A stretch of 64,000 nucleotides of DNA, taken from the NCBI GenBank assembly GCA_020859945.1, contig JAJBVG010000054.1:1-64000 (forward strand). The letters run 5' to 3'. The stretch comes from Clostridiales bacterium. Its GTDB lineage: Bacteria > Bacillota > Clostridia > Oscillospirales > Oscillospiraceae. Position numbers and translations under genes: made by a program. The notes below the pieces were generated by a model. The model ran no database searches and was not told the DNA's origin. It worked only from the letters and a program-made list of their open reading frames with translations. Numbering within the stretch: the stretch's first letter is position 1; each line of letters begins with the position of its first letter. Positions 1 through 64,000 of the stretch are shown one piece after another.

Positions 1-58
1 TTGACGGCGGAGGCCCCAAACGTGCGCGCTTGCGCGTGCGCTGCCGGGGCCGCATGTT

Positions 59-146
59 CGACCAAAATCCGTGATTTTGGTCGAGAGCCTGTCGTTTTTC
101 GACAGGCTCAAAAAATCCCCCGTACAACTCTGTACAGGGGATTTTT
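59..146 (-). terminator. Cluster of three hairpins ending the L,D-transpeptidase-like gene
   Basis: Three perfect or near-perfect hairpins stand in a row. The first (59-83) has an 11 bp stem and 3 nt loop, the second (85-109) a 10 bp stem and T5 loop, and the third (111-146) pairs AAAAATCCCC with GGGGATTTTT around an inner GTACA/TGTAC stem. Read on the minus strand, the third lies just after the stop codon at 164 and is followed by a T run, as in a rho-independent terminator. Bases 1-58 are GC-rich with weaker self-complementarity and no gene. Confidence 0.7.
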
Positions 147-163
147 AGTATGTTAGGTAAAGT

Positions 164-1906
164 TTACACAGCCGGGTCGGTGGGGTCGTACTTCTGGCTG
201 CTCTTGATCTTGCCGGTGGCGTCGTAGTTGTTGCTCAGGGTCATTTTACCGAAGGGCAGATACCCGTTGCCCTTGGTGATGACCACCCGTGTGTTGCTGC
301 CGTTGGATTTGCCCAAATCGTAAATCAGCTTGCAGTTGACCACCTGCATCCGAATACACTGCTTGGACTGGTTGGTGCCCAAGCCGTTGTAGGAGCTGTA
401 CTTCAGGGCTTTGACGCTGGCCTTGGAATACTGCTCGGAGTGGGTCCAGCTGCCGCTGCCGGAGACGTAGGTGGCATACTGATACCACAGCCCGGCCTTG
501 TATTTCCACCAGCGCTTGCGGGTGGTCAGCTTGTAGGTGCCGGCCTTGGTGTTGGAACTCTTCTTGGACATGGAAACCACAAAGCTCTTGACGGGGATGT
601 CATACTTTTTGGTGCTGGAGTTGTAGGCCAGGATGGTGCCAGTGTGGGAACCCCGGGCCAGGACGATGTGCAGCTTCTTCTTTTTGTAGCTGCTGTTGTA
701 CTCAAACAGGTTGGTCACCAGGGTCCCGTTGGAGCGGAACGTATAAGTATAAGTATAGCCATTGCGCTTGATGCGCTTGGTGCCGGTAGCGGCCACGCCC
801 TTGGTGAAATAATACTCCTTGCTGCTGATGGTTTTCCAGCCGCTGACGGAGGTATCCTTTTTGCCCTTGGTGTAATAGGTGAGGTTGCTGGAACGCAGGC
901 CGGTAAAGGTTTTGCCGCTCTTGTAATAGAGGCCGTCATAGCTGGTGGACAGCTTATAATTGCAGATGTATGTGCCGTAGGAGGACTTCATGGTGCCGGT
1001 GAAGGTTTTCCCCACGCCGTCGGTGATGAGGTAGAGGGTGCCGCTCTTGGAGAAGCGGAACAGGCCGGAGTAGATCTCACCCTCATAGTAGTAACGGCTT
1101 TTAAACTTGCCGGCAAAATACTCGATATTGCTGGAGATGGAATAACCGTTTGTGGTTTCCTTCACCGTGGCGGAGTCCAGCGTCAGCACCTTGCTGTCGG
1201 TGTCCTCCACCACCAGATCGCCGTCTTCCTCTTCCACCGTGGTCAGAGCGACAGAGGCAGTCTCTTCGTCCAGATCCTTCTGCCAGATGCCGTCCGCGTC
1301 AAAGTAATAGATACCGGCGGCAAAGGAGCAGGTGTAGGTGTTCTCCCCCAGGACCACGCTCACGGTGCCTGCGGGCAGCAGATAGAACCCGTCGGCGGCA
1401 TACACCTGCTGCTCGTCCTCCAGATAGACAAAGGCGAAAACCGGGTCGCCGTCGGCGTCCAGAGTGTAGATCCAGCTCTCATCGTCCTCGCCCAGCGCAA
1501 AGACAATGCCTTCGCTCTCTTCATCGGTTTCCAGGCCGGTCACAGCGACTTCTTCTTCGACGCTCTCCGTCTCTTCCTCTTCCGCCTCAGACGTACTCTC
1601 TTCGTCGGGTTCTGCGGCTTCTTCCGCGCCTGATTCGTTCTCTGCGTCGGCTTCCTCCTCGGCGGGGGTCTCCTCAGCAGGAGTCTCTTCAGCGGAGCTG
1701 TCGGCGGTTTCGTCCTCGCTGTCGTCTGTGACAGGGAGCGTATCCCAGTCCTCGCTGTCGGAACCGGTGGTTTCGCTGGAGGTCGTTTCGTCCTCCAGAA
1801 CTTCCGCTGTATCCACTTCCGCAGCAAAGGCGGGGCAGGCCAGACTGAACACCATAGCCAGCGCCAGGAACAGAGAAAGGAGCTTGTGGGTATGCGTGGG
1901 TTTCAT
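164..1906 (-). CDS. Secreted L,D-transpeptidase-like (YkuD) cell-wall protein
   Basis: A 580-residue exported protein. The start chosen is the ATG at 1906, preceded by AGGAGGAA and followed by a signal peptide (basic start, hydrophobic core, A-F-A-A cleavage site near residue 26). An extremely Glu/Asp-rich linker covers about residues 30-140. A region of short Tyr/Gly/Lys-rich wall-binding-like repeats covers roughly 190-400. The C-terminus (about 405-560) resembles a YkuD fold: LHIVLARGS opening strand, a His in WTHSE, and the Cys motif SKQCIRM near residue 517. The family usually has S/T-H-G-C before the nucleophile, so K-Q replaces H-G here. If active it would make 3-3 peptidoglycan cross-links or anchor proteins outside the membrane. 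Family assignment is fairly firm; activity is uncertain because of the altered motif. Confidence 0.72.
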   Translation of the reverse strand: MKPTHTHKLLSLFLALAMVFSLACPAFAAEVDTAEVLEDETTSSETTGSDSEDWDTLPVTDDSEDETADSSAEETPAEETPAEEEADAENESGAEEAAEPDEESTSEAEEEETESVEEEVAVTGLETDEESEGIVFALGEDDESWIYTLDADGDPVFAFVYLEDEQQVYAADGFYLLPAGTVSVVLGENTYTCSFAAGIYYFDADGIWQKDLDEETASVALTTVEEEDGDLVVEDTDSKVLTLDSATVKETTNGYSISSNIEYFAGKFKSRYYYEGEIYSGLFRFSKSGTLYLITDGVGKTFTGTMKSSYGTYICNYKLSTSYDGLYYKSGKTFTGLRSSNLTYYTKGKKDTSVSGWKTISSKEYYFTKGVAATGTKRIKRNGYTYTYTFRSNGTLVTNLFEYNSSYKKKKLHIVLARGSHTGTILAYNSSTKKYDIPVKSFVVSMSKKSSNTKAGTYKLTTRKRWWKYKAGLWYQYATYVSGSGSWTHSEQYSKASVKALKYSSYNGLGTNQSKQCIRMQVVNCKLIYDLGKSNGSNTRVVITKGNGYLPFGKMTLSNNYDATGKIKSSQKYDPTDPAV

Positions 1907-1951
1907 TGGTTTCCTCCTGTTTCTTTTTGTAAACCTTTTGTAACTTTTTCG

Positions 1952-1980
1952 ATTATAGCACATCTCTCCCCACAGTTCCA
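1952..1980 (-). promoter_or_regulatory. Promoter of the L,D-transpeptidase-like gene
   Basis: On the minus strand a TGGAAC -35 and a perfect TATAAT -10 are separated by 17 bp, 45 bases upstream of the ATG at 1906. Confidence 0.6.
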
Positions 1981-2264
1981 GTCTTTTTTTTAGAAAAATT
2001 ACGTTTTTTCTGAAAAAAGAAAATTTTCGTGAAAATAGCCCTGATTTCAAGAAAAAGAACTCAAAAAGTTGATGGTTGACACAATTCAAATTGAAAATTT
2101 TTGCGAGTTTGAAATGGTTAATTTTTGTTACTATTTGTAACTTTTTCAATCTCACAATTTCCTGTCCCGCGTCCGAAAGGGAGGGACCGAATGGGGAATC
2201 ATGTAGATTTTTCCTCTCAAACGTCCGGGAAAACTATCTGAAACGCCGAAAACCTATTTTGGTG
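1981..2264. other. AT-rich intergenic region without a recognisable gene
   Basis: This is the spacer between two divergent genes. It is much richer in A+T than the coding DNA around it, with several A and T tracts and short inverted repeats such as GAAAAAAG/CGTTTTTTC. No ORF with a ribosome site and no known RNA family was recognised. Confidence 0.5.
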
Positions 2265-2293
2265 TTGCTCAACCGGTCACTTTGCGCTATAAT
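2265..2293 (+). promoter_or_regulatory. glmS promoter
   Basis: TTGCTC, a 17 bp spacer and a perfect TATAAT lie about 110 bases upstream of the glmS ATG. The leader between them shows no match to the glmS ribozyme core. Confidence 0.65.
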
Positions 2294-2404
2294 GGCAGTT
2301 GTCAAAAACATCAAAACATCAGGTTTCAGAAAACAACATCACTTGAACGGTCAACGTTGGCTACAGGATCTGCGGCCTCTGGCCGCGAAAGGAGAAGTTA
2401 TATT

Positions 2405-4246
<1,842 letters not shown>

Positions 4247-4264
4247 CACAACGCAGAAAACCGC

Positions 4265-4293
4265 AAATGGCTGCCGCGTCGCGGCAGCCATTT
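4265..4293 (+). terminator. Hairpin after glmS
   Basis: A perfect 13 bp stem (AAATGGCTGCCGC with its complement) with a GTC loop starts 18 bases after the glmS stop. The T tract is weak (TTTCT). Confidence 0.65.
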
Positions 4294-4349
4294 CTAAACC
4301 CTATAGTTATCGCTTTTACTCAGCCCTTTTATATTTTTAACCGGAAACC

Positions 4350-4402
4350 CCTCCACCATGCTTCGCATGGTCCCCCTCCCCTTTCAGGGGCGGCAAGGGG
4401 AG
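4350..4402. repeat. REP-like palindromic intergenic element
   Basis: ACCATGC-TTC-GCATGGT forms a perfect hairpin (4355-4371). It is followed by CCCC-TTTCA-GGGG (4378-4390) and further G-rich bases. The twin-hairpin, C-rich layout resembles the short REP-type elements scattered between genes in gut Clostridia. Membership in a multicopy family cannot be tested from one window. Confidence 0.4.
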
Positions 4403-4490
4403 ATAGTGCTTATCGTTCGCTCTGCCTTTCTGCTCAACGGAGCAGATATTTCCCCAGTCACAAAACCAATGAAATGAAGGAGAAACCACC

Positions 4491-5147
4491 GTGTCCTATA
4501 CCTGTCTGCTGTTCGACCTGGACGGGACCCTCACCGATTCCGGTCCCGGTATCATGAACTCCGCCGCCTACGCCCTGGAAAAAATGGGCTATCCGGTGGG
4601 GGACCCAGCGCTGCTGCGCCGCTTCGTCGGCCCGCCCCTGAACGAGACCTTTCACACCTGCTACGGCGTCCCTCTGGAGGAGATGACCGAGACCATCCGG
4701 CAGTACCGCATCCGGTACAACGAGCAGGGCGGTATCTTCGAGAACCGGGTCTACCCCGGCATGGAGGGCTGTCTGGAGTCGCTGCGGGCGGCGGGGAAAA
4801 CCCTGCTGGTGGCCACCTCCAAGCCCCTGCCCATGGCCCAGCGGGTGCTGGACCACTTCGGTCTGACCCAGTATTTTGACCACGTCTTTGGCGGCACCAT
4901 GGACGAATCCGGCGGGGGCTGTTACAAGCCGCTCATCGTGGGCCGGGCTGTGGCCGCCTGCGGGGAGGTGCCGCTGTCGGAGATCTTGATGGTGGGCGAC
5001 CGGGAACACGACATCTTCGGCGCTCACGAGAACGGCATCGCCTGTGCCGGGGTGCTCTGGGGCTACGGCAGCCGGGAGGAGTTCGCCGCCGCCGGAGCGG
5101 AGTACATCGTGGAAAACTATGAGGATTTGAAACAAATCGTGCTGTAA
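4491..5147 (+). CDS. HAD-family hydrolase, phosphoglycolate phosphatase-like
   Basis: A 218-residue haloacid dehalogenase phosphatase of the Gph/PpaX group. Motif I is DLDGTLTD (residues 9-16, nucleophile Asp9), motif II is the T-S of VATSKP (about 106), motif III is the Lys of GCYKP (about 143), and motif IV is GDREHD (about 167). A helical cap sits between motifs I and II, as in subclass C1. The start is a GTG with GAAGGAG upstream. The substrate is not readable from sequence; small phosphorylated metabolites or pyrophosphate are typical. It is a single gene bounded by strong hairpins. Confidence 0.88.
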   Translation: MSYTCLLFDLDGTLTDSGPGIMNSAAYALEKMGYPVGDPALLRRFVGPPLNETFHTCYGVPLEEMTETIRQYRIRYNEQGGIFENRVYPGMEGCLESLRAAGKTLLVATSKPLPMAQRVLDHFGLTQYFDHVFGGTMDESGGGCYKPLIVGRAVAACGEVPLSEILMVGDREHDIFGAHENGIACAGVLWGYGSREEFAAAGAEYIVENYEDLKQIVL

Positions 5148-5151
5148 TGCG

Positions 5152-5198
5152 AAACGCGCTGGAAACCGGGGAGTTGTCCCGATTTCCAGCGCGTTTTT
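5152..5198 (+). terminator. Rho-independent terminator after the HAD gene
   Basis: AACGCGCTGGAAA pairs with TTTCCAGCGCGTT over 13 bp and is followed by TTTTT. It starts just after the HAD stop codon. The converging coaBC gene ends at 5271, so it may act in both directions. Confidence 0.85.
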
Positions 5199-5270
5199 AT
5201 GGTTTATGGAGCCGTTTTTGAATCACATTCCCTCAGAAACGATGATTGTAAACCCGTCCATTGCACATTG

Positions 5271-6467
5271 CTAATTGCACATTCTCTTGAGGATTTCATC
5301 CAGCAGCGCATCCGCCGCCGCGTCCTTGCTCAACAGCGGCAGCTCCACCATGTCGGTGGGGGAGATGAGGGTGAGAATATTGGTGTCCACAGCGAAGCCC
5401 GCCCCGGCCACCTTGACGTTGTTGGCGGCAATCAAATCCAGATTTTTTCGCTCCAGCTTGGCCCGGCTGTTCTCCACCATGTTTTGCGTCTCCATGGAGA
5501 AGCCGCACAGGAACTGTCCGGGACGCTTCCGGCGTCCCAGTTCTCCCAAAATGTCCTTCGTCCGGGTCAGAGGGATGGACAGGTCGCTGTCCCCCTTCTT
5601 CACCTTGTTTTCCGCCACGGTAGCGGGCCGGTAGTCCGCAACTGCGGCGGCTTTGATGATGATGTCCGCACCGTCCGCTCGGCTGGTGACGGCGTCGTAC
5701 ATCTCCTGCGCGGTGGTGATATCCACCACCTCCATATAAGGGGGGCGGGACAGGCTCACCGGCCCGGAGACCAGCGTCACCTCTGCACCCCGGGCGGCGG
5801 CGGCCTTCGCCACGGCGTAGCCCATCTTGCCGGTGGATTTGTTGCTCAGGTAGCGCACCGGGTCGATGGCCTCCCGGGTGGGGCCTGCCGTCACCAGTAC
5901 CCGCAGCCCGGTCATGTCCTTCTCATGGGAGAGGTAGTGCAGGCAGACCTCCAACAACTCCTGAGGTTCCGGCATCCGCCCCGGCCCCACCGCACCGCAG
6001 GCCAGCGACCCCTCGCCGGGGGCCAGCACCTCCCAGCCGTAGTGCCGGAGCTTGGCGATGTTGTCCTGGGTGACGGGGTTCAGGTACATCTTGGTGTTCA
6101 TGGCGGGGGCCGCCACCTTGGGGCAGTCGCAGGCCAGCACCGTGGTAGTCAACATGTCGTCGGCCAGGCCGTTGGCGCACTTTGCCAGCACATTGGCCGT
6201 AGCCGGGGCCAGCAGCACCAGGTCGGCCTTATCCGCGATAGCCACGTGTTCTACCTTATGGGGGAAGTTCCGGTCGAAGGTGTCCACGCAGACCCGGTTG
6301 CCGGTGAGCTGCTCGAAGGTCAGGGGGGCGATGAACTCCGTGGCGTTGCGGGTCATCACCACCTGCACGTCGGCGTGCTGCTTCACCAGGGCGGAGGCCA
6401 GCATTGCGGATTTGTAGCAGGCGATCCCGCCGGTCACGCCCAGGAGGATGGTTTTTCCGTTTAACAT
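5271..6467 (-). CDS. coaBC: Bifunctional phosphopantothenoylcysteine decarboxylase / phosphopantothenate--cysteine ligase
   Basis: Performs two consecutive steps of coenzyme A synthesis: ligation of cysteine to 4'-phosphopantothenate, then FMN-dependent decarboxylation to phosphopantetheine. The N-terminal CoaC flavoprotein domain (about 1-185) shows GVTGGIACYK, the active-site His of VEHVAIA, PAMNTKMY and the flexible-loop Cys in ACGAVGPG. The C-terminal CoaB domain (about 188-398) shows VTAGPTREAIDPVR, SNKSTGKMG and AAVADYRP. The length of 398 residues is typical. It is followed by a shared hairpin region, with tRNA-Gly directly upstream on the same strand. Confidence 0.97.
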   Translation of the reverse strand: MLNGKTILLGVTGGIACYKSAMLASALVKQHADVQVVMTRNATEFIAPLTFEQLTGNRVCVDTFDRNFPHKVEHVAIADKADLVLLAPATANVLAKCANGLADDMLTTTVLACDCPKVAAPAMNTKMYLNPVTQDNIAKLRHYGWEVLAPGEGSLACGAVGPGRMPEPQELLEVCLHYLSHEKDMTGLRVLVTAGPTREAIDPVRYLSNKSTGKMGYAVAKAAAARGAEVTLVSGPVSLSRPPYMEVVDITTAQEMYDAVTSRADGADIIIKAAAVADYRPATVAENKVKKGDSDLSIPLTRTKDILGELGRRKRPGQFLCGFSMETQNMVENSRAKLERKNLDLIAANNVKVAGAGFAVDTNILTLISPTDMVELPLLSKDAAADALLDEILKRMCN

Positions 6468-6505
6468 AAACTGTCACCGTCTTTTGCGCGATTTTACAAA
6501 CAAAA

Positions 6506-6534
6506 GGGACGGTAATCGTCTTAATTACCGTCCC
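6506..6534 (-). terminator. Terminator of tRNA-Gly
   Basis: GGGACGGTAAT and ATTACCGTCCC form an 11 bp stem. On the minus strand it follows the tRNA CCA end by four bases and is trailed by CTTTTGTTTG. Confidence 0.8.
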
Positions 6535-6538
6535 ACAG

Positions 6539-6612
6539 TGGAGCAGGTGAAGGGAATCGAACCCTCGTGGCCAGCTTGGGAAGCTGGAGTTCTGCCATTG
6601 AACTACACCTGC
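6539..6612 (-). tRNA. tRNA-Gly (anticodon CCC)
   Basis: Complete 74-base cloverleaf with encoded CCA. The acceptor is GCAGGTG/CACCTGC, the D arm GTTC-AATGGCA-GAAC, and the anticodon arm CCAGC-TTCCCAA-GCTGG, giving anticodon CCC. The T arm carries TTCGATT. Confidence 0.96.
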
Positions 6613-6682
6613 ACAACACGGTAATTTTACCACCGTCGGCGGGAGAATGCAAGCGTTTTTTGCGCTTGGAGCGAAAATTTTT

Positions 6683-7153
6683 TCACCGCCGCCGCTTGCC
6701 GGTCAACGTATCCGCCGTGACCTTATAGACGCAGGTCCGCACCAGCGTCCCCGCGTCATAGGCGGCGTCTCCCTCCCAGCCGTAGTGGGACATCAGGGCG
6801 TCCAGCCCCTTTTGTTTCTCTGCCGGGTCGGTCAGGAACTCCACCCGCCCGGCACCGATGACGCTCTCGAACGCCGCACCCCAGCGGCAGGGCACGTCGT
6901 CCCGCAGCACCTGAAAGGCGCAGTCCATCTCGAAGCACACCTGGGGATTTCGCCGCAGAAGGTCCAGCTTGCGGCCCTCCCCGGCGGAGTGGAAGTACAG
7001 CGTCAGTCTGCCGCCCTCCGCCGACCATCCAAAGCTGAGAGGGACCACATAGGGGGTTTCCCCGTCCGTCATAGCCAGGCGGACCACTTGGCAGCGCTCC
7101 ACAAGGGCGCAAAGTTCCTCAAAGTCTGTGATCTCCCGGTCTTTCCGGCGCAT
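6683..7153 (-). CDS. Pyridoxamine 5'-phosphate oxidase (PPOX) family flavoprotein
   Basis: A 156-residue protein of the split-barrel FMN-binding fold (PPOX class, 5-nitroimidazole-reductase-like group). It is recognised by VRLAMTDGETPYVVPLSFGW near residues 22-42 and the pattern LYFHSAGEGRKLDLLRRNPQVCFE around 55-77, where His and Gly-Arg contact flavin phosphate in relatives. AFESVIGAGRVEFL continues the barrel. Start is the ATG at 7153 with AAAGGAG. The likely role is an uncharacterised FMN- or F420-type oxidoreductase; the substrate is unknown. It is divergent from the DUF4830 gene. Confidence 0.85.
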   Translation of the reverse strand: MRRKDREITDFEELCALVERCQVVRLAMTDGETPYVVPLSFGWSAEGGRLTLYFHSAGEGRKLDLLRRNPQVCFEMDCAFQVLRDDVPCRWGAAFESVIGAGRVEFLTDPAEKQKGLDALMSHYGWEGDAAYDAGTLVRTCVYKVTADTLTGKRRR

Positions 7154-7255
7154 GGCTGGCTCCTTTCTCCGGTTTCTCCCCTTTTGGGGCATAGGACAAG
7201 ATTCCCCGGTCATAAAACTGGCTGTAACGCCTTTTTTGTGAAGGAGGAACTGCTT

Positions 7256-7714
7256 TTGCACATGGAATCTCTCAAACGGCAGTGGCGGAAACTGCTGGCC
7301 GCCGCTGCTCTGGCCCTCTCCCTGGCGATGTGCGCCGTGGCGGGGCAGATGGGCGCTGTCAGCGTCGTTTCCGGCGAACTGGACGGGGCCACCGCCGAGG
7401 CGCGGGCCGCCTACATCGCCTCTCTGGGCTGGGCCGTGGTCCCAGAGGAGGAGCAGGAGCAGGTGACGCTGCCCGCCTCCTTCGGGGACGCTTACGCGGA
7501 CTATCTGGCCATTCAGGAGGAGTGCGGTTTCGACCTGACGGCCTACGCCGGGCAGACCGTCACCCGCTACAGTTACACCGTCACCAATTACCCCACCGGG
7601 GAGAGCGGTATCCGGCTGGACCTGCTGGTCTGCCAAGGGCAAATCGTAGGAGGGGATGTGCGCTCGGCGGACCTGGCCGGGTTTATGCACAGCCTGGCCT
7701 ATCCTGAAGTGTAA
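7256..7714 (+). CDS. DUF4830 domain protein with N-terminal membrane anchor
   Basis: About 152 residues. A hydrophobic segment LLAAAALALSLAMCAVAG near residues 13-30 is a signal or anchor. The rest matches the DUF4830 pattern: a segment ending in AYIASLGWAVVPEEE, then VTLPASFGDAYADYLAIQEECGFDLTAY in pieces, GQTVTRYSYTVTNYP and a final short barrel. Function is unknown in the family. The TTG at 7256 lies 8 bases after AAGGAGG and is preferred; the ATG at 7262 is two codons in, 14 bases from the ribosome site. Probably extracytoplasmic. Confidence 0.78.
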   Translation: MHMESLKRQWRKLLAAAALALSLAMCAVAGQMGAVSVVSGELDGATAEARAAYIASLGWAVVPEEEQEQVTLPASFGDAYADYLAIQEECGFDLTAYAGQTVTRYSYTVTNYPTGESGIRLDLLVCQGQIVGGDVRSADLAGFMHSLAYPEV

Positions 7715-7717
7715 ACC

Positions 7718-8533
7718 TCACTTTTCCATCATGTGGACGTTCAGGTGGTTGTAGGTCATTTCCACGCCGTTCTTATCGAAGTAGACCTTGATATTTTCCA
7801 TCAGGTCGAAGTAGACGGGCCAATAGGTAGCGTTGTTGGTCCAGACTCGAACGACATACTCAATGCTGCTCTCGCCGTAGCTGCTCACCCGCGCAAAGGG
7901 GGCAGCGGGGGCCTCAGGAACGGTCAGGATGCCATCGGTGGCATCTACAGCGTCCAAAAGGGCCTTCTTCGTTAGCTCGATGGGGGCGTCGTAGGAGGCC
8001 GTCACCTTGATTTCGATTCGGCGGCAACCTTCTGTGGAGAGGTTGGTAATGGTTTCAGCGGAGATGGTGCCGTTGGGGATGCTGATACGCTTGTTGTCGT
8101 AGGTGTTGATTTGGGTGTTCAGCAGACCGATTTCCAGCACAGTGCCCTCTACACCTCCGGCGGAGATGTAGTCACCCACCAGGAAGGGTTTGTTGATGAG
8201 CAGCAAAATGCCGCCGAACAGGTTGGAGAGGGCGTTTTGCGCGGCCAGAGCAAAGGCGGCGGACAGCACCGAGATCAGCGCCACCAGAGAGCTGGTCTGG
8301 AAGCCGATGCGGTCCAGGATAATCAGGACGACCACCACATAGACCACAATGCGGATGACATTCTTGGCGAACTTCACCAGCGTCATCTCGATGGGCATGG
8401 CGTCCAGGGTGCGGAACACGATTTTCAGGAGGATACGGGCGACGATGTAACAAAAGACGGCGGTGAGAATGACGCTGACCGTGTTGCTGGCCATAGCGGT
8501 TCCCAGCGCGGACAGCCAGGTGCTGATATCCAT
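7718..8533 (-). CDS. Small-conductance mechanosensitive channel (MscS family)
   Basis: A 271-residue channel that opens under membrane tension to release osmolytes. Three membrane helices are visible (about 15-40, 57-80, 85-112). The pore helix region ALAAQNALSNLFGGILLLINKPF is the family signature. It is followed by the beta domain with VEGTVLEIGLLNT and YDNKRISIPNG and an alpha/beta C-terminal vestibule. It ends 3 bases from the converging DUF4830 gene. Confidence 0.95.
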   Translation of the reverse strand: MDISTWLSALGTAMASNTVSVILTAVFCYIVARILLKIVFRTLDAMPIEMTLVKFAKNVIRIVVYVVVVLIILDRIGFQTSSLVALISVLSAAFALAAQNALSNLFGGILLLINKPFLVGDYISAGGVEGTVLEIGLLNTQINTYDNKRISIPNGTISAETITNLSTEGCRRIEIKVTASYDAPIELTKKALLDAVDATDGILTVPEAPAAPFARVSSYGESSIEYVVRVWTNNATYWPVYFDLMENIKVYFDKNGVEMTYNHLNVHMMEK

Positions 8534-8578
8534 ACTAAAATCTCCTTTCTGTTCGGGTGGGGGGAAATGATTCGAAAA

Positions 8579-8607
8579 TTGCCGGGGCTGGAAGCCAGCC
8601 CCGGCAA
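8579..8607 (-). terminator. Terminator of tuf
   Basis: A 13 bp stem TTGCCGGGGCTGG with an AAG loop. On the minus strand it lies 37 bases after the tuf stop and is followed by TTTTCG. Confidence 0.8.
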
Positions 8608-8643
8608 ATGGATTAGAACTTATGAAGGGTCAGCGAGAAAAAA

Positions 8644-9846
8644 TTACTCGTTAATGCCGATAACAACGCCGGAACCCACGGTACGGCCACCCTCACGGAT
8701 AGCGAAACGCAGGCCGTTCTCGATGGCGATGGGGGTGATCAGCTCCACGTCCATATCGACGTTATCGCCGGGCATGCACATCTCAACGCCCTCAGGCAGA
8801 GTGATGACGCCGGTCACGTCGGTGGTACGGAAATAGAACTGGGGGCGATAGTTGTTGAAGAAGGGGGTGTGACGGCCACCCTCGTCCTTCTTCAGGACGT
8901 AAACCTGGCCCTTGAACTTGGTGTGGGGATGGATGGAGTTGGGCTTGCACAGGACCTGGCCGCGCTCGATGTCGGTACGGGCGATGCCGCGCAGCAGAAC
9001 GCCGACGTTGTCGCCAGCCTGAGCGAAGTCCAGGGTCTTGCGGAACATTTCCAGACCGGTGACGACGGAGGTCTTCTTCTCCTCCTCCAGGCCAACGATA
9101 TCGACCTGCTCACCCATCTTCACGACGCCGCGCTCCACACGACCGGTAGCCACGGTGCCGCGGCCGGTGATGGTGAAGACGTCCTCAATGGGCATCAGGA
9201 AGGGCATGTCGGACAGACGGTCGGGAGTGGGGATATACTCGTCAACAGCGTCCATCAGCTCCTTGATGCAGGCATACTCGGGAGCGTCGGGATCGGTGGA
9301 CTCGGAAACCAGAGCGTTCAGAGCGGAGCCCATGATGATGGGGGTGTCGTCGCCGGGGAACTCGTAGAAGTCCAGGGTCTCGCGGACTTCCATCTCGACC
9401 AGCTCCAGCAGCTCCTCGTCGTCGACCTGATCGCACTTGTTCAGGAACACAACGATATAGGGCACGCCGACCTGACGGGCCAGCAGCAGGTGCTCACGGG
9501 TCTGAGCCATAACGCCGTCGGTGGCGGCGATGACCAGGATAGCGCCGTCCATCTGGGCAGCACCGGTGATCATGTTCTTGATATAGTCAGCATGGCCCGG
9601 GCAGTCAACGTGGGCATAGTGACGCTTCTCAGTCTCATACTCCACGTGAGCGGTGTTGATCGTGATACCACGAGCCTTCTCCTCGGGAGCCTTATCAATG
9701 GAAGCATAGTCCGTGTAGCTGGCCTTGCCAGAGAAAGCCAGGTACTTGGTGATAGCAGCGGTCAGGGTGGTCTTGCCGTGGTCAACGTGGCCGATGGTGC
9801 CGATGTTGACATGGGGCTTAGAACGGTCAAACTTCTGTTTTGCCAT
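8644..9846 (-). CDS. tuf: Elongation factor Tu
   Basis: GTPase that delivers aminoacyl-tRNA to the ribosomal A site. The 400-residue length is normal. G motifs are GHVDHGKTT (residues 19-27), DCPGHADY (about 81) and NKCD (about 136). The switch I segment KARGITIN and the domain 2/3 signatures [14 protein letters not shown] and VGSGVV are intact. It is last of the str-type cluster and has its own promoter 67 bases upstream, so it can be made independently of fusA. Confidence 0.99.
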
Positions 9847-9912
9847 TTCAGGTTCCTCCTAAACAATGGGATAATAAAGGTTTTAAGCTGGAAATTTCAT
9901 CGCTATGGGCCT

Positions 9913-9941
9913 ATTGTATCTTACTATCCGGCAAAATGCAA
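9913..9941 (-). promoter_or_regulatory. Separate tuf promoter
   Basis: Minus-strand TTGCAT, 17 bp spacer, TACAAT in the 122-base fusA-tuf gap. Confidence 0.65.
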
Positions 9942-9968
9942 TAGGCTTTTTAGCGAAAATCTGAGATT

Positions 9969-12050
9969 TTAGCCCCGCTTGTTCCGCCCGGAGATGACTT
10001 TCTCCGCGATGGACTTGGGGATCTCCTCGTAGTGGCTGGGCTCCATGGTGTACTGGCCGCGGCCCTGGGTGCGGGACCGCAGGTCGGTGGCGTAGCCGAA
10101 CATGTTGCTCAGCGGCACAAAGGCGTCGATCTGGGTGGCGCCGTTGCGCGGCTCCATGCCCTGGATCTGACCCCGGCGGCCGTTCAGGTCGCCGATAACG
10201 TCGCCCATATAGTCGTCGGGGACGATGACAGAGACCTTCATGATGGGCTCCATCAGCACCGGGTCGGCGTTGCGCATGGCCTCCTTGAAGGCCATAGAAC
10301 CGGCGATGCGGAAGGCCATTTCAGAGGAGTCGACCTCGTGATAAGAGCCATCGTACAGCGTAACCTTGACATCCACCACGGGGTAGCCGGCCAGCACGCC
10401 GGCCTGCATCGCGCCCTGAATACCGGTATCCACGGCGGGGATGAACTCCTTGGGGATGGCGCCGCCCACGACGGCGTTGACGAACTCGTAGCCCTTGCCG
10501 GACTCGTTGGGTTCGACGATGATTTTGACGTGACCATACTGGCCGCTGCCGCCGCTCTGCCGCTTGTACTTGGTGTCCTGGTCCCACTTCTTGCGAATGG
10601 TCTCCTTGTAGGCCACCTGGGGCGCGCCCACGTTGGCCTCTACCTTGAACTCACGGAGCAGGCGGTCCACGATGATCTGCAAATGCAGCTCACCCATACC
10701 GGCGATGATGGTCTGACCCGTCTCCTCATCGGTGTAGGTCTTGAAGGTGGGGTCCTCCTCGGCCAGCTTGATCAGGGCGACGGTCATCTTTTCCTGACCG
10801 GCCTTGGTCTTCGGCTCGATGGCCACCCGGATGACGGGTTCGGGGAACTCCATGGACTCCAGGATGATGGGGGCGCTGTCGGTGCAGAGGGTGTCGCCGG
10901 TGGTGGTGTTCTTCAGGCCCACGGCGGCGGCGATGTCGCCGGAGTAGACGTGGCTGATGTCCTCCCGGTGGTTGGCGTGCATCTGGAGGATGCGGCCAAT
11001 GCGCTCGCGCTTCTTCTTGGTAGAATTCAGCACGGAAGAACCGCTCTCCAGCTGACCGGAATAGACCCGGAAGAAGGTCAGGCGGCCCACATAGGGGTCG
11101 GTCATGATCTTGAACGCCAGGGCGGAGAAGGGTGCGTCGTCGTCAGCTGGACGCTCTTCCTCTTCGTCGGTGTTGGGGTTCACGCCGGTGATAGGCGGAA
11201 CGTCCAGGGGGGAGGGCATATAGTCCACGATAGCGTCCAGCAGCTTCTGAACGCCCTTGTTCCGGTAGGACGTGCCGCAGACCACGGGGACGATGACGTT
11301 GTCGATACAGCCCTTGCGGATGGCCGCACGGATCATGTCGGTCGGAATTTCTTCCTCCTCCAGCACCATCATCATGATGTCGTCGTCCACATCGGCGATG
11401 TTGTCCAGCATTTTCTGCCGGTACTCTTTCGCCAGGTCCAGCATATCCTCGGGAATCTCTTCCACGCGCATATCCTTGCCCATGGCGTCGTAGTAGATGT
11501 CGGCTTTCATCTCCACCAGGTCGATGATGCCCCGGAAGGACTCCTCGGACCCGATGGGCAGCTGGATGGCCACGGCGTTGGCTTTCAGCCGGTCGCGGAC
11601 CATATCCAGCACGTGGTAGAAGTTCGCGCCCATGATGTCCATCTTGTTGACGTAGATCATGCGGGGAACTTTGTAGTGGTCGGCCTGGCGCCACACAGTT
11701 TCAGACTGAGGCTCCACGCCGCCCTTGGCGCACAGGACGGTCACAGAGCCATCCAGCACACGCAGGGAGCGTTCGACCTCGACAGTGAAGTCCACGTGAC
11801 CCGGGGTGTCGATGATGTTGATCCGGTGATCACGCCAAAAGCAGGTGGTGGCGGCGGACGTGATGGTGATGCCGCGCTCCTGCTCCTGAACCATCCAGTC
11901 CATGGTGGCTGCGCCCTCATGGACTTCGCCGATCTTGTAGTTTACACCAGTGTAATACAAGATACGTTCAGTTGTCGTGGTCTTGCCTGCGTCGATGTGA
12001 GCCATGATGCCGATATTTCTGGTTTTTTCCAGAGATGTTTTTCTAGGCAT
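9969..12050 (-). CDS. fusA: Elongation factor G
   Basis: Translocase GTPase of 693 residues. G motifs are AHIDAGKTT (residues 17-25), DTPGHVDF (about 82) and [10 protein letters not shown] (about 136). [14 protein letters not shown] is switch I. The C-terminal EFG IV and V domains contain [11 protein letters not shown] and the [10 protein letters not shown] loop. It follows rpsG on the same strand with a 42-base gap, the conserved str order. Confidence 0.99.
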
Positions 12051-12092
12051 AACTTTGCTCCTTACAAATAGCGTTTACAAAAAAGCGTTCTG

Positions 12093-12563
12093 TCACCAGC
12101 GGAAGTGAGCGAAGGCCTTGTTCGCCTCGGCCATCTTGTGGACATCCTCGCGCTTCTTCACGGCGTTGCCGGTGTTGTTGGCGGCGTCCATGATCTCACC
12201 GGCCAGCCGCTCCTTCATGGTCCGCTCAGAGCGGGCGCGGGCGTACTGGGTCAGCCAGCGCAGACCCAGGGTCTGACGCCGGGCGGGACGAACCTCCATA
12301 GGCACCTGATAGTTAGCGCCACCCACACGGCGGCTCTTGCACTCCAGGGTGGGCATGATGTTTTCCATGGCCGCCTGGAACACCTCCAGACCGTCCTTAC
12401 CGGTCTTTTCCTGGACGATGTCAAATGCGCCATACACGACCTTCTGGGCGACGCCCTTCTTGCCGTCGAGCATGATGCTGTTGACCAGCTTGGTCACCAG
12501 GACGGAGTTATAAATGGGATCGGGGAGAATTTCCCGTTTGGGTACATTTCCTCTTCTGGGCAC
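12093..12563 (-). CDS. rpsG: 30S ribosomal protein S7
   Basis: Primary 16S rRNA-binding protein that nucleates the 30S head. The GTG at 12563 is chosen because GGAGGG lies 8 bases upstream and it yields [10 protein letters not shown] and exactly 156 residues, the standard length. Signatures [30 protein letters not shown] and NKAFAHFRW are present. It lies between rpsL and fusA. Confidence 0.98.
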
Positions 12564-12753
12564 TTTACTTCCCTCCTTCATATTTGAATGATTTCATAGG
12601 TACTCGAAACCCGCTTTTCGGATTCCGTGCCTGGCAAATTGCTTTGCCCCGTGCCTGCCAGAGATTTACCCATATCTATGAATAAACGTCTTGGCAAGGC
12701 GTTGTGCCTTGCGCCGAGGCGCAATAGTACAAGTTAAAGTTTGGCGGGGAGAA

Positions 12754-13176
12754 TTACTTCTTCTTCGCCTTGGGCCGCTTGGCGCCGTACTTGGAACGGG
12801 CCTGCATACGACCGGTGACGCCTTGGGTATCCAGCGTGCCGCGGATGATGTGGTAACGGACACCGGGAAGGTCCTTGACACGGCCGCCGCGGATCATCAC
12901 GACGGAGTGCTCCTGCAGGTTGTGGCCGACGCCGGGGATATAGGCAGTGACCTCGTAGCCGTTGGACAGACGAACACGGGCGATCTTCCGCAGAGCGGAG
13001 TTGGGCTTCTTAGGAGTGGCGGTACGCACGGCGGTGCAGACGCCTCTCTTCTGGGGAGAGGACAGATCGGTCTCGCGGTCCTTGAGGGTGTTCCGGCCCT
13101 TTTGCAGCGCGGGGGAAGTGGACTTGTAGACGGTGGTCTCACGGCCTTTCCGAACCAGCTGATTAAAAGTAGGCAT
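12754..13176 (-). CDS. rpsL: 30S ribosomal protein S12
   Basis: Decoding-centre protein of 140 residues, starting at [12 protein letters not shown]. The conserved loops [11 protein letters not shown] and [26 protein letters not shown] in two segments carry the usual lysines associated with streptomycin response; no resistance substitution is obvious. An unusually long gap of 190 bases separates it from rpsG; it contains imperfect hairpins but no gene. Confidence 0.98.
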
Positions 13177-13358
13177 AAATGGTTTCCTCCTTTCTTCCAA
13201 AAATTCAAAATCTATTTTAACAGAATAATCCGTAAATTATTCCGCTAAAACCAAAATAATGAGCTGTTAGCTATTAGCTGTTAGTTAGATACAGCCAATC
13301 TAAAACGAACAGCAGGGGGCGCGCAAACGGGATAATCAAAGCTAAAAGACCGGGAGGT

Positions 13359-13604
13359 TCACTCCCGCAGCAGCGCGGCGGCGGCGGCTCCCACGGAGAT
13401 CCCGCACTGGCTGCCCAGCTCCTTCATGGTGACGCCGCTCTCCAGAGGAACGTTCTGCTCCCGGCAGAGGGCCTCCACGGGGCCGGTGACGGCGGGGTCC
13501 GCATCGCAGGCGAGAAAGACCTCTTTCGCCCGCCCGGAGAGGACGGCTTTTCTGGTCTGCTTCACTCCCACAACCTTTTTTCCGTTTTCCAGCTGGGAAA
13601 TCAA
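13359..13604 (-). CDS. L7Ae/L30e/Gadd45-family ribosomal protein
   Basis: An 81-residue kink-turn RNA-binding protein, the homologue of the small L7Ae-like protein that often precedes rpsL in Firmicutes. The TTG at 13604 is preferred (AAGGAGG 9 bases upstream), giving ISQLENGKKVVGVKQTRKAV. The motif VKQTRKAVLSGRAKEVFLACDAD in two parts and the late VPLESGVTMKELGSQCGI are diagnostic. It is the first gene of the cluster here; no rpoB or rpoC precedes it. Confidence 0.88.
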   Translation of the reverse strand: MISQLENGKKVVGVKQTRKAVLSGRAKEVFLACDADPAVTGPVEALCREQNVPLESGVTMKELGSQCGISVGAAAAALLRE

Positions 13605-13642
13605 GCCGCAACGCCTCCTTTTGGCGCACCCGTGCATTTCGC

Positions 13643-13672
13643 ATTATACCATCTGCGCAGGCGGTTCGTCAA
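13643..13672 (-). promoter_or_regulatory. Promoter of the L7Ae-rpsL-rpsG-fusA cluster
   Basis: Minus-strand TTGACG, 18 bp spacer, TATAAT, with the -10 about 40 bases before the TTG start at 13604. It makes the cluster independent of any upstream operon. Confidence 0.7.
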
Positions 13673-13698
13673 CAAAAAGTTTTCCAGATTTCACGAAA

Positions 13699-13742
13699 AA
13701 TGCCCGTTTCCTTCCGTCAAAATCACGGAGAATCGGGCATTT
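13699..13742 (-). terminator. Terminator of the Ig-like/CHAP gene
   Basis: AATGCCCG/CGGGCATT with an inner CCGT/ACGG stem. On the minus strand it is followed by TTTTTCG, about 130 bases downstream of the stop at 13875. Confidence 0.55.
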
Positions 13743-13874
13743 CTCGCGGGGGAAGCCACCTTCTGCGGCCTCCTGGTTTGTTCCCAAATGACGCTTTTTT
13801 CAAGCTCTGCGCTTTTGATTCGCAGAATCCAGCTAACAGCTCATCAACGGAGCTGTCCCAATGGACACGTCTCA

Positions 13875-15590
13875 TTAATAGTTGGGTTTGGCGAAGCCCA
13901 GGATGTACATCCCGTTGATCTTGCCGCTGGAACTGCTGCGCTTCAGGGTCAGGGTTTTCTTGCGCACCTGGTCGCTGGAGTTGCCCTCCACGGTGACGAT
14001 TTTGATCTTGCTGCTGGTGTAGGTGACGCTGACCACGTAGCCGATGTGGTGGGCGGTGCCGCCCTTCACGTTGGCGTAAATAATCAGGTCGCCCTGCTTG
14101 GGCACATAGCTCTTTTTGCGGACCTTGGTCCAGCTGTAGAACCGGCCTTTCTTTTTATAATAGGAGTGGTAATTCCGCACGGCAGCGTACTTGGGAATGA
14201 CAGAGGTGCTGACCCCTGCTTCCCGGGCGCACCAGCTGACGAACATGGCGCACCAGGCCGCCTGGGTCATGCCGTAGTAGCGGCCATACTCAGTGCAGTT
14301 GCCCGAACCGGAACAGGTGCCGGAGAGCTTGCTCCTGCTGCTGCTCTCGTGGTAGCCCAGCTGGGAGAGGGCGATGGCGACGATGTTGCTGCGCTTGCCG
14401 CCGGTCAGCTTCAAAGCCATCAACGCTTTGTAGTATTTTCCTTTTTTATACGAAGAGGAATAACTCAGTGTCTTGGCCTTGGTGTAAACGGTGATCTTCA
14501 CCGTGGCGGTGGCCTTCTTGTAGACGCTGGTCTTGGCGGCGGTGACGGTGATGGTGGCGGTCCCCACCCCCTTCATGGTGCATTTGCCGGAGGAGCTGAC
14601 TTTGACCACGCTGGTGTCGCTGCTGGTATAGGTCAGCTTGCCGTCGCCGCTGGTGCTGGCCCCCAGGGAGAAGGTGCCGCCGCTGGAGTATTTTTTGGTG
14701 TAGCTGGTCTTGGTGAGGGTGATGGTCTGCTTGATCCGGGTGCCGGTGACTGTGACCTCTGCCGTGGTCTCCTTATAATTCTGCGTGGCGGCGGCGGTGA
14801 TGGTGACGGTGGCGGTTCCCGCACCGACTACGGTGCATTTGCCCGCGCTGGTCACCGTGACCACGGAGGTGTCGGAGCTTTGGTAGCTCAGCTCGCCCTG
14901 GGCGGCGGGAGAGAGCTGGAAGGTGGACTTGCAGCTCAGACTGTAGCTGGCAGTGTCCACGCCGGTGATCTCCTGCTCCGCCGGGGTGATGGCGTAGCTG
15001 CCCCGGGCCACGACTGCGCCCTCTGCGTCCGTCAGCTGGAGATAGAAGGTGCCGCAGTCGGTGAAGGTCAGCTCTGTGGCCCGCTCGGTGTATGTCTCGT
15101 CCGCAAACCACTGCTCTGTCAGCGCCGCCGTGTCCAACGTCTCGCCGTCCACCGCGACCTGATAGTCCGGGCAGATGGCCTTGCCGGTGTAGGTGTAGGA
15201 GGCGGATTCCTGATAAGTGCCGTCCCCGGTCAGCCACGCGATGGCCCCATAGGTGACTGACTCCTCCGGTTCTTCGGATTCCTCCTGGTCGGCGGGGGCA
15301 TCTGCGTCGTCCTGGGCGTCCTCTTTCTGGTCGGGTTCCTCTTCCTCAGCAGCGGCAACATTGGCCTCTTCTTCCGATTCGGCGGTTTCCTCCTCTTCCT
15401 CGGCGTCGGATTCCTCCTCGTCCAGCAGGGACTCCACGGCCTGGGCCGCAATTTCGTAGTCGTCGGAGGTGCCAAACACCGTCTCCAGTACCAAATCTTC
15501 CTCGCAGGCGGCGAAGGACGTGACCACGCACATGCCCGCCATACAAATTGCCATACTCCCGGCCAGCAGCCGCTTCCAAAGCTGTTTCAT
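13875..15590 (-). CDS. Secreted Ig-like (Big_2) and CHAP-domain cell-wall hydrolase
   Basis: A 571-residue exported protein. A signal peptide (residues 1-27, ending TSFAA) is followed by a Glu/Asp-rich stretch (about 50-115) like that of the protein at 164-1906. Two bacterial Ig-like group 2 repeats follow (about 215-285 and 290-370), each with the S-D-T-S-V-V-x-V-x-S-x-G-K-C-T motif. The C-terminal CHAP domain (about 400-570) has catalytic Cys in AAWCAMFVSWC and His in GGTAHHIGYVV. Such proteins cut peptidoglycan peptides or act as amidases outside the cell. Promoter and palindromic repeat lie upstream. Confidence 0.85.
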   Translation of the reverse strand: MKQLWKRLLAGSMAICMAGMCVVTSFAACEEDLVLETVFGTSDDYEIAAQAVESLLDEEESDAEEEEETAESEEEANVAAAEEEEPDQKEDAQDDADAPADQEESEEPEESVTYGAIAWLTGDGTYQESASYTYTGKAICPDYQVAVDGETLDTAALTEQWFADETYTERATELTFTDCGTFYLQLTDAEGAVVARGSYAITPAEQEITGVDTASYSLSCKSTFQLSPAAQGELSYQSSDTSVVTVTSAGKCTVVGAGTATVTITAAATQNYKETTAEVTVTGTRIKQTITLTKTSYTKKYSSGGTFSLGASTSGDGKLTYTSSDTSVVKVSSSGKCTMKGVGTATITVTAAKTSVYKKATATVKITVYTKAKTLSYSSSYKKGKYYKALMALKLTGGKRSNIVAIALSQLGYHESSSRSKLSGTCSGSGNCTEYGRYYGMTQAAWCAMFVSWCAREAGVSTSVIPKYAAVRNYHSYYKKKGRFYSWTKVRKKSYVPKQGDLIIYANVKGGTAHHIGYVVSVTYTSSKIKIVTVEGNSSDQVRKKTLTLKRSSSSGKINGMYILGFAKPNY

Positions 15591-15614
15591 AATCGCTCCT
15601 TTTTAGAGGCAGCC

Positions 15615-15759
15615 CCGCATAATTAGTGCTGCGGCGTCTTGCGGTCAATTTCCGCCATAACTTCGTTGCAAAAACTTGAAATACACAAAGTATTCCTGCG
15701 TTTTTGCGCCTCGTTCTGACGAAAATTCCCTCGCAATCCACTCTTGCCGAATTATGCGG
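15615..15759. repeat. Imperfect 145 bp inverted repeat (MITE/REP-like)
   Basis: The two halves start CCGCATAAT and end ATTATGCGG and align with each other throughout as an imperfect palindrome. Matching blocks include CGTTGCAAAAAC against GCGCAAAAACGC on the other arm, around a centre GAAATAC-ACAAA-GTATTC. It lies between two same-strand genes, with no ORF. It could fold into one long hairpin in RNA or act as a non-autonomous element. Confidence 0.55.
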
Positions 15760-15792
15760 CGCCGCCTTTGTTCAGATAGGGGTTTCGCTAAA

Positions 15793-16866
15793 TTACAGAA
15801 TAATTAATTCCTTGGGGGACCGGGTCAACACCCGGCAGCCGTCCTCAGTCAGCACCACCACGTCCTCGATGCGCACGCCGAACTGTCCCGGCAGGTAGAT
15901 GCCCGGCTCGGCGGAGGCCACCGCTCCCACGGGCATAGGCTCGTTGTTGGTGGGGCGGAAACCGGGGTCCTCGTGGATTTCGATGCCCAGGCTGTGGCCG
16001 AAGCTGTGGCCCATCTTGCCGGCGTACCCGGCGTTGTCCAGCACCGCCACCGCGCCGTTGTGGACCGCCGCGCCGGTGACACCGGGTTTTGCCAGGGCGA
16101 TGCCCGTCAACTGGGCCTGGAGGACGGTGTCATACACCCGCCGCATTTCTTCGGTGGGCTGGCCCACCGCCACGGTGCGGGTCATGTCGGAGCAGTAGCC
16201 GCCGTACACACAGCCGAAGTCCATGGTCACGAACTCGCCCTCCTGAATCTGCTTCAGGCCGGGAATGGCGTGAGGCATGGACCCGTTGGGGCCGGAGGCC
16301 ACGATGGGGTCGAAGGAGTTCCGGGAGGCCCCCTTGGACTGCATCAGATAGGTCAGCCGGGCCGCAATTTCGCTCTCGGTGACGCCGGGCTTGATGTAAT
16401 TCAAAATCTCTGAAAACGCCTGGTCGGTGATCTCCTGGGCCTTCTCCATGACGGCCAGCTCCGCCTCGTCCTTGCTGGCCCGGAGGCGAGAGAGCAGGGC
16501 GCTGGCGTGGATGAATTCCGTCCCGGCAGGGAACGCCGCTTGCAGCTTTTCAAAGTCGGCCAGGCTCAGATAGTCCTCCTCCACACCGACTTTACGCAGT
16601 CCCAGGGCGGCGCACTTCTCCCCCGCCCATTTCGCGTGGGACTCCCCCGCGCCCTGGATCATGTGGATCTCGCAGCCGGTGATCTGGTTCCGGGCCGCTT
16701 CGATGTACCGGGAGTCGGTGGAGTAAGCGCTGCCCGCCGCCGTGACCAGCGCCAGGCCCTCCCCGTGGAAGCCTACGGCGTAAAACTCTCCCGGCTCGCT
16801 GGTGACAGCCAGGGCGTCCAGCCCGTATTCCGGCAGCAGCGCGGCAATTTTTTGCAGATGATTCAT
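15793..16866 (-). CDS. M24 family Xaa-Pro aminopeptidase
   Basis: Cytosolic metallopeptidase of 357 residues that removes N-terminal residues before proline. The creatinase-like N domain (1-125) precedes a pita-bread domain with the metal ligands: Asp of TMDFGC and Asp of YCSDMTRT (about 215-230), His of GHSFGHSLGIEIHE (about 285-297), Glu of SAEPGIYL (about 318) and Glu of VRIEDVV (about 332). Its ATG overlaps the intended stop of the upstream gene as ATGA, showing translational coupling in the 15793-18231 operon. Confidence 0.95.
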   Translation of the reverse strand: MNHLQKIAALLPEYGLDALAVTSEPGEFYAVGFHGEGLALVTAAGSAYSTDSRYIEAARNQITGCEIHMIQGAGESHAKWAGEKCAALGLRKVGVEEDYLSLADFEKLQAAFPAGTEFIHASALLSRLRASKDEAELAVMEKAQEITDQAFSEILNYIKPGVTESEIAARLTYLMQSKGASRNSFDPIVASGPNGSMPHAIPGLKQIQEGEFVTMDFGCVYGGYCSDMTRTVAVGQPTEEMRRVYDTVLQAQLTGIALAKPGVTGAAVHNGAVAVLDNAGYAGKMGHSFGHSLGIEIHEDPGFRPTNNEPMPVGAVASAEPGIYLPGQFGVRIEDVVVLTEDGCRVLTRSPKELIIL

Positions 16867-16897
16867 AGCAGTTCAACCTTCTTCTGATAAATTTGTT

Positions 16898-17728
16898 TCA
16901 TGGTAAGCGCGTCCTCGCTCTGGGTCCCGCCGACTCGCAGATGATGGTGGGGCTCCAGCCCCGCCGGGCAATTTCCTCCGCCAGCGGCTCAAAGTCCGGC
17001 CCGAAGCCCTGAGAGTCCGCGAAGGTCAGGTGCCGCAGCTCGCCGCCCTTGGGCGTGAACGCGATGTGGGAAAAGTGGCTGTGGAACACCGCCGCCCGGT
17101 CCTCTCCCAACACCTGCACCATCCGGTCCAGCATGGCGCGGCAGGCTTCCGGCCCGTCCAGTTCCCCCGCTGTGCGGGCATAGAGGTGCCCGAAGTCCAC
17201 GCAGGGGAGCAGCCGCTCGTCCAGGGTACACAGCTCCAGCACTTCCTCCAGGTCGCCCAGCTGGTTCACCTTGCCCATGGTCTCCGGGCAGAGGGTCAGG
17301 TCGCCGTACCCAACCCCGTCGCAGGTGGCGAGGATGGCGGTCAGTGACTTTTTGGCAATGGCGAGGGCCTCGGCCCGGCTGCGCTTCATCAGCGCACCGG
17401 CGTGGATGACGATGCGCTTCGCCCCCATCCACCGGGCCGCCTGGCAGGAATCCAGCACATAGCCGATGTTCTTCTCCAGGCTCTCCGGGGCCGGGTTCGC
17501 CAGGTTGATGAAATAGGGCGCGTGGACAGAGAGGACGATACCCGCGTCAGCGGCGTTTTGGCCGATTTTCTCCGCCATGGGCTGTTTGACGTGGACGCCC
17601 CTGCCGCACTGGTATTCGTAGGCGTCCAGCCCGATGGAGCGGAGCCAGGCGGGGGCGTCGGCGCTGGCCTTGCTGACCTCCCGGGTGAAATACTCAGAGT
17701 TCCCCGCCACGCCGAACCAGGCGCTCAT
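16898..17728 (-). CDS. Endonuclease IV-like (AP endonuclease 2 / sugar isomerase fold) protein, C-terminus frameshifted
   Basis: TIM-barrel protein of the Nfo/xylose-isomerase superfamily. Metal-site segments are LSVHAPYF, IVIHAG, CPETMGK, CVDFGHLYA, HSHFS and ICESAG. The ATG at 17728 overlaps the YqeG stop. As written the frame ends after ICESAGPRARTRLP at 16898. One extra base in the G-run at 16926-16928 would restore a tail beginning TQSEDALTMKQIYQKK, typical of the family, and end at 16863 in a TGA overlapping the aminopeptidase ATG. So a one-base deletion, either real or a sequence error, has removed about 20 residues. The reaction is presumably AP-site cleavage or a sugar isomerisation; which is unknown. 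Confidence 0.82.
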   Translation of the reverse strand: MSAWFGVAGNSEYFTREVSKASADAPAWLRSIGLDAYEYQCGRGVHVKQPMAEKIGQNAADAGIVLSVHAPYFINLANPAPESLEKNIGYVLDSCQAARWMGAKRIVIHAGALMKRSRAEALAIAKKSLTAILATCDGVGYGDLTLCPETMGKVNQLGDLEEVLELCTLDERLLPCVDFGHLYARTAGELDGPEACRAMLDRMVQVLGEDRAAVFHSHFSHIAFTPKGGELRHLTFADSQGFGPDFEPLAEEIARRGWSPTIICESAGPRARTRLP

Positions 17729-18231
17729 CGTTTGTCCCCCCGCAGGCGGCACAGCCCCCGGAAAGGGGCCTCGATGCCGTACCGCAGCTTCCGGGGCAGG
17801 GAATCCAGTGCGATGGCCCGGACGTAAATGGCGGCCCGGACCCCAGCGTTGTGGCCGCCCCAGACATCGGTAAAGATCTGGTCGCCCAACATGATGGTTT
17901 CCTCCGGGGTGCAGCCGTAGTCCTCCATGACCTTGTGGAAGCTCCGGGCGTGGGGCTTAGAGGCATGGCTCAGGTAGGGGAGGAACCCCTCACAAAAGGT
18001 CTGGGCCCGCTGGGGTTTCCGCCCGTTGGAGAGGACGAACAGGGTCATGCCCCGCCGCTCCACCTCCTCCGCCCAGGCCCGGAGCCGGGGGGAAGGCGTG
18101 GCCTCTCCGTAGCGGGCCAGGGTGTTGTCCAGGTCCGCCAAAATCAGCCGGACCCCCTGAGCGGCCAGCCCGTCCAGGTCCAGGTCGTACACGCTGTCAA
18201 TGATTTTGTCCGGCGTCAGCGGAAATCCCAT
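17725..18231 (-). CDS. YqeG family HAD IIIA-type phosphatase
   Basis: A 168-residue HAD phosphatase. Motif I is LADLDNTLARYGE (about 32-44), motif II is VLSNGRKP (about 66), the Lys is in SKPHARSF (about 92) and motif IV is MLGDQIFTDVWGGH (about 113-126). No cap domain is present, as in the IIIA class. Family members are phosphatidylglycerophosphate phosphatase-like, but the YqeG substrate is not settled. It is first gene of a three-gene coupled operon with the endonuclease-IV-like and aminopeptidase genes. Confidence 0.92.
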   Translation of the reverse strand: MGFPLTPDKIIDSVYDLDLDGLAAQGVRLILADLDNTLARYGEATPSPRLRAWAEEVERRGMTLFVLSNGRKPQRAQTFCEGFLPYLSHASKPHARSFHKVMEDYGCTPEETIMLGDQIFTDVWGGHNAGVRAAIYVRAIALDSLPRKLRYGIEAPFRGLCRLRGDKR

Positions 18232-18395
18232 CTCTGCGCACCTCTCTTACCGTTCTGACCCGCCACCCCGCCGCATAAACTGGCTATACGGGTGCGGGAC
18301 GGGCAACGCGGAACAAATGGCAAATTTCGTCCATTTTTCCAGCAACTCGTTTTTCAGTATAGCATCATTCTCAGGGAGAAACAAGGGGGGATTCT

Positions 18396-19184
18396 GTGGA
18401 AAAATCTGCTTTTCCACGGCTTTTTTGCGCCATAACACCCAACGAGGCCCAGGACCTGGCACAGTGGCCGCTGGAGCCGGTCTGGATGGCCTATCGCGCC
18501 GGGGACGGTCCCCGGCTCTACCGGGCCGCGCCGCCGGAGAGCATCTCCGGCGGGGTACTGGCGGCGGAGGACAGCCGCCTGCGGCAGGTGGGCGGCAGCG
18601 CCGTCTTTTGCCAGCAGGCGGTGCGGGAGTGCAAAGCCAGAGGCGCGGCGGGCTTCTGGGCCAACTGGAGCCGCCCCGCAGAGGGGGCCATGTCCGCGCT
18701 GACGGCGGAGCTGGACGCCACCCTGTCCCGGCAGGGGCTGGCCCTGTGGGTGGGGGAGGCTTACGGTCCCGGCTGTCCCACGGCACAGGTGCTGGTGTCG
18801 TCAGCCCTCTCCGGCGGGACGCTGAAAGGGCGACTGGGCGAGGCCATGGAGCGCTTGAGCGGGAACCGGGTGGTGCTGGCGGTGGAGCGCATGGCGGCGG
18901 ATTTCGCCCTCCCCGCCGTCAATGGGCAGGGCCAGCCTCTGACCCCGCGGGAACTGGCCGCGCTGCGGGAGCAATACCGGCCCAAACGCTGGTACTCCGG
19001 GGAGCTTTGCGCCTGGTACTTCACCTACGAGCGGGAGGGGCAGGTGCATCTCGTTCTCTACGACGACGGAGAGAGCATCCGCCGGAAGCTGCTGCTGGCG
19101 AAGGAGCTGGGCGTGGCCCAGGCGTTGGTGGCCTGGGCGGAGGTGAAGGACTGTGTGGAAGTGATTTTTGCGGCGAAAGGGTGA
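18396..19184 (+). CDS. Conserved hypothetical protein
   Basis: 262 residues, GTG start with AAGGGGGG upstream. No signal peptide or membrane helix. It begins MEKSAFPRLFCAITPNEAQDLAQ and ends in KELGVAQALVAWAEVKDCVEVIFAAKG (two stretches). The pattern of alternating strands and helices with a Trp-Tyr centre (RWYSGELCAWYF) hints at an incomplete alpha/beta barrel, but I do not recognise a family. It is single, followed by a strong terminator, and divergent from the YqeG operon. Confidence 0.7.
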   Translation: MEKSAFPRLFCAITPNEAQDLAQWPLEPVWMAYRAGDGPRLYRAAPPESISGGVLAAEDSRLRQVGGSAVFCQQAVRECKARGAAGFWANWSRPAEGAMSALTAELDATLSRQGLALWVGEAYGPGCPTAQVLVSSALSGGTLKGRLGEAMERLSGNRVVLAVERMAADFALPAVNGQGQPLTPRELAALREQYRPKRWYSGELCAWYFTYEREGQVHLVLYDDGESIRRKLLLAKELGVAQALVAWAEVKDCVEVIFAAKG

Positions 19185-19188
19185 AAAA

Positions 19189-19219
19189 GGCCCCCTCCCA
19201 GGTGTTGGGAGGGGGTTTT
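19189..19219 (+). terminator. Terminator between converging genes
   Basis: CCCCCTCCCA and TGGGAGGGGG form a 10 bp stem, with AAAAAGG before and TTTTCG after, so it can serve both the + gene and the RND gene. Confidence 0.85.
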
Positions 19220-19224
19220 CGTGC

Positions 19225-22200
19225 TTAATGTGTCGTTTTGTGTGGTGATTGGCTGTCAGTGGTCGGCGTGTCGGTTCCCCGCTCCGCTTCCAGCTGGGCG
19301 ATAAACTCCGCCGCATCGTCGGGGACGTCGTCCATGTCATCGCTGCCCACGTCCACTTCCTTCGGTTGCTTCCGATAGAGCAGGTCGTACATCACCGGGA
19401 TGATGAACAGGGTCATCAGCGTGGCGTAGAGCAGGCCGCCGACCACTACCACCGCCATGCCCCGGCTCATGCCGGCGCTGGTGCTGGTGTCGAAGATCAT
19501 GGCGCTCATAGCCAAAATGGTGGTCAGGGCAGTCATCAAAATGGGCCGCATTCGGGTCTTGCCGGTGGCCACCAGGGCGTCCCACTTTTCCATGCCGCCC
19601 AACCGCAGCTGGTTGGTGTAGTCCACAAAGACGATGCCGTTGTTGACCACGGTGCCCATCAGCACCAGGAAGCCCATCATGGCGAACATGGACAGCTGCT
19701 CGCCCGCCGCCAGCAGGCCGATGAAGCCGCCAGTGAAGGCCAGGGGGACGGTGAACAGCACGATGAAGGGGCTGAGCAGGCTCTGGAACTGAGCCACCAT
19801 CACCAGGTAGACGAACAGCAGGCCCAACGCCAGCATCTCGCCCATCTGTGTCATCATGCTCATGACGTTTTCGTACTCGCCGGTAATGTCGTAGGAGTAG
19901 CCCTCGGGCATCTCGTAACTCTCCAGGTCGTCGGTGAGCTGCTGGGTCAGCTTGGTGGTGTTGTAGCCGTCGGCAGTGGTGGCGGAAACCGTCATATACC
20001 GCTCGTTGTTCTCCCGGCTGATGGACACCAGGCCCTCGGCGGTCTCCAACTCGGCGAACTCGCTGAGGGTGTGCTCCTCGGTAACGGTTTCGCCGTCGTC
20101 GTCGGTGGTGGTGGTCTCAAACACGGTGCTGAGCAGGTTCTCCTTGGTGGGGAGGTCCCGCTCGTCCACGATGACCACGTCCATGTCCTGGTCGTCGATG
20201 GTGACGGTGACGGCGGTGGTCTCGGTGGTCAGGCTGGTGGCGATTTGGCTGTAGATTTGCGCGTTGGTCAGGCCCAGCCGCATGGCCGCGTCCCGGTCAA
20301 TGATCAGGTGCAGGGTTTGGTCCGCATTCTCCTGGTTGTTGGTGACGTCCGTGAAGCCCTCCTCCTGGGAGATGATGTCCACAAAGTCCTCGCTGATCTC
20401 CCGGAGAGTGTCCAGGTCGGAGCCGTAGATGTTGATCTCCAGGCCGCTGCCCAACAGGGAGGACATGGAACCCATGGCGGAGGCGGAAACTGTGACCTCC
20501 GCGCCCTCCACATCGGCCACCGCCGCTTCGATGTTGTCGCAGATGGTGTAGACCTGTTTTTCCCTGGTGACGCTTTCGTCGGGCAGGACGTAGAAGCTAT
20601 AGGTGCTGTAGTCCTCGCTGCTCATCTCGCTGGAAATCAGGGAGGCTGCGTTGCCCAGGCCGCCCACGGTGTCCACGCCGTCCACGGTGAGGATCTTCTC
20701 CGTCAGCTCATCGGCAATGGCAAAACTGCTGTCCTTGTCGATGTCCTCATCCAGGGTAACGGTGATGGCGATCTGGTCGCTGGCCATGTCGGGGATCAGC
20801 ACCATGCCCATCCGGGTGACGCCGAACACAGAGAACACCAGCAGCGCAATGGCAAGGCCCAGCGGCGCCACCTTGTACCGCAGGCAGAAGTGCAGCGCCT
20901 TGCCGTAGCCGCTCACCAGGCGGTCAAAGAGGGGATGTTTGACGTTCCGCACCTTCCGCAGCAGCACCGAGGCACTGGTGGGCACCACCGTCAGCGACAC
21001 CAGCAGCGAGGCCAGCAGCGCAAAGGTGATGGTCAGGGCGAAGGGCAGCATCAGCTGCCGGGTCATGCCCGAAGTGAAAATCATGGGCAGGAACACGCAG
21101 ATGGTGGTCAAAGTGGAGGCGATAATGGCCCCCTCCACCTGCTTGGCGCCCTGGACGGCGGAACGGGCCGCCGACAGCCCACGGTTGCGCAATCGGTAGA
21201 TGTTTTCAATGACCACGATGGAGTTGTCCACCAGCATACCAATGCCCATGGACAGGCCCATCAGCGACATCATGTTTATACTGATGTCTGTAAAGTACAT
21301 CAGCAGGAGCGCCACCAGCACCGAGAAGGGGATGGAGAAAGCCACCACGAGGGTGGGCAGCACATCCTTCAGGAACAGGGTCAGCACCACCACGGCCAGC
21401 AGCGCGCCGATGGCCATGCTGGTCAGGATGTTTTGCAGGAAAATGTCGATGTATTCGCCCTGGTCCATCAGAGTGGCGATGTGCAGGCCCTCGTTTTCGG
21501 CCTCCAGCTCCTGGGCGGCGGCGTTGCACACGTCGGAGACGGCATTGGTACCGGCGGTGCTGTTCTTATAGACGGACAGCACCACGGCGTCCTCGCCGTT
21601 GACTCTGGTGTAGCTCTCCCCGGCGTTGTCGATGATGGTGATGTCCGCCACGTCGGACAGGCGCACATCGCCCACCCCGTCCAGATTGCACAGCAGCAGA
21701 TCCTCGATTTCCTCCAGAGAGGTTAGTTCGTCACCAATTTTCAGCATCCACTGGTTGTCGTCCTCATCGTCCACATACCCGGCGGGCATGGCGAAGTCCT
21801 GGGCGTAGATGATGGAGGACAAGGTGCTGGCCTCCAGCAGCGAGTCGATATTGGCGCTCTCCAAAGCGGTCTCCCGGGCCTCCTCAAAGGACTCCATGGC
21901 CTCGTCCAGCTGCTCCTGACCGCTCTCGATGGTGCTCTGGGCGGAAGCCAGCTGCGCGCTGGCGCTGCCGAAGCCCGCCGCAGCCAGAATCTTGCTGGCC
22001 TCCACAGTGGAGTAGCTGGCCATAGCCTCGGAGACGGCGTCGCTGACCGAGTCGCACACCGCCTGGGCCGTGGCGATGCTCACAGCCAGGTTTTGCAGCT
22101 CCGCCTCGATGTTGGGGATTCGGGTGTTCACAATTTCATCCAGCTGGCTCAGATTCTCGGTGGTCAGCTGAGCGGCCACCTCGGTCTGGCCCTGTTCTTC

Positions 22201-23445
22201 CAGCAGAGACACCGCCGCCGCCAGCTTGGTGGAGTCGCTGAGGGCCTCCTCCACGGAGCTGGGCAGCTGGGCCGCCAGAGCGTCCACCTGCTCCTGAGCG
22301 GCCTGCTCCGCCGCCAGCTCACAGGCGGCCCGCGTCGCACTGGCAACGGTGTCGCCCATGTCGTCCAGGATCTCGTCCACGTTGTCCGCCGTGACGGTGG
22401 TGGTCGTCGTTGTTGTCTCCGACGAATCGCCGCTGTCCAGCGCGTCCTGCGCGTCCACCAGATTCTGCACGGCGGCAATCAGCACTTGCTCATAGACCTC
22501 GTCGTAAATGGCGTTGTAGGTGTCCTCCCCGGAGACCGCCTCCTGCAAGGAGGCGAAGAGGGCGTCCATCTGCTCGTAAGAGTCTGTGATGCCCGCGTCC
22601 TCATAGGCTTGCAGCTCCATTTGCAGGGCGGCCTGCTTCGCCTGTTCGCTGGCCAGCTCCGCCTCGTAAGCGGCCTGGGTCGCCAGGGCGGTGTTCAGCC
22701 CAAGGGTGGCCTCGCCCAGTTGGTCGGCGGTGTCGCTCTCCTGGCTCTCCAGCTCGGCGGTGCCGTCCTCTACCTCTGCCGCGGCCTCGTCCAGCTCCGC
22801 CTGGGCGTCCTCAATTTCTTCCAGGGCTTCGGCCAGCTGCTCGTCCACTTCGGCCAGCAGCTTGTTGTTGACCGCGTCGATCTTGTCCTGGTTCAGCCGG
22901 ACCTCTACGGTCTGGTCCACCAGGCCCATGGCCGTGACGGTGGAGACGCCCTCCTGCCGCTCGTAGTAGGGCACCACTGTTTCGTCCACAAAGTCGGACA
23001 GCTCGTAGATGTCCATCCCGTCAACGCTGACAGAGACGTACTGGGTGGCCATCATGTCCATGGAAATTTCCATCACGTTGGGGCTGCCGCACTCGTCGGG
23101 CAGCGTGGTGGACTGGATGGCCTCGTTGACCTTGACCATGGCGGAATCCATGTCCGTGTCGTCCGCAAACTCCAGCATGACCATGGAGTAGTTTTCCGCG
23201 CTGCTGCTGGTGACGTTCTCCACGTTGCTGACCGTCCCCAGGTTGCCCTCCAGCGGCTCTGTCACGTTGCTCTCCACCTTCTCCGGGCTGGCGCCGGGAT
23301 AGGTGGTGATGACAATCATGTAGGGCATACTCATCTCCGGCAGCAGGTCGGTGGTCATGCCAGTCAGACTGACCGCCGCCAGCGTCAGAGCCAGGATCAC
23401 CGCCACCAAGACGGTGAATGGTTTTTTGACACATTGTTTAATCAT
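19225..23445 (-). CDS. RND-superfamily efflux transporter permease with coiled-coil insert
   Basis: A 1406-residue inner-membrane exporter of the AcrB/HAE-like type. TM1 (residues 10-30) is followed by a porter region. A very long Ala/Glu/Gln-rich coiled-coil insert covers about 188-545. TM2-TM6 lie about 655-860 and contain the signature GMLVDNSIVVIENIYR. A second porter half and TM8-TM12 (about 1195-1390) with NNGIVFVDYTN follow. No membrane-fusion or outer-membrane partner is encoded nearby, as expected in a monoderm. The insert may take over the periplasmic-adaptor role. Divergent from a MarR regulator, which probably controls it. Confidence 0.93.
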   Translation of the reverse strand: MIKQCVKKPFTVLVAVILALTLAAVSLTGMTTDLLPEMSMPYMIVITTYPGASPEKVESNVTEPLEGNLGTVSNVENVTSSSAENYSMVMLEFADDTDMDSAMVKVNEAIQSTTLPDECGSPNVMEISMDMMATQYVSVSVDGMDIYELSDFVDETVVPYYERQEGVSTVTAMGLVDQTVEVRLNQDKIDAVNNKLLAEVDEQLAEALEEIEDAQAELDEAAAEVEDGTAELESQESDTADQLGEATLGLNTALATQAAYEAELASEQAKQAALQMELQAYEDAGITDSYEQMDALFASLQEAVSGEDTYNAIYDEVYEQVLIAAVQNLVDAQDALDSGDSSETTTTTTTVTADNVDEILDDMGDTVASATRAACELAAEQAAQEQVDALAAQLPSSVEEALSDSTKLAAAVSLLEEQGQTEVAAQLTTENLSQLDEIVNTRIPNIEAELQNLAVSIATAQAVCDSVSDAVSEAMASYSTVEASKILAAAGFGSASAQLASAQSTIESGQEQLDEAMESFEEARETALESANIDSLLEASTLSSIIYAQDFAMPAGYVDDEDDNQWMLKIGDELTSLEEIEDLLLCNLDGVGDVRLSDVADITIIDNAGESYTRVNGEDAVVLSVYKNSTAGTNAVSDVCNAAAQELEAENEGLHIATLMDQGEYIDIFLQNILTSMAIGALLAVVVLTLFLKDVLPTLVVAFSIPFSVLVALLLMYFTDISINMMSLMGLSMGIGMLVDNSIVVIENIYRLRNRGLSAARSAVQGAKQVEGAIIASTLTTICVFLPMIFTSGMTRQLMLPFALTITFALLASLLVSLTVVPTSASVLLRKVRNVKHPLFDRLVSGYGKALHFCLRYKVAPLGLAIALLVFSVFGVTRMGMVLIPDMASDQIAITVTLDEDIDKDSSFAIADELTEKILTVDGVDTVGGLGNAASLISSEMSSEDYSTYSFYVLPDESVTREKQVYTICDNIEAAVADVEGAEVTVSASAMGSMSSLLGSGLEINIYGSDLDTLREISEDFVDIISQEEGFTDVTNNQENADQTLHLIIDRDAAMRLGLTNAQIYSQIATSLTTETTAVTVTIDDQDMDVVIVDERDLPTKENLLSTVFETTTTDDDGETVTEEHTLSEFAELETAEGLVSISRENNERYMTVSATTADGYNTTKLTQQLTDDLESYEMPEGYSYDITGEYENVMSMMTQMGEMLALGLLFVYLVMVAQFQSLLSPFIVLFTVPLAFTGGFIGLLAAGEQLSMFAMMGFLVLMGTVVNNGIVFVDYTNQLRLGGMEKWDALVATGKTRMRPILMTALTTILAMSAMIFDTSTSAGMSRGMAVVVVGGLLYATLMTLFIIPVMYDLLYRKQPKEVDVGSDDMDDVPDDAAEFIAQLEAERGTDTPTTDSQSPHKTTH

Positions 23446-23563
23446 GGCAAACGCTCCAAATCAGAAAAAAAGTGTCAGAGAGGCAATTTCTCATTCCAGA
23501 GTATCATACCACATCCGGCGGAAAAAGTCTGCCCAAATTTGGCGAAGGAAACAGTTTCTTTTT

Positions 23564-23574
23564 GCAACAGTTGC
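23564..23574. promoter_or_regulatory. Candidate MarR operator
   Basis: Palindrome GCAAC-A-GTTGC just upstream of the -35 of the marR-like gene, in the shared divergent region. A related GCACAGTTG follows at once. Confidence 0.4.
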
Positions 23575-23578
23575 ACAG

Positions 23579-23607
23579 TTGACTTCTTCGTCTCACCTCT
23601 TTATAAT
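23579..23607 (+). promoter_or_regulatory. Promoter of the MarR-family gene
   Basis: TTGACT, 17 bp spacer, TATAAT, 42 bases before the ATG. Confidence 0.7.
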
Positions 23608-23648
23608 TATAGTGTACTGTTAGCGTATAAGGGGAGGGGCATACCACT

Positions 23649-24119
23649 ATGGAACCGACGCAAATGCACCTGAGATTTTACCAGAGCCTTGACCGCCTGC
23701 GCAAACTGAAACTAGGCTTCGCGGATCGGCCTATGAAACTCCTGGAGTTCCTGATGTTGACCACCATCGAGGACTACCACAAGAATCACCCGGAGGTGCA
23801 GGGCATCTACGTCTCCGCACTGGCGGATCAGTTGGACTTGGCCGTCCCCGCCGTCTCCAAGCAGCTGCGCCACATGGAACAACAGGGGTGGCTGGTGCGG
23901 ACGGTGGATCGGCAGAACCGCCGCAACACCTTCGTCTCCCTCTCGGCACCGGGGCGGCAGGCGCTGGCGGAGGAGGAATCCTTTTACCTGGAGATGAGCA
24001 GCCATGTTTTCCAGCAGATGGGGGAGGAGCGCTGTCTGTCCATCATCGATGGCATCTCCGATATGCTGGACCTTCTGGAGGAGACCGCCCGCCAACGGCA
24101 GACGACAAAATTGACATAA
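23649..24119 (+). CDS. MarR family transcriptional regulator
   Basis: A 156-residue winged-helix repressor. The HTH lies about residues 50-85 (IYVSALADQLDLAVPAVSKQLRHMEQQGW in overlapping pieces) and the wing is VRTVDRQNRRNTFVSLSAPGRQ. Flanking helices form the dimer interface. GGGGAGGGG precedes the ATG. Divergent orientation from the RND exporter, with a palindrome between the genes, makes the exporter its likely target; the ligand is unknown. Confidence 0.93.
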   Translation: MEPTQMHLRFYQSLDRLRKLKLGFADRPMKLLEFLMLTTIEDYHKNHPEVQGIYVSALADQLDLAVPAVSKQLRHMEQQGWLVRTVDRQNRRNTFVSLSAPGRQALAEEESFYLEMSSHVFQQMGEERCLSIIDGISDMLDLLEETARQRQTTKLT

Positions 24120-24135
24120 CAACATAACAACAAAA

Positions 24136-24172
24136 CCGCCGCAGGGACCTGTTGAACTGGCTCCTGCGGCGG
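24136..24172 (+). terminator. Terminator of the MarR-family gene
   Basis: CCGCCGCAGG/CCTGCGGCGG stem starting 17 bases after the stop, followed by CTCTTT. Confidence 0.75.
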
Positions 24173-24220
24173 CTCTTTCGCCGTTGTGAAAATGTACCCT
24201 CTACGCTGTTTGCTGTTTTC

Positions 24221-24742
24221 CTATTTTACAGAGGTCGGCCCCATCCAGGGCCGCACCACCAGCTTGTTGCCGATCAGCCTGACCAACTCCACCCATGTCC
24301 CGGCAGGGATGGACTGCCCGTCCTCTGAGATGCACCGCCATTCCCTGGAATTGCTGCACAGGAGCATCCCCACCGGCTGCGTCTCTGTGATGCCATTCTT
24401 CACGATGGCTTTTTCACCTCCACAGAACCCGTCTCCGTTGCCGTAGAAGCCGTCGTTTTCCTGCGCCATAATCCGCTGAATGACTTTGAGCGCCGCAATC
24501 AGAAAGATGGCCGCCCCAAGGATGATAAGATACCGGTGGTCAAAAACCGCCTGGGCGATACGGGTGAGGAACCGATAGATGGCCGAGGTCACCTGCCAGG
24601 CACAGTAGAGCAGCCACAGGACGTTCCCTATCAGGATGATACCCAGGATCGCTCCATTGACCCAGTCCGTCAGCTTGTCCCAGAAAACGGTAATCAAGAT
24701 TGTGGCAAGCAGTGCAGCCACTGTCACCACGATGTACAACAT
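24221..24742 (-). CDS. Membrane protein with NfeD-like C-terminal domain
   Basis: 173 residues from the ATG at 24742 (AAAGGGG upstream). Three hydrophobic helices occupy about residues 2-18, 30-52 and 72-88. A soluble C-terminal part (about 105-173) follows: GEKAIVKNGITETQPVGMLLC, then SIPAGTWVELVRLIGNKLVVRP. The layout recalls the OB-fold tail of NfeD-type proteins, but identity is inferred from pattern only. Function unknown. No partner protease or flotillin gene is nearby. Confidence 0.6.
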   Translation of the reverse strand: MLYIVVTVAALLATILITVFWDKLTDWVNGAILGIILIGNVLWLLYCAWQVTSAIYRFLTRIAQAVFDHRYLIILGAAIFLIAALKVIQRIMAQENDGFYGNGDGFCGGEKAIVKNGITETQPVGMLLCSNSREWRCISEDGQSIPAGTWVELVRLIGNKLVVRPWMGPTSVK

Positions 24743-24858
24743 GGCTCTTTCGCCCCTTTCGCTGCGCATACAGCGCGCCGTCGGTTGTTGATATGGTCAC
24801 TGTCCCGGACATTGGCTCCACCCCCTTTCAGCAGCATTAAAAGGAACTTTTCGTAAAC

Positions 24859-24887
24859 ACTGTATCATAACGGTTCGTTTTTGTCAA
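24859..24887 (-). promoter_or_regulatory. Promoter of the NfeD-like gene
   Basis: Minus-strand TTGACA, 17 bp spacer, TACAGT, leaving a leader of about 110 bases. Confidence 0.55.
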
Positions 24888-24973
24888 GGGTTTATTTGGG
24901 TTTTTATAAAAATTTTTGAAAGAACCTGTAAAGTCCTGCCGGTATTTGCCTCTCGCGGAGGCGCAGATACAAA

Positions 24974-25006
24974 AACACCGGCCCGATTCCGTATCAGGCC
25001 GGTGTT
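24974..25006 (-). terminator. Terminator of the phosphoribosyltransferase-like gene
   Basis: AACACCGGCC/GGCCGGTGTT stem. On the minus strand it is followed by TTTTG, 26 bases after the stop. Confidence 0.8.
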
Positions 25007-25031
25007 CGCGTTTGATGTGTCTGGGTGACCG

Positions 25032-25685
25032 TTAAAGCACCGAATAGCCGTGTTCGTTGACGATGGCGTCCACGGGGATGTTCTGGGCGCAGTAGGGGCA
25101 GTTGCTGAAGTCATAAGAGCGGTAGTCGGGCAGGTCGGCCAGGGTAAAGACCGAGTCCACGGGGATACCGTTCTGGCTGGAGATCTTGGAGAAGATGGCC
25201 GAGACGCCGCGGGGGATGCCGCCGTAGAACTTGACAGTCTCAATGCCCTTATGGACGGTGTAGCCGGTGGAGGCGGAGGCCACCAGGATGATGCAGTCCC
25301 GGTCCTTGACCAGCGGCTTGATGTTGTCCCGCAACAGCCAGCGGCCACTGTTGCCGCTCTGCTCCGGCGTGATGACGGCGACTTCCTTCTTGGCGTGGCT
25401 GCCGCGGCCAATGTGGGAGTCCACTAGCTGCCGGGCCAACAGGGTGCCGATGACCTTGGTGTCATCCAGGCAGAAAATGGTGTCCACGGGGATGATGTTC
25501 TTGTACTTCCGGGAGAGGACCTCCGCAACGGCCTTGGCCTCCCGATAGATCATCAGCTGGTCGGTCATGTCGATATAGTAGTTGATGTGGGAGTGGTTGG
25601 TAACAAAGTGGCCGGGGATCACTTTCAGCTGGATGTTGGTATTTTTGTTCTTGGTGTAAATCGAAATAGCGTCTTTCAGGGCCAT
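25032..25685 (-). CDS. Phosphoribosyltransferase-family protein (PyrE-like) with zinc-ribbon tail
   Basis: 217 residues from the ATG at 25685 (GGAGGTG upstream). The core is a type I PRTase: hood strands near VDTIFCLDDTKVIGTLLA (about 70-88), and a PRPP-loop-like IILVASASTGYT (about 135-146) in place of the usual acidic D-D of orotate PRTase. The tail holds a CPYC pair, a half zinc site. Because the acidic pair before the loop is absent, it may be regulatory or act on an unusual base. The substrate is not assignable from sequence. Confidence 0.7.
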   Translation of the reverse strand: MALKDAISIYTKNKNTNIQLKVIPGHFVTNHSHINYYIDMTDQLMIYREAKAVAEVLSRKYKNIIPVDTIFCLDDTKVIGTLLARQLVDSHIGRGSHAKKEVAVITPEQSGNSGRWLLRDNIKPLVKDRDCIILVASASTGYTVHKGIETVKFYGGIPRGVSAIFSKISSQNGIPVDSVFTLADLPDYRSYDFSNCPYCAQNIPVDAIVNEHGYSVL

Positions 25686-25715
25686 ATTGCACACCTCCGT
25701 CTTTAAGATGCTAGT

Positions 25716-25744
25716 ATTATATAACGATTTCGCCTAATAATCAA
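25716..25744 (-). promoter_or_regulatory. Promoter of the phosphoribosyltransferase-like gene
   Basis: Minus-strand TTGATT, 17 bp spacer, TATAAT, about 30 bases before the ATG. Confidence 0.7.
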
Positions 25745-25798
25745 GCACTTTTGCAAAAAATAAAGGGCAAGGTCCTGAATATTTTGTGAACATTGTGC

Positions 25799-25824
25799 AG
25801 GGGCGGCTGCGCCCGCCCCTTTTC
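25799..25824 (+). terminator. Orphan terminator-like hairpin
   Basis: AGGGGCGG-CTGCGC-CCGCCCCT followed by TTTT on the + strand, with no + strand gene directly upstream. Confidence 0.45.
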
Positions 25825-25872
25825 TGTGGAAAGGCAGAGGTAAAACAGAGCAGAATTTTTTCGCTTCCCCTC

Positions 25873-25928
25873 TTGACACACTCTCCATTCGGTGCTATAA
25901 TCCTCTTTGTTAATCGAACATATGTTTT
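25873..25928 (+). promoter_or_regulatory. Consensus promoter with LexA-type (SOS) box and no obvious gene
   Basis: TTGACA (25873-25878), exactly 17 bp, TATAAT (25896-25901): a perfect consensus pair. At 25915-25928, just past the expected start, lies CGAACATATGTTTT, one or two bases from the Gram-positive LexA box CGAAC-N4-GTTCG, with a perfect AACATATGTT core. The following 80 bases have no ORF with a ribosome site; the tRNA terminator at 26006 follows. So it may make a short RNA. Bases 25686-26031 otherwise hold only the hairpin at 25799. Confidence 0.6.
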
Positions 25929-26005
25929 ATATCTCAACTCCTGCCGTTGGCTAGCTTTTCTTTTGGGAATTTTTATCACCGAACGGTGTTATTCAACGTA
26001 AAAGA

Positions 26006-26029
26006 AACGGGACAGTCACCTGTCCCGTT
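26006..26029 (-). terminator. Terminator of the tRNA-Thr/tRNA-Tyr unit
   Basis: AACGGGACA/TGTCCCGTT stem. On the minus strand it is followed by TCTTTTAC, directly after the tRNA-Tyr CCA. It may also stop + strand transcription from 25908. Confidence 0.8.
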
Positions 26030-26031
26030 CT

Positions 26032-26117
26032 TGGTGGGAGATTGTGGATTCGAACCACAGTAGGCTTTCGCCAACAGATTTACAGTCTGCCCCCTTTAGC
26101 CACTTGGGTAATCTCCC
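26032..26117 (-). tRNA. tRNA-Tyr (anticodon GTA)
   Basis: 86 bases with encoded CCA and a long class II variable arm. Acceptor GGGAGAT/ATCTCCC; anticodon loop CTGTAAA in GCAGA-CTGTAAA-TCTGT gives GTA. Confidence 0.96.
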
Positions 26118-26126
26118 TTATGAAAT

Positions 26127-26202
26127 TGGAGCTGGTGGACGGACTTGAACCCCCGACCTGCTGATTACAAATCAGCTGCTCTACCAACTGAGCTACACCA
26201 GC
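26127..26202 (-). tRNA. tRNA-Thr (anticodon TGT)
   Basis: 76 bases with encoded CCA. Acceptor GCTGGTG/CACCAGC, D arm GCTC-AGTTGGTA-GAGC, anticodon arm CTGAT-TTGTAAT-CAG giving TGT, T loop TTCAAGT. Cotranscribed with tRNA-Tyr, 9 bases apart. Confidence 0.96.
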
Positions 26203-26314
26203 GAATCTGGTCGGCTGCCTGTCTCGTTTCAGCTTGCTTATCATACCAGACCAACCGCTGGTTGTCAAGCAGTTTTTTCGCTTTTTTCAGAAATTTTTCA
26301 GGGAGGACCACAAA

Positions 26315-26647
26315 ATGAAACGAAACAGACCCGTGTACCGCCTGGGACAGGCCCAGCGCCGTCAGATCTCCGCCTGTCTCAGCCTCATCGACCAATATCA
26401 CGCCGGGTGCCTGTCCAGCGGCAGGCAGCGGGCGCTGGCCCAGATGCTGGAGCGGGAGCTGACCGGGCGGCAGCTGGATTATTTGCGGTACTACTACACC
26501 AACGCCATGACCCACGGCCAGATCGCCCGGCTGCTGGGGCGCGATCCCTCCACGGTGTCCCGGGGCATCCTCCGGGCGGAGGCAAAGTTTCTCCAGGTGA
26601 TGGAGCGGTGCCGCCCCTTCTGGGGGGAGGATTTTCTGGATCGATAA
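26315..26647 (+). CDS. Sigma-70 region 4-like helix-turn-helix protein
   Basis: 110 residues, ATG with GGGAGGA upstream. The centre reads LTGRQLDYLRYYYTNAMTHG then QIARLLGRDPSTVSRGILRAEAKF: a bihelical unit and recognition helix like sigma-factor region 4 or YlxM-type proteins. No region 2 is present, so it is not a full sigma factor. It probably binds DNA or RNA polymerase. It converges on tmcAL with 2 bases between stops. Confidence 0.7.
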   Translation: MKRNRPVYRLGQAQRRQISACLSLIDQYHAGCLSSGRQRALAQMLERELTGRQLDYLRYYYTNAMTHGQIARLLGRDPSTVSRGILRAEAKFLQVMERCRPFWGEDFLDR

Positions 26648-26649
26648 CG

Positions 26650-27852
26650 TCACAGCACCACTGGCCCGGTGGTCCAGCCGGACCCGGCGGCGCTTTGCTC
26701 CAGCCCCGGCAGGCACAGCCGCCACAGGTCGGCTCCCCGCTGCTCCAAAGCGAAAAGCCGCTGTCCCGCCCCGTCCAGCCGCCGGGCGGCGGCGGGCTTT
26801 GTGACGATGGGGACGGGGCAATTTTTCTTTGCAGTGTGCAAAACCTCTCGTCCCCGGTCGTTCAGGCCCAGCACCCGCACATAGGGCAGACGCTCCGGGC
26901 GGTCGGCGGCAGTCATGCCCAAAAAGGCCCACAGCACCAACCGCCGGATACGGGCGTGGGCGTAGCGTTTCGTTTTGGCCAGGGTGTAGAACTCTTCCAG
27001 CGAGGTGGCCTGCTGCGCCGCCCGATAGAGCCGGTGCTCCAGCCCCTCGGTGCAGTCGGGCAGGGCGGCGAAGTCCTCCGGCCTCATCATTCGCAGCCGG
27101 TACAGCACCGCCCGCTGGCAGTGCTCCAACGAAGCGGGGGTCAGCCCCGCCTCCCACTCCCGTCGGAGGACGGGCCGGACCGGTTCAGGCAGGGCGTCCA
27201 GCGCCTGTTCCAGTTCCCCCGCCAGCAGCAGCCGCCGGAGGGCGGAGGCGGAGGTGTACTCCTCCCGGCTCTCCGAGGAATCGTGGCCGGGGCCGACGCG
27301 GGGGACGACCACCGCCGTCATGTCCGCGCCCAGCCGCTCGACGGCGTCCAGATAAGCCACCCCCAACAGGTCATTGGGACCGGTGAGGACACTGGCCCCC
27401 TCCTCCCCCAACAGGGCGGCGGCGGCTTTCTGCCGGGCGGCAGCGTAGGGGATTCCCCCGGCCAGCTCCCGCCGAAGCAGCGCCTGGCAGTCCTCCCGGC
27501 GGAGGCACTCCGCCGCCCGTTTGAGGGCGGCCACGTCGCCGCTTTCGCTGCCGAACATCAGCGTATCCGCCCCCAGTGCTGACAACACCGCCACGCCGCC
27601 CCAGGCGAAGCCCTCCGCCGAGGAAATGGCCCAGGGCAGGGGCAGCTCCGCCACCAAATCCGCGCCGCAGCGCAGGGCCATCTCCGCCCTGGCCCAGGGG
27701 GACAGGGCCGCCGGGCCGCCCCGCTGGGTGTAATGGCCGCTGAGAGCCACCACCACCGGTGCCTCCGGCTCAATTTGCCTGGCTTGGGCCAGCAGGTGGG
27801 CGTGGCCCCGGTGGAAGGGGTCAAATTCAGCGACAATGCCGATGCAGGCCAT
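26650..27852 (-). CDS. tmcAL: tRNA(Met) cytidine acetate ligase
   Basis: Makes N4-acetylcytidine at the wobble base of elongator tRNA-Met using acetate and ATP. The N-terminal nucleotidyltransferase fold shows GIVAEFDPFHRGHAHLL (residues 4-20) with the H-x-G-H signature, ALSGHYTQRGGPA and GADLVAELPLPWA. SSESREEYTSASALR lies further on. 400 residues is normal. Use of acetate fits with ackA lying divergently 230 bases away. Confidence 0.93.
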   Translation of the reverse strand: MACIGIVAEFDPFHRGHAHLLAQARQIEPEAPVVVALSGHYTQRGGPAALSPWARAEMALRCGADLVAELPLPWAISSAEGFAWGGVAVLSALGADTLMFGSESGDVAALKRAAECLRREDCQALLRRELAGGIPYAAARQKAAAALLGEEGASVLTGPNDLLGVAYLDAVERLGADMTAVVVPRVGPGHDSSESREEYTSASALRRLLLAGELEQALDALPEPVRPVLRREWEAGLTPASLEHCQRAVLYRLRMMRPEDFAALPDCTEGLEHRLYRAAQQATSLEEFYTLAKTKRYAHARIRRLVLWAFLGMTAADRPERLPYVRVLGLNDRGREVLHTAKKNCPVPIVTKPAAARRLDGAGQRLFALEQRGADLWRLCLPGLEQSAAGSGWTTGPVVL

Positions 27853-27944
27853 GAAAGCCCCTCCTTTCCCGCCGGGCGCGTTGCATTTTCCGTGATTTTA
27901 TAACAATGCACAAAAAACCTCTCAAATTTTTTATGCAAAAGTGC

Positions 27945-27973
27945 TTGTGAGAACCGCCCGGCTGTTGTATAAT
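27945..27973 (+). promoter_or_regulatory. ackA promoter
   Basis: TTGTGA, 17 bp spacer, TATAAT, leaving a 5' leader of about 100 bases before ackA. Confidence 0.65.
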
Positions 27974-28083
27974 ACCATATTAGATATAGTATACCTGTTT
28001 TCCCCCGCCGGGGCAAGGGTTGCTGTAAGTTTGCCGCCTGGAAACAGTCGGACGGCGCAAGAACCAAAGGAGAGATGTACATT

Positions 28084-29295
28084 ATGAATATTCTGGTTAT
28101 CAACGCAGGCAGTTCCTCCCTGAAATATCAGCTGCTGGACCCGGAGACCGGCGTCCTGCTGGCCAAGGGCCTGTGCGAGCGCATCGGCATCGACGGTCTG
28201 TTCACCTACAAGCCCCAGGTAGAGGGCAAAAAGGCCCTTTCCGCCGTGTCTATCCCCATGCCCACCCATTCCGAGGCGATCCAGGCGGTGCTGAACGCCC
28301 TGGTGGACAGCGAGAACGGTGTGCTGTCCTCCATGAGTGAAATTGATGCGGTAGGCCACCGTGTCGTCCACGGCGGCGAAGCCTTCGCCTCCTCCGTGCT
28401 GCTGACTGACGAGGTGATGAAGGCCATCGAGGAGTGCAACCCCCTGGCTCCCCTGCACAACCCCGCCAACCTGATCGGCATCAACGCCTGCGCCGCCGTC
28501 CTGGGCGACAAGGTCCCCCAGGTGGCCGTGTTCGACACCTCCTTCCACCAGACCATGGAGCCGGTGGCCTACACTTACGCCATCCCTTATGAGTATTACG
28601 AGCAGGACAAGGTCCGCCGCTACGGCTTCCACGGCACCTCTCACCGGTTCGTCTCCGCCCGGGCCGCCGCCATGCTGGGCAAGCCCATCGAGGAGCTGAA
28701 GATCATCACCTGCCACCTGGGCAACGGCTCCTCCATCGCCGCCGTCAAGAACGGCAAGTGCGTGGACACCACCATGGGCCTGACCCCTCTGGCTGGCCTG
28801 CCCATGGGCACCCGCTCCGGCGATATGGACGCCGGCGTCATGGAGTTCCTGATGAACAAGTACGGCTATTCCATGACCGAGATGATGAACATCCTCAACA
28901 AGAAGTCTGGTGTGCTGGGCATCTCCGGCGTGTCCTCCGACTTCCGTGACCTGGACGCCGCCGCCGCTGAGGGCAACCAGCGGGCAAAGCTGGCCATCGA
29001 CGTGTTCACCTACAGCGTCAAGAAGTACATCGGCTCCTACGCCGCCGCCATGGGCGGGGTGGACGCCATCGTGTTCACCGCCGGTGTGGGCGAGAACAGC
29101 CCCGCTCTCCGCGTCGCCATGACCTCCGGTCTGGAGTACATGGGCGTGGCCCCGCTGAACGCCGAGGCCAACCAGAAGCGCGGCGACGAAGTGGACATCT
29201 CCGGTGAAGGCTCCAAGGTGAAGGTGCTGGTCATCCCCACCAACGAGGAACTGATGATCGCCATGGACACCGCCGAGATCGTCAAGGCGCTGTAA
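28084..29295 (+). CDS. ackA: Acetate kinase
   Basis: Interconverts acetyl phosphate + ADP and acetate + ATP, the ATP-yielding step of acetate fermentation. 403 residues. Signatures are NAGSSSLKYQL (5-15), RYGFHGTSHRFVS (about 179), CHLGNGSSIAAVK (about 209) and GTRSGDMDAG (about 241). Start MNILVINAG with AAAGGAGAG upstream. No pta is adjacent, so acetyl phosphate must be made elsewhere in the genome. Confidence 0.98.
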   Translation: MNILVINAGSSSLKYQLLDPETGVLLAKGLCERIGIDGLFTYKPQVEGKKALSAVSIPMPTHSEAIQAVLNALVDSENGVLSSMSEIDAVGHRVVHGGEAFASSVLLTDEVMKAIEECNPLAPLHNPANLIGINACAAVLGDKVPQVAVFDTSFHQTMEPVAYTYAIPYEYYEQDKVRRYGFHGTSHRFVSARAAAMLGKPIEELKIITCHLGNGSSIAAVKNGKCVDTTMGLTPLAGLPMGTRSGDMDAGVMEFLMNKYGYSMTEMMNILNKKSGVLGISGVSSDFRDLDAAAAEGNQRAKLAIDVFTYSVKKYIGSYAAAMGGVDAIVFTAGVGENSPALRVAMTSGLEYMGVAPLNAEANQKRGDEVDISGEGSKVKVLVIPTNEELMIAMDTAEIVKAL

Positions 29296-29326
29296 AACGT
29301 CGTCGCAGACTCCATAGAAATATTTT

Positions 29327-29359
29327 GCCCCCTTCCGCCGCTGGCGGGAGGGGGCTTTT
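29327..29359 (+). terminator. ackA terminator
   Basis: GCCCCCTTCCGCC-GCT-GGCGGGAGGGGGC followed by TTTTG. Confidence 0.9.
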
Positions 29360-29477
29360 GTCTGCAAAAAACGGTTCAATTCCGTATTTTTAATGTGCTT
29401 TTCATCTGTTTCCCGTTATTTCTTCAGGAAGTGCTGTTACAATGGGTTTTATTCACTCCGAAACGAGGTCTCTCCCC

Positions 29478-30107
29478 ATGAAACAGCTGCTGCTGACCGC
29501 CCTGTACGTCCCCGTTTACCTGCTCTGGTTCTTCTGGCTCCAGCAGCGCCCGGTCCATCACGTCTGGATGTCCGCCCGGCTGGACGACTACATCCCCTTC
29601 TGCTCTGTGTTCGTCATTCCATACCTGCTGTGGTTCCTGTTTGTGGCAGGGACGGTGCTTTCCTTCCGCCGCTGGCCGGAGGAGTGCCTACGGCTGTGCG
29701 TGTATCTCTGCGTCGGGATGACGATTTGCCTGGCCATTTACACCTTGTTCCCCAACGGGCAGCAGCTGCGCCCGGCGACCATGCCGGACGACAGCCTGTG
29801 TACCCGGCTGGTGTTCCTGGTCTATGAGATGGACCCGGCGGTGAACTCCTGCCCCAGCATCCACGTTTACAACACCCTGGGGGTCTGGAACGCCATCACC
29901 CGCGCCCCCGCCCTACGGGGCAGACCGCTGGTGCAGGGCTGCGCCGGGGTGCTGTCGGTGGCAATTATCCTCTCCACCCTGTTTTTGAAGCAACATTCGG
30001 TGGTGGATGTGGCCGCCGCGCTGCTGCTGGCCGCAGGGATGGAGCGGGCGGTCTACGGCGGTCTCCGCCTGCCCCGCCGGGCAAAGGCGGCACAGATCAG
30101 TGGTTAG
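29478..30107 (+). CDS. PAP2-family membrane phosphatase
   Basis: 209 residues from the ATG at 29478 (an in-frame ATG at 29442 is possible). About six membrane helices. The phosphatase motifs are degenerate but recognisable: NSCPSIHVYNTL (active-site loop with His) and KQHSVVDV (second His and Asp), as in inositol-phosphotransferase/PAP2_3 relatives. The likely role is dephosphorylating a lipid phosphate or undecaprenyl-type carrier; the substrate is unknown. Its last 4 bases overlap the converging gene. Confidence 0.8.
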   Translation: MKQLLLTALYVPVYLLWFFWLQQRPVHHVWMSARLDDYIPFCSVFVIPYLLWFLFVAGTVLSFRRWPEECLRLCVYLCVGMTICLAIYTLFPNGQQLRPATMPDDSLCTRLVFLVYEMDPAVNSCPSIHVYNTLGVWNAITRAPALRGRPLVQGCAGVLSVAIILSTLFLKQHSVVDVAAALLLAAGMERAVYGGLRLPRRAKAAQISG

Positions 30108-30517
30108 TCGCTGAGTTTCCCCTGCTCCCGCAGGATTTCCTCCACCAGGGCGACGCACTCGTATACCATGCCGTCGCAGTGGGCCTTTTGGTTGGTGTTG
30201 CCCTTGTCCCGGTCGATTTTCAGCAGTTGGGCGCACTCGACGCAGTTCTCGTGGTTGGCCCGGAGCCGCCGGAAGTAGGCACCGATGGTTTTGCCGTCCT
30301 CCACTCCGTAGAGGCCCAGCACCATCAGGCCGCCGGTGATGGCGCCGCAGACGCTGCCGCACTTCATGCCGGAACCGAAGTTGGAGGAGAGTTTCAGCGC
30401 CAGCTCCCGGTCCAGCCCCGCCTCCTCCGCAAAGGGCAGCAGCACCGACTGGGCGCAGTTGTAGTGAGGGGAGACGGTCTCCCGGAGGGCTTTGGCCCGT
30501 TCGTAATAAATGCTCAT
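30104..30517 (-). CDS. C_GCAxxG_C_C family redox protein
   Basis: 137 residues with the Cys pattern that names the family: YNCAQSVLLPF (about residue 20), GSGMKCGSVCGAITGG (about 48-63), then NCVECAQLL (about 90) and a late AHCDGMVYECV. The second Cys pair sits in a helix-start Gly-rich turn. Members are thought to bind a metal or transfer electrons; function is not established. ATG with AAAGGAG and a good promoter upstream. Confidence 0.88.
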   Translation of the reverse strand: MSIYYERAKALRETVSPHYNCAQSVLLPFAEEAGLDRELALKLSSNFGSGMKCGSVCGAITGGLMVLGLYGVEDGKTIGAYFRRLRANHENCVECAQLLKIDRDKGNTNQKAHCDGMVYECVALVEEILREQGKLSD

Positions 30518-30565
30518 ATTGGTTTCTCCTTTTCTGGTGAGGTTGTCTCACTTTTGTGTGTTTCT

Positions 30566-30594
30566 ATTGTATCAGCTTCCCCGGTTCCTGTCCA
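30566..30594 (-). promoter_or_regulatory. Promoter of the C_GCAxxG gene
   Basis: Minus-strand TGGACA, 17 bp spacer, TACAAT, about 50 bases before the ATG. It overlaps the + strand hairpin at 30576-30616. Confidence 0.6.
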
Positions 30595-30616
30595 CAGGCC
30601 GGGGGAGTGTTTTTTT
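30576..30616 (+). terminator. Strong + strand terminator beyond an antisense gene
   Basis: CTTCCCCGG/CCGGGGGAG outer stem with an inner CCTG-TCCA-CAGG stem, followed by TGTTTTTTT. The nearest + gene is the PAP2 gene, 470 bases upstream, so its transcript would be antisense to the whole C_GCAxxG gene. Confidence 0.65.
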
Positions 30617-30681
30617 GGCGCGTTGCTGTACAAAAACAGAGAAAGGAACCACATTGCTGTGATTCCCTTCCCTTACAGTCT

Positions 30682-30772
30682 GGTTCTTTGGCGGGTGTGC
30701 CTGTCCCCGCATCTCTTGCTAACCCCCACGAGGAGGTGTGTGGCGACACTAAAATCTCCACCTCAAAGAGCC
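30682..30772 (-). repeat. Module B of the tandem structured element
   Basis: 91 bases closed by GGCTCTTTG/CAAAGAACC. Stems: GTGG/CCAC, ACCTCC-TCGT-GGGGGT, GCGGG/CCCGC. It aligns with module A at GAGGTGG, CACRCC and GAGATGCGGG. Confidence 0.65.
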
Positions 30773-30787
30773 AATTTATCGAGTGAA

Positions 30788-30813
30788 GGGCCGCCAGCAA
30801 GCGGCCCCTTTTT
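30788..30813. terminator. GC hairpin between the two modules
   Basis: GGGCCGC-CAGCAA-GCGGCCC. It has a T5 run on the + strand side only, so it is a + strand terminator shape or an internal stem of the minus-strand RNA. Confidence 0.5.
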
Positions 30814-30817
30814 AGCG

Positions 30818-30914
30818 GGCTGTTTGGCGGGCGTCGCCTCTCCCGCATCTCTCAGGTTTCCCTTGTCATGCCATCGGCGTGTGGTCGCAACGAAATTTAC
30901 CACCTCAAACAGCC
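30818..30914 (-). repeat. Module A of the tandem structured element
   Basis: 97 bases closed by GGCTGTTTG/CAAACAGCC. It contains an AGG-GAAA-CCT tetraloop hairpin and GCGGG/CCCGC with an inner GGC-GAC-GCC. Confidence 0.65.
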
Positions 30915-30928
30915 ATTGCTATGGGAAC

Positions 30929-30957
30929 ATTATACCAGCGTTTCCGTTCTTTCGCAA
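30929..30957 (-). promoter_or_regulatory. Promoter of the candidate structured RNA
   Basis: Minus-strand TTGCGA, 17 bp spacer, perfect TATAAT. Confidence 0.65.
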
Positions 30958-31062
30958 CTACATCTGTCCACAGTTTTCCCGTCAAACTCCTTCGCTCCCC
31001 CGCACAATTTTAATCCAACTTTAACTAAAATCTCTTGTGGCGCAAGGCTTTTTCGCCTTTTA

Positions 31063-31084
31063 GTCAGCAACCGGTCAGCAACCG
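31063..31084. repeat. Tandem 11 bp repeat at the prophage left end
   Basis: GTCAGCAACCG occurs twice with no gap, 35 bases outside the last prophage gene. Directly repeated short motifs at this place are typical of integrase arm or core sites. The right end lies outside the window, so the att core cannot be defined. Bases 30958-31118 otherwise hold a small AAGGC/GCCTT hairpin and no gene. Confidence 0.35.
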
Positions 31085-31118
31085 CTTTTAGAATCCTCAA
31101 ATCAAAGATTGAATCTTT

Positions 31119-31454
31119 TTACACTATATCATCCTCCCCCTCACTCAGATACCCCCACATCATCGCCAGAAACTCCCCTGTCCCTGGCTTACGGGCCAGC
31201 GGCCTCCCGGCTATCTCCACCATGTACGCGGGGTTGGCCTCCCATGCCCGGCGTACTACGGTGCGCAGGCTCCGCTCCACTGCCGTCCAGCGCTTCCCGG
31301 TGGCCTGACCTACCGGCGTGTAGATGCACCGTACAAGGGCTGTCAACCGTGCCGGGTCCTCCAATGTAAGTTGGATTGCAAGGCGCATCTCACAGTAGCC
31401 GGTGTATGTGGGGCAAATGCCCAGGCGGTGCAAAGTAGTTTCGATTTTGTTCAT
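31119..31454 (-). CDS. Orphan Spo0A C-terminal DNA-binding domain protein (prophage)
   Basis: 111 residues from the ATG at 31454 (GGGAGGT upstream). Almost the whole protein aligns in pattern with the Spo0A effector domain: TLHRLGICPTYTGYCEMRLA matches the opening helices, and VERSLRTVVRRAWEAN matches the recognition segment VERAIRHAIEVAW. KPGTGEFLAMM matches the closing KPTNSEFIAM. The phosphoacceptor receiver domain of Spo0A is absent. It is the last gene of the prophage, after the lysozyme terminator, with its own promoter and 0A boxes. It probably binds 0A-type sites and could modulate host sporulation genes or prophage genes; direction of effect is unknown. Confidence 0.88.
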   Translation of the reverse strand: MNKIETTLHRLGICPTYTGYCEMRLAIQLTLEDPARLTALVRCIYTPVGQATGKRWTAVERSLRTVVRRAWEANPAYMVEIAGRPLARKPGTGEFLAMMWGYLSEGEDDIV

Positions 31455-31494
31455 AGCTATTACCTCCCGAAATATTTCAGGTTGATAATAAACC

Positions 31495-31525
31495 ATTTTA
31501 GCCCTCTTTTGTTAATTTTCGACAA
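31495..31525 (-). promoter_or_regulatory. Promoter with a perfect 0A box
   Basis: Minus-strand TTGTCGAA (31518-31525), an exact Spo0A box, overlaps a TTGTCG -35. The -10 TAAAAT (31495-31500) is 19 bp away. Long spacing with a box over the -35 is the layout of Spo0A-activated sigma-A promoters. Confidence 0.65.
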
Positions 31526-31557
31526 AAGAAGTGCTAATCCGCCAAAACAACTTAAAA

Positions 31558-31565
31558 ATCGACAA
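31558..31565 (-). promoter_or_regulatory. Second, 7/8 0A box
   Basis: Minus-strand TTGTCGAT, 40 bases upstream of the perfect box. Confidence 0.45.
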
Positions 31566-31583
31566 AATCAGACAAATCAAAAG

Positions 31584-31613
31584 GGCCACACCGGAGCAAT
31601 TCCCGATGTGGCC
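31584..31613 (-). terminator. Terminator of the prophage late operon
   Basis: GGCCACATCGG/CCGGTGTGGCC stem followed on the minus strand by CTTTTGATTT, 57 bases after the lysozyme stop. Confidence 0.8.
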
Positions 31614-31669
31614 TTAATCATGCACTCGCGCGCGCAAGCAAACACGCGGCGCGTGTTAGTTGGTGCAAA

Positions 31670-32335
31670 TCAGCCGCAGTCAGCCAGCAGCGCGCCCCAA
31701 GTGTCCGGCCCACAGATGCCGTCCACGGTCAGCCCCTTGGCCGTCTGGTAGTCCTCCACGGCGGTCTGGGTCTTGGTGCCAAGCTTGCCGTCGGTATCCA
31801 AATTCCGCTGAATGGCGGTGTTCAGCAGGATTTGCAACACCGTGACCTGCTGGCCCTCGTCGCCTTTTCTCAGTGTGTCCATGTCCTTTGTCACCTCCGT
31901 CAGATAAAGTTCCCGCTCCGCTTTGCGGCGGGTGGTCAGGCCGGACAGCACTTTGCCGCCTGCCTTGTTGTAGAGCAGCATGGCTTCCCCAATCTCAGAG
32001 ATGGAGCGGTCTTTGCACAAGGTTTTGAGGTTGTCCTGCCCGCAGTTGAACGCAAAGCTTGTCAGTGCGGAGCGCTGGTTTTCGTTCATCTGCGCCGTCA
32101 GGGGAACATAGGAGGCGTTGTTGGCGTAGGCCCAAAATTTCGCCACGTCGGAGGTCAACAGGCTGTTGGCCTTGTTCTGGGTAATGGTCATGCCCTTGCA
32201 GACCGCTTTGCCGTCCACCTTTCCGGTGTGCCCATACCCGATGGTCCAAACCCCGGCGCTGTCTTGGTAGGCGGTCAGCCGCAGTCCCTCAAATCGTTTG
32301 ATGAGGGCAAGACCGGCCGCGTTGATGGTACTCAT
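31670..32335 (-). CDS. Phage endolysin: GH24 lysozyme with peptidoglycan-binding domain
   Basis: 221 residues. The GH24 (T4-lysozyme-like) domain covers about 1-140, with catalytic Glu in IKRFEGLRLTAYQDSAG (residue 16) and TIGYGHTG (about 31-38, Thr and Gly conserved) and the closing TTRRKAERELYL. A PG_binding_1 domain (about 153-220) has the repeats VTVLQILLN and LGTKTQTAVEDYQ and VDGICGPDTW. Cuts glycan strands at the end of lytic growth. Last late gene before the terminator. Confidence 0.95.
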   Translation of the reverse strand: MSTINAAGLALIKRFEGLRLTAYQDSAGVWTIGYGHTGKVDGKAVCKGMTITQNKANSLLTSDVAKFWAYANNASYVPLTAQMNENQRSALTSFAFNCGQDNLKTLCKDRSISEIGEAMLLYNKAGGKVLSGLTTRRKAERELYLTEVTKDMDTLRKGDEGQQVTVLQILLNTAIQRNLDTDGKLGTKTQTAVEDYQTAKGLTVDGICGPDTWGALLADCG

Positions 32336-32342
32336 TTGTAAC

Positions 32343-34370
32343 TCACTCCTTTTTGGACTTATACCCGACTTCCATATAGGCGTCGGCGTCGTTGGTGATG
32401 ATGGTGGTGCCGTTGTAGGCTTTCAGCGCCAAAAATGCGGCGATTTCGTCAGCGGTGAGGGCGGTTTCAACCGGCTCGGACAGATACGTCATTACCGTCA
32501 TGGGATTTTCGGCAAGGTATGCTTTCCATTCGGCCAAATCATTGTTGCCTATTTCGCTCTGATCGGTCAGGGCGTATAGGTAAAAATTATTAACTCCAAT
32601 CCAAATTTCTGCAGTTAGCGTGTGTGCTTCCGTTGAGATAGGTAAAGCGCTGCAATACCCTGCACGTCTATCCGCCTTTTCGGGGAGAATCTCACATACA
32701 TATCCCCCATATAGCCCTGAATAGTTGTAAATAAGCCAATCCTCGTCTCCGTTTAGATTCGCGCTCCATATCCACGCCCGGTATGTGCCCGTACCATCCG
32801 CATTAAGCACAATCTCATCTGCAATCCACTGCTGCCCATTTGCGTCCGTGTAGTTGCCGCCGGAGGATACAGGGATACCAGGTAAGCCGTTTTCAGCGGC
32901 CAAAATCAGTGTCTGGCTGTTGCCGCTGCCGTCGGCCACTGTGACTGCAATCTCGCCGCTGTCTGCCGCGCTGGTGATTTCCTGCGGGTAATCGGGGGAC
33001 GGCGACACTACGCCGCCAGTGTAGGGTTCCCAGTCAGCGGCCGCATCCGCCACCATCAGCCGGAATCGTAAATAAATCTCGGCGTCAACACTTGTCAATG
33101 TCATATTGATTGCCAGCGGCGAGCTGCCAGCTGTTGCAACATAAATATAGAAAGAAGCTACGCCGTCCTGCTGCAACGTTTCTGGTGTAAAAACTTTTCC
33201 ATCAAAAACAGTTGTGGGAGCCAGAAACCTATATGAAAGATTGCTGGAGCTGTTCCCCGTTGGTGTGCCCTGAATTGTGATTATCCCGTTTTCTGCATCT
33301 ATAATGGTTTCCAGCTCGTATGCGGTCATGCTGGTGCAACTGCTAAGGTCCAGCAGTTGCGCCCCCGTTGTCGTTGCCTGCGTACTCCAGCCGTACAGCA
33401 CCAGGCTGTTAAGCGGCTGCGCCGCTGCATCCGCCACTTCAACGCTCACACCGCTGGCGGTTTTGTCCTCATACAGCACCCCCCCAGCTGCGACCAGCTG
33501 GGACAGGTAATAGTCCTCCCGCATGATTGGTGTGGGAAGGTCGCCGTCGTAGGTGCCACACAGGGCAGCAAGATAGTAGTCCTTTCGGGTGATGGGGGCA
33601 GGGAGGGTGCCGGCATAAGTGCCGCACAAATAGGCTAAATAGCGGTCTGCCCGTGTGATAGGCGTGGGCAGCTCGCCGTCCTCCACCGCAGGGGTCCAGC
33701 TGGTGGCGGTATCCCCAATCTCCAGCTTGGCTTTCCGCACCTGCATGGAGTACAGGCTATAGTCAAAGACTTCGATATAGAATCGTGTGGTGTCGTCGAT
33801 GCTGCCGGAGCCGCTGGAGAAATAATCATCCGTCAGCGTGACTGTTCTGCTGATGCGCTGCCAGCTGTCGGACAAAGTGACCGTCCGAAAGTCGATGTTG
33901 CGGTACAGTGTTATTGTGTTGCTGTCCGACGTGCAAAGCACAAGCCGCACGATGCACCCCCGGCTTGTAGATGCGTTGATACTTGCATAGTCGTCCGCAC
34001 GAATATCGAGGGACAGCGTTACCGTTTGTCCGCGAAGTGAGGAAAACTGGATGGGGTCGCGCCCATCAATGCAGTGCCAACCCAGTGTGTCTGTCGCCGC
34101 CCAGGTCGCCACTGTGTATCCCTCGTCGTCTGTTGTAAGAGTGATAACGTCCTTGTCTATGAGCCACCCGTCCATCGTCCGGGTGTTGGGCAGGTAGTTT
34201 CGCCCACGGACGATTTGCCCGTCGGCAATGGAATCATTTGCAACCAGCAGATACAGCAAAAATAAGTCTTCCCGCGTGATGGGCGCTGGCAAGTCGCCAC
34301 TGTATACCCCACACAGAGTTGCCAGGTAGCAGTCGGCCCGCGTGATGGGTGCGGGCAGGCTGTTACTCAT
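32343..34370 (-). CDS. Phage tail fibre / receptor-binding-like protein
   Basis: 675 residues. Five copies of a short LPxPITRxDxYLxxL motif lie at about residues 5, 27, 232, 253 and 274, a repeat used in tail fibres to link oligomeric segments. Between copies 2 and 3 is a jelly-roll-like carbohydrate-binding module (RNYLPNTRTMDGW to LEIGDTATSW), encoded by DNA nearly identical to part of the gene at 35576-40666. The C-terminal half is a second beta-rich region. It overlaps the holin gene by 8 bases and probably contributes to host adsorption, although it sits inside the lysis block. Confidence 0.75.
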   Translation of the reverse strand: MSNSLPAPITRADCYLATLCGVYSGDLPAPITREDLFLLYLLVANDSIADGQIVRGRNYLPNTRTMDGWLIDKDVITLTTDDEGYTVATWAATDTLGWHCIDGRDPIQFSSLRGQTVTLSLDIRADDYASINASTSRGCIVRLVLCTSDSNTITLYRNIDFRTVTLSDSWQRISRTVTLTDDYFSSGSGSIDDTTRFYIEVFDYSLYSMQVRKAKLEIGDTATSWTPAVEDGELPTPITRADRYLAYLCGTYAGTLPAPITRKDYYLAALCGTYDGDLPTPIMREDYYLSQLVAAGGVLYEDKTASGVSVEVADAAAQPLNSLVLYGWSTQATTTGAQLLDLSSCTSMTAYELETIIDAENGIITIQGTPTGNSSSNLSYRFLAPTTVFDGKVFTPETLQQDGVASFYIYVATAGSSPLAINMTLTSVDAEIYLRFRLMVADAAADWEPYTGGVVSPSPDYPQEITSAADSGEIAVTVADGSGNSQTLILAAENGLPGIPVSSGGNYTDANGQQWIADEIVLNADGTGTYRAWIWSANLNGDEDWLIYNYSGLYGGYVCEILPEKADRRAGYCSALPISTEAHTLTAEIWIGVNNFYLYALTDQSEIGNNDLAEWKAYLAENPMTVMTYLSEPVETALTADEIAAFLALKAYNGTTIITNDADAYMEVGYKSKKE
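33715..34199. repeat. 485 bp duplication, copy 1
   Basis: Matches 38181-38665 at a constant offset of 4466. A handful of mismatches occur in the first 70 bases and I see none in the remaining 400 or so. Confidence 0.9.
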
Positions 34371-34704
34371 CGCTATTTCCGCCCTTCAAACTGGCGAAGA
34401 ACCCGGTCAGCTTGTCCGGCATGATCTCCGGGTTGATTTTGCACACGTTCTCGATGATGCTGCCCGCCTCCATCACGCAGATGTAGCCGCAGATGGCCGC
34501 CGCCACAGGGACAGAAACACCCAAATCCACGAATCCCTGCGCATAATCCACCAGCAGGCCCAGGACGACGCACAAGACCGAACCGACCTTGTGAAACAAC
34601 CCCTCCCGCATGACGGAGGACGCGAAGGTTTTGGTGGCAAGGGCCTGCACCAGTCCCGTGATAAAGTCCAGCGCGATAAACGCGCAGGTGATAAGGTAAG
34701 TCAT
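34363..34704 (-). CDS. Phage holin (TcdE/holin_4 family)
   Basis: 113 residues with three membrane segments: TYLITCAFIALDFITGLVQA, the VGSVLCVVLGLLVDYA region and VPVAAAICGYICVMEAGSII. EAGSIIENVCK and the charged tail are typical of the toxin-secretion/phage-lysis holin family. Forms membrane holes that let the endolysins reach the wall. GGACGG upstream of the ATG; its end overlaps the fibre-like gene. Confidence 0.93.
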   Translation of the reverse strand: MTYLITCAFIALDFITGLVQALATKTFASSVMREGLFHKVGSVLCVVLGLLVDYAQGFVDLGVSVPVAAAICGYICVMEAGSIIENVCKINPEIMPDKLTGFFASLKGGNSDE

Positions 34705-34718
34705 ACAAATCCGTCCTT

Positions 34719-35381
34719 TCAGTAAGTCATTTCCACATAGCCATAGGTGTAATCATCGCTGACCTTCCGGTTCTTCCGCTTGCACACCCCGCTGTCGTTG
34801 TAGTTGATGGTGTTCAGGGTGTCGCCGTTCTTGCTGGCCAGCAGCTCGGTGTGGGTGGCGCTGGACTTCCCGGTAGACTTGAACAGAACCAGGTCGCCGG
34901 GTTTCGGGCTGTAACTGCTGCCCTTGGCATGCCAGATGCCCTTGCTCCGGGCCTTCTTTTCCAGCTTGGCGGCGGTACGGCTGATGAGGCTGCCCAGGTC
35001 GGTCCCCTGAGAGATGCCCCACAAGGCCCCCACGGTGCAGTAAGCCTCGCTGGTGGGTTTTGGGTCGCTTTTGCCGCTGTCGGTGCTGTTGTACCAGGCG
35101 ATGGCCTTGCTGCCGGGCTTCTTGCCCAGCCAGCTCTCCCCGTGGAGCAGCGCCGCCGCCTGCCGGTTAGAAATAGCAATCAGGTAGGCGTCATGGACCC
35201 AGCGGTAAGCTCCATCTACCAGCACGGGCAGATACACCTTGCCCAACGCCGTGTTGCTGAAGCTGCCGCAGTCGTCCGCCTGCACCACCTGTCCGGCGGT
35301 GAGCTTGACCACCTGCTTGCCGGTGTCGCTGGAGGGAAAATCCCTCGCCGCGACTGCCTTTTTGACGACGTAATAGCTCAT
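34719..35381 (-). CDS. CHAP-type amidase/endopeptidase with SH3-like N-terminus
   Basis: 220 residues. The N-terminal third (SYYVVKKAVAARDFPSSDTG to YRWVHDAYLI) resembles an SH3-type wall-binding unit. The C-terminal part resembles CHAP/NlpC: Cys of SEAYCTVGALWG (about 114), a KPGDLVLFKS strand (about 160) and the His of SSATHTELLAS (about 173). A second lytic enzyme beside the GH24 lysozyme; it could instead be a tail-borne hydrolase. ATGA overlap with the gene upstream. Confidence 0.78.
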   Translation of the reverse strand: MSYYVVKKAVAARDFPSSDTGKQVVKLTAGQVVQADDCGSFSNTALGKVYLPVLVDGAYRWVHDAYLIAISNRQAAALLHGESWLGKKPGSKAIAWYNSTDSGKSDPKPTSEAYCTVGALWGISQGTDLGSLISRTAAKLEKKARSKGIWHAKGSSYSPKPGDLVLFKSTGKSSATHTELLASKNGDTLNTINYNDSGVCKRKNRKVSDDYTYGYVEMTY

Positions 35382-35572
35382 TTTCTGTCCTCCTTTTTCG
35401 CTTTGGCTTTTTCCGTCTGCTGCCGCTCTTGCTCGATGGCCGCCCGCTCCGCCTCAACGAGCTGTGCCCGGACGATGTCCAGACAGAGACGGGTGTTGAC
35501 CACCGGCAAAGGGCTGGCGTTCACCAGGTTCACCAGCTTGGTCAGGAATTCGTTGGTCTGTGTGTTCAGCAT
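35378..35572 (-). CDS. Small phage protein of unknown function
   Basis: 64 residues with GGAGGG 8 bases before the ATG. Amphipathic helix at the start (TNEFLTKLVNLVNASPLPVV), then a Lys/Glu/Gln-rich helical tail. Position between tail tip and lysis genes is common for small haemolysin-XhlA-like or hypothetical proteins; no family recognised. Confidence 0.65.
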   Translation of the reverse strand: MLNTQTNEFLTKLVNLVNASPLPVVNTRLCLDIVRAQLVEAERAAIEQERQQTEKAKAKKEDRK

Positions 35573-35575
35573 AAT

Positions 35576-38500
35576 TTAGCCCTCCATTTTTTCTATCTTT
35601 GTTTCTAAATCAGAGACCCGGTCCTTGAGTTTTTGTACCTGGTCGATCAGCAGGCCCACAAACTCGGTGTAGATTAGGCCGTATTCCTTATCAAATCCAT
35701 GGTATCCGTTGCCTTCCTCATCGGCTTTGACTGGGCTGATTACAAGCCCCGCAAAATCCTCTGCGGTCAGGCCACTGTCCAGCAGGGCTTGTTCCGTCGT
35801 CTGCGCTCCCAGACCGATGTGGAACCGTCCGGCGTTGCCATCGATGTAGCGGAACGCTTTTGGCTTCAATCGGTCAAAAAACGCGTCGTAGGCGTCCAGA
35901 CTTGTCCAGTCCTTCTTGATGCGCTCGTCAGATAAGGTGGTACTGCCGGAACTGTTTTGGTATTTTACAGTACGGCCACGAATGACAGATGTCGTAGAGT
36001 AAGTGCTGGAACCTGCATAGCCGAAGTAAGCTGTCAGGCCATCGGTGTCGCGGTAAATCAGGTAATGAGTGCTGTCTGTATCTGCCTCGTCTGCCCAGTA
36101 GCAGGACATTCCCGCAGATACATCTGATGCTGCATAGTCCACAAAATGGCCATATGCGTAAACATGGTTACCACATTCAATCGAGCTTCCAAACGATGCC
36201 TTTGGCTGAACGTAGAAATATCCAGAATCACTATCGAGCGTAAAGCTTTTACACGATATTTCAGAAGCTCCAATAGGAAGTTCAACGCTCAGCATTCCGC
36301 CCATGGTCGAGAGCGCTGTATACGTCTTATCGTCGTCTTCGCTATACATCTTCAAAGTGTTTCCAATGGTTATATCCATGGCGTACAACTTTCCAGCACC
36401 ATTGACCCGGAACGGGGAATCGGTGTAATCGTCGTGACTGGTACCGCCAGCCGCGAAAACCGTGCCGCCGGTGTCTGAGCTGGATGGGACGCGCATGACG
36501 ACAGTGCGCCCGTTGGACCCGGTTGTATAGATTTTTTCATCCGTTACTGTCCATCCGCCGATGGTGGACGTAACGCCGGTGGCGGTGTGCAGCTCGCCGT
36601 TGATGGTAACATTACCGTCTGCGTCCAAACTGAAATTATCGCTGTCAATGACGATTTGTCCGCTGGTCAGCTCGATTCTGTCGGCGTTGGCAGAGAGTTT
36701 TGCCACGCCTTCATCGTCCACGGTCAGCGCCAGCTTCGCCTCAATTTGGTCGTCCGTATCCTCTGGGGCGGGAGACCAATCTGTGGCCACATTGCCAGTT
36801 TCCAATTTAGGTTTGCGGATAGAGAGCGTGTTCGCGGTGTTTTCTTTGCGGCTGAACACCTGGATCGCGTACACGTATTGAGAGTAATCTGTGGTGCTGT
36901 AAGCAGTCATTTCAGATGCTGCACAGCCGGTAAGATTGGCTGTTACACGCACCCACGCGCCATCCACATAGTCTGCTGTATTGAATATTTTTGTGCTGAA
37001 CAAGTATCCAACCGCAGCAGTTCTGGTCCAGGACGTTCCGTCATTGCTCCCGAAGATGCTAAAGCTTAGCTGATAATGACCTGGCGCTGTTGCGAGGTCA
37101 TCAGCCTTAACGTCCGCGCTAAAGGTAAGCTCCCGCTCTGCGAAAGCGTCTCCAGACGCGTCAATCGCCGTGTAGAAAGTAGCTGCCCGGGATACGCCGT
37201 CGCCGGTTACTGTTAATACGCCGAAGCCGTCTCCATCCTCAGTGCGGGTAAAATAGGTGGCGTCAAAAGCCGTTTGCCCCGCCACGTTGGTCAGTTCTTT
37301 GGTGTTCAGCAGGTAGTTGCGCCCGCCCACGGAGATGTTATCGATTTTCGTTGCCAAAAGGGTCAAATCGCTGCCGGTGATGGTGCCGCTGTCCAGGTCG
37401 ATGAGCAGCCCGGTCCCCGCATCCGCGTCGTAATTGGAGGATTTAAGGATACCAGCGGTCAGCTCTCCCACGTCGCCAGTAATGGCGGACAGTTCGGTCA
37501 CGCTGAGGTTCCCGGCCTCGATGGTTTTGGCGGCGATTTTGTCCCCGGTAATGGTCGCGGCGGCGATTTGTGTCGCTGTGATGGTTTCGGCAACCAGGTT
37601 ATCCCCCGTGATGGTCTCTGCCGCGATGAGGTCACCGGTAATGGTTCCAGTTTTGATCAAGTCTGCCGTGATGGTCCTGCTGGCAATGTTGGAGGCCGTG
37701 ATAGTTCCAGCTGCGATTTCGTTTGACGTGATGGTTCCGGCCACCAGATTCCCTGCGGTGATGGTGCTGGTGGCGATGTTGTCGCCGGTGATGGTTCCGG
37801 CTGAAATTTGCTCTGACGTAATGGTTCCGGCCTTGATTTTTGCTGCCGTGACTGCGTTGGCTGCCAGTTTGTCGGTGGTAACGGCCCCAGAGGAGATTTT
37901 GCCCGCTGTGACTGCACTGGCAGCAATCAAGTTTGCCGTGACCGCCCCATCTGCAATGGCGTCTGTGCCAAACGGGGCCAGTGTCCACGCTTCGCCATTC
38001 CAGTAGTACATGGCGTTGTCATTGGCGGTGTCGAACCAAATATCCCCTGTGACGTAGTCGGTCCCACTGGGGACCGTGTCAGCATAATAGGATGTCGTCT
38101 TGCCGTTTACAATGGTGATGACTTCGTCAATGGCCGTTTCTGCATCTTCCGGGGCAGGAGACCAATCTGTGGCCGCCGTTCCAATCTCCAGTTTGACTTT
38201 CCGCACCTGCATGGAGTACAGGCTGTAGTCAAAGACTTCGATATAAAATCGTGTGGTGTCGTCGATGCTGCCGGAGCCGCTGGAGAAATAATCATCCGTC
38301 AGCGTGACTGTTCTGCTGATGCGCTGCCAGCTGTCGGACAAAGTGACCGTCCGAAAGTCGATGTTGCGGTACAGTGTTATTGTGTTGCTGTCCGACGTGC
38401 AAAGCACAAGCCGCACGATGCACCCCCGGCTTGTAGATGCGTTGATACTTGCATAGTCGTCCGCACGAATATCGAGGGACAGCGTTACCGTTTGTCCGCG

Positions 38501-40666
38501 AAGTGAGGAAAACTGGATGGGGTCGCGCCCATCAATGCAGTGCCAACCCAGTGTGTCTGTCGCCGCCCAGGTCGCCACTGTGTATCCCTCGTCGTCTGTT
38601 GTAAGAGTGATAACGTCCTTGTCTATGAGCCACCCGTCCATCGTCCGGGTGTTGGGCAGGTAGTTCCTCCCGCCCACGGAGAGGTTGTCTACGGCTTCTT
38701 TAGCCAAACCCGCCTGTTCCAGCGCGGTGGCAATATCCGCCGTCACCTCATCAGAGAGAGCGCTTGCCCCGTAGACCGCTTTCACCCACTCGCCGCCGTC
38801 CCAGTAGTACATGGCATAGCCATTCGCCGTGTCATACCAAATATCGTTGACTGCATAAGTCCCCCCGCTGGGAGCTGTGTCGGAGTAGTAAACGGCGTTT
38901 TTGCCGTCTGCCGTCTGCTGGGCGGTAGTGATGGCACTGGTGATGTCCTCAGACAGGTTGGTAGCCGTGATGGTCCCGCTAGCAATTTGGCTGCCGTTGA
39001 TGGTTCCAACGGTCAGGTTGGCGCAGTTGAGGTTCACCACGTCAATGGTCCCCGCGTCAATGGTCCCGGCAGTCAGCTGGTTGGCGGAGATAGTCACACC
39101 GTTCAGCGCGCCGGTGATGTAGCCGTCCACCACGGTCATGCTGGTCAGCAGCCCAACGTCGGCAAACAGCGTACCTACGCTCTCCACGCTCACGTTTGCC
39201 AGGTCAATGGTGGCATAGGCGGCCTTGATGTCGCTGGCAGTAATATAGTTGGCGGTGAGGGTGCTGGTCGTGACGTACTTTGCGGCAATATCCGTTGCGG
39301 TGATGTAATTCGCAGTCAGTGTATCCGTTGTAACATACTTAGCGGAAATATCTGTTGCGGTGATGTAGTCAGCTTTCAGTGTGTCCGTAGTAACATACTT
39401 AGCGGAAATATCTGTTGCCGTGATATAGTTGGCAGTGAGATACTCTGTGGCGACATACTTGGCCGCGATGTCGTTTGCTGTGATATAGTTGGCGGTCAGG
39501 TAGTCAGTGGTGATGGCTTTAGCGGTCAGCTCCGTGATGCTCGCCCGTATTGCCTCCAGGCTAGTTGCCGTTACCTTTTTTGTCACTATCAGCTCTGCGG
39601 CGGTCTTTTGCACTGCGGCGGCCAAAGCGCCGGTAAAGCCCGCCTCCTGCTCTGCCTCACTCTCCCCCGGCGCGGTGATGGTGGTCATCAGCCCGCCGTC
39701 GAAGGTGTGTTCCACCAGCAGGCAGGCCACTGTATGGCTCACGCCCTCCGCGTCCACGGCGGAGATCACGTCCCCTGCCTCCAGCCGAATGTCGCCCATG
39801 TCCAGAGGGACGGTGCCGGGCCGGTAGGTGAAGCCGGTGATTTGCGGGGCCATGATGTCAAACAGCGCCTGGGTCATATAGGGATTGGACAGGGTCAGGT
39901 TTGGCGTTCCATAGGTGTAGGACACGCCCTCCACCTCGTTGCCGTCGTCGTCGGTGCCGCTCTCGGAGACGATGACCTCCACACCGGTGACGGTAAAGTC
40001 GTAGTCGCTGAACTCGAACATCTCCGTGGTGCGGTCTGCGTCTATCTCCGCCGTTACCTCGTTGGTAAACGGCTGAATGATGATGCCGCCGTCGCTGCTT
40101 TCTGTGGCGAAACCGCCCAGCAGCCCCGCGATGTACATCAGGGCCTCCCGGTGCAGCAGTCCGTCCATGCTGGTTTCGATGTTCAGCGCAAGGGCGGTAC
40201 TGTCGCAAGCGCTGGCATCGATGCTGACCCCGATTTGCTCCGCGATTTCGTCCAATGCGCTCTGCACCGTCTGGGGCCAGCCGTTGTCCGACCAGTAGCC
40301 GCCGCCGCATTTGCTGCTCAGCCTGCCCAGACCGGTGAAGGTGGTAGACCCCACGCTGGTGGCCACGTCGGAGGCAGTGTAGAAACCCACGGTACAGTAT
40401 TCCACCGTGCCGTCGGTCAGCTCCACGCCGATTTGCAGCTCTAGCTCCTGGTTCTCCAGCAGCGTGGGGCAATCGTCGATGGTCACGGTGATGTAGGAGG
40501 AGTAGACGTTGCCCACGGAAAAAGCGCTGTCGCCGCAGGCCCCCTTGTTGACCTTGACCTCTTTGACCTCGCCCTCTACCGTTTCGCCGTTCAGCAGGAA
40601 CCGGGCGCAGAGCTTCCGGGCATTGCTGCCCATCTGTTCGCCAAATTCCGTCGATGTGGTTATCAT
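35576..40666 (-). CDS. Phage tail tip/fibre protein with S74-like C-terminal chaperone domain
   Basis: 1696 residues. The N-terminal 370 residues look like a baseplate-hub or Tal-type domain (NARKLCARFLLNGETVEGEV; ITGFTYRPGTVPLDMGDIRL). Two long series of short repeats follow: A-x-Y-V-T-T-D/x-L-T-A-N-Y-I-T-A-x-D-I (about 390-480), and A-x-T-I-T-x-x-x-I-A/G-x-G (about 910-1070), suited to a beta-helical shaft. Carbohydrate-binding-like modules lie near 670-840 and 1110-1250. The C-terminus (about 1570-1690) has LSDERIKKDW with the Ser-Lys pair of peptidase S74 intramolecular chaperones and a final coiled coil. Probably trimeric, self-cleaving fibre for host contact. Confidence 0.85.
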   Translation of the reverse strand: MITTSTEFGEQMGSNARKLCARFLLNGETVEGEVKEVKVNKGACGDSAFSVGNVYSSYITVTIDDCPTLLENQELELQIGVELTDGTVEYCTVGFYTASDVATSVGSTTFTGLGRLSSKCGGGYWSDNGWPQTVQSALDEIAEQIGVSIDASACDSTALALNIETSMDGLLHREALMYIAGLLGGFATESSDGGIIIQPFTNEVTAEIDADRTTEMFEFSDYDFTVTGVEVIVSESGTDDDGNEVEGVSYTYGTPNLTLSNPYMTQALFDIMAPQITGFTYRPGTVPLDMGDIRLEAGDVISAVDAEGVSHTVACLLVEHTFDGGLMTTITAPGESEAEQEAGFTGALAAAVQKTAAELIVTKKVTATSLEAIRASITELTAKAITTDYLTANYITANDIAAKYVATEYLTANYITATDISAKYVTTDTLKADYITATDISAKYVTTDTLTANYITATDIAAKYVTTSTLTANYITASDIKAAYATIDLANVSVESVGTLFADVGLLTSMTVVDGYITGALNGVTISANQLTAGTIDAGTIDVVNLNCANLTVGTINGSQIASGTITATNLSEDITSAITTAQQTADGKNAVYYSDTAPSGGTYAVNDIWYDTANGYAMYYWDGGEWVKAVYGASALSDEVTADIATALEQAGLAKEAVDNLSVGGRNYLPNTRTMDGWLIDKDVITLTTDDEGYTVATWAATDTLGWHCIDGRDPIQFSSLRGQTVTLSLDIRADDYASINASTSRGCIVRLVLCTSDSNTITLYRNIDFRTVTLSDSWQRISRTVTLTDDYFSSGSGSIDDTTRFYIEVFDYSLYSMQVRKVKLEIGTAATDWSPAPEDAETAIDEVITIVNGKTTSYYADTVPSGTDYVTGDIWFDTANDNAMYYWNGEAWTLAPFGTDAIADGAVTANLIAASAVTAGKISSGAVTTDKLAANAVTAAKIKAGTITSEQISAGTITGDNIATSTITAGNLVAGTITSNEIAAGTITASNIASRTITADLIKTGTITGDLIAAETITGDNLVAETITATQIAAATITGDKIAAKTIEAGNLSVTELSAITGDVGELTAGILKSSNYDADAGTGLLIDLDSGTITGSDLTLLATKIDNISVGGRNYLLNTKELTNVAGQTAFDATYFTRTEDGDGFGVLTVTGDGVSRAATFYTAIDASGDAFAERELTFSADVKADDLATAPGHYQLSFSIFGSNDGTSWTRTAAVGYLFSTKIFNTADYVDGAWVRVTANLTGCAASEMTAYSTTDYSQYVYAIQVFSRKENTANTLSIRKPKLETGNVATDWSPAPEDTDDQIEAKLALTVDDEGVAKLSANADRIELTSGQIVIDSDNFSLDADGNVTINGELHTATGVTSTIGGWTVTDEKIYTTGSNGRTVVMRVPSSSDTGGTVFAAGGTSHDDYTDSPFRVNGAGKLYAMDITIGNTLKMYSEDDDKTYTALSTMGGMLSVELPIGASEISCKSFTLDSDSGYFYVQPKASFGSSIECGNHVYAYGHFVDYAASDVSAGMSCYWADEADTDSTHYLIYRDTDGLTAYFGYAGSSTYSTTSVIRGRTVKYQNSSGSTTLSDERIKKDWTSLDAYDAFFDRLKPKAFRYIDGNAGRFHIGLGAQTTEQALLDSGLTAEDFAGLVISPVKADEEGNGYHGFDKEYGLIYTEFVGLLIDQVQKLKDRVSDLETKIEKMEG
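38181..38665. repeat. 485 bp duplication, copy 2
   Basis: Encodes the same binding module inside the tail tip gene as copy 1 does in the fibre-like gene. Confidence 0.9.
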
Positions 40667-40675
40667 GTACTCTAC

Positions 40676-41032
40676 TCACCTCTCAATCACGCTGACGGTG
40701 GCGGACTTGTAATAATAGGTCCCATCCCCGATGTAGCCCAGGTGTTCCTTCTCCAGCGTCCCCCGGTAGACCGTGATGGTCACGGTGCCGCAGTCGTAGA
40801 GGGAGAAGGTAAAAAAGCCGGAGACAAGCGCATCCTGAATGGTTTTCATTTCGGCCTCGGTCAGCACGCCCCATTCGATGTCCACTGTCTTTTTCTCGGC
40901 AATTACGTCGCCGATCATCTTGCCGCTGGCGGTGCTACGCCCGGTCCGGCTGGACCAGATGACCTCCTCTGAGGATTTGATTGTCACGGGGGAGGGCAGC
41001 GTTGTCCCTCCTGCTTTTAACTGCTGTGCCAT
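40676..41032 (-). CDS. DUF6711-like phage tail protein
   Basis: 118 residues, strand-rich: KAGGTTLPSPVTIKSS, WGVLTEAEMKTIQDAL, then GYIGDGTYYYKSATVSVIER. AAAGGAGGG before the ATG. The location between tape measure and tip gene is where distal-tail-type proteins sit. Family name is from pattern memory; a role in joining tube and tip is inferred. Confidence 0.6.
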   Translation of the reverse strand: MAQQLKAGGTTLPSPVTIKSSEEVIWSSRTGRSTASGKMIGDVIAEKKTVDIEWGVLTEAEMKTIQDALVSGFFTFSLYDCGTVTITVYRGTLEKEHLGYIGDGTYYYKSATVSVIER

Positions 41033-41045
41033 ACGCTCCCTCCTT

Positions 41046-43835
41046 TTAGGTCACCAGTTCGCACTTGCCGCCGTTGGCGCGGGTGTTGTTGTTGGTCTTT
41101 TTGATGAAATACTTCCGCAGGCTCTCCGGGTCCAGCCGCACCAGGTCAGCGGATTGCAGGAAGGCCAAAATCTCTTTCAGCAGCGTTTCCACTGCCTCCA
41201 GGTCTTGAGCGCTTTGGGCCAGGCTGTTTGCCTGGAGCTGCTGCTCCTTGGCCTGACTGTCGGAGGTGACAGCGGCCAGTCGGGGCGTGTTCCGCGCCGC
41301 CAGACCGGAGAGGTCTGTCACACAGCTGGAAAGGCCGCTCTGCACGGCCTCCTGGATCATGTTCATCAGTGTACTGGCCCCGGAGACCACCTCCTGGCCC
41401 GCTTCCCCGCCGCCCAACAGGTTGCCGCCCGCTGCGCCGAAGATGGTCGCACCATTCAGCAGCATGGGGTTGTCCATGGCCTTTTTGTACCACGAAACAG
41501 AGAACTTGGGCACCGATGGCGGGGACAGGCTGAAACTGCCGGTGATGCTCACATGGGGCAGCTTCAATTTGGGGAGCGACCAGCTAAAGTTGAACTTCTC
41601 CTTCACCGCGTTAATGGCGTTGGAAACGGTGGTCTTGACGCTGCTCATGATGCTGGTGAACTTGTTCTTGATAGCGGTCAGAATGTTGCTGACCGTGTTT
41701 TTCGCTGTAGTCAGCGGGTTGGTAATGGCCGTTTTAACGGCGTTGAACACTGTGGTCACTTTTGTCTTGATGCTGGTGACCGCGTTGGTGAACACCGTCT
41801 TGATGCCGGTCCAGATGCTGGACAGTTTCGTTTTGACGCTAGTGAAGATGGTGGTGATGGTGGTTTTGACGCTGTTAAATCCGTTGGATACTTTGGTCGA
41901 GATGGATTTCAGGGCATTGTTGAAGGTCGTCTTGATTTTCGTCCACGCCTTGGAGATGGTGGTTTTGACGGCGTTCATCGCGCTGGAAATGGTGGTTTTG
42001 ATGCCCTCAAAGGCGCTGGTGATACCGCTCCACAGCTTCTGCGCCGCTGCCGTAAGGGTGTCCCAGTTTTTGTAGAGCAGGACGCCAACGGCGATGATGG
42101 CAGTGATAGCTGTCACCACGACGCCGATAGGGTTTGCAATGAAAGCCGCCTGCAAGAGCGCCCACACACTGGAAGCCATACTAAACGCAGTGGCCAGCCC
42201 GGAGACGACCCCCACGAGTTTTTGTATTGCTGTGGAAATGGTCACGACGATTCCAACCGCCGCAAGAACATTGAACAGGCCGGTGAACACCGCCTGATTC
42301 TTGCTGATGATGTCGGCTAAGCCGTCCAGGATGGAAGTCAGCCCCTCCAGTGCGGCGATGATCACTCCGCCGGTCCAAGAAGCCAGCGGTTGCAGCCATT
42401 GCTCCCAAATCCACTGTGCGGTTGGCGCAAGCGCCTCCAGCACTGCTGTCAGCACGTCAAAGGCGGCGGCCAGCAGGTTCAGCACCGCAGGCACCGCCGC
42501 TGAGATGGTCCATGCGCCCAGCGGCGCAAGCGCATTGTTCAGAATCCACGTCCCCGCGCTCTGTACCACGGCGGCAAAGGCGGAAAACGAGTTTTTCAGG
42601 TTGTTCCATGCTGCGACAGCCGGAGCCAGCAGCGCTGACATCTTTTTGGAGAGCTTGCTTACGCTGGTTTCCGCTTCCTCTGCCGCGTCGGTCACGCTGT
42701 CCAGGGCGCTGGTGTCCACGCCAGAGGTCCCGGCGGAACCAGTGCCGCTGCCTGTATCCCCGGACCCGCTGCCGGAGCCGGAGGAATCGGAGGAGCTGTC
42801 GTCGCTGACCCGTGTGATCTGGTCGAAGCCCTCCAGGGAACGTTTCAGGGCGGCGGCGGTCTTGCTGGCCTTGCCCAGGCTCTTTGCCGCGCTGCCGGTG
42901 CTGTCCCCCAGACCGGAGATGGCGCTGGTTCCGTCGGTCAGGCTGTCCGCCAGAGAGGAGGCGCTGCTTGCCGCGCTGGTCAAATCGGAGCTGACGGCAG
43001 ATGTGCCGCCGCTGGCGCTGCCGAACAGGGCCTCGATCAGGGAATTAAAGGCGTTGGCCAGCTTGACGATGGAGGCCATCATGGTGTTGATGGCTTTCAG
43101 TGCCGGAGTCAGCAAGTTGATAAGCCCCTGCCCCACCGCCGCCATAGCGGACTGGACCTGCAACGCCAGCAGCCGGGATTGGTTGGCCCAACTGTCCTGT
43201 GTCCGGGCAAAATCGCCGGTGGCGTTGGAGAGCTGGTCCTGAATGAAGGCATAGCGCAGACTGACCTTTTCCGCCTCCGTCATGGCAGAGGTGGTCTTGC
43301 CAAACCCGTTTGCCAGGGCGTAGGCGTCCAGCGCGTCCTGGGTCATGACGATGCCCAGGTCTTTCAGTGTCTCCGTCTCACCGGAAAACACGCTTTTCAG
43401 CTTGGTATACGCCTCATCCTGGGTGATGTTGTAGAAGGAGGCCACGTCGCCCGCCAGACCGGTCAGGGTGGTGGACATTTCGTAAGCCTCTTTTTCTGTG
43501 AAGCCGAACGCCTCCGCCATAGAGCCGAACATACCGGTGTACTGCTTCGCCATGGTCTCGGAGAGGCCGAAAGAGGCGGCGGCAGACTGTGCAAACTCGT
43601 CTACCTTGTCCGACATGGTGGAGAAGGTCACGTCCACCACGTTCTGCACTTCCTGCAAATCGCTGCCCAGTTCAATGCACTGTTTTGTGAATGAAGTGAT
43701 AGCCTTGACAGAGAGAGCCGCCGCCAGGGTGGAGGCCGCTTTCTTGGCTACGCTGTTCAGTTTGGTACTGAACGCCGATGTATCCAGCGTCAGCGCAAGG
43801 GCAACGCTGCCCACATTGTCGCTGCTGGTGCTCAT
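41046..43835 (-). CDS. Phage tail tape measure protein
   Basis: 929 residues. Sets tail length and helps DNA passage. N-terminal tape-measure core includes SFTKQCIELGSDLQEVQNVV and MSTTLTGLAGDVASFYNI. Hydrophobic segments lie about 490-580. A repetitive helical stretch (about 620-730) has 11-residue spacing of W/F and K-T-T/I-S, as in SIWTGIKTVF and TVFNAVKTAI. 929 residues would predict a tail of roughly 140 nm by the usual rule. The ATGA start overlaps the frameshifted chaperone gene. Confidence 0.95.
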   Translation of the reverse strand: MSTSSDNVGSVALALTLDTSAFSTKLNSVAKKAASTLAAALSVKAITSFTKQCIELGSDLQEVQNVVDVTFSTMSDKVDEFAQSAAASFGLSETMAKQYTGMFGSMAEAFGFTEKEAYEMSTTLTGLAGDVASFYNITQDEAYTKLKSVFSGETETLKDLGIVMTQDALDAYALANGFGKTTSAMTEAEKVSLRYAFIQDQLSNATGDFARTQDSWANQSRLLALQVQSAMAAVGQGLINLLTPALKAINTMMASIVKLANAFNSLIEALFGSASGGTSAVSSDLTSAASSASSLADSLTDGTSAISGLGDSTGSAAKSLGKASKTAAALKRSLEGFDQITRVSDDSSSDSSGSGSGSGDTGSGTGSAGTSGVDTSALDSVTDAAEEAETSVSKLSKKMSALLAPAVAAWNNLKNSFSAFAAVVQSAGTWILNNALAPLGAWTISAAVPAVLNLLAAAFDVLTAVLEALAPTAQWIWEQWLQPLASWTGGVIIAALEGLTSILDGLADIISKNQAVFTGLFNVLAAVGIVVTISTAIQKLVGVVSGLATAFSMASSVWALLQAAFIANPIGVVVTAITAIIAVGVLLYKNWDTLTAAAQKLWSGITSAFEGIKTTISSAMNAVKTTISKAWTKIKTTFNNALKSISTKVSNGFNSVKTTITTIFTSVKTKLSSIWTGIKTVFTNAVTSIKTKVTTVFNAVKTAITNPLTTAKNTVSNILTAIKNKFTSIMSSVKTTVSNAINAVKEKFNFSWSLPKLKLPHVSITGSFSLSPPSVPKFSVSWYKKAMDNPMLLNGATIFGAAGGNLLGGGEAGQEVVSGASTLMNMIQEAVQSGLSSCVTDLSGLAARNTPRLAAVTSDSQAKEQQLQANSLAQSAQDLEAVETLLKEILAFLQSADLVRLDPESLRKYFIKKTNNNTRANGGKCELVT

Positions 43836-44185
43836 TTGCCCTCACCTCCTTTGGACAGGCTGGCAAACATGGCCTGGATCTGCGCCAGTCCCTGGGCCAC
43901 GTCTTTGGCTGGTTTGTTCTTTGCCGTGCGGGTGCGCCACTCGCTGCGCATCCGGCGCTGAGCCGGGGTAAAGTGCTTCAAAATCTCTTTGTCCTCCTCG
44001 GACCGGATGGACACCACCCGCATCAGCGCCGTGTCCGACCCCAGGCCGGTGAGCAGGTCGCAGAACTCGCCCCACTTCATGCTCCCAGCCTCTTTGGACA
44101 GCCGCATCCCGTACTGCGACTGAAACGACGAGACGATCAGTCCGAAGTCGTCGATCAGGTCATAGTACGGGTCTCCGCTTCCCCC
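43832..44185 (-). CDS. Tail assembly chaperone, frameshift extension (GT-type, Gp15-like)
   Basis: The open frame runs back past the ATG at 44107 without a stop to the upstream gene. Codons upstream of that ATG encode YYDLIDDFGLI, then SFQSQYGMRLSKE and MKWGEFCDLLTGLG, the normal start of this family. This means it is reached by a -1 shift from the 44155-44469 frame, most likely at the G5 run at 44181-44185 (CCG-GGG-GAA). The product would be a fusion of about 210 residues that recruits tape measure and tube protein, like lambda gpGT. Confidence 0.75.
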   Translation of the reverse strand, partial: GGSGDPYYDLIDDFGLIVSSFQSQYGMRLSKEAGSMKWGEFCDLLTGLGSDTALMRVVSIRSEEDKEILKHFTPAQRRMRSEWRTRTAKNKPAKDVAQGLAQIQAMFASLSKGGEGK

Positions 44186-44469
44186 GGCTCGTCCTCGCCG
44201 GTGACAAGGTTCAGCGCCTCCGTCAGCACGATGCTGTAGTCAGAGAAGGGGAGCTTCAACGCCGCCAGTTTGTCCTGGCTCTCCTCCGACAGCAGCAGGT
44301 CGATCATCCGCAGGGTCTTCTGCTCGTCGTTCAGGTCGTCATTTTTCAGCGCCATGATTTTCAGCATGGTCGCCGCGTCGCCGTTGACCGCCAGCTCCAC
44401 GTCGCGGATCTTCAGAACGGGGTTGCCCTCAAAACTGAGCTTGTCGGTGATGTCTACGATTTTCGCCAT
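44155..44469 (-). CDS. Tail assembly chaperone, first frame (G-type)
   Basis: 104 residues: KIVDITDKLSFEGNPVLKIRD at the start, then a helical body with DEQKTLRMIDLLLSEESQDKL. Ends GEAETRTMT just after the presumed slip site. Located between tube and tape measure genes, as in siphophages. Usually made in excess over the frameshift product. Confidence 0.8.
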   Translation of the reverse strand: MAKIVDITDKLSFEGNPVLKIRDVELAVNGDAATMLKIMALKNDDLNDEQKTLRMIDLLLSEESQDKLAALKLPFSDYSIVLTEALNLVTGEDEPGEAETRTMT

Positions 44470-44484
44470 GTGTTATCCCTCCTG

Positions 44485-44916
44485 TCAGGACGCGGCGGTG
44501 TAGGTGGGCTTGCCGTTGGACTGCACCTCGAACTCCAGCGGCCCCACGTTGGTGGCATCGCCAGCGCCGATGTTGGTCACGTTGATGACCGCATCCTCGA
44601 CGACCAGGGTGGCCCCATCGGGGAAGGTCCAGCTGAAATATGCCTCCGCGTCCCTGCCGTTCTTGATGAACCGGCCCGCCACGAAGTCGTTGCCGGTGTC
44701 GCCCACGTTGCGCTTGCCGGTGACGGTGATGGTGAAGCCCTTAGCGGTCAGCAGACGGCGCACCCAGCCCTCGGTGTCGAAGGGCGTCCACTCCTCCACG
44801 CCGTTGTCGAAAGAGACGGAAAAGCTCTCCATGTCCGCGACGGTGGAGGCGCTGGCGCTGTCTGCGCCGATTTTGAACTGGTTCTGATAACAGGGAAAAA
44901 CACCCGTAGTTGCCAT
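44485..44916 (-). CDS. Major tail (tube) protein
   Basis: 143 residues, beta-rich: ATTGVFPCYQNQFKIGAD, VEEWTPFDTEGWVRRLLTAKG, TITVTGKRNVGDTGNDFVAG and GPLEFEVQSNGKPTYT. Position and pattern match phage_TTP-type tube proteins that polymerise into the tail tube. Good ribosome site AGGATTGAG. Confidence 0.82.
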   Translation of the reverse strand: MATTGVFPCYQNQFKIGADSASASTVADMESFSVSFDNGVEEWTPFDTEGWVRRLLTAKGFTITVTGKRNVGDTGNDFVAGRFIKNGRDAEAYFSWTFPDGATLVVEDAVINVTNIGAGDATNVGPLEFEVQSNGKPTYTAAS

Positions 44917-44918
44917 AG

Positions 44919-45320
44919 CTACTCAATCCTTTCATAGTAAAAATCCACCCAGATGACCCGCTCGTAGATGCCGTTTTCGTCGATCCCCACGTCCACCGGC
45001 CCCGGCGTCATCAGCCGGAGGCAGCGCACCTGTGCGGTGTCCAGAGCAAAGGGTTCCGCCGCCAGCAGCGCGTCAAACAGCGTCTGGGCGGCGGTTTCGG
45101 TTTCGCTTGCGTTGTCGTTCCAGTGGAGCAGCAGGGAGACCCGCTTCACCCGGGTTTTGGTGCAGTCCAGCCCGCCCAGGGCGATCTCCGCCGGGGTGCC
45201 GGTGGCCGCCCGGTCATAGACCCCCAGGGACTTGTCCTGCTTGCGGTCCAACTTGCCCACGTAGTAATGCTCGGCCCCGGCTGCGGTTTTCAGCCAGTCC
45301 CGAATCTCGGCCAGCGTCAT
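44919..45320 (-). CDS. Tail terminator / minor capsid protein 3 family
   Basis: 133 residues: LAEIRDWLKTAAGAEHYYVG, KTRVKRVSLLLHWN, and PGPVDVGIDENGIYERVIWV. Matches the phage minor capsid 3 group, which acts as tail terminator ring. ATGA coupling to the preceding gene. Confidence 0.75.
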   Translation of the reverse strand: MTLAEIRDWLKTAAGAEHYYVGKLDRKQDKSLGVYDRAATGTPAEIALGGLDCTKTRVKRVSLLLHWNDNASETETAAQTLFDALLAAEPFALDTAQVRCLRLMTPGPVDVGIDENGIYERVIWVDFYYERIE

Positions 45321-45700
45321 ACCCCCGCCTCCTTTTTGTAGAGCGTCTTAAAAGCGTTTTTGGCAAAGTCTGCCTTGCTGCCGCCCTCGGTGTACGGCTC
45401 CAGCCACTCGCCGCCCGCGTGGGGGTTCTCCCCGGTGTAAAAGTTGTATTCCGGGTGATAGTAGAGCCGCCGGGCGTAGGGGGTTGAGGTGATGACGGAC
45501 ACACGGCCGGAGCTGCTTTCAGACGTGTCCACAAAGGTGCTCTCGTTCTGGAGATTGCCTGTGCGAAAGGGCATGGTCTGAGACTGCTGTAAATCCTCTT
45601 GGACGGCCTCACCGGTCTGCTCCAGGGCGCGAACCGCCGCCCGGTTCAGCTGCGAAATTTTCCCCAGGTTCAGGGTGACGGTGGAACTTACGTTTTTCAT
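45317..45700 (-). CDS. Minor capsid protein 2 family (neck protein)
   Basis: 127 residues: QEDLQQSQTMPFRTGNLQNE, a STPYARRLYYHPEYNF segment and WLEPYTEGG. The MPFRTG-L motif and YYHPE are characteristic of Minor_capsid_2 / HK97 gp10-like neck proteins. Confidence 0.8.
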   Translation of the reverse strand: MKNVSSTVTLNLGKISQLNRAAVRALEQTGEAVQEDLQQSQTMPFRTGNLQNESTFVDTSESSSGRVSVITSTPYARRLYYHPEYNFYTGENPHAGGEWLEPYTEGGSKADFAKNAFKTLYKKEAGV

Positions 45701-45701
45701 G

Positions 45702-46040
45702 TCACATCAGCTCCAATCGGGTGTAGTTCACGGTGCCGTCGGGGTTCCGGGCCTTGCTGCCCCGGAAGATGTCCCGCGTCCCGCCGAACACCTCCACCTT
45801 ACCGGAAGAAATAGCCGCCAGCGTGGGGCAGAGGTCGCCGGGGAACAGGGCCACACCGGAGAGCTGCACCATATGGGTCTCATCCGTCCGCACCACCTTG
45901 GCGCTGTCCTGCCAGTTGCAGGTGGTCTCTACCGTCAAGGCGACGACTGGCGCGCCGTCCTCGGTGATGCCCTCGTCGTAGAGGGTGACGGTGATGGGGG
46001 TTTTGCTCAGCGCCCCCGGCACCAGACAGGGCCAGCCCAT
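45702..46040 (-). CDS. Minor capsid protein 1 family (head completion)
   Basis: 112 residues from the ATG at 46040, which shares one base with the upstream stop (TGATG). Contents: CLVPGALSKTPITVTLYDEG, NWQDSAKVVRTDETHMVQLSG in two parts, and FPGDLCPTLAAISSGKVEVF. Fits the Minor_capsid_1 family of head-tail joining stoppers. Confidence 0.78.
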   Translation of the reverse strand: MGWPCLVPGALSKTPITVTLYDEGITEDGAPVVALTVETTCNWQDSAKVVRTDETHMVQLSGVALFPGDLCPTLAAISSGKVEVFGGTRDIFRGSKARNPDGTVNYTRLELM

Positions 46041-46426
46041 CACCACACCCCCCTGTGACAGAGGCCGGTCTGCTCCAGCAGGGCCAGCAAGCGGCTGGGG
46101 ACGGCCACGCCGTCCGTCACGGTCACGCCGCTGCTCTCTCCGAACTGAGCGGTCACGCCGTTGATGGTGTAGCCGCTCATGGGGCTGTCCAGCAGCTGGG
46201 CGTTCTCCTGCTCCCACTCCGCCAGCTGACACACGGTCTCCTTGACCAGCTCCTGTTGGAAGTCGGTCAGGTTGTCGAACCCGGCGGCAACGATGCGGTT
46301 AAAGGTCAGGGTGTCCACGTCACGACTGGCCCGGCGAAGCCAGCGCTCCGCCGTGGCCGTATCCTCTGGGCAGCCGTCAGAGAGGCTCTGCCAGTCCACA
46401 ACAGCGGCGTAGGGGGTGTAACTCAC
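46040..46426 (-). CDS. Phage head-tail connector (adaptor) protein
   Basis: 128 residues, mostly helical: ATAERWLRRASRDVDTLTFN, LTDFQQELVKETVCQLAEWE, and a C-terminal GVAVPSRLLALLEQTGLCHRG. This is the gp6/gp15-type adaptor fold placed directly after the capsid gene. GTG start overlapping the upstream stop as GTGA. Confidence 0.85.
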   Translation of the reverse strand: MSYTPYAAVVDWQSLSDGCPEDTATAERWLRRASRDVDTLTFNRIVAAGFDNLTDFQQELVKETVCQLAEWEQENAQLLDSPMSGYTINGVTAQFGESSGVTVTDGVAVPSRLLALLEQTGLCHRGVW

Positions 46427-46524
46427 TGCTGGGCCTCCGCCTTGTCAGCGGTCTTTTCAGCAGTCTTGCCGGTTTTGGTGGTTTTCGTCCCCTTCTTAGG
46501 GACCTTCATACCGATGGTTTTCAT
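46423..46524 (-). CDS. Small Lys/Thr-rich phage protein (33 residues)
   Basis: ATG at 46524 with GGAGGTGAG 5 bases upstream; begins MKTIGMKVPKKGTKTTKTGK and ends KAEAQQ. Its stop overlaps the adaptor GTG, so it is translationally coupled. Very basic, no family recognised. Small capsid-adjacent genes of this size occur in related phages. Confidence 0.65.
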   Translation of the reverse strand: MKTIGMKVPKKGTKTTKTGKTAEKTADKAEAQQ

Positions 46525-46539
46525 GTTCGCTCACCTCCG

Positions 46540-47409
46540 TTACGCCTGATAGGACATGTAGATGCCCGCCACCTTGTTTTTCAGCACGTCCACGATGCCA
46601 TACTTCCGGTACTTGACGATGTAGGCGTCGCTGTCCGGGTTGTTGTCAGGGGCGATGATGGAGGAGACCACGTGCTTGTCCCACTTCATCAGGCAGGGCT
46701 TGTGGACGATCATAAAGTTGATGTTCGCGCCAGTGTCGGCCTTCTGGTAGTGGCCCGCCTCCTCGCCGGAGGTCTTGCCGTCCAGCAGGTCGATGGCGGT
46801 GTAGAACCGGCTCTGCGGCACCCGCTTGATGGCGGCGAAGGTGTTCAGAATCTCCCGGCTCCGGTAGGTCTCCAACGCCATGATGCCGTTGACGAGGGTG
46901 GGGGTGGCATAGAGGATGCGGTTCTCTTCGGGTACCTCGTCCTCGTCCATCTGGCTCTTGGCCGCCAGCAGCGCCGCCATAAACTCGGTAGCGTCGGCAT
47001 AGGTGCCGGTAACGGTGGAAATGCCCTCCGTACCCGCCAGGGTAGCGAAGGTGAAGGCGTCGCCCTCCGGGGCCACCTTGGTGCGCATCAGTTCACTGGA
47101 CGCCTGGCCGAAAGCAATGCCGAAGGTCTCTTCGTCGTCCATGCTGTCCACGGAGATTTTGAGGCCCCGGTCATAGTTGAAGGCGGCGGTTTTCCACACC
47201 ACGGAGATGCTGCCGTTGGTGTAACCGCTGTTCCGATCATAGTCGCCCAGGCCGGAAACGTCGATTTGAGGATAGACGATTTCGTTCGCATTGGCCCCGG
47301 ACCGCACCATAGAGGCGTCGGAGGTCAGGTCGTTGGTGACGCTGGCGGCCTTGTACACTTCATCCAGGAGGTTGGTGTAGTTTTTCGCCAACGTAATAGA
47401 GTTCGCCAT
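46540..47409 (-). CDS. Major capsid protein
   Basis: 289 residues, HK97-like fold by pattern: SITLAKNYTNLLDEVYKAAS (N-arm), YDRNSGYTNGSISVVWKT, a FNYDRGLKISVDSMDDEETF spine segment, and a closing DAYIVKYRKYGIVDVLKNKV. Lies after the scaffold gene and before connectors. No N-terminal protease-type delta domain, consistent with a separate scaffold. Confidence 0.93.
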   Translation of the reverse strand: MANSITLAKNYTNLLDEVYKAASVTNDLTSDASMVRSGANANEIVYPQIDVSGLGDYDRNSGYTNGSISVVWKTAAFNYDRGLKISVDSMDDEETFGIAFGQASSELMRTKVAPEGDAFTFATLAGTEGISTVTGTYADATEFMAALLAAKSQMDEDEVPEENRILYATPTLVNGIMALETYRSREILNTFAAIKRVPQSRFYTAIDLLDGKTSGEEAGHYQKADTGANINFMIVHKPCLMKWDKHVVSSIIAPDNNPDSDAYIVKYRKYGIVDVLKNKVAGIYMSYQA

Positions 47410-47425
47410 AAAACATCATTCCTTT

Positions 47426-47486
47426 CTTACTTTAGGTCTTACTTTTCTTACTTAGGTCTTACTTTTCTTACTTAGGTCTTACTTTT
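47426..47486. repeat. Tandem 20 bp minisatellite between scaffold and capsid genes
   Basis: Three copies of CTTACTTAGGTCTTACTTTT (the leftmost has one extra T). The scaffold stop codon lies in the third copy and the capsid ribosome site just beyond the first. The 20 bp period does not keep frame, so variation in copy number would alter only spacing. Confidence 0.9.
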
Positions 47487-48134
47487 GGGACCCAGACCGA
47501 ACCAAGCCCGCATCCGGTCCTCTGCCTGGGCGCTCTGCTGGTCGGTTCCGTCCCCGCCGATGGGTACAAAGCCCTTACTCTGAGTGGTCTGCTGTTTCAG
47601 GGCGGGAATGTCCTCCAGCACCTGATTCAGCGCAGCGGTGACCGCCTCCTTGTTAATAGCGCCCTTGTCGTCCACCGCGCCGGACAGGTCGGCCAGCCGG
47701 AGGAGGTAGGGCGCGGTCTCCGGGGCCACGTTCAGCGTGGCGGCCTGGCTCATGGCCTCCGCCTCCAGCTGGCTGCGCAGCATCTGGTCTTTGAGCTGCT
47801 GGTTTTCCCGCTGGAGACTGGCCAGAGCGTCGGACTGCTGTTTGGTCTGTCCTTCCTTCTGCTGGCGGTAGGCCGCCACGATCTCCGCCGCCTCGCCGTC
47901 GTCGATGCCGTTGTCCTTCAGGGCGCTTTTGGCGATGCCGCCGCTGCGCTTGTCCAGAATGGCGTCCAGCTTCTCAAAGAGGGCGGTGTAGTCCTTGCCC
48001 TCCCCCGCGTTTGCAGCGGTAATCTGGCCGCTCTGCGCGCCGTCAGAGAGGGTCTGTGTGGTCGGGTTCGCCTCGCCCGGCTCTGCAAAGAGCTGAATAC
48101 CGAACCGTGTGCCGTGTCTTTTGCCGTTGTACAT
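47472..48134 (-). CDS. Phage scaffolding protein
   Basis: 220 residues, acidic and helical with a coiled-coil centre (SDALASLQRENQQLKDQML, about 100-118). DKRSGGIAKSALKDNGID and a C-terminal helix DRMRAWFGLGPK that would bind capsid. Matches the DUF4355/GP20-type scaffolds. AAAGGA before ATG. Confidence 0.88.
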   Translation of the reverse strand: MYNGKRHGTRFGIQLFAEPGEANPTTQTLSDGAQSGQITAANAGEGKDYTALFEKLDAILDKRSGGIAKSALKDNGIDDGEAAEIVAAYRQQKEGQTKQQSDALASLQRENQQLKDQMLRSQLEAEAMSQAATLNVAPETAPYLLRLADLSGAVDDKGAINKEAVTAALNQVLEDIPALKQQTTQSKGFVPIGGDGTDQQSAQAEDRMRAWFGLGPKSKT

Positions 48135-48207
48135 GATACGTGTCCTTTCCGTGTTCAGGCCGTCGCCGTTTCCGGGGCAGTTTTACGCCCTGACCCGTGT
48201 GGGCATG

Positions 48208-48242
48208 AAAAAAGCAGTCGTCAGGGAATCCCTGATAACTGC
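48208..48242 (-). terminator. Second of two tandem terminators inside the late operon
   Basis: GCAGT/ACTGC outer and TCAGGG/CCCTGA inner stems; followed on the minus strand by TTTTTTC. Confidence 0.7.
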
Positions 48243-48261
48243 CTTTGTGAATGGATTTTGG

Positions 48262-48298
48262 GTATAAAAAAACCGCCGTGGTTTCCCGTGGCGGTTTT
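48262..48298 (-). terminator. First of two tandem terminators inside the late operon
   Basis: AAAACCGCC/GGCGGTTTT stem followed on the minus strand by TTTTTATA. The stop codon of the 59-residue gene lies in the stem. Confidence 0.8.
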
Positions 48299-48476
48299 AG
48301 TTCTGTTGCAAACGTTCTTTGAGATAATAGAACATAAAGTCTAATTCTTCCGGCGATAATGCGGCGAAAACGCTTTCATGAGAATCATCCTCATGTCCAT
48401 GATAGGGCGTAGGGTCAGGGTCTTTCAGCGGGTCAAGCCCAATTTTCTTGCATAGGTCTTCATATGAGAATGTCAC
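48297..48476 (-). CDS. Small acidic protein downstream of the MuF-JAMM gene
   Basis: 59 residues. GTG at 48476 with GGAGGTGA upstream, overlapping the stop of the MuF gene (GTGA), so it is coupled to it. Sequence blocks: TFSYEDLCKKIGLDPLKDPD, HGHEDDSHESVFAALSPEEL, and FMFYYLKERLQQN. Rich in Asp/Glu, one domain, no family recognised. Size, charge, coupling and an immediately following terminator make it a candidate immunity or partner protein for the C-terminal domain of the MuF protein; this is inference. Confidence 0.7.
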   Translation of the reverse strand: MTFSYEDLCKKIGLDPLKDPDPTPYHGHEDDSHESVFAALSPEELDFMFYYLKERLQQN

Positions 48477-50086
48477 GAAATCACCTCCATGCTGATTCCC
48501 ATATCAGCAAATTCTTTCAGTATGTCTTCTACCGAACCAATTTCATTATACAAAGCGTTTTGAAGTCTGTCAAGCGCTGCATTTACCAGATAGGTGCTAA
48601 ATTCCTTTTTCACGCTATACTTGAAAATCACACCATTATGGCACACCACCACGCCGTATTTATATTTGCAATCAAATGCAGCCTTCAAGTCGGCTTTGCT
48701 TGGGACGCTGCTGCCAGGATGGTTATGTACGGCAATAACCGTGTAAGGCTCGCTGTTCAGCAGCATGGCCTTCATCCGTTTGGTGGGCAAACACGCCCGT
48801 TCCACGTTGTAGGTGTCCTGTAACAGCGCATCGCCGGTGGCGCTGTTGATAAACGCAAGGTCCTCATAGAGCGTACCGGAGCGGTGTTCCAACATTTGCT
48901 TTGCCTGCTGCCAGATGGTTCTGGACGTATCCACGTCCTCGCCCAGCCGGTCGATTTTGCGGCGGTATTCCGCTGTTTTAATGCTGGGAGAGATGACGGC
49001 GTTGCGCTCCTGTTCGGTTCGCTTGCCCTGTTCCATCTCCTGTTCCCACTGCTCCGCCAGATTCCCATATTTCCGCTGGTTGTCCCCGTCCAGGCTGTAC
49101 TTCTCCATCCGGCGGTACTTCTCCGCCTGGCGCTGGGCGTACTGTTGCCGCTGTTCGGCCCGTTCCTTGCCCTCCAGCTCGGTGATTTCCTGTTTCGTGT
49201 AGGGCGTGGCGTCCTGATGCAGCTCCGGGAACCATGTGCTGTGGCTGTCCTTGCAGCGGGGATGGTAGAGGCCCTGTGCAATGGCGGCAGACAGCAGAGG
49301 GTAATTCCCGTCAGACCGCTTGCCGCCGCTCCACACGTCGTCAATGAACACCTTGCCGCAGAACCTGGCGCATTTGGGGCAGGCATTGCCCCGTTTGTTG
49401 ACAATGACGGTGGAAACGCCCCACTCCTGCCGCTTGTCTCCCTCGCCCTGGAGGTAGGCCCGCTTGGAGGCGGTCTTGATGGCCATATCTGCATAGTCCG
49501 AGAGGGTGTGCCGTGCGCCGTTGCTGTACTCCACGCACTGGATGCCCGCCGCCAGGAAGTCCTTCGTGGCCATATCCACCGCTTTCTCGTAAGTCCCCGC
49601 GCCGGTGTTGGCGTAGACCTGAGCGTCATAGATGATTTTCCGGTAAGCGTCGTTTGCCCGCCGGAGAACTGCCGTCTCCGCCTGCTCCATGTCGTCGGTG
49701 GTGGCCTTCACCAGTGCGTTCAGTTTCCGCTCGTTGGTGCGAAAGAAGCTGCCGCCCAGGGTATCGGTCTGCTGCCGGGCAGAAGAACCGCTTTGAATGG
49801 CCCGCAAGATAGCCGCCTCCTGGGTGGTCTCCCCGCTGGAATAGGAATCTTTCAGCGCGTCACCGATTTTGCTGTTCAGGGCGGAGAAATACCGCTTGCT
49901 GAACTTGCTGCTGCCCTGCTTGCTGTAGTCGCTGAGGGCGGCCAGCTGCTCCGTCTGCCACTGGCTCCACTGGAAGCCCGCCGCCGTCTCCTCCGCCCGG
50001 TGGCGGGACAGGTTGCGCATCATGGAGGAGATCAGCTCGTCCTCAATGCGCCGGAACGCGGTGGAGAGGTCATAATCCATTGGCAT
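48473..50086 (-). CDS. MuF-type phage minor head protein fused to a JAMM/RadC-like C-terminal domain
   Basis: 537 residues. Residues about 1-300 match phage minor capsid protein 2 / MuF head proteins: MDYDLSTAFRRIEDELISSM, RTNERKLNALVKATTDDM, and a zinc-knuckle-like NACPKCARFCGKVFIDD with GLYHPRCKDSHSTW. A charged helical linker (about 310-400) follows. The C-terminal domain (about 405-537) has VIAVHNHPGSSVPSKAD, a JAMM-type H-x-H-P...S-x-x-D metal site (HNHP near 451), one residue shorter than in RadC. In MuF polymorphic toxins of temperate phages this position holds variable toxin domains delivered with DNA. Coupled to the 59-residue gene. Confidence 0.85.
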   Translation of the reverse strand: MPMDYDLSTAFRRIEDELISSMMRNLSRHRAEETAAGFQWSQWQTEQLAALSDYSKQGSSKFSKRYFSALNSKIGDALKDSYSSGETTQEAAILRAIQSGSSARQQTDTLGGSFFRTNERKLNALVKATTDDMEQAETAVLRRANDAYRKIIYDAQVYANTGAGTYEKAVDMATKDFLAAGIQCVEYSNGARHTLSDYADMAIKTASKRAYLQGEGDKRQEWGVSTVIVNKRGNACPKCARFCGKVFIDDVWSGGKRSDGNYPLLSAAIAQGLYHPRCKDSHSTWFPELHQDATPYTKQEITELEGKERAEQRQQYAQRQAEKYRRMEKYSLDGDNQRKYGNLAEQWEQEMEQGKRTEQERNAVISPSIKTAEYRRKIDRLGEDVDTSRTIWQQAKQMLEHRSGTLYEDLAFINSATGDALLQDTYNVERACLPTKRMKAMLLNSEPYTVIAVHNHPGSSVPSKADLKAAFDCKYKYGVVVCHNGVIFKYSVKKEFSTYLVNAALDRLQNALYNEIGSVEDILKEFADMGISMEVIS

Positions 50087-50291
50087 AGACCTTGAAGCCC
50101 TGGGCCTTCCACGTCCGACGGGCCTCTTTCAGCTGGGTTTTGCTGTTACAGGGGTCATTCCGCAGCTCCGCGTAGTCCCCCTTCTCCACGGCGTACACGC
50201 CGCAGGGCACCATCTCACCCGCTACTTTCAGCAGAGACCGGTACTGCTTCCAGGACATTTGAAACACCTTCTGGGCGATTCTGACCTTCAC
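50070..50291 (-). CDS. Small phage protein of unknown function
   Basis: 73 residues, GTG start with GGAGGTG upstream. VRIAQKVFQMSWKQYRSLLK, then CGVYAVEKGDYAELRNDP and TWKAQGFKVYANGL. It overlaps the end of the portal gene by 77 bases and the start of the MuF gene by 17. Compact alpha/beta; no family recognised. Confidence 0.65.
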   Translation of the reverse strand: MKVRIAQKVFQMSWKQYRSLLKVAGEMVPCGVYAVEKGDYAELRNDPCNSKTQLKEARRTWKAQGFKVYANGL

Positions 50292-51747
50292 CGTTCACAC
50301 CTCCAAACGCCGTCCCAACAGACGGCTCTTCCAGCTCCACAAGGCCCTGCTCGGCCTTGATGCGCTTGACTTCCTCAGCCTTCCACGTCTCGTCTTTGGC
50401 GTCGCCCCACAGCTCGTCCACCTTGGCCTGGATAGACATGGGGGTGTTGGGGTTCGACAGCGTCTCCACCACCGCCTCAAAGCTGGGGTTGGCATACTCG
50501 CCAAAGGAGATGTCCACCTCGGTGTCCTCCAGTGCGCCGCCGGTCATGGTGGCGTAAGCCTTGAAGGTTACGTCCACCAACTGCCGCAGCGCATCCGTCA
50601 GAGCGTCGATGAGGTTCTGCCGGGTGTATAGGGTGGTCTTTTCCTTCTCCCGCTGGGCCTCGGCGTTGTCCAGCTTCTTGGTGTCGATGCCCAGGGTGGA
50701 GGGGGAGATCAGGCCCTGGAGGGCCAGGTCAAGGGCGGTCATGTAAGTGGCGTTGTACTGCTCTGCGTAGAACTCCGCCTGCTGGATGGTGATCTCATTC
50801 TTGCCACCTTCCGCCACGTTGTCCCCGGCGGCGATAAACTGGTTATCGAAGGCGTTGGGCCGCAGCAGCCGCCCGGTGTCCTCGTCTCTGGGAATCAGGG
50901 AGGACGGGATGTAGGTCTTGGGCCGCACGTCCCGCATGGCGTGAACCCACTGGCTCCAGGCTTCGTCCAGGGCGTCAAAGCTGTCGGTCTTGCCTTCAAA
51001 GAAGGACTGCCCCCGACCCGGCCATTTGCTGGATTCCTTGATGTGGAAGGGGACAGCCAGGGAGAAGGAAGGGTCAAAGGCCACGTCCTGGAGCTGAGCG
51101 GTGGCCTCCAGCGCTGTGACCGGCACCTCTGTCTCCCCGTGGAACAGGTGGTATCTGACATACCCAAACCCGTAATGCTCCCGGAGGGCGTAGCCGCCGG
51201 GATAGTGGCTGGTGAACACCACCTCGCGCACCCGACCCCGCCGCTGCTCGAACTCCACCCGGTCCCCGTCCACCCACTCCAGAATGGGCAGTTGGGAGAC
51301 CTCCGGGTCCAGACTGACTTTGAAGGCCCCATCCCCGATGACCATGCAGCCGTTGAGGGCGCGGGTAACCAGAGTGCGAAGGCGATTCTCTTTTGCGATA
51401 GTTTCCCAGATGTCGCGCTTCTCCGCTTCCGGGAAATCGAAGTCGTTCATGTCGGCCACCACCAGGCCGGAAAGGGTCTCGATGATTTCTTTGGGGAGGC
51501 CGGTGTGGATCTTCCGCACCTCCAGCCCCCGCGTGGGAACGGAAGCCCAAAACATATGGGTGGAGCGGTCTCCGACCTGGTGATAAAAGTCGTTCAGCTC
51601 ACTGGCGTCGCCCCGATACCACAGCCGGTTTTTGATGGCGTTGCCCTGCCAGTCCAACACCTCCTGAATGTGGAAGGTCTGGCTGTTGGCCGGTTCGATT
51701 TGTAAAAAGCTCCTCAGTGCCATACGGATTCTGTCACCCACTTTCAT
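50215..51747 (-). CDS. Phage portal protein (SPP1 gp6-like)
   Basis: 510 residues forming the dodecameric DNA gate of the head. Typical blocks: LWYRGDASELNDFYHQVGD, IIETLSGLVVADMNDFDF, GCMVIGDGAFKVSLDPEV and the late STLGIDTKKLDNAEAQREKE with TLYTRQNLIDAL. It lies between terminase and MuF genes, the standard order. ATG overlaps the terminase end by 14 bases. Confidence 0.94.
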   Translation of the reverse strand: MKVGDRIRMALRSFLQIEPANSQTFHIQEVLDWQGNAIKNRLWYRGDASELNDFYHQVGDRSTHMFWASVPTRGLEVRKIHTGLPKEIIETLSGLVVADMNDFDFPEAEKRDIWETIAKENRLRTLVTRALNGCMVIGDGAFKVSLDPEVSQLPILEWVDGDRVEFEQRRGRVREVVFTSHYPGGYALREHYGFGYVRYHLFHGETEVPVTALEATAQLQDVAFDPSFSLAVPFHIKESSKWPGRGQSFFEGKTDSFDALDEAWSQWVHAMRDVRPKTYIPSSLIPRDEDTGRLLRPNAFDNQFIAAGDNVAEGGKNEITIQQAEFYAEQYNATYMTALDLALQGLISPSTLGIDTKKLDNAEAQREKEKTTLYTRQNLIDALTDALRQLVDVTFKAYATMTGGALEDTEVDISFGEYANPSFEAVVETLSNPNTPMSIQAKVDELWGDAKDETWKAEEVKRIKAEQGLVELEEPSVGTAFGGVNGEGQNRPEGVSNVLEAVPVSAESSG

Positions 51748-53107
51748 GCTCCTGGCCTCCTATTTTCTGTCGATAGGGTAAAAATGCGTATTGTACGCTG
51801 TTGATCATGTGGTCGTTGGCGTCCTCCGGGGTGTTGTCCTTGTCCTCCCGCCAGCTGTAGGTCTCCAGCTCGTGGAGGTAGCCCTTGCAGTGCTCCAGCA
51901 CCAGAAAAACGTCCTGAGCGAACCATCCCAACTGGAGATTAATGCGGTCCACGATTTTCATCTTCTTCCAGCTGGGGGCGAAGGTGTACACGCAGCCGTG
52001 GCCCCGCTTGTACTTCGCCAGTTCCGTCAACGTGGCCTGGTCAGCACTGTCTACAAACACGCTGCGGGACAGGCCCCAGGTCTGGCGATTCCGCTCCAGG
52101 AAGTCCACCAGGTTTGTCACTGTATCCGACGGGGCCAGGGGCTGACGCAAATCGGCATTGTTGTAGACCCGCTCGTCCAGTAGGATGCACCGCCCCCGGT
52201 TGGTGATGCCCAAAAAGGACATGGCGATGGTGTCCGGGGACTGCTGGGAATAGGAGGTATCCAGCCCAGCAGAGAACTGGACGAAATACTCTGCCTGCGT
52301 CCGGTCTTTCCGGTTGGGAATCAGCTTTTTGACAGCCTCCGCCGTGAGAACGTGGCGGCGGTACTCGAAGTTGACGAACACCAGGCCAGTGGCCCGGCCC
52401 CGCAGCCCCTGTATCTTGTTCTTGTAGAGCTTGGTCCCTTTTGGCGCTGCCTCCATCTTCCGCCTGATGTCCGCGTCAGTGAGGCTCAGGTTGTCCCGGA
52501 AGGTGAAGAACCAGTACCGCCAGCCGGGGACCGGCTCTTCTCGCAGCTCCGCCATGATTTCCGGCGGCACGTCCGGCGCGTATTTCCGATAGGGCCGGGA
52601 GCGGTTGACGAACTCCCGGTAGATGGGAAGGCTGGGGTCATCCGGGTTCAGCGTGGCCATGAGGTAGTCGTTTCGGGTGGAGACCTCCCGCACAAAGTCG
52701 ATGTTAGCGGTGTTGATCTCGTCGATGTACACGCAGCCGAACTGACTGCCCAGCACCAACTCCCATTTGTCCCGGTTGTCGTAGCCCAGCACGAAGATGA
52801 TTTTGTCCTCAAATTTCAGGTGAGGGATTTTATAATCTTTGTCGCCGTTGCCGTAATAGCTGGCGCTGCGGTGCAGGTCCAAAATGCCGTTGTCTTGCTG
52901 GATGATGTTCTTCTCCGCCGTGCCGGTGGTCTTGCTGGCCAGAATGTGCAGCTTCTTGTCGCTGCGGCTGACCATCCGCATGAACTTGACGCCTGCCCCC
53001 ACGGTGGTTTTACCAGAGGCGGTGGTTCCCTCCAAGAAGTCGGCTCGTACACCTTCCACGCTGTTCACGAAGTCCACATACTTAGGAGAGAGTGGGAAGC
53101 TAGTCAC
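51734..53107 (-). CDS. Phage terminase large subunit
   Basis: 457 residues; ATPase and nuclease that packages DNA. Walker A-like EGTTASGKTT (about 26-35), Walker B CVYIDEIN (about 125-132), coupling motif ATLNPDDP (about 151). The C-terminal RNase H-like nuclease has FSAGLDTSYSQQSPDTIAM (about 283) and FVDSADQATL (about 349), with DANDHMINSVQYAF near the end. GTG start overlapping the small subunit stop. Confidence 0.97.
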   Translation of the reverse strand: MTSFPLSPKYVDFVNSVEGVRADFLEGTTASGKTTVGAGVKFMRMVSRSDKKLHILASKTTGTAEKNIIQQDNGILDLHRSASYYGNGDKDYKIPHLKFEDKIIFVLGYDNRDKWELVLGSQFGCVYIDEINTANIDFVREVSTRNDYLMATLNPDDPSLPIYREFVNRSRPYRKYAPDVPPEIMAELREEPVPGWRYWFFTFRDNLSLTDADIRRKMEAAPKGTKLYKNKIQGLRGRATGLVFVNFEYRRHVLTAEAVKKLIPNRKDRTQAEYFVQFSAGLDTSYSQQSPDTIAMSFLGITNRGRCILLDERVYNNADLRQPLAPSDTVTNLVDFLERNRQTWGLSRSVFVDSADQATLTELAKYKRGHGCVYTFAPSWKKMKIVDRINLQLGWFAQDVFLVLEHCKGYLHELETYSWREDKDNTPEDANDHMINSVQYAFLPYRQKIGGQEHESG

Positions 53108-53489
53108 CGTCGCTCAGTCCTTTACCGCCCAACTGGGAGAACACGTCCTCCAGCTTGGGGGAAGTATTGACGGCAGCTTTCACCTTGAGGATATATTCGC
53201 CAGTCATCTTGTTCAGCTTGTCGATGGCATTGATGCGGTCTTTCGGTTCCAGGTCGTCGTCCCTGGCAAGGTCGGATAACAATTCCTGTCGTTCAGAGGC
53301 GGAAAGGATACGTTCTTGCCGATTATTCGCACTTATCCGCGCTAAATAGGCCGCGACACTAGGATTTTCTAGGATTTTGCAGGCGTCGGAGTAAGCGTAC
53401 TTCTCCGAATAGCCCGCTTTGATGGCGCTTTGAGCGGCGTTCCCGCTCTCTGCGTAATACTCTGCAAACTTTTGTTGTCTTGGGGTCAT
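53100..53489 (-). CDS. Phage terminase small subunit
   Basis: About 129 residues, from the ATG at 53489 (a GTG three codons upstream at 53498 is an alternative). MTPRQQKFAEYYAESGNAAQ and SAIKAGYSEKYAYSDACKIL form the DNA-binding HTH. SASERQELLSDLARDDDLEP and DRINAIDKLNKMTGEY are the oligomerisation part typical of terminase_2. Recognises the packaging site, probably in the non-coding stretch just upstream. Confidence 0.95.
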   Translation of the reverse strand: MTPRQQKFAEYYAESGNAAQSAIKAGYSEKYAYSDACKILENPSVAAYLARISANNRQERILSASERQELLSDLARDDDLEPKDRINAIDKLNKMTGEYILKVKAAVNTSPKLEDVFSQLGGKGLSDGD

Positions 53490-53571
53490 TCCGCTCACCG
53501 CCTTTCAGGAGGGGGCATGACAAAGCCGCCCCGATTGGAGCGGCCCGTCAGAGAGTGTGGAGTTTTGCGTC

Positions 53572-53645
53572 GTGCGCCAGCAGGAGTCGAACCTGTTGGC
53601 TTGGGGATTCAAACCCCGCTGCACCCCACTGGATGCCCGGCACCC
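53572..53645 (-). tRNA. tRNA-like element beside the terminase genes (non-canonical)
   Basis: 74 bases fold as a cloverleaf: acceptor GGGTGCC/GGCGCAC (one mismatch, one wobble), D arm GCAT-CCAGTGGG-GTGC, a 4 bp anticodon stem GGGG/CCCC with loop TTTGAAT, variable AGCCA, and T arm CAGG-TTCGACT-CCTG. The anticodon by position is TGA (serine codon), yet there is no long variable arm as in tRNA-Ser, and no encoded CCA. So it may be a decayed or repurposed tRNA, or a packaging-region structure. Confidence 0.45.
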
Positions 53646-53751
53646 ATAATGCGGACATATGACAACCAGAATCGCACTGGGGACGCTGTGGGTGCAGCGC
53701 TGCCCCGTTTTTACGCCCGGGGCATATATAATTTCGCAGGAGGTGACATCA

Positions 53752-53877
53752 ATGAAGAAAGCAAACAATCCTTGTTCCCATCTTTCATCTTACCACGCTA
53801 TCAGTTTACATCAGAATTTTGGCTCTGTTGACCCATCTTTTCTGTCAGGCCCAAATTTTCCGCCACTCGGTAGATAA
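53752..53877 (+). CDS. Possible small + strand protein (41 residues)
   Basis: ATG preceded by a near-perfect AGGAGGTGA 6 bases upstream and an AT-rich TATATAAT. The product starts MKKANNPCSHLSSYHAISLH. It is the only + strand candidate in the prophage and its 3' half is antisense to the end of the activator gene. No family recognised; may be a remnant. Confidence 0.35.
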   Translation: MKKANNPCSHLSSYHAISLHQNFGSVDPSFLSGPNFPPLGR

Positions 53878-54241
53878 AGCTGTTCGTCCGCCGCTGGGCT
53901 GTCCGGTAGCTGACATGGACCGTCTGGGCAGCCCCCTCCAGAGTGTGGGTGCGCTGCCAGAACACCAACCGCACTAACTGCACAGTGATCTCCCCGTCAG
54001 GCCGGGCCTGCACAGCCCGCAGCGCCGCCTCCACTGCCTCCAGTTCCCGCTGCTCCTGTCTATCTGGAAGCACCCGCAGGGCCAGGGCCTCCGCCGGGCG
54101 GCCTGTCCCGCTGCCGTGTCCGCCGCCCTCCCCGTGGGACTGTAACGGCGCTTGCATCGCGTCCAGCTCTGCGCGCATCTGGGGGTATTCGTACAAAATC
54201 CGGCGGACGTAGCTCCACCATTTGTTGCGCGGTTTGCTCAC
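53801..54241 (-). CDS. Phage late-gene transcriptional activator, ArpU/RinA-like
   Basis: 146 residues, GTG start with AAAGGAGG. KWWSYVRRILYEYPQMRAEL opens as in ArpU/DUF1492-type proteins. The C-terminus is a sigma-region-4-like HTH: LVRLVFWQRTHTLEGAAQTV then HVSYRTAQRRTNSFIYRVAE. Its position just before terS is where RinA/ArpU activators of late operons sit. Family by pattern; the target promoter would be in 53499-53800. Confidence 0.75.
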   Translation of the reverse strand: MSKPRNKWWSYVRRILYEYPQMRAELDAMQAPLQSHGEGGGHGSGTGRPAEALALRVLPDRQEQRELEAVEAALRAVQARPDGEITVQLVRLVFWQRTHTLEGAAQTVHVSYRTAQRRTNSFIYRVAENLGLTEKMGQQSQNSDVN

Positions 54242-54263
54242 TTTTTCCTCCTTTTACGGTTGG

Positions 54264-54577
54264 GGGCAACAGGGGCAACATTTTCTCCGTATACTTTTTA
54301 AGATTCCTGGATTTCATGGAGCGTTTATGGGAATGATTCTTATTATCGCTTCATGAATTTCAGGATTTCGATTTTCTCCCTATAAAAATGTTGCCCTTGT
54401 TGCCCTTTTCTTTATTTGGATATTTAATAACTAATTTTAGAAGATTTAAGGATTTAGGATATAATTTAAGCTAGAATAGTTCACAATTCAGGAGAACACA
54501 GGAGCAACATTTCGCATTGCTAAATGTTGCCCTTCGTGTTCCGAAATGTTGCCCTTCGGATGCTAAATGTTGCCCTT
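54264..54577. repeat. Iteron-like ATGTTGCCC repeats in a 349 bp non-coding region
   Basis: AAATGTTGCCCTT occurs at 54522-54534, 54544-54556 and 54565-54577 (spacing 22 and 21). Further ATGTTGCCC near 54388 is followed at once by TTGTTGCCC, and inverted GGGCAACA copies are at 54264-54271 and 54273-54280. GCAACATTT at 54504-54512 pairs with the first copy as a hairpin. The region between is AT-rich. It follows the primase/helicase stop, so it may be the replication origin, a protein-binding array or a transcription stop. Confidence 0.7.
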
Positions 54578-54590
54578 ACTTTTGAACTTT

Positions 54591-56978
54591 TTAAGTTCTT
54601 TCAAAGCAACGCTGTTTTCCGTACGAAGGCCCCATTTGCCGTGTGCCGATGCCATTCCACCCCGGCACCTGTTCCAACAATTCGTTAATCTCTCTCGCCA
54701 CACGTTTGTTCAAATCCCCCTTCGGCTTCCCCAGGGCCTCGCACCAAATTTCAATGGCACACACCCGCGTCCGGGGCACCAGCTCCCCATGTTCGGCGTT
54801 ACCTCCATAGTACATTTTTCGCTTGTCCAGGTCCCGGGTGGGCCACCCCACAGGGACCGGCTGCTCCAGGAAGTCGGCGATGATGCCCTCCCAGGGGTGC
54901 CGCTGCCGGTGGGCCTCCTGCACCTTCCGGGCCTCGTCCTCCATCGCCGGGGACAGGTGGAGCGGCTCACCTCGGCGCCACTGGGCCACAGCCTCCGCCC
55001 AGATCTGGTCTCTCTCGCCGTCCAGGTCGGCCCACACGTCTTTGGTACGGGTCTGCTGGTCGATGTCCACCACCCAGAACCGCCGCCCGCCGGTGGGGTC
55101 GGTCAGACAGTCCTTGCTGTTGGTGGTGCCAAAAAAGACGCACTGTCGGGGCCGGTCCGCTGTGTAACGACCGTAGGCCGCCCGGTAGTAGTCCTTGGTC
55201 TTGGTCAGAAACGCCTTGACCGCGTCGATGTCCGACTTGCTCATGGCCTGCATCTCCGGCACCTCGTTGAGCCAGGTCCCCTGAATGGTCTCCATAGCGT
55301 CCTTACCCTCGAAGGTGCGCAGGCTGTCGGAGAACCAGTCCCCGCCCAGCTTGGAGAGGATGGTGGACTTGTACCGGCCCTGACTGCCCACCAGCACCAG
55401 CATGGTGTCGTACTTGGTTCCCGGCTCCATGACGCGGGCCACCGCCGCCGTCAAGCTCTTGCGGGTCACGGCTCTGGTATAGTCGCTGTCCTCCGCACCC
55501 AGATAGTCGATGAACAGCCCGTCCAGCCGGGGCGTTCCGTCCCAGGTCAGGCCGTTCAGGTAGTCCCGGACCGGGTGATAGCTTTGGTCGGTGGCGGTCA
55601 CGGAGATGGCGTCCAGCAGGTCCTGCTTCGCCACCTTCTCAAAAAATGTCTCCAGGTAGACCCGGAGCTGGGCAGTGTCCTCGTCGCTCCAGGTGCCGCT
55701 CCCCGTCCGCACCCAGGGCAGCTTGCCCGCTGCGTCGATACGCCCGGAGAAGAGGTTCAGCCGGATGCGCCCCTTGAGCCGGGGATCGTTTTCTAGCACC
55801 GTCCGGTAGTTGGCGAGAGACTTGTCCGGCCTGCTGTTGCCGTTCAGCGTCAGCTTTTTCCGCCAGGCTCCGTCGTCAGCGGTTTCCTCCCCGGCCGGCT
55901 CCGGCGTAAAGGCCGCCGCCGTCTTTGCCCACTGCTCCTCCAGCAGCAGCCCTGCCACCGCCTCGTCCTGTCGGGCCAGCGCGGTCATGGCCTTGAAGCT
56001 GGGCAGACCCGCCACTGGGGTTCCCGCCTTGGCCTCGTCGTCCTGGTCGCCGAATTTGTGGATACGCACCAGGTCAAAGGCGTTTACGAGCTGCCCGCCG
56101 CAGGGGTCTGTTGCGTGGTGGGAGTACAAAAATTTGCCGTCGTCATAGACCACCGCGCCCCCCGTGGTACTGCCTGCGGCGTAGGTGTACCGCCCGTCGT
56201 CCCCGTCACAGGGGGTATACACGCCGGGCAAAAAGGTCGCTATGGCCGCCTCCACGTCGTAGACCCGGCAAAAGGCCCCCACCAGGCCCTCTTTCGCCGT
56301 GGGGTCCTTCTGCTTTGCACCAGGGTGAGCCGCAGGTGCAACACCCACCGGCGCGGGCCAGCTCCGGGTGTCCCGCCAGTCCTGGTAAGCCGCCAGAATA
56401 CCGTCCACCGACAGCAGGGGCTTGTCCCCTGCATAATAGATGTATTCCCCGTCGGCGCAGACGCTGGGCCAGTACATCAGCCGCCCCACCTCGAAGGTGG
56501 TGGGGTCCATCAGCGCCATGCCGATCTTGTCCGCCATGTACCGGGCGCACGGCTCGTACTCGTCGGCGGTCATGTCCCGGTCTGTGGGCAGCAGCACCCG
56601 CAGCCGGGGCCGGGCCGCCGTGTGCTTCCGGGTGCTGGAGATGCAATAACCGCAGCCCAGCCCCTCGATGCGCCGCACGGTGTCCTCTGTTCCGCCTGCG
56701 GGAAGGTTGTCCAGGTCCAGGGTGATGACACAACGGCTGGTGACGGCTCCCGCCTTCCGGCGCTGTCCGGCCAGGGTCCCGGCCACGTAGCCGCCCACGT
56801 CCTTCCGCTCGTCCTGCTGGGCCTTTTTCAGCCGCAGGTACTCCGCCATAGTCAGCTCGTCCCGCCGCGGTCTGCTCAGCCGGGCGTAGAAATCCGAGAG
56901 CCGCAGCGTCTCCGGCAGCCACGTCAGCGACTTCCGGCTGCCCGCTGTGGTGATGGTGATCTGTCTGTCGTACTTCAA
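54591..56978 (-). CDS. VapE-family phage primase/helicase
   Basis: 795 residues from the TTG at 56978 (GAGGAAAC upstream; it overlaps the helicase stop as TTGA). The N-terminal half is a PrimPol-like primase region: CVITLDLDNLPAGG (about 73) carries the metal-binding acidic pair, then RPRLRVLLPTDRD. The C-terminal half (about 440-790) is the virulence-associated-E P-loop helicase: LVLVGSQGRYKSTILSKLGG (Walker A), WLNEVPEM (Walker B area), and FFGTTNSKDCLTDPTGGRRF (sensor and arginine finger). Primes and unwinds phage DNA at the nearby repeat region. Confidence 0.9.
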   Translation of the reverse strand: MKYDRQITITTAGSRKSLTWLPETLRLSDFYARLSRPRRDELTMAEYLRLKKAQQDERKDVGGYVAGTLAGQRRKAGAVTSRCVITLDLDNLPAGGTEDTVRRIEGLGCGYCISSTRKHTAARPRLRVLLPTDRDMTADEYEPCARYMADKIGMALMDPTTFEVGRLMYWPSVCADGEYIYYAGDKPLLSVDGILAAYQDWRDTRSWPAPVGVAPAAHPGAKQKDPTAKEGLVGAFCRVYDVEAAIATFLPGVYTPCDGDDGRYTYAAGSTTGGAVVYDDGKFLYSHHATDPCGGQLVNAFDLVRIHKFGDQDDEAKAGTPVAGLPSFKAMTALARQDEAVAGLLLEEQWAKTAAAFTPEPAGEETADDGAWRKKLTLNGNSRPDKSLANYRTVLENDPRLKGRIRLNLFSGRIDAAGKLPWVRTGSGTWSDEDTAQLRVYLETFFEKVAKQDLLDAISVTATDQSYHPVRDYLNGLTWDGTPRLDGLFIDYLGAEDSDYTRAVTRKSLTAAVARVMEPGTKYDTMLVLVGSQGRYKSTILSKLGGDWFSDSLRTFEGKDAMETIQGTWLNEVPEMQAMSKSDIDAVKAFLTKTKDYYRAAYGRYTADRPRQCVFFGTTNSKDCLTDPTGGRRFWVVDIDQQTRTKDVWADLDGERDQIWAEAVAQWRRGEPLHLSPAMEDEARKVQEAHRQRHPWEGIIADFLEQPVPVGWPTRDLDKRKMYYGGNAEHGELVPRTRVCAIEIWCEALGKPKGDLNKRVAREINELLEQVPGWNGIGTRQMGPSYGKQRCFERT

Positions 56979-58366
56979 GTTTCCTCCCCTCTCCCATTTG
57001 CCCGCCGGATGCGGGCTTTCAGCGCGTCCATCAGCGCCGCCTGGGTGTCTCTCTTGTCGTGCAGTGCCACTACTACGTCCATATCCATGCCGCCCTGCGC
57101 CACCAGCAGATGGGACACCACTGGGTACTGCTGCCCCTGCCGGTAGAGCCGGGCGTTTGCCTGCTGGAACAGTTCCAACGTCCAGTTGGGGAACCCGAAC
57201 CAGATGATGTGGTGGCCCCCTTGCTGGAGGTTCAGGCCATAGGCGCAGGACGCAGGCTGGGCCAGCAGCAGGTCCACTTGTCCGGCGTTCCACGCCTCCG
57301 CGTCCTCTGCGCCCTGGTAGACCCGGACCCGCTTCCCGCTCTTTGTCAGGGCCTGTAAAATGCGGTCTTTCTCATGCTGGAACCAGTAGAATATCAGGGC
57401 ATGTTCGCTGCCCAACTGCTCCACTGTCTCCAGCAGCGCATCCAGCTTGCAGTTGTGGACAATGGCAGGTTCCCTTCCTTCGTCGTACACCGCGCCGCTG
57501 CACAGTTGCAGCAGCTTGCCGTTCAGCACTGCCGCGCTGCCCGCCGTGACAAGCTGGTCGTCTACCTCCAGCAGCATTTCCCGCTCCAACTTTTGATAGG
57601 CCCTCGCCGCTTTGGGGTCCAGCGTTACCGGTACGATGTCCTCGATGTAGTCCGGCAGCGTCAGATAGTCCTCCGCCTTCATACTGACGCACAAGTCCGC
57701 CAGTGCCGCTTGGATGCGCTCACCTGCGCCCCGCTGGGGCGTGTAGGTGCGCCACGTCTGGCCGGGCCGTACCCGGTCCTCAGTGAAAAACGCCTCCCGG
57801 TAGCTGCTCAGTGTCTTGCCCAGCCGTTGGCCCCCGTCCAACAGGTAGATTTGCGCCCACAGGTCCTCCAGCCCGTTTGGGGCAGGGGTGCCGGTCAGCT
57901 CCACCAGCCGCCGGATCCGGGGCCGCACCCGCCGCAGCGCCTTGAAGCGCTGGCTCCTGGGATTTTTGAAGCTGCTGGATTCGTCCAGCACGACCATATC
58001 AAAAGGCCAGTCGTTGCGCACCGTGTCCACCAGCCAGGGGACGTTTTCCCGGTTGATGATCCATATGTCCCCCGGCGTGTAAAGGGCCTCCGTCCGCTTT
58101 TTCGCGCTGCCCAGCACTGGGACGATGCGCAGGTGTTTCAGATGGTCCCACTTTTGGGCCTCCTGGGTCCAGGTGGCCTCCGCCACCTTTTTGGGGGCCA
58201 CCACCAGGCAGCGGGACACTGCCCACCGGTTATAGCGCAGCTCGTTGATGGCGGTCAGGGTGATGACCGTCTTGCCCAGGCCCATATCTAAAAACAGCCC
58301 CAGTACCGGGTCCTCCACCATCCGGTCAATGGCGTACTGCTGGTAAGGGTGTGGTTTGAATATCAT
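56975..58366 (-). CDS. SNF2-type DEAD/DEAH-box phage helicase
   Basis: 463 residues. Motif I LFLDMGLGKT (about 24-33), Ia VVAPKKVAEATW, II VVLDESSSFKN (about 125), III LTGTPAPNGLEDLW (about 155). Second RecA lobe with VDLLLAQPASCAYGLNLQQG (about 365) and the motif VI-like FQQANARLYRQGQ (about 405). ATP-driven DNA translocase in phage replication or recombination. Overlaps both neighbours by 4 bases. Confidence 0.95.
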   Translation of the reverse strand: MIFKPHPYQQYAIDRMVEDPVLGLFLDMGLGKTVITLTAINELRYNRWAVSRCLVVAPKKVAEATWTQEAQKWDHLKHLRIVPVLGSAKKRTEALYTPGDIWIINRENVPWLVDTVRNDWPFDMVVLDESSSFKNPRSQRFKALRRVRPRIRRLVELTGTPAPNGLEDLWAQIYLLDGGQRLGKTLSSYREAFFTEDRVRPGQTWRTYTPQRGAGERIQAALADLCVSMKAEDYLTLPDYIEDIVPVTLDPKAARAYQKLEREMLLEVDDQLVTAGSAAVLNGKLLQLCSGAVYDEGREPAIVHNCKLDALLETVEQLGSEHALIFYWFQHEKDRILQALTKSGKRVRVYQGAEDAEAWNAGQVDLLLAQPASCAYGLNLQQGGHHIIWFGFPNWTLELFQQANARLYRQGQQYPVVSHLLVAQGGMDMDVVVALHDKRDTQAALMDALKARIRRANGRGEET

Positions 58367-58656
58367 ACGGCGTCACCTCCCAGTGCTTTTAGAAATCGGT
58401 CCACGTCCTCTGCGCCGTACAGCACAGCTACGTTGGCGTGGTTGGCTTGCAATCTGCTGATTTGCAGCTTCTGTCGGGCGGACAGCCGCCCGACGGTGGT
58501 TTTCAGCTCCACGAACCACACCTCCCCCGCCGGGGTGACGATGATCCGGTCCGGCACGCCGTCATTTCCCGGCGAGACAAACTTGTAGCACAGCCCACCC
58601 TGGCGGCGTACCCCGTCGGTCAGTCGGCGTTCAACCGTCTTTTCGGTCATGCTCAT
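58363..58656 (-). CDS. VRR-NUC domain nuclease
   Basis: 97 residues, a minimal PD-(D/E)xK nuclease: GGLCYKFVSPGNDGVPDRII carries the Asp, VWFVELKTTVGRLSARQKLQ the E-x-K, and HANVAVLYGAEDVDRFL closes. Stand-alone VRR-NUC proteins are common in phage replication blocks, often next to an SNF2 helicase, and are thought to cut branched DNA. No good ribosome site; translation is probably coupled to the 19-codon ORF that overlaps its start. Confidence 0.92.
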   Translation of the reverse strand: MSMTEKTVERRLTDGVRRQGGLCYKFVSPGNDGVPDRIIVTPAGEVWFVELKTTVGRLSARQKLQISRLQANHANVAVLYGAEDVDRFLKALGGDAV

Positions 58657-58690
58657 ACAGATAGCGGTTCGCTTTCTTTTTCTGCTTCAT
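58631..58690 (-). CDS. 19-codon leader ORF overlapping VRR-NUC
   Basis: ATG at 58690 with GGAGGAAA 6 bases upstream; encodes MKQKKKANRYLYEHDRKDG and stops 26 bases inside the nuclease gene. The nuclease ATG itself lacks a ribosome site, so this may work as a coupling leader rather than make a useful peptide. Confidence 0.4.
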   Translation of the reverse strand: MKQKKKANRYLYEHDRKDG

Positions 58691-58705
58691 TGTTCTGTTT
58701 CCTCC

Positions 58706-60733
58706 TCAATCCTTCCTGAAATAGTCCCCTGTCCACCCTTCGGCGTTCAGGGGCAGCCCCGCCGCCCACTCCGGCGTCTGGGCCAAAATGTGGGCCACCT
58801 CCGGCAGGGCGTCCCGGTCTGGCGTGTCCACTACCACCTCGTCGTGGATATGGAACACCACGGGATACCCCGCCGCCTCCAGCTGCTCGATACCCTCCGC
58901 CAGCAGGTCGCGGGCCACCGCCTGGGTGATGTTCTCCGCCAGTCTGCCGCCGTAGGTCTCCATCTCCGTCCACTTCCGGGTGGTCTGGTTCATGCCCCAG
59001 TAGCCCACAGCGGGCCGTCCCCAGCGGTCTTTTGTCCGGTGGGGCTTCACGTAGTACAGCTTGCGTCCGCTGGGCAGTCGGATGGTCAGAAAGTCCAGGT
59101 CGTTTGCCGGGTCACACTCTCTGGCGAAGGCCAGGCTCCCACCTCGCAGCGGTATGGTTCGCCCGGTGTCCAGCGCCTCGAACGCCGCCGCGCTGACGCT
59201 GTACCAGAACTGCACAATGGCGGGGTTGGCCTTCCGCCAGCGGTCCACCATGTCCATGATGTCCTCGTCGGGCAGGTCGATGAGGGCCTTGCCCGTGTCC
59301 ATCTGCCGCATGGCGCCTACACTGCCGCCATAGCCCAGGGCCAAAGTCGCCACTTTGCCCCGCTGCCGGTAGCTGTATTCTGGGTTGCCCTTTTTGATTT
59401 TTTCCAACGGGATGCCAAACATTTGGCTGGCCGTGGCCTCGTAGATCTTACCGTGGGTGCGGAACACCTCCAACACCCACTCCTCCCCTGCCAGCCACGC
59501 GATGACGCGGGCCTCCACCGCGGAAAAGTCCGCGTCCACGAACACGTTCCCCGCCCTGGGAACGAAGGCCGTCCGTATGAGCTGGGAGAGGGTGTCCGCC
59601 GTGGAGCCAAACACCGCCTCCAGCGCTGCCTCGTTTTGGGTTTGTACCAGCGTCCGGGCCAGGGGCAGCAGCTCCGGTTTGATGTACGTCCGGGGGAGAT
59701 TTTGGGGCTGCACCAGCCGCCCCGCCCACCGGCCTGTCCGCCCCGCGCCGTAGAATTGCAGCAGACCCCGGACCCGCCCGTCGCCGCAGACCACGTTGTC
59801 CAGGGTCTCGTACTTGGCAGTGCTAGTCTTGCTCAGCTCCTGCCGCAGCTCCAACACGCGGGCGGTGTCCCCCGGCAGCTTAGATGGCTCTGCCAGCAGG
59901 TCTTTCACCGTGTTCGCCCGTATGTTGTCCGTGTCCACGCCCCGGCCCTGTACCCAGGCCAGCAGCTGCGCCCGGCTGTTGGGGTTGTCCAGCCCGGTCA
60001 GCGTCCGGGCCTCCTCCCGGTATCGCTCTTTCTGGGCGGCGTCCAGCACCCTTGCGCCGTCCACCAGCGCCCGGTCTACCCCCACACCCCGCAGGTTGAT
60101 TTTCTGGTCGGTCTCCCACTGGGCCTGTACCGCCTCAGGCACCGGGTAGTGCCGGAGGCGGCGCTCGATCTCCATCTCCGTCACCACGTCCTGGCGGTTG
60201 TACTCCACAAACAGCTCCCACTTTTCCGGCGCGTGCTGAGGAAGGTTCCGAGTTCGTCCGCCGTTGGTTTTGGTGGGTGGGCAGGGACGGCAGAAATACT
60301 TGATGAGGGCCTTACCCGTGGCCAGCTTTTGTTTGTCCTCCGGCAGCCCCAGCGCCCGGCCTGTGGCGGCCAGCCCCGCGGGATAGCCGCAGTACATCCC
60401 GTGAAGCATGGTACAGCGCCACTGGGGGAGCCACGCCGCAAGCTGCATCTCATCCAGGCCGAAATACCGGCCCAGACAGTACCACTCAAAGGCGGCGTTA
60501 TAGGCGTGTTTCAGGGTGCAGGGGTCTTGTAACAGGGCGGTCAGGTAGGTGGGCAGTCGTGGTGTTGTCGTCAGGTCTATCACTTCCACTGGCCTGTCGT
60601 CCAGGGACCAGGCCAGCAGCAGAATGGCAAAGTCCGGGCTTTGCGCGTAACGGTAAAGCCCGGACTTGCCTATGTCCTCACTGCTGTAGGTCTCCAGGTC
60701 CAGGGACAGGTGGTGGGTAATCGTCCCTGTCAC
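58706..60733 (-). CDS. Phage DNA polymerase, family A
   Basis: 675 residues. An N-terminal 3'-5' exonuclease-like domain: LSLDLETYSSEDI (Exo I, about 9-21), KHAYNAAFEWYCL (Exo II), EYNRQDVVTEMEIE (Exo III, about 177). Polymerase motif A is VDADFSAVEARVIAWL (about 399), motif B is RQRGKVATLALGYGGSVG (about 446) and motif C is FHIHDEVVVDTP (about 632). GTG start. Replicates the phage genome with the VapE helicase-primase. Confidence 0.96.
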   Translation of the reverse strand: MTGTITHHLSLDLETYSSEDIGKSGLYRYAQSPDFAILLLAWSLDDRPVEVIDLTTTPRLPTYLTALLQDPCTLKHAYNAAFEWYCLGRYFGLDEMQLAAWLPQWRCTMLHGMYCGYPAGLAATGRALGLPEDKQKLATGKALIKYFCRPCPPTKTNGGRTRNLPQHAPEKWELFVEYNRQDVVTEMEIERRLRHYPVPEAVQAQWETDQKINLRGVGVDRALVDGARVLDAAQKERYREEARTLTGLDNPNSRAQLLAWVQGRGVDTDNIRANTVKDLLAEPSKLPGDTARVLELRQELSKTSTAKYETLDNVVCGDGRVRGLLQFYGAGRTGRWAGRLVQPQNLPRTYIKPELLPLARTLVQTQNEAALEAVFGSTADTLSQLIRTAFVPRAGNVFVDADFSAVEARVIAWLAGEEWVLEVFRTHGKIYEATASQMFGIPLEKIKKGNPEYSYRQRGKVATLALGYGGSVGAMRQMDTGKALIDLPDEDIMDMVDRWRKANPAIVQFWYSVSAAAFEALDTGRTIPLRGGSLAFARECDPANDLDFLTIRLPSGRKLYYVKPHRTKDRWGRPAVGYWGMNQTTRKWTEMETYGGRLAENITQAVARDLLAEGIEQLEAAGYPVVFHIHDEVVVDTPDRDALPEVAHILAQTPEWAAGLPLNAEGWTGDYFRKD

Positions 60734-60739
60734 AGCGAC

Positions 60740-61339
60740 TTACCAGGGCAGCTCAGAGTTGGCACTTGTGACGGGCTGCCCCGTGATGGGGTCATAGCTG
60801 CCCGCCGTGCTGTCCTCCTCCACCTGGAAGGCCGACTGCGCAGTGACCCGATGGGTCAGGGGTTCCCCGTCCCGAACCTTCTGCACCCCGTTGAGCCAAC
60901 AGCCGATTCCCTTCTTGCCGTTGTAGTTGTAGGGGAAGAAGGACACGCAGACATTCCCCCACATTCCGCTGTAGACCTGGGTAGGGTCAATGATGTCGTC
61001 CACACGGTTGTTCACCACGAAGGGCTTGTCCCGCGTGGAGGCGGTGAACACCCAGCAGCCTTTGCACTCGTCCCCGAAGGGCTGGCCGTCGGAGGGACGG
61101 ACGCCGTCTCCGTCGTAGACGCACAGGGCGGGCCGGGGCGGACGGGTGCCGTTCCACTTGCCAGCAACTCCGGTGTTGATGGCCTCGTTGACGGCGGCGT
61201 CGATGGCCTGCTTCGCAGCAGTGTTGCCCTTGGGCACCAGCACAGTGGTACTGTACTTGGGGTCACTCCCGTTCTGGCTCTTGGGCTGGAACAGGTGGCA
61301 ATAGCTGAATCTCACGTTTTTAATGGTCACATCTGCCAT
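60740..61339 (-). CDS. DUF2815 phage single-stranded DNA-binding protein
   Basis: 199 residues. TIKNVRFSYCHLFQPKSQNG, YSTTVLVPKGNTAAKQAIDA, ALCVYDGDGVRPSDGQPFGD, and YSGMWGNVCVSFFPYNYNGK are the family blocks of an OB-fold-like core, followed by a flexible tail ending SANSELPW, similar to the acidic tips by which SSBs recruit partners. GAGGAGG before the ATG; directly upstream of the polymerase gene. Confidence 0.88.
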   Translation of the reverse strand: MADVTIKNVRFSYCHLFQPKSQNGSDPKYSTTVLVPKGNTAAKQAIDAAVNEAINTGVAGKWNGTRPPRPALCVYDGDGVRPSDGQPFGDECKGCWVFTASTRDKPFVVNNRVDDIIDPTQVYSGMWGNVCVSFFPYNYNGKKGIGCWLNGVQKVRDGEPLTHRVTAQSAFQVEEDSTAGSYDPITGQPVTSANSELPW

Positions 61340-61354
61340 GATAGAATTTCCTCC

Positions 61355-61681
61355 TCAGTAAATACTGTTTTCGATTTTATGGTACAGGTTTTGCAGATCC
61401 TGTTGGGTCTCGCTTTTCTTCCGCTTGTAGAGCCGACGGCAAATGGTTTTCGCGTCGTCCCGCAGGTCTTTCAGCAGGTTGTTGTAATCCTCAAATTTCA
61501 GCTCGTCCGCCAGACTGTCGCCCTGCTCGTTTCGCGGGATGGCCTGGCCGTTTTCGGTGACATAGCGGTACAGGTCCTCCCCGCCGTATTGCCGCAGCAG
61601 TTCCAGCACCTCGGACCATCGGCCCACCGTATGATACCGGCCATCAGGAGTGATGAGCAGCTCCGGTTTGTAGTCCGCTAG
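61355..61681 (-). CDS. Phage hypothetical protein, start codon unclear
   Basis: The conserved-looking frame covers DYKPELLITPDGRYHTVGRW, GEDLYRYVTENGQAIPRNEQ, then a helical LKFEDYNNLLKDLRDDAKTI and a basic end. No ATG, GTG or TTG with a ribosome site lies near 61681, where the preceding gene stops. The first standard start is the GTG at 61627, inside the apparent domain. Either a rare start, a -1 shift from the upstream gene or loss of the start is possible. Coordinates give the likely span, not a proven start. Confidence 0.5.
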   Translation of the reverse strand, partial: LADYKPELLITPDGRYHTVGRWSEVLELLRQYGGEDLYRYVTENGQAIPRNEQGDSLADELKFEDYNNLLKDLRDDAKTICRRLYKRKKSETQQDLQNLYHKIENSIY

Positions 61682-62073
61682 ACCGCCTCCTCTGCCTGGA
61701 ACAGCTCTGCCAGTTTTACCGCAAAGTCTTTGTTCCGCCGGGCGTTGTCCTCCGCGTATTTCAGCTGCTTGTTTCTCGCCCGGATCATCGCGGCAGCTTC
61801 CCGTTTTGTCCCTCTGGGGACACACCGGTGGCCCGCTGCGTTGGCGGCTTTGGCGTCCTCATGCGCTTGCTTCGCCTCAGAGACGATGTATTCCAGCCAG
61901 CTGGTAAAATCAATAATAGCGGCCTCGTTGCGCCAGCGGTCTGTAAACAGCAGCCGGAGCAGGCGGCGGCATTTGGGTATGCCCAGGTCGCGCAGCAGCT
62001 CCAGGCTGTCCAGTCTAGCCAGGTGCAGCGTGATCCGGCACGTCTCGCCCGTGCGAATGACGACGTTGGTCAT
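61678..62073 (-). CDS. Phage hypothetical protein
   Basis: 131 residues from the ATG at 62073 (GGAGG 9 bases upstream, next to the DUF2800 stop). TNVVIRTGETCRITLHLARL, then a helical, Arg/Lys/Ala-rich body AKAANAAGHRCVPRGTKREA and NKDFAVKLAELFQAEEAV. No family recognised; probably a replication-block accessory protein. Confidence 0.6.
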   Translation of the reverse strand: MTNVVIRTGETCRITLHLARLDSLELLRDLGIPKCRRLLRLLFTDRWRNEAAIIDFTSWLEYIVSEAKQAHEDAKAANAAGHRCVPRGTKREAAAMIRARNKQLKYAEDNARRNKDFAVKLAELFQAEEAV

Positions 62074-62074
62074 A

Positions 62075-63247
62075 TCAACCAACCTCCGACTGAAAGGCCG
62101 CCCGCGCCGGGTCATAGGCGGTTCGTGGGTCGCTCTCTGGGGCAAGAGTAGGCTTGCCCGGTTTTTTGGCCACCAGACCGGCGGCAGCCTGAGCAAACAC
62201 TTTTTTGCCTAGGGCCTTTTCCAGTCCTGCCACAGTGACCGGCTTGCGCTCCCACAGCATGGCTTCCGGCACGTTGCGGGTCTGGAGGACGCTGAATGCC
62301 TCATCCATGTCTGTCCAGGTGCGGGTGCTGCGCCCCGCTACGGCCTTGTAGCCGGGGACGGGCCTGCCGTTGAGAAGCTCCGCCAGGGCGTGGGCTTTCA
62401 GGTCCTCCGCCCAGGCCGCCAGGCCCGCCGAACGTTGCAGCAGGTCGCCCAATTCCTCATTGGTCAGCAGAGCCGGTTCCACCTGCTCACTCTCCAGGGA
62501 CAACATGGCCTCCGCCCGTGCCCGGCATTGGGCTTTGGCTTTGCAGAACCGGCACCAGCCGTTGGGGTCCGTGCTGGGCCGAAATTCGCCCTCGCCCTTG
62601 ATGGCCAGTTGTGCGGCAGGTTTTACAACGGTCTCGCCCCATTCCTCCAGCTCCGTCCGGGGGCAGCACCACTCTTTCACGCCGCCTGCGTGGGGCTGAA
62701 TGATAGCCAGGTGGATGTCTTGTATGCTGTCCCCGAAAATGGGGGCATAGACCGACAGGGCGCCCAGTGCGTAGAGCATCATTTGGCTGTTGACCGTGGC
62801 GTCCACCGGCACTCCCGCGCCGTTCTTGTAGTCACAGACGCAGAGCCGTCCGCCACCGATCATGATACAGTCGGCAGTGCCGAACCCGCCGGGGACCCAG
62901 TGGGAAAAGTCCACCCTGGTCTCCAGCGCCACAAAAGGTGGCTCAGAAAAAGTCATAGCCAGTTGTTTCAGATAGTCCAGATACTCGTCCGTGGCCCCGT
63001 CCATGGCCAGGTCGTAGTGTTCGCTCTGCTTCAGCTTTTTCATGGCAGCGTTGTAGGTCCGGGTGGACATTGGCTCCAGGAAGTATCGCCGGGCTTTTAG
63101 CTCTGCAATGCTGTGGGCCAGCGTCCCTGCCTCTGCGTAGGGGCTGGACGCGCTGGGAAACTGTGCCTCCAGCCTGGCGCTGGGGGTGCAGTGCAGCCAC
63201 CGGCTGGAGCCGGAGGCAGACAGGTAAGCGTGTTTCTCCGGCGGCAT
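62075..63247 (-). CDS. DUF2800 phage nuclease (Cas4/RecB-like)
   Basis: 390 residues. PD-(D/E)xK exonuclease features: SGSSRWLHCTPSARLEAQFP (start Cys), GTLAHSIAELKARRY (about 41), GFGTADCIMIGGGRLCVCDY (Asp at about 127 and D-x-K of DYKNG), and QMMLYALGAL (QxxxY motif). A C-terminal Cys cluster WCRFCKAKAQCRAR (about 240-253), together with the early Cys, would hold an Fe-S cluster. Likely processes DNA ends in phage recombination. Confidence 0.9.
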   Translation of the reverse strand: MPPEKHAYLSASGSSRWLHCTPSARLEAQFPSASSPYAEAGTLAHSIAELKARRYFLEPMSTRTYNAAMKKLKQSEHYDLAMDGATDEYLDYLKQLAMTFSEPPFVALETRVDFSHWVPGGFGTADCIMIGGGRLCVCDYKNGAGVPVDATVNSQMMLYALGALSVYAPIFGDSIQDIHLAIIQPHAGGVKEWCCPRTELEEWGETVVKPAAQLAIKGEGEFRPSTDPNGWCRFCKAKAQCRARAEAMLSLESEQVEPALLTNEELGDLLQRSAGLAAWAEDLKAHALAELLNGRPVPGYKAVAGRSTRTWTDMDEAFSVLQTRNVPEAMLWERKPVTVAGLEKALGKKVFAQAAAGLVAKKPGKPTLAPESDPRTAYDPARAAFQSEVG

Positions 63248-63672
63248 TAGAGATCCGCCCCCAGTCCCCGCAGTGCGGTGGCAAACTCGCCCAGCTTGTC
63301 CGCGGGGACTTTGGCCACGCCCCTGACGCCGTAGCTGCTCAACAACTGCTGCAAATCAGGCAGCTTGTCCGGGTGGGCAGTGATGAGGTCAGCCCCGGCC
63401 TTGCACACCTGTTCTTTGGTGTAGGCGGGAGCCTCCGGCGCAACGGGTACGGGGGACGGGTCGGGGTCAGCAACAGACGCGGCCTCCATAGTAATGGGCG
63501 TGTTTACGACCAGCTCCGGTTTGCGCTCCGCGGGGGCCGTGGGTGCCTCTGTGGGTGTTTCTTCCTGGCAGGTGGGCTGCAACCCACCCAGCCGCTCCAG
63601 CGCCTCACAGAGGCGGTAAATGGAGCATTCCAGTCTGCTGGTGGCGTCCAGCGTGATTTTGATGTCAAGCAT
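63247..63672 (-). CDS. Phage hypothetical protein
   Basis: 141 residues: helical start (LDIKITLDATSRLECSIYRL), a Pro/Ala/Glu-rich linker, and a C-terminal block TKEQVCKAGADLITAHPDKL plus SSYGVRGVAKVPADKLGEFA that looks like a small helical domain. AGGAG before the ATG; overlaps the DUF2800 start by one base. Such proteins usually precede DUF2800 in these phages. Confidence 0.7.
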   Translation of the reverse strand: MLDIKITLDATSRLECSIYRLCEALERLGGLQPTCQEETPTEAPTAPAERKPELVVNTPITMEAASVADPDPSPVPVAPEAPAYTKEQVCKAGADLITAHPDKLPDLQQLLSSYGVRGVAKVPADKLGEFATALRGLGADL

Positions 63673-63711
63673 TTTCGGGTTCTCCTGTTACTATAATATT
63701 TGCCCCTTGGT

Positions 63712-63813
63712 TTATGGCAGCCAGCCATAGGCGTGGGACATCTCGTTGCCTAAGCTGTTAGAATAGGAGAGTAATGGTCTGACCTCGTTCTCCAAGTCCT
63801 GGCTGTTTGTCAT
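63712..63813 (-). CDS. Small phage protein (33 residues)
   Basis: ATG at 63813 with GGGAGGG 7 bases upstream, overlapping the preceding stop as ATGA. MTNSQDLENEVRPLLSYSNS then LGNEMSHAYGWLP. No family recognised. Confidence 0.5.
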   Translation of the reverse strand: MTNSQDLENEVRPLLSYSNSLGNEMSHAYGWLP

Positions 63814-64000
63814 CTACAATCCCTCCCCGCAATCAGTGCTTCCATCCACCAACCAGTGGCGGCCAGGAGCAGAATAATTCCGGCGGTTGTGTGCTCAACT
63901 ACAGCCAGGACGATACCGGCGCAGGCGGCGGCAAAGCCCAGGATGGCGGTCAGGCCGAGGATGGTCAGCGCAGATTCCGTGCGCTTCGGTTGGCCTTGCA
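63810..64000 (-). CDS. Partial phage membrane protein (runs off the window)
   Basis: The last 63 codons are visible: QGQPKRTESALTILGLTAIL, then two hydrophobic stretches (about 11-32 and 38-55) and MEALIAGRDCR. The 5' part is beyond the right edge. Probably a small two-helix membrane protein; no family recognised. Confidence 0.5.
   Translation of the reverse strand, partial: QGQPKRTESALTILGLTAILGFAAACAGIVLAVVEHTTAGIILLLAATGWWMEALIAGRDCR

Follow-up and report, generated by a model that had tools for sequence, protein, structure and literature searches.

Two structured RNAs beside a prophage attachment site

The window (the whole stretch of 64,000 nucleotides that was analyzed) carries on its minus strand, at positions 30631-30957, a promoter, a structured RNA module, a hairpin with a poor T tract, a second structured RNA module, and a strong terminator, in that order. 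The promoter (30929-30957) is of the sigma-70 type, with a -35 element, TTGCGA, at 30957-30952, a spacer of 17 nt, and a -10 element, TATAAT, at 30934-30929. Its assignment draws on the sequence, on conservation of the -10 element in an alignment with the related genomes G001 and G031, and on the family-wide promoter statistics given below. Module 1 (30819-30913) and module 2 (30683-30771) are separated by the poor-T hairpin (30786-30809), and module 2 is followed by an intrinsic terminator (30631-30674), a 14-pair hairpin of -19.5 kcal/mol succeeded by TCTGTTTTT. An earlier note on this DNA had proposed two structured modules under one TTGCGA-17-TATAAT promoter with a terminator-like stem after the second, and the sequence and the Rfam matches bear out each part. 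The modules lie where that note put them, but at 95 and 89 nt by Rfam covariance match they are slightly shorter than the 97 and 91 nt that it gave.

Located 3' of the RNAs is a host gene (30104-30517, minus strand) for a C_GCAxxG_C_C putative redox-active protein (PF09719, 4.4e-23), and its synteny is common to the window, G001, and G031. On the other side lies a 19-bp prophage attachment core, AATTTTAATCCAACTTTAA (31006-31024), with a second copy at contig position 68525-68543; this direct repeat bounds a prophage of ~37.5 kb that extends past the window. The idea that the RNAs are a property of the prophage was rejected, as they fall outside the attachment core and are also present in G001 and G031, where the site is empty. 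Because both genomes combine an uninterrupted attachment site with the RNAs, we conclude that the RNAs are on the host side. Thus, an earlier placement at the prophage junction holds insofar as the RNAs adjoin the attachment site, but they are not in the prophage.

The near end of the prophage has features of its own. The last lysis gene encodes a lysozyme (31673-32335, minus strand; Pfam Phage_lysozyme, 5.7e-34), and between it and the attachment site is a gene for a protein with a Spo0A C-terminal domain (31119-31496, minus strand; 8.6e-21). Two further prophage proteins (32343-34370 and 35576-40666, minus strand) have in common a nearly identical stretch of ~150 aa, beginning GRNYLPNTRTMDGWLIDKD, and the 1696-aa protein of the pair contains long runs of ITATDIxAKYVTT-type repeats.

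A known RNA family with a variable kissing helix

Both modules are skipping-rope RNAs, Rfam family RF02924. They score 51.9 bits (module 1) and 52.4 bits (module 2) against a gathering cut-off of 36.7, cover model positions 1-80 completely, and give an E value of ~1e-9 in each of two independent matches when the whole window is searched with the covariance model. The stems are those of the family, the scores are well above its cut-off, and no sequence difference sets the modules apart from it. The fold, which had earlier gone unrecognized, is not new. Matches to BjrC68 and mir-3173 fell below cut-off and were discarded as chance. The family is present in ~15% of the sampled Clostridia genomes.

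The closing stem described earlier is present, but it has 8 bp in the Rfam model and not 9. The compensatory swap reported within it was seen again: at the fourth pair, one module has G-C where the other has C-G. The closing stem of module 2 contains a single C.A mismatch, at a position where the relative G031 has a C-G pair. Overlooked in the earlier note was a kissing helix of 5 to 6 bp between loop 1 and loop 3, formed by CGTTGC with GCGACG in module 1 (kissing class TTGC) and by GTGTC with GGCAC in module 2 (kissing class GTGTC). Rfam lists a pseudoknot with covariation for RF02924 (PMC7779021), and both modules contain it as this loop 1-loop 3 helix. Across the family, the middle letters of the helix vary from copy to copy (TGGC, TCCC, TACC, TACA, TGTC, TACG, TTGC, and others).

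Sequence differences among homologs preserve the pairing. When 28 relatives were aligned, standard pairs filled 97.3% of the cells across the four helices, and 17 of 24 pairs, including 5 of the 6 in the kissing helix, changed on both sides. Covariation of this extent, kissing helix included, was reached by 0 of 500 shuffles. Moreover, the loops of a given copy fit each other far better than do loops exchanged among copies (mean score, 13.2 versus 9.2; standard deviation, 0.28; 66 distinct loop pairs), a fit that 0 of 2000 permutations attained. The RNA is also a transcription unit in its own right across the family. Among 196 distinct upstream regions, a sigma-70 promoter within 2 mismatches of 12 was found in 82%, versus 3% in shuffles, and a terminator-like hairpin lies 3' of the RNA in 58%, versus 1%. 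The early view of a stand-alone, phage-connected structured RNA with a dedicated promoter and terminator stands.

Skipping-rope RNAs follow PBECR nuclease genes

The surroundings of 93 RNA copies were read, and typically a gene on the same strand ends ~30 nt upstream, with its stop codon overlapped by the RNA promoter. In 8 of 10 sampled upstream neighbors, the product matched PBECR2 or PBECR3 above the curated Pfam cut-off (PF18810/PF18812), with E values down to 4e-31. PBECR denotes a phage-Barnase-EndoU-ColicinE5/D-RelE-like nuclease. In phages and mobile elements, the PBECR families have been described as predicted RNases that occur both alone and fused to MuF (PMC5512222).

For the converse test, the 393 Clostridia genomes that had been searched for the RNA were also searched for PBECR2 and PBECR3 domains. 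An RNA lay within 400 nt 3' of 46 of 66 domains, 45 times on the same strand; large polyvalent PBECR proteins in these genomes had an RNA beside them in 0 of 8 cases. Domains without a match were inspected. At the loci in G182 and G442 the RNA was plainly present by eye and had been passed over by the stricter filter, the RNA of the G418 PBECR3 locus was broken by an insertion, that of G269 was degenerate, and no RNA was seen at the G118 PBECR3 locus. As the PBECR3 toxins of G118, G269, and G418 keep intact catalytic residues without a good RNA nearby, an RNA in cis is not an absolute requirement. The insertion in G418 (locus L262, G418:C58 ~42797-43100) is ~190 nt long, contains inverted repeats, and sits in the middle hairpin of the RNA; the catalytic residues of the adjoining toxin are retained. 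In the genome survey, 41 of 87 RNA copies adjoined no PBECR gene, and two of these follow other small genes.

The toxin alignment alone was also used to fetch loci, of which 49 came from viral contigs and 80 came from genomes, and the RNA was sought behind the toxins with a covariance model built in this analysis. It was found 3' of the toxin on the same strand in 128 of the 128 loci with sequence past the toxin stop, a figure biased upward because the toxin query was made from RNA-linked toxins, and it began 29 to 32 nt past the stop in 98 of them. Annotated PBECR3/PBECR2 records with sequence after the gene, namely those of streptococcal phages, Brevibacillus, Sporosarcina, and Enterococcus plasmids, and a faecal phage, had the RNA in 6 of 6 cases at the Rfam cut-off. 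A stand-alone toxin with its RNA also occurs on a 7-kb plasmid. In the streptococcal phages, the toxin-RNA pair sits between the lysin gene and the attachment site; in the window, the RNAs are just outside the attachment site. A nucleotide comparison of the element gave one short match in phage records and none in plasmid records. A loose two-motif scan of viral contigs returned 120 loci, about the chance expectation, and was not used as evidence.

Several loci depart from the common arrangement. In L213 (G443:C6:70266-70755), the sole convergent case, a PBECR3 toxin gene and the RNA are on opposite strands with their 3' ends facing and a terminator hairpin region common to both. In L325, the toxin gene (4001-4414) and the RNA (6686-6782) are 2.27 kb apart instead of 30 nt, which suggests an insertion between them. 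In L252 and L257, a gene for a ~92-aa protein without a Pfam match ends 13 to 26 nt before the RNA, in the place of the toxin, and its product is possibly a further toxin or a protein partner. In L225 and L240, a 192-aa open reading frame, also without a Pfam match, ends ~58 nt before the RNA.

In the RNA-linked toxins, the conserved first-helix histidines and the Thr/Ser near the C terminus, which belong to the BECR active site, are retained. An AlphaFold2 model of the toxin (pLDDT 91.4) resembles BrnT, RelE, and CDI RNase toxins with a middling best Z score of 7.5. Foldseek found no match for the model in the PDB at an E value of 0.001, and the BrnT, RelE, and CDI toxins came out on top only in a second structural alignment (Z, ≤7.5). 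The toxin open reading frame exceeds 350 aa in 42 of the 128 toxin-fetched loci, and 3 of 3 long frames scanned from related loci combine Phage_Mu_F or Phage_min_cap2 with PBECR2; the window has none.

Kissing class and toxin C terminus covary

Toxin tails differ by the kissing class of the neighboring RNA. Nearly all toxins of class TGGC end in RYLRT-, those of class TGTC mostly in KYLRNK, and those of class TTGC carry ISAWKIS-RW. Over 107 pairs, the class was predicted from the nearest toxin, and below 75% overall identity the C-terminal 30 aa scored 0.51 and the preceding 85 aa scored 0.36. At <65% identity the values were 0.31 and 0.11. Shuffled data gave ~0.11. Shared ancestry accounts for part of the match between toxin and RNA class, and the excess in the C-terminal helix suggests a toxin-RNA interface.

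Most loci carry one RNA, and an extra upstream RNA is found in only a few (G001, L413, L421, and L431). Where RNAs stand in rows of two or three, they are of different classes and 58 to 85% identical. The data did not point to active avoidance of repeated classes, as the ~17 repeat-free arrays represent a ~10% outcome at the observed class frequencies.

Toxin loss at the window locus

At the same chromosomal place in G001, the order is RNA1, PBECR2 toxin gene, RNA2, and C_GCAxxG_C_C gene. Both the window and G031 lack the toxin gene and the RNA2 promoter, ~450 bp in all, at one and the same junction, which in the window is at 30772-30785 (minus strand). We infer from this alignment that the window tandem is an orphan antitoxin pair left by loss of the toxin between its members. 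Because its own promoter went with the toxin, module 2 would now depend on read-through, and as no promoter of its own is present in the window, transcription probably passes the inter-module hairpin, at least partly. We rejected a recent tandem duplication as the origin of the pair, since the modules differ in class and each is closer to copies elsewhere than to the other. Module 2 is identical to the G001 copy in a region that is otherwise ~91% identical. Module 1 is of class TTGC in the window and of class TCCC in G001 and G031, a change that affects both sides of the kissing helix. A second orphan RNA locus, flanked by an aminopeptidase-like gene and by a gene read as glnS, is common to G000, G031, and G020.

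Discussion

How skipping-rope RNAs act may be read from the company that they keep. We think it likely that they are RNA antitoxins, or immunity RNAs, of the PBECR2/PBECR3 nucleases of phages and plasmids and that the window pair are orphan antitoxins. The putative toxins, which occur in phages, prophages, and small plasmids, are either stand-alone proteins of ~125 to 160 aa or C-terminal domains of a MuF/minor-capsid protein, and in the latter form, being made with the head proteins, may travel in the virion into other cells. The RNA would be transcribed from its own promoter over the toxin stop to its own terminator, giving constant protection to the lysogen or plasmid host. In its fold, a closing stem encloses the hairpins and the first loop kisses the last, and the RNA most likely binds the PBECR toxin directly and blocks the RNase site. 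Direct binding is suggested by genetic linkage and by covariation of class, and the variable kissing helix, read by the C-terminal helix of the toxin, probably decides which RNA matches which toxin.

What the window modules do today is a separate matter. They may be two orphan antitoxins that differ in class, were retained by the host chromosome when the toxin was lost, and would guard the cell in trans when phage toxins of the matching class arrive. By class, the predicted targets would be toxins with ISAWKIS-RW-NY tails (the TTGC type) for module 1 and toxins with KYLRNK tails for module 2. Alternatively, the modules could be decaying, functionless remnants of a lost toxin-antitoxin locus, a reading that we think unlikely but take seriously. 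The toxin is deleted, the promoter of module 2 is gone and its closing stem carries a C.A mismatch, and RNAs are being lost in G118, G269, and G418. Module 2, however, matches the G001 copy exactly within more divergent surroundings, and module 1 keeps its promoter, all of its stems, and a complete kissing helix despite the change from TCCC to TTGC on both sides. Moreover, the second orphan locus is conserved in three genomes.

Perhaps, the RNA is not an antitoxin but a required partner of the nuclease, namely, a scaffold, chaperone, or packaging RNA that loads PBECR into the virion or guides cleavage. The many toxins fused to MuF/minor-capsid domains, as gauged by the 42 of 128 loci with long open reading frames, and the covariation of toxin and RNA classes would suit such a role. 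We consider it improbable, however, as orphan RNAs with an intact fold, and with a promoter where one is visible, are found in chromosomes without any PBECR2 or PBECR3, the RNA has a sigma-70 promoter independent of late expression, and the stand-alone toxin on a 7-kb plasmid also has the RNA. Less probable still is a regulator that base pairs with the mRNA of the toxin or other mRNAs, either a type I-like antitoxin or a general sRNA. The RNA is indeed compact, with promoter and terminator, and Rfam classes it as "Gene; sRNA," but it is encoded on the toxin strand and so is not antisense, its variable loops pair internally and leave little sequence for an mRNA, and the match to toxin residues falls in the C-terminal helix of the protein. 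Finally, tandem structured modules under a single promoter had earlier suggested an RNA that counts or senses something, but a sensor, riboswitch-like, or counting element is very hard to credit for a stand-alone unit that ends in a terminator with no regulated gene behind it and that is linked family-wide to an upstream and not a downstream gene. The evidence points instead to a toxin-neutralizing RNA, with the tandem representing two antitoxin classes that appear to have been joined by loss of a toxin gene.

The antitoxin model resembles type III systems, but its toxin fold and gene order are new. In type III systems, structured RNA antitoxins act on endoribonuclease toxins, and ToxIN, CptIN, and TenpIN resemble the present system and its putative nuclease in having a toxin of endoribonuclease fold, pseudoknot-type RNA pairing, arrays of RNA units, and a connection to phages (PMC5086642). 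The type III array, however, is upstream of the toxin, separated from it by a terminator and cotranscribed, whereas here the toxin gene precedes the RNA, which has a promoter to itself. Moreover, the toxin here is a PBECR protein of BECR fold, with no ToxN-type match having appeared, and the units are 80 to 100 nt long in mixed-class arrays of 58 to 85% identity, whereas ToxI repeats are near-identical. A second parallel is AbiF of Clostridioides difficile phage phi027, a prophage-borne toxin with a neighboring structured RNA, RCd22, that neutralizes it in cis and in trans through direct RNA-protein contact (PMC12373285). Neutralizing contact was shown for RCd22 and is proposed here; the AbiF toxin, however, is Abi_2/HEPN-like, and its RNA belongs to another family and lies upstream of the toxin. 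MuF polymorphic toxins likewise have a C-terminal toxin domain on a MuF head protein and a small immunity determinant directly downstream (PMC5576092), but that determinant has been taken as a small protein, and here the downstream element is an RNA. A literature search by family name returned no functional study of skipping-rope RNA and no link to a toxin; the original description lay outside the search, and an earlier mention is therefore possible.

If the antitoxin model is correct, an orphan RNA family gains a testable function, and a large phage-borne class is added to the RNA antitoxins, with a toxin fold, gene order, and specificity logic that differ from those of type III. A code between kissing helix and toxin helix, if true, would make RNA-protein specificity predictable from sequence and swappable. 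Bacteria retain orphan immunity proteins against polymorphic toxins, and the orphan RNA copies suggest that antidotes made of RNA are likewise retained against phage-delivered nucleases. We speculate, with rather more doubt than conviction, that phages inject PBECR toxins with the virion, that bacteria and rival phages gather mixed-class RNA arrays as a repertoire of immunity written in the kissing-helix/C-terminal-helix code, and that the window holds such an array. We note that the genome to which the window belongs, in which a search for PBECR2 and PBECR3 found none, carries three of the RNAs: the window pair and a third orphan.
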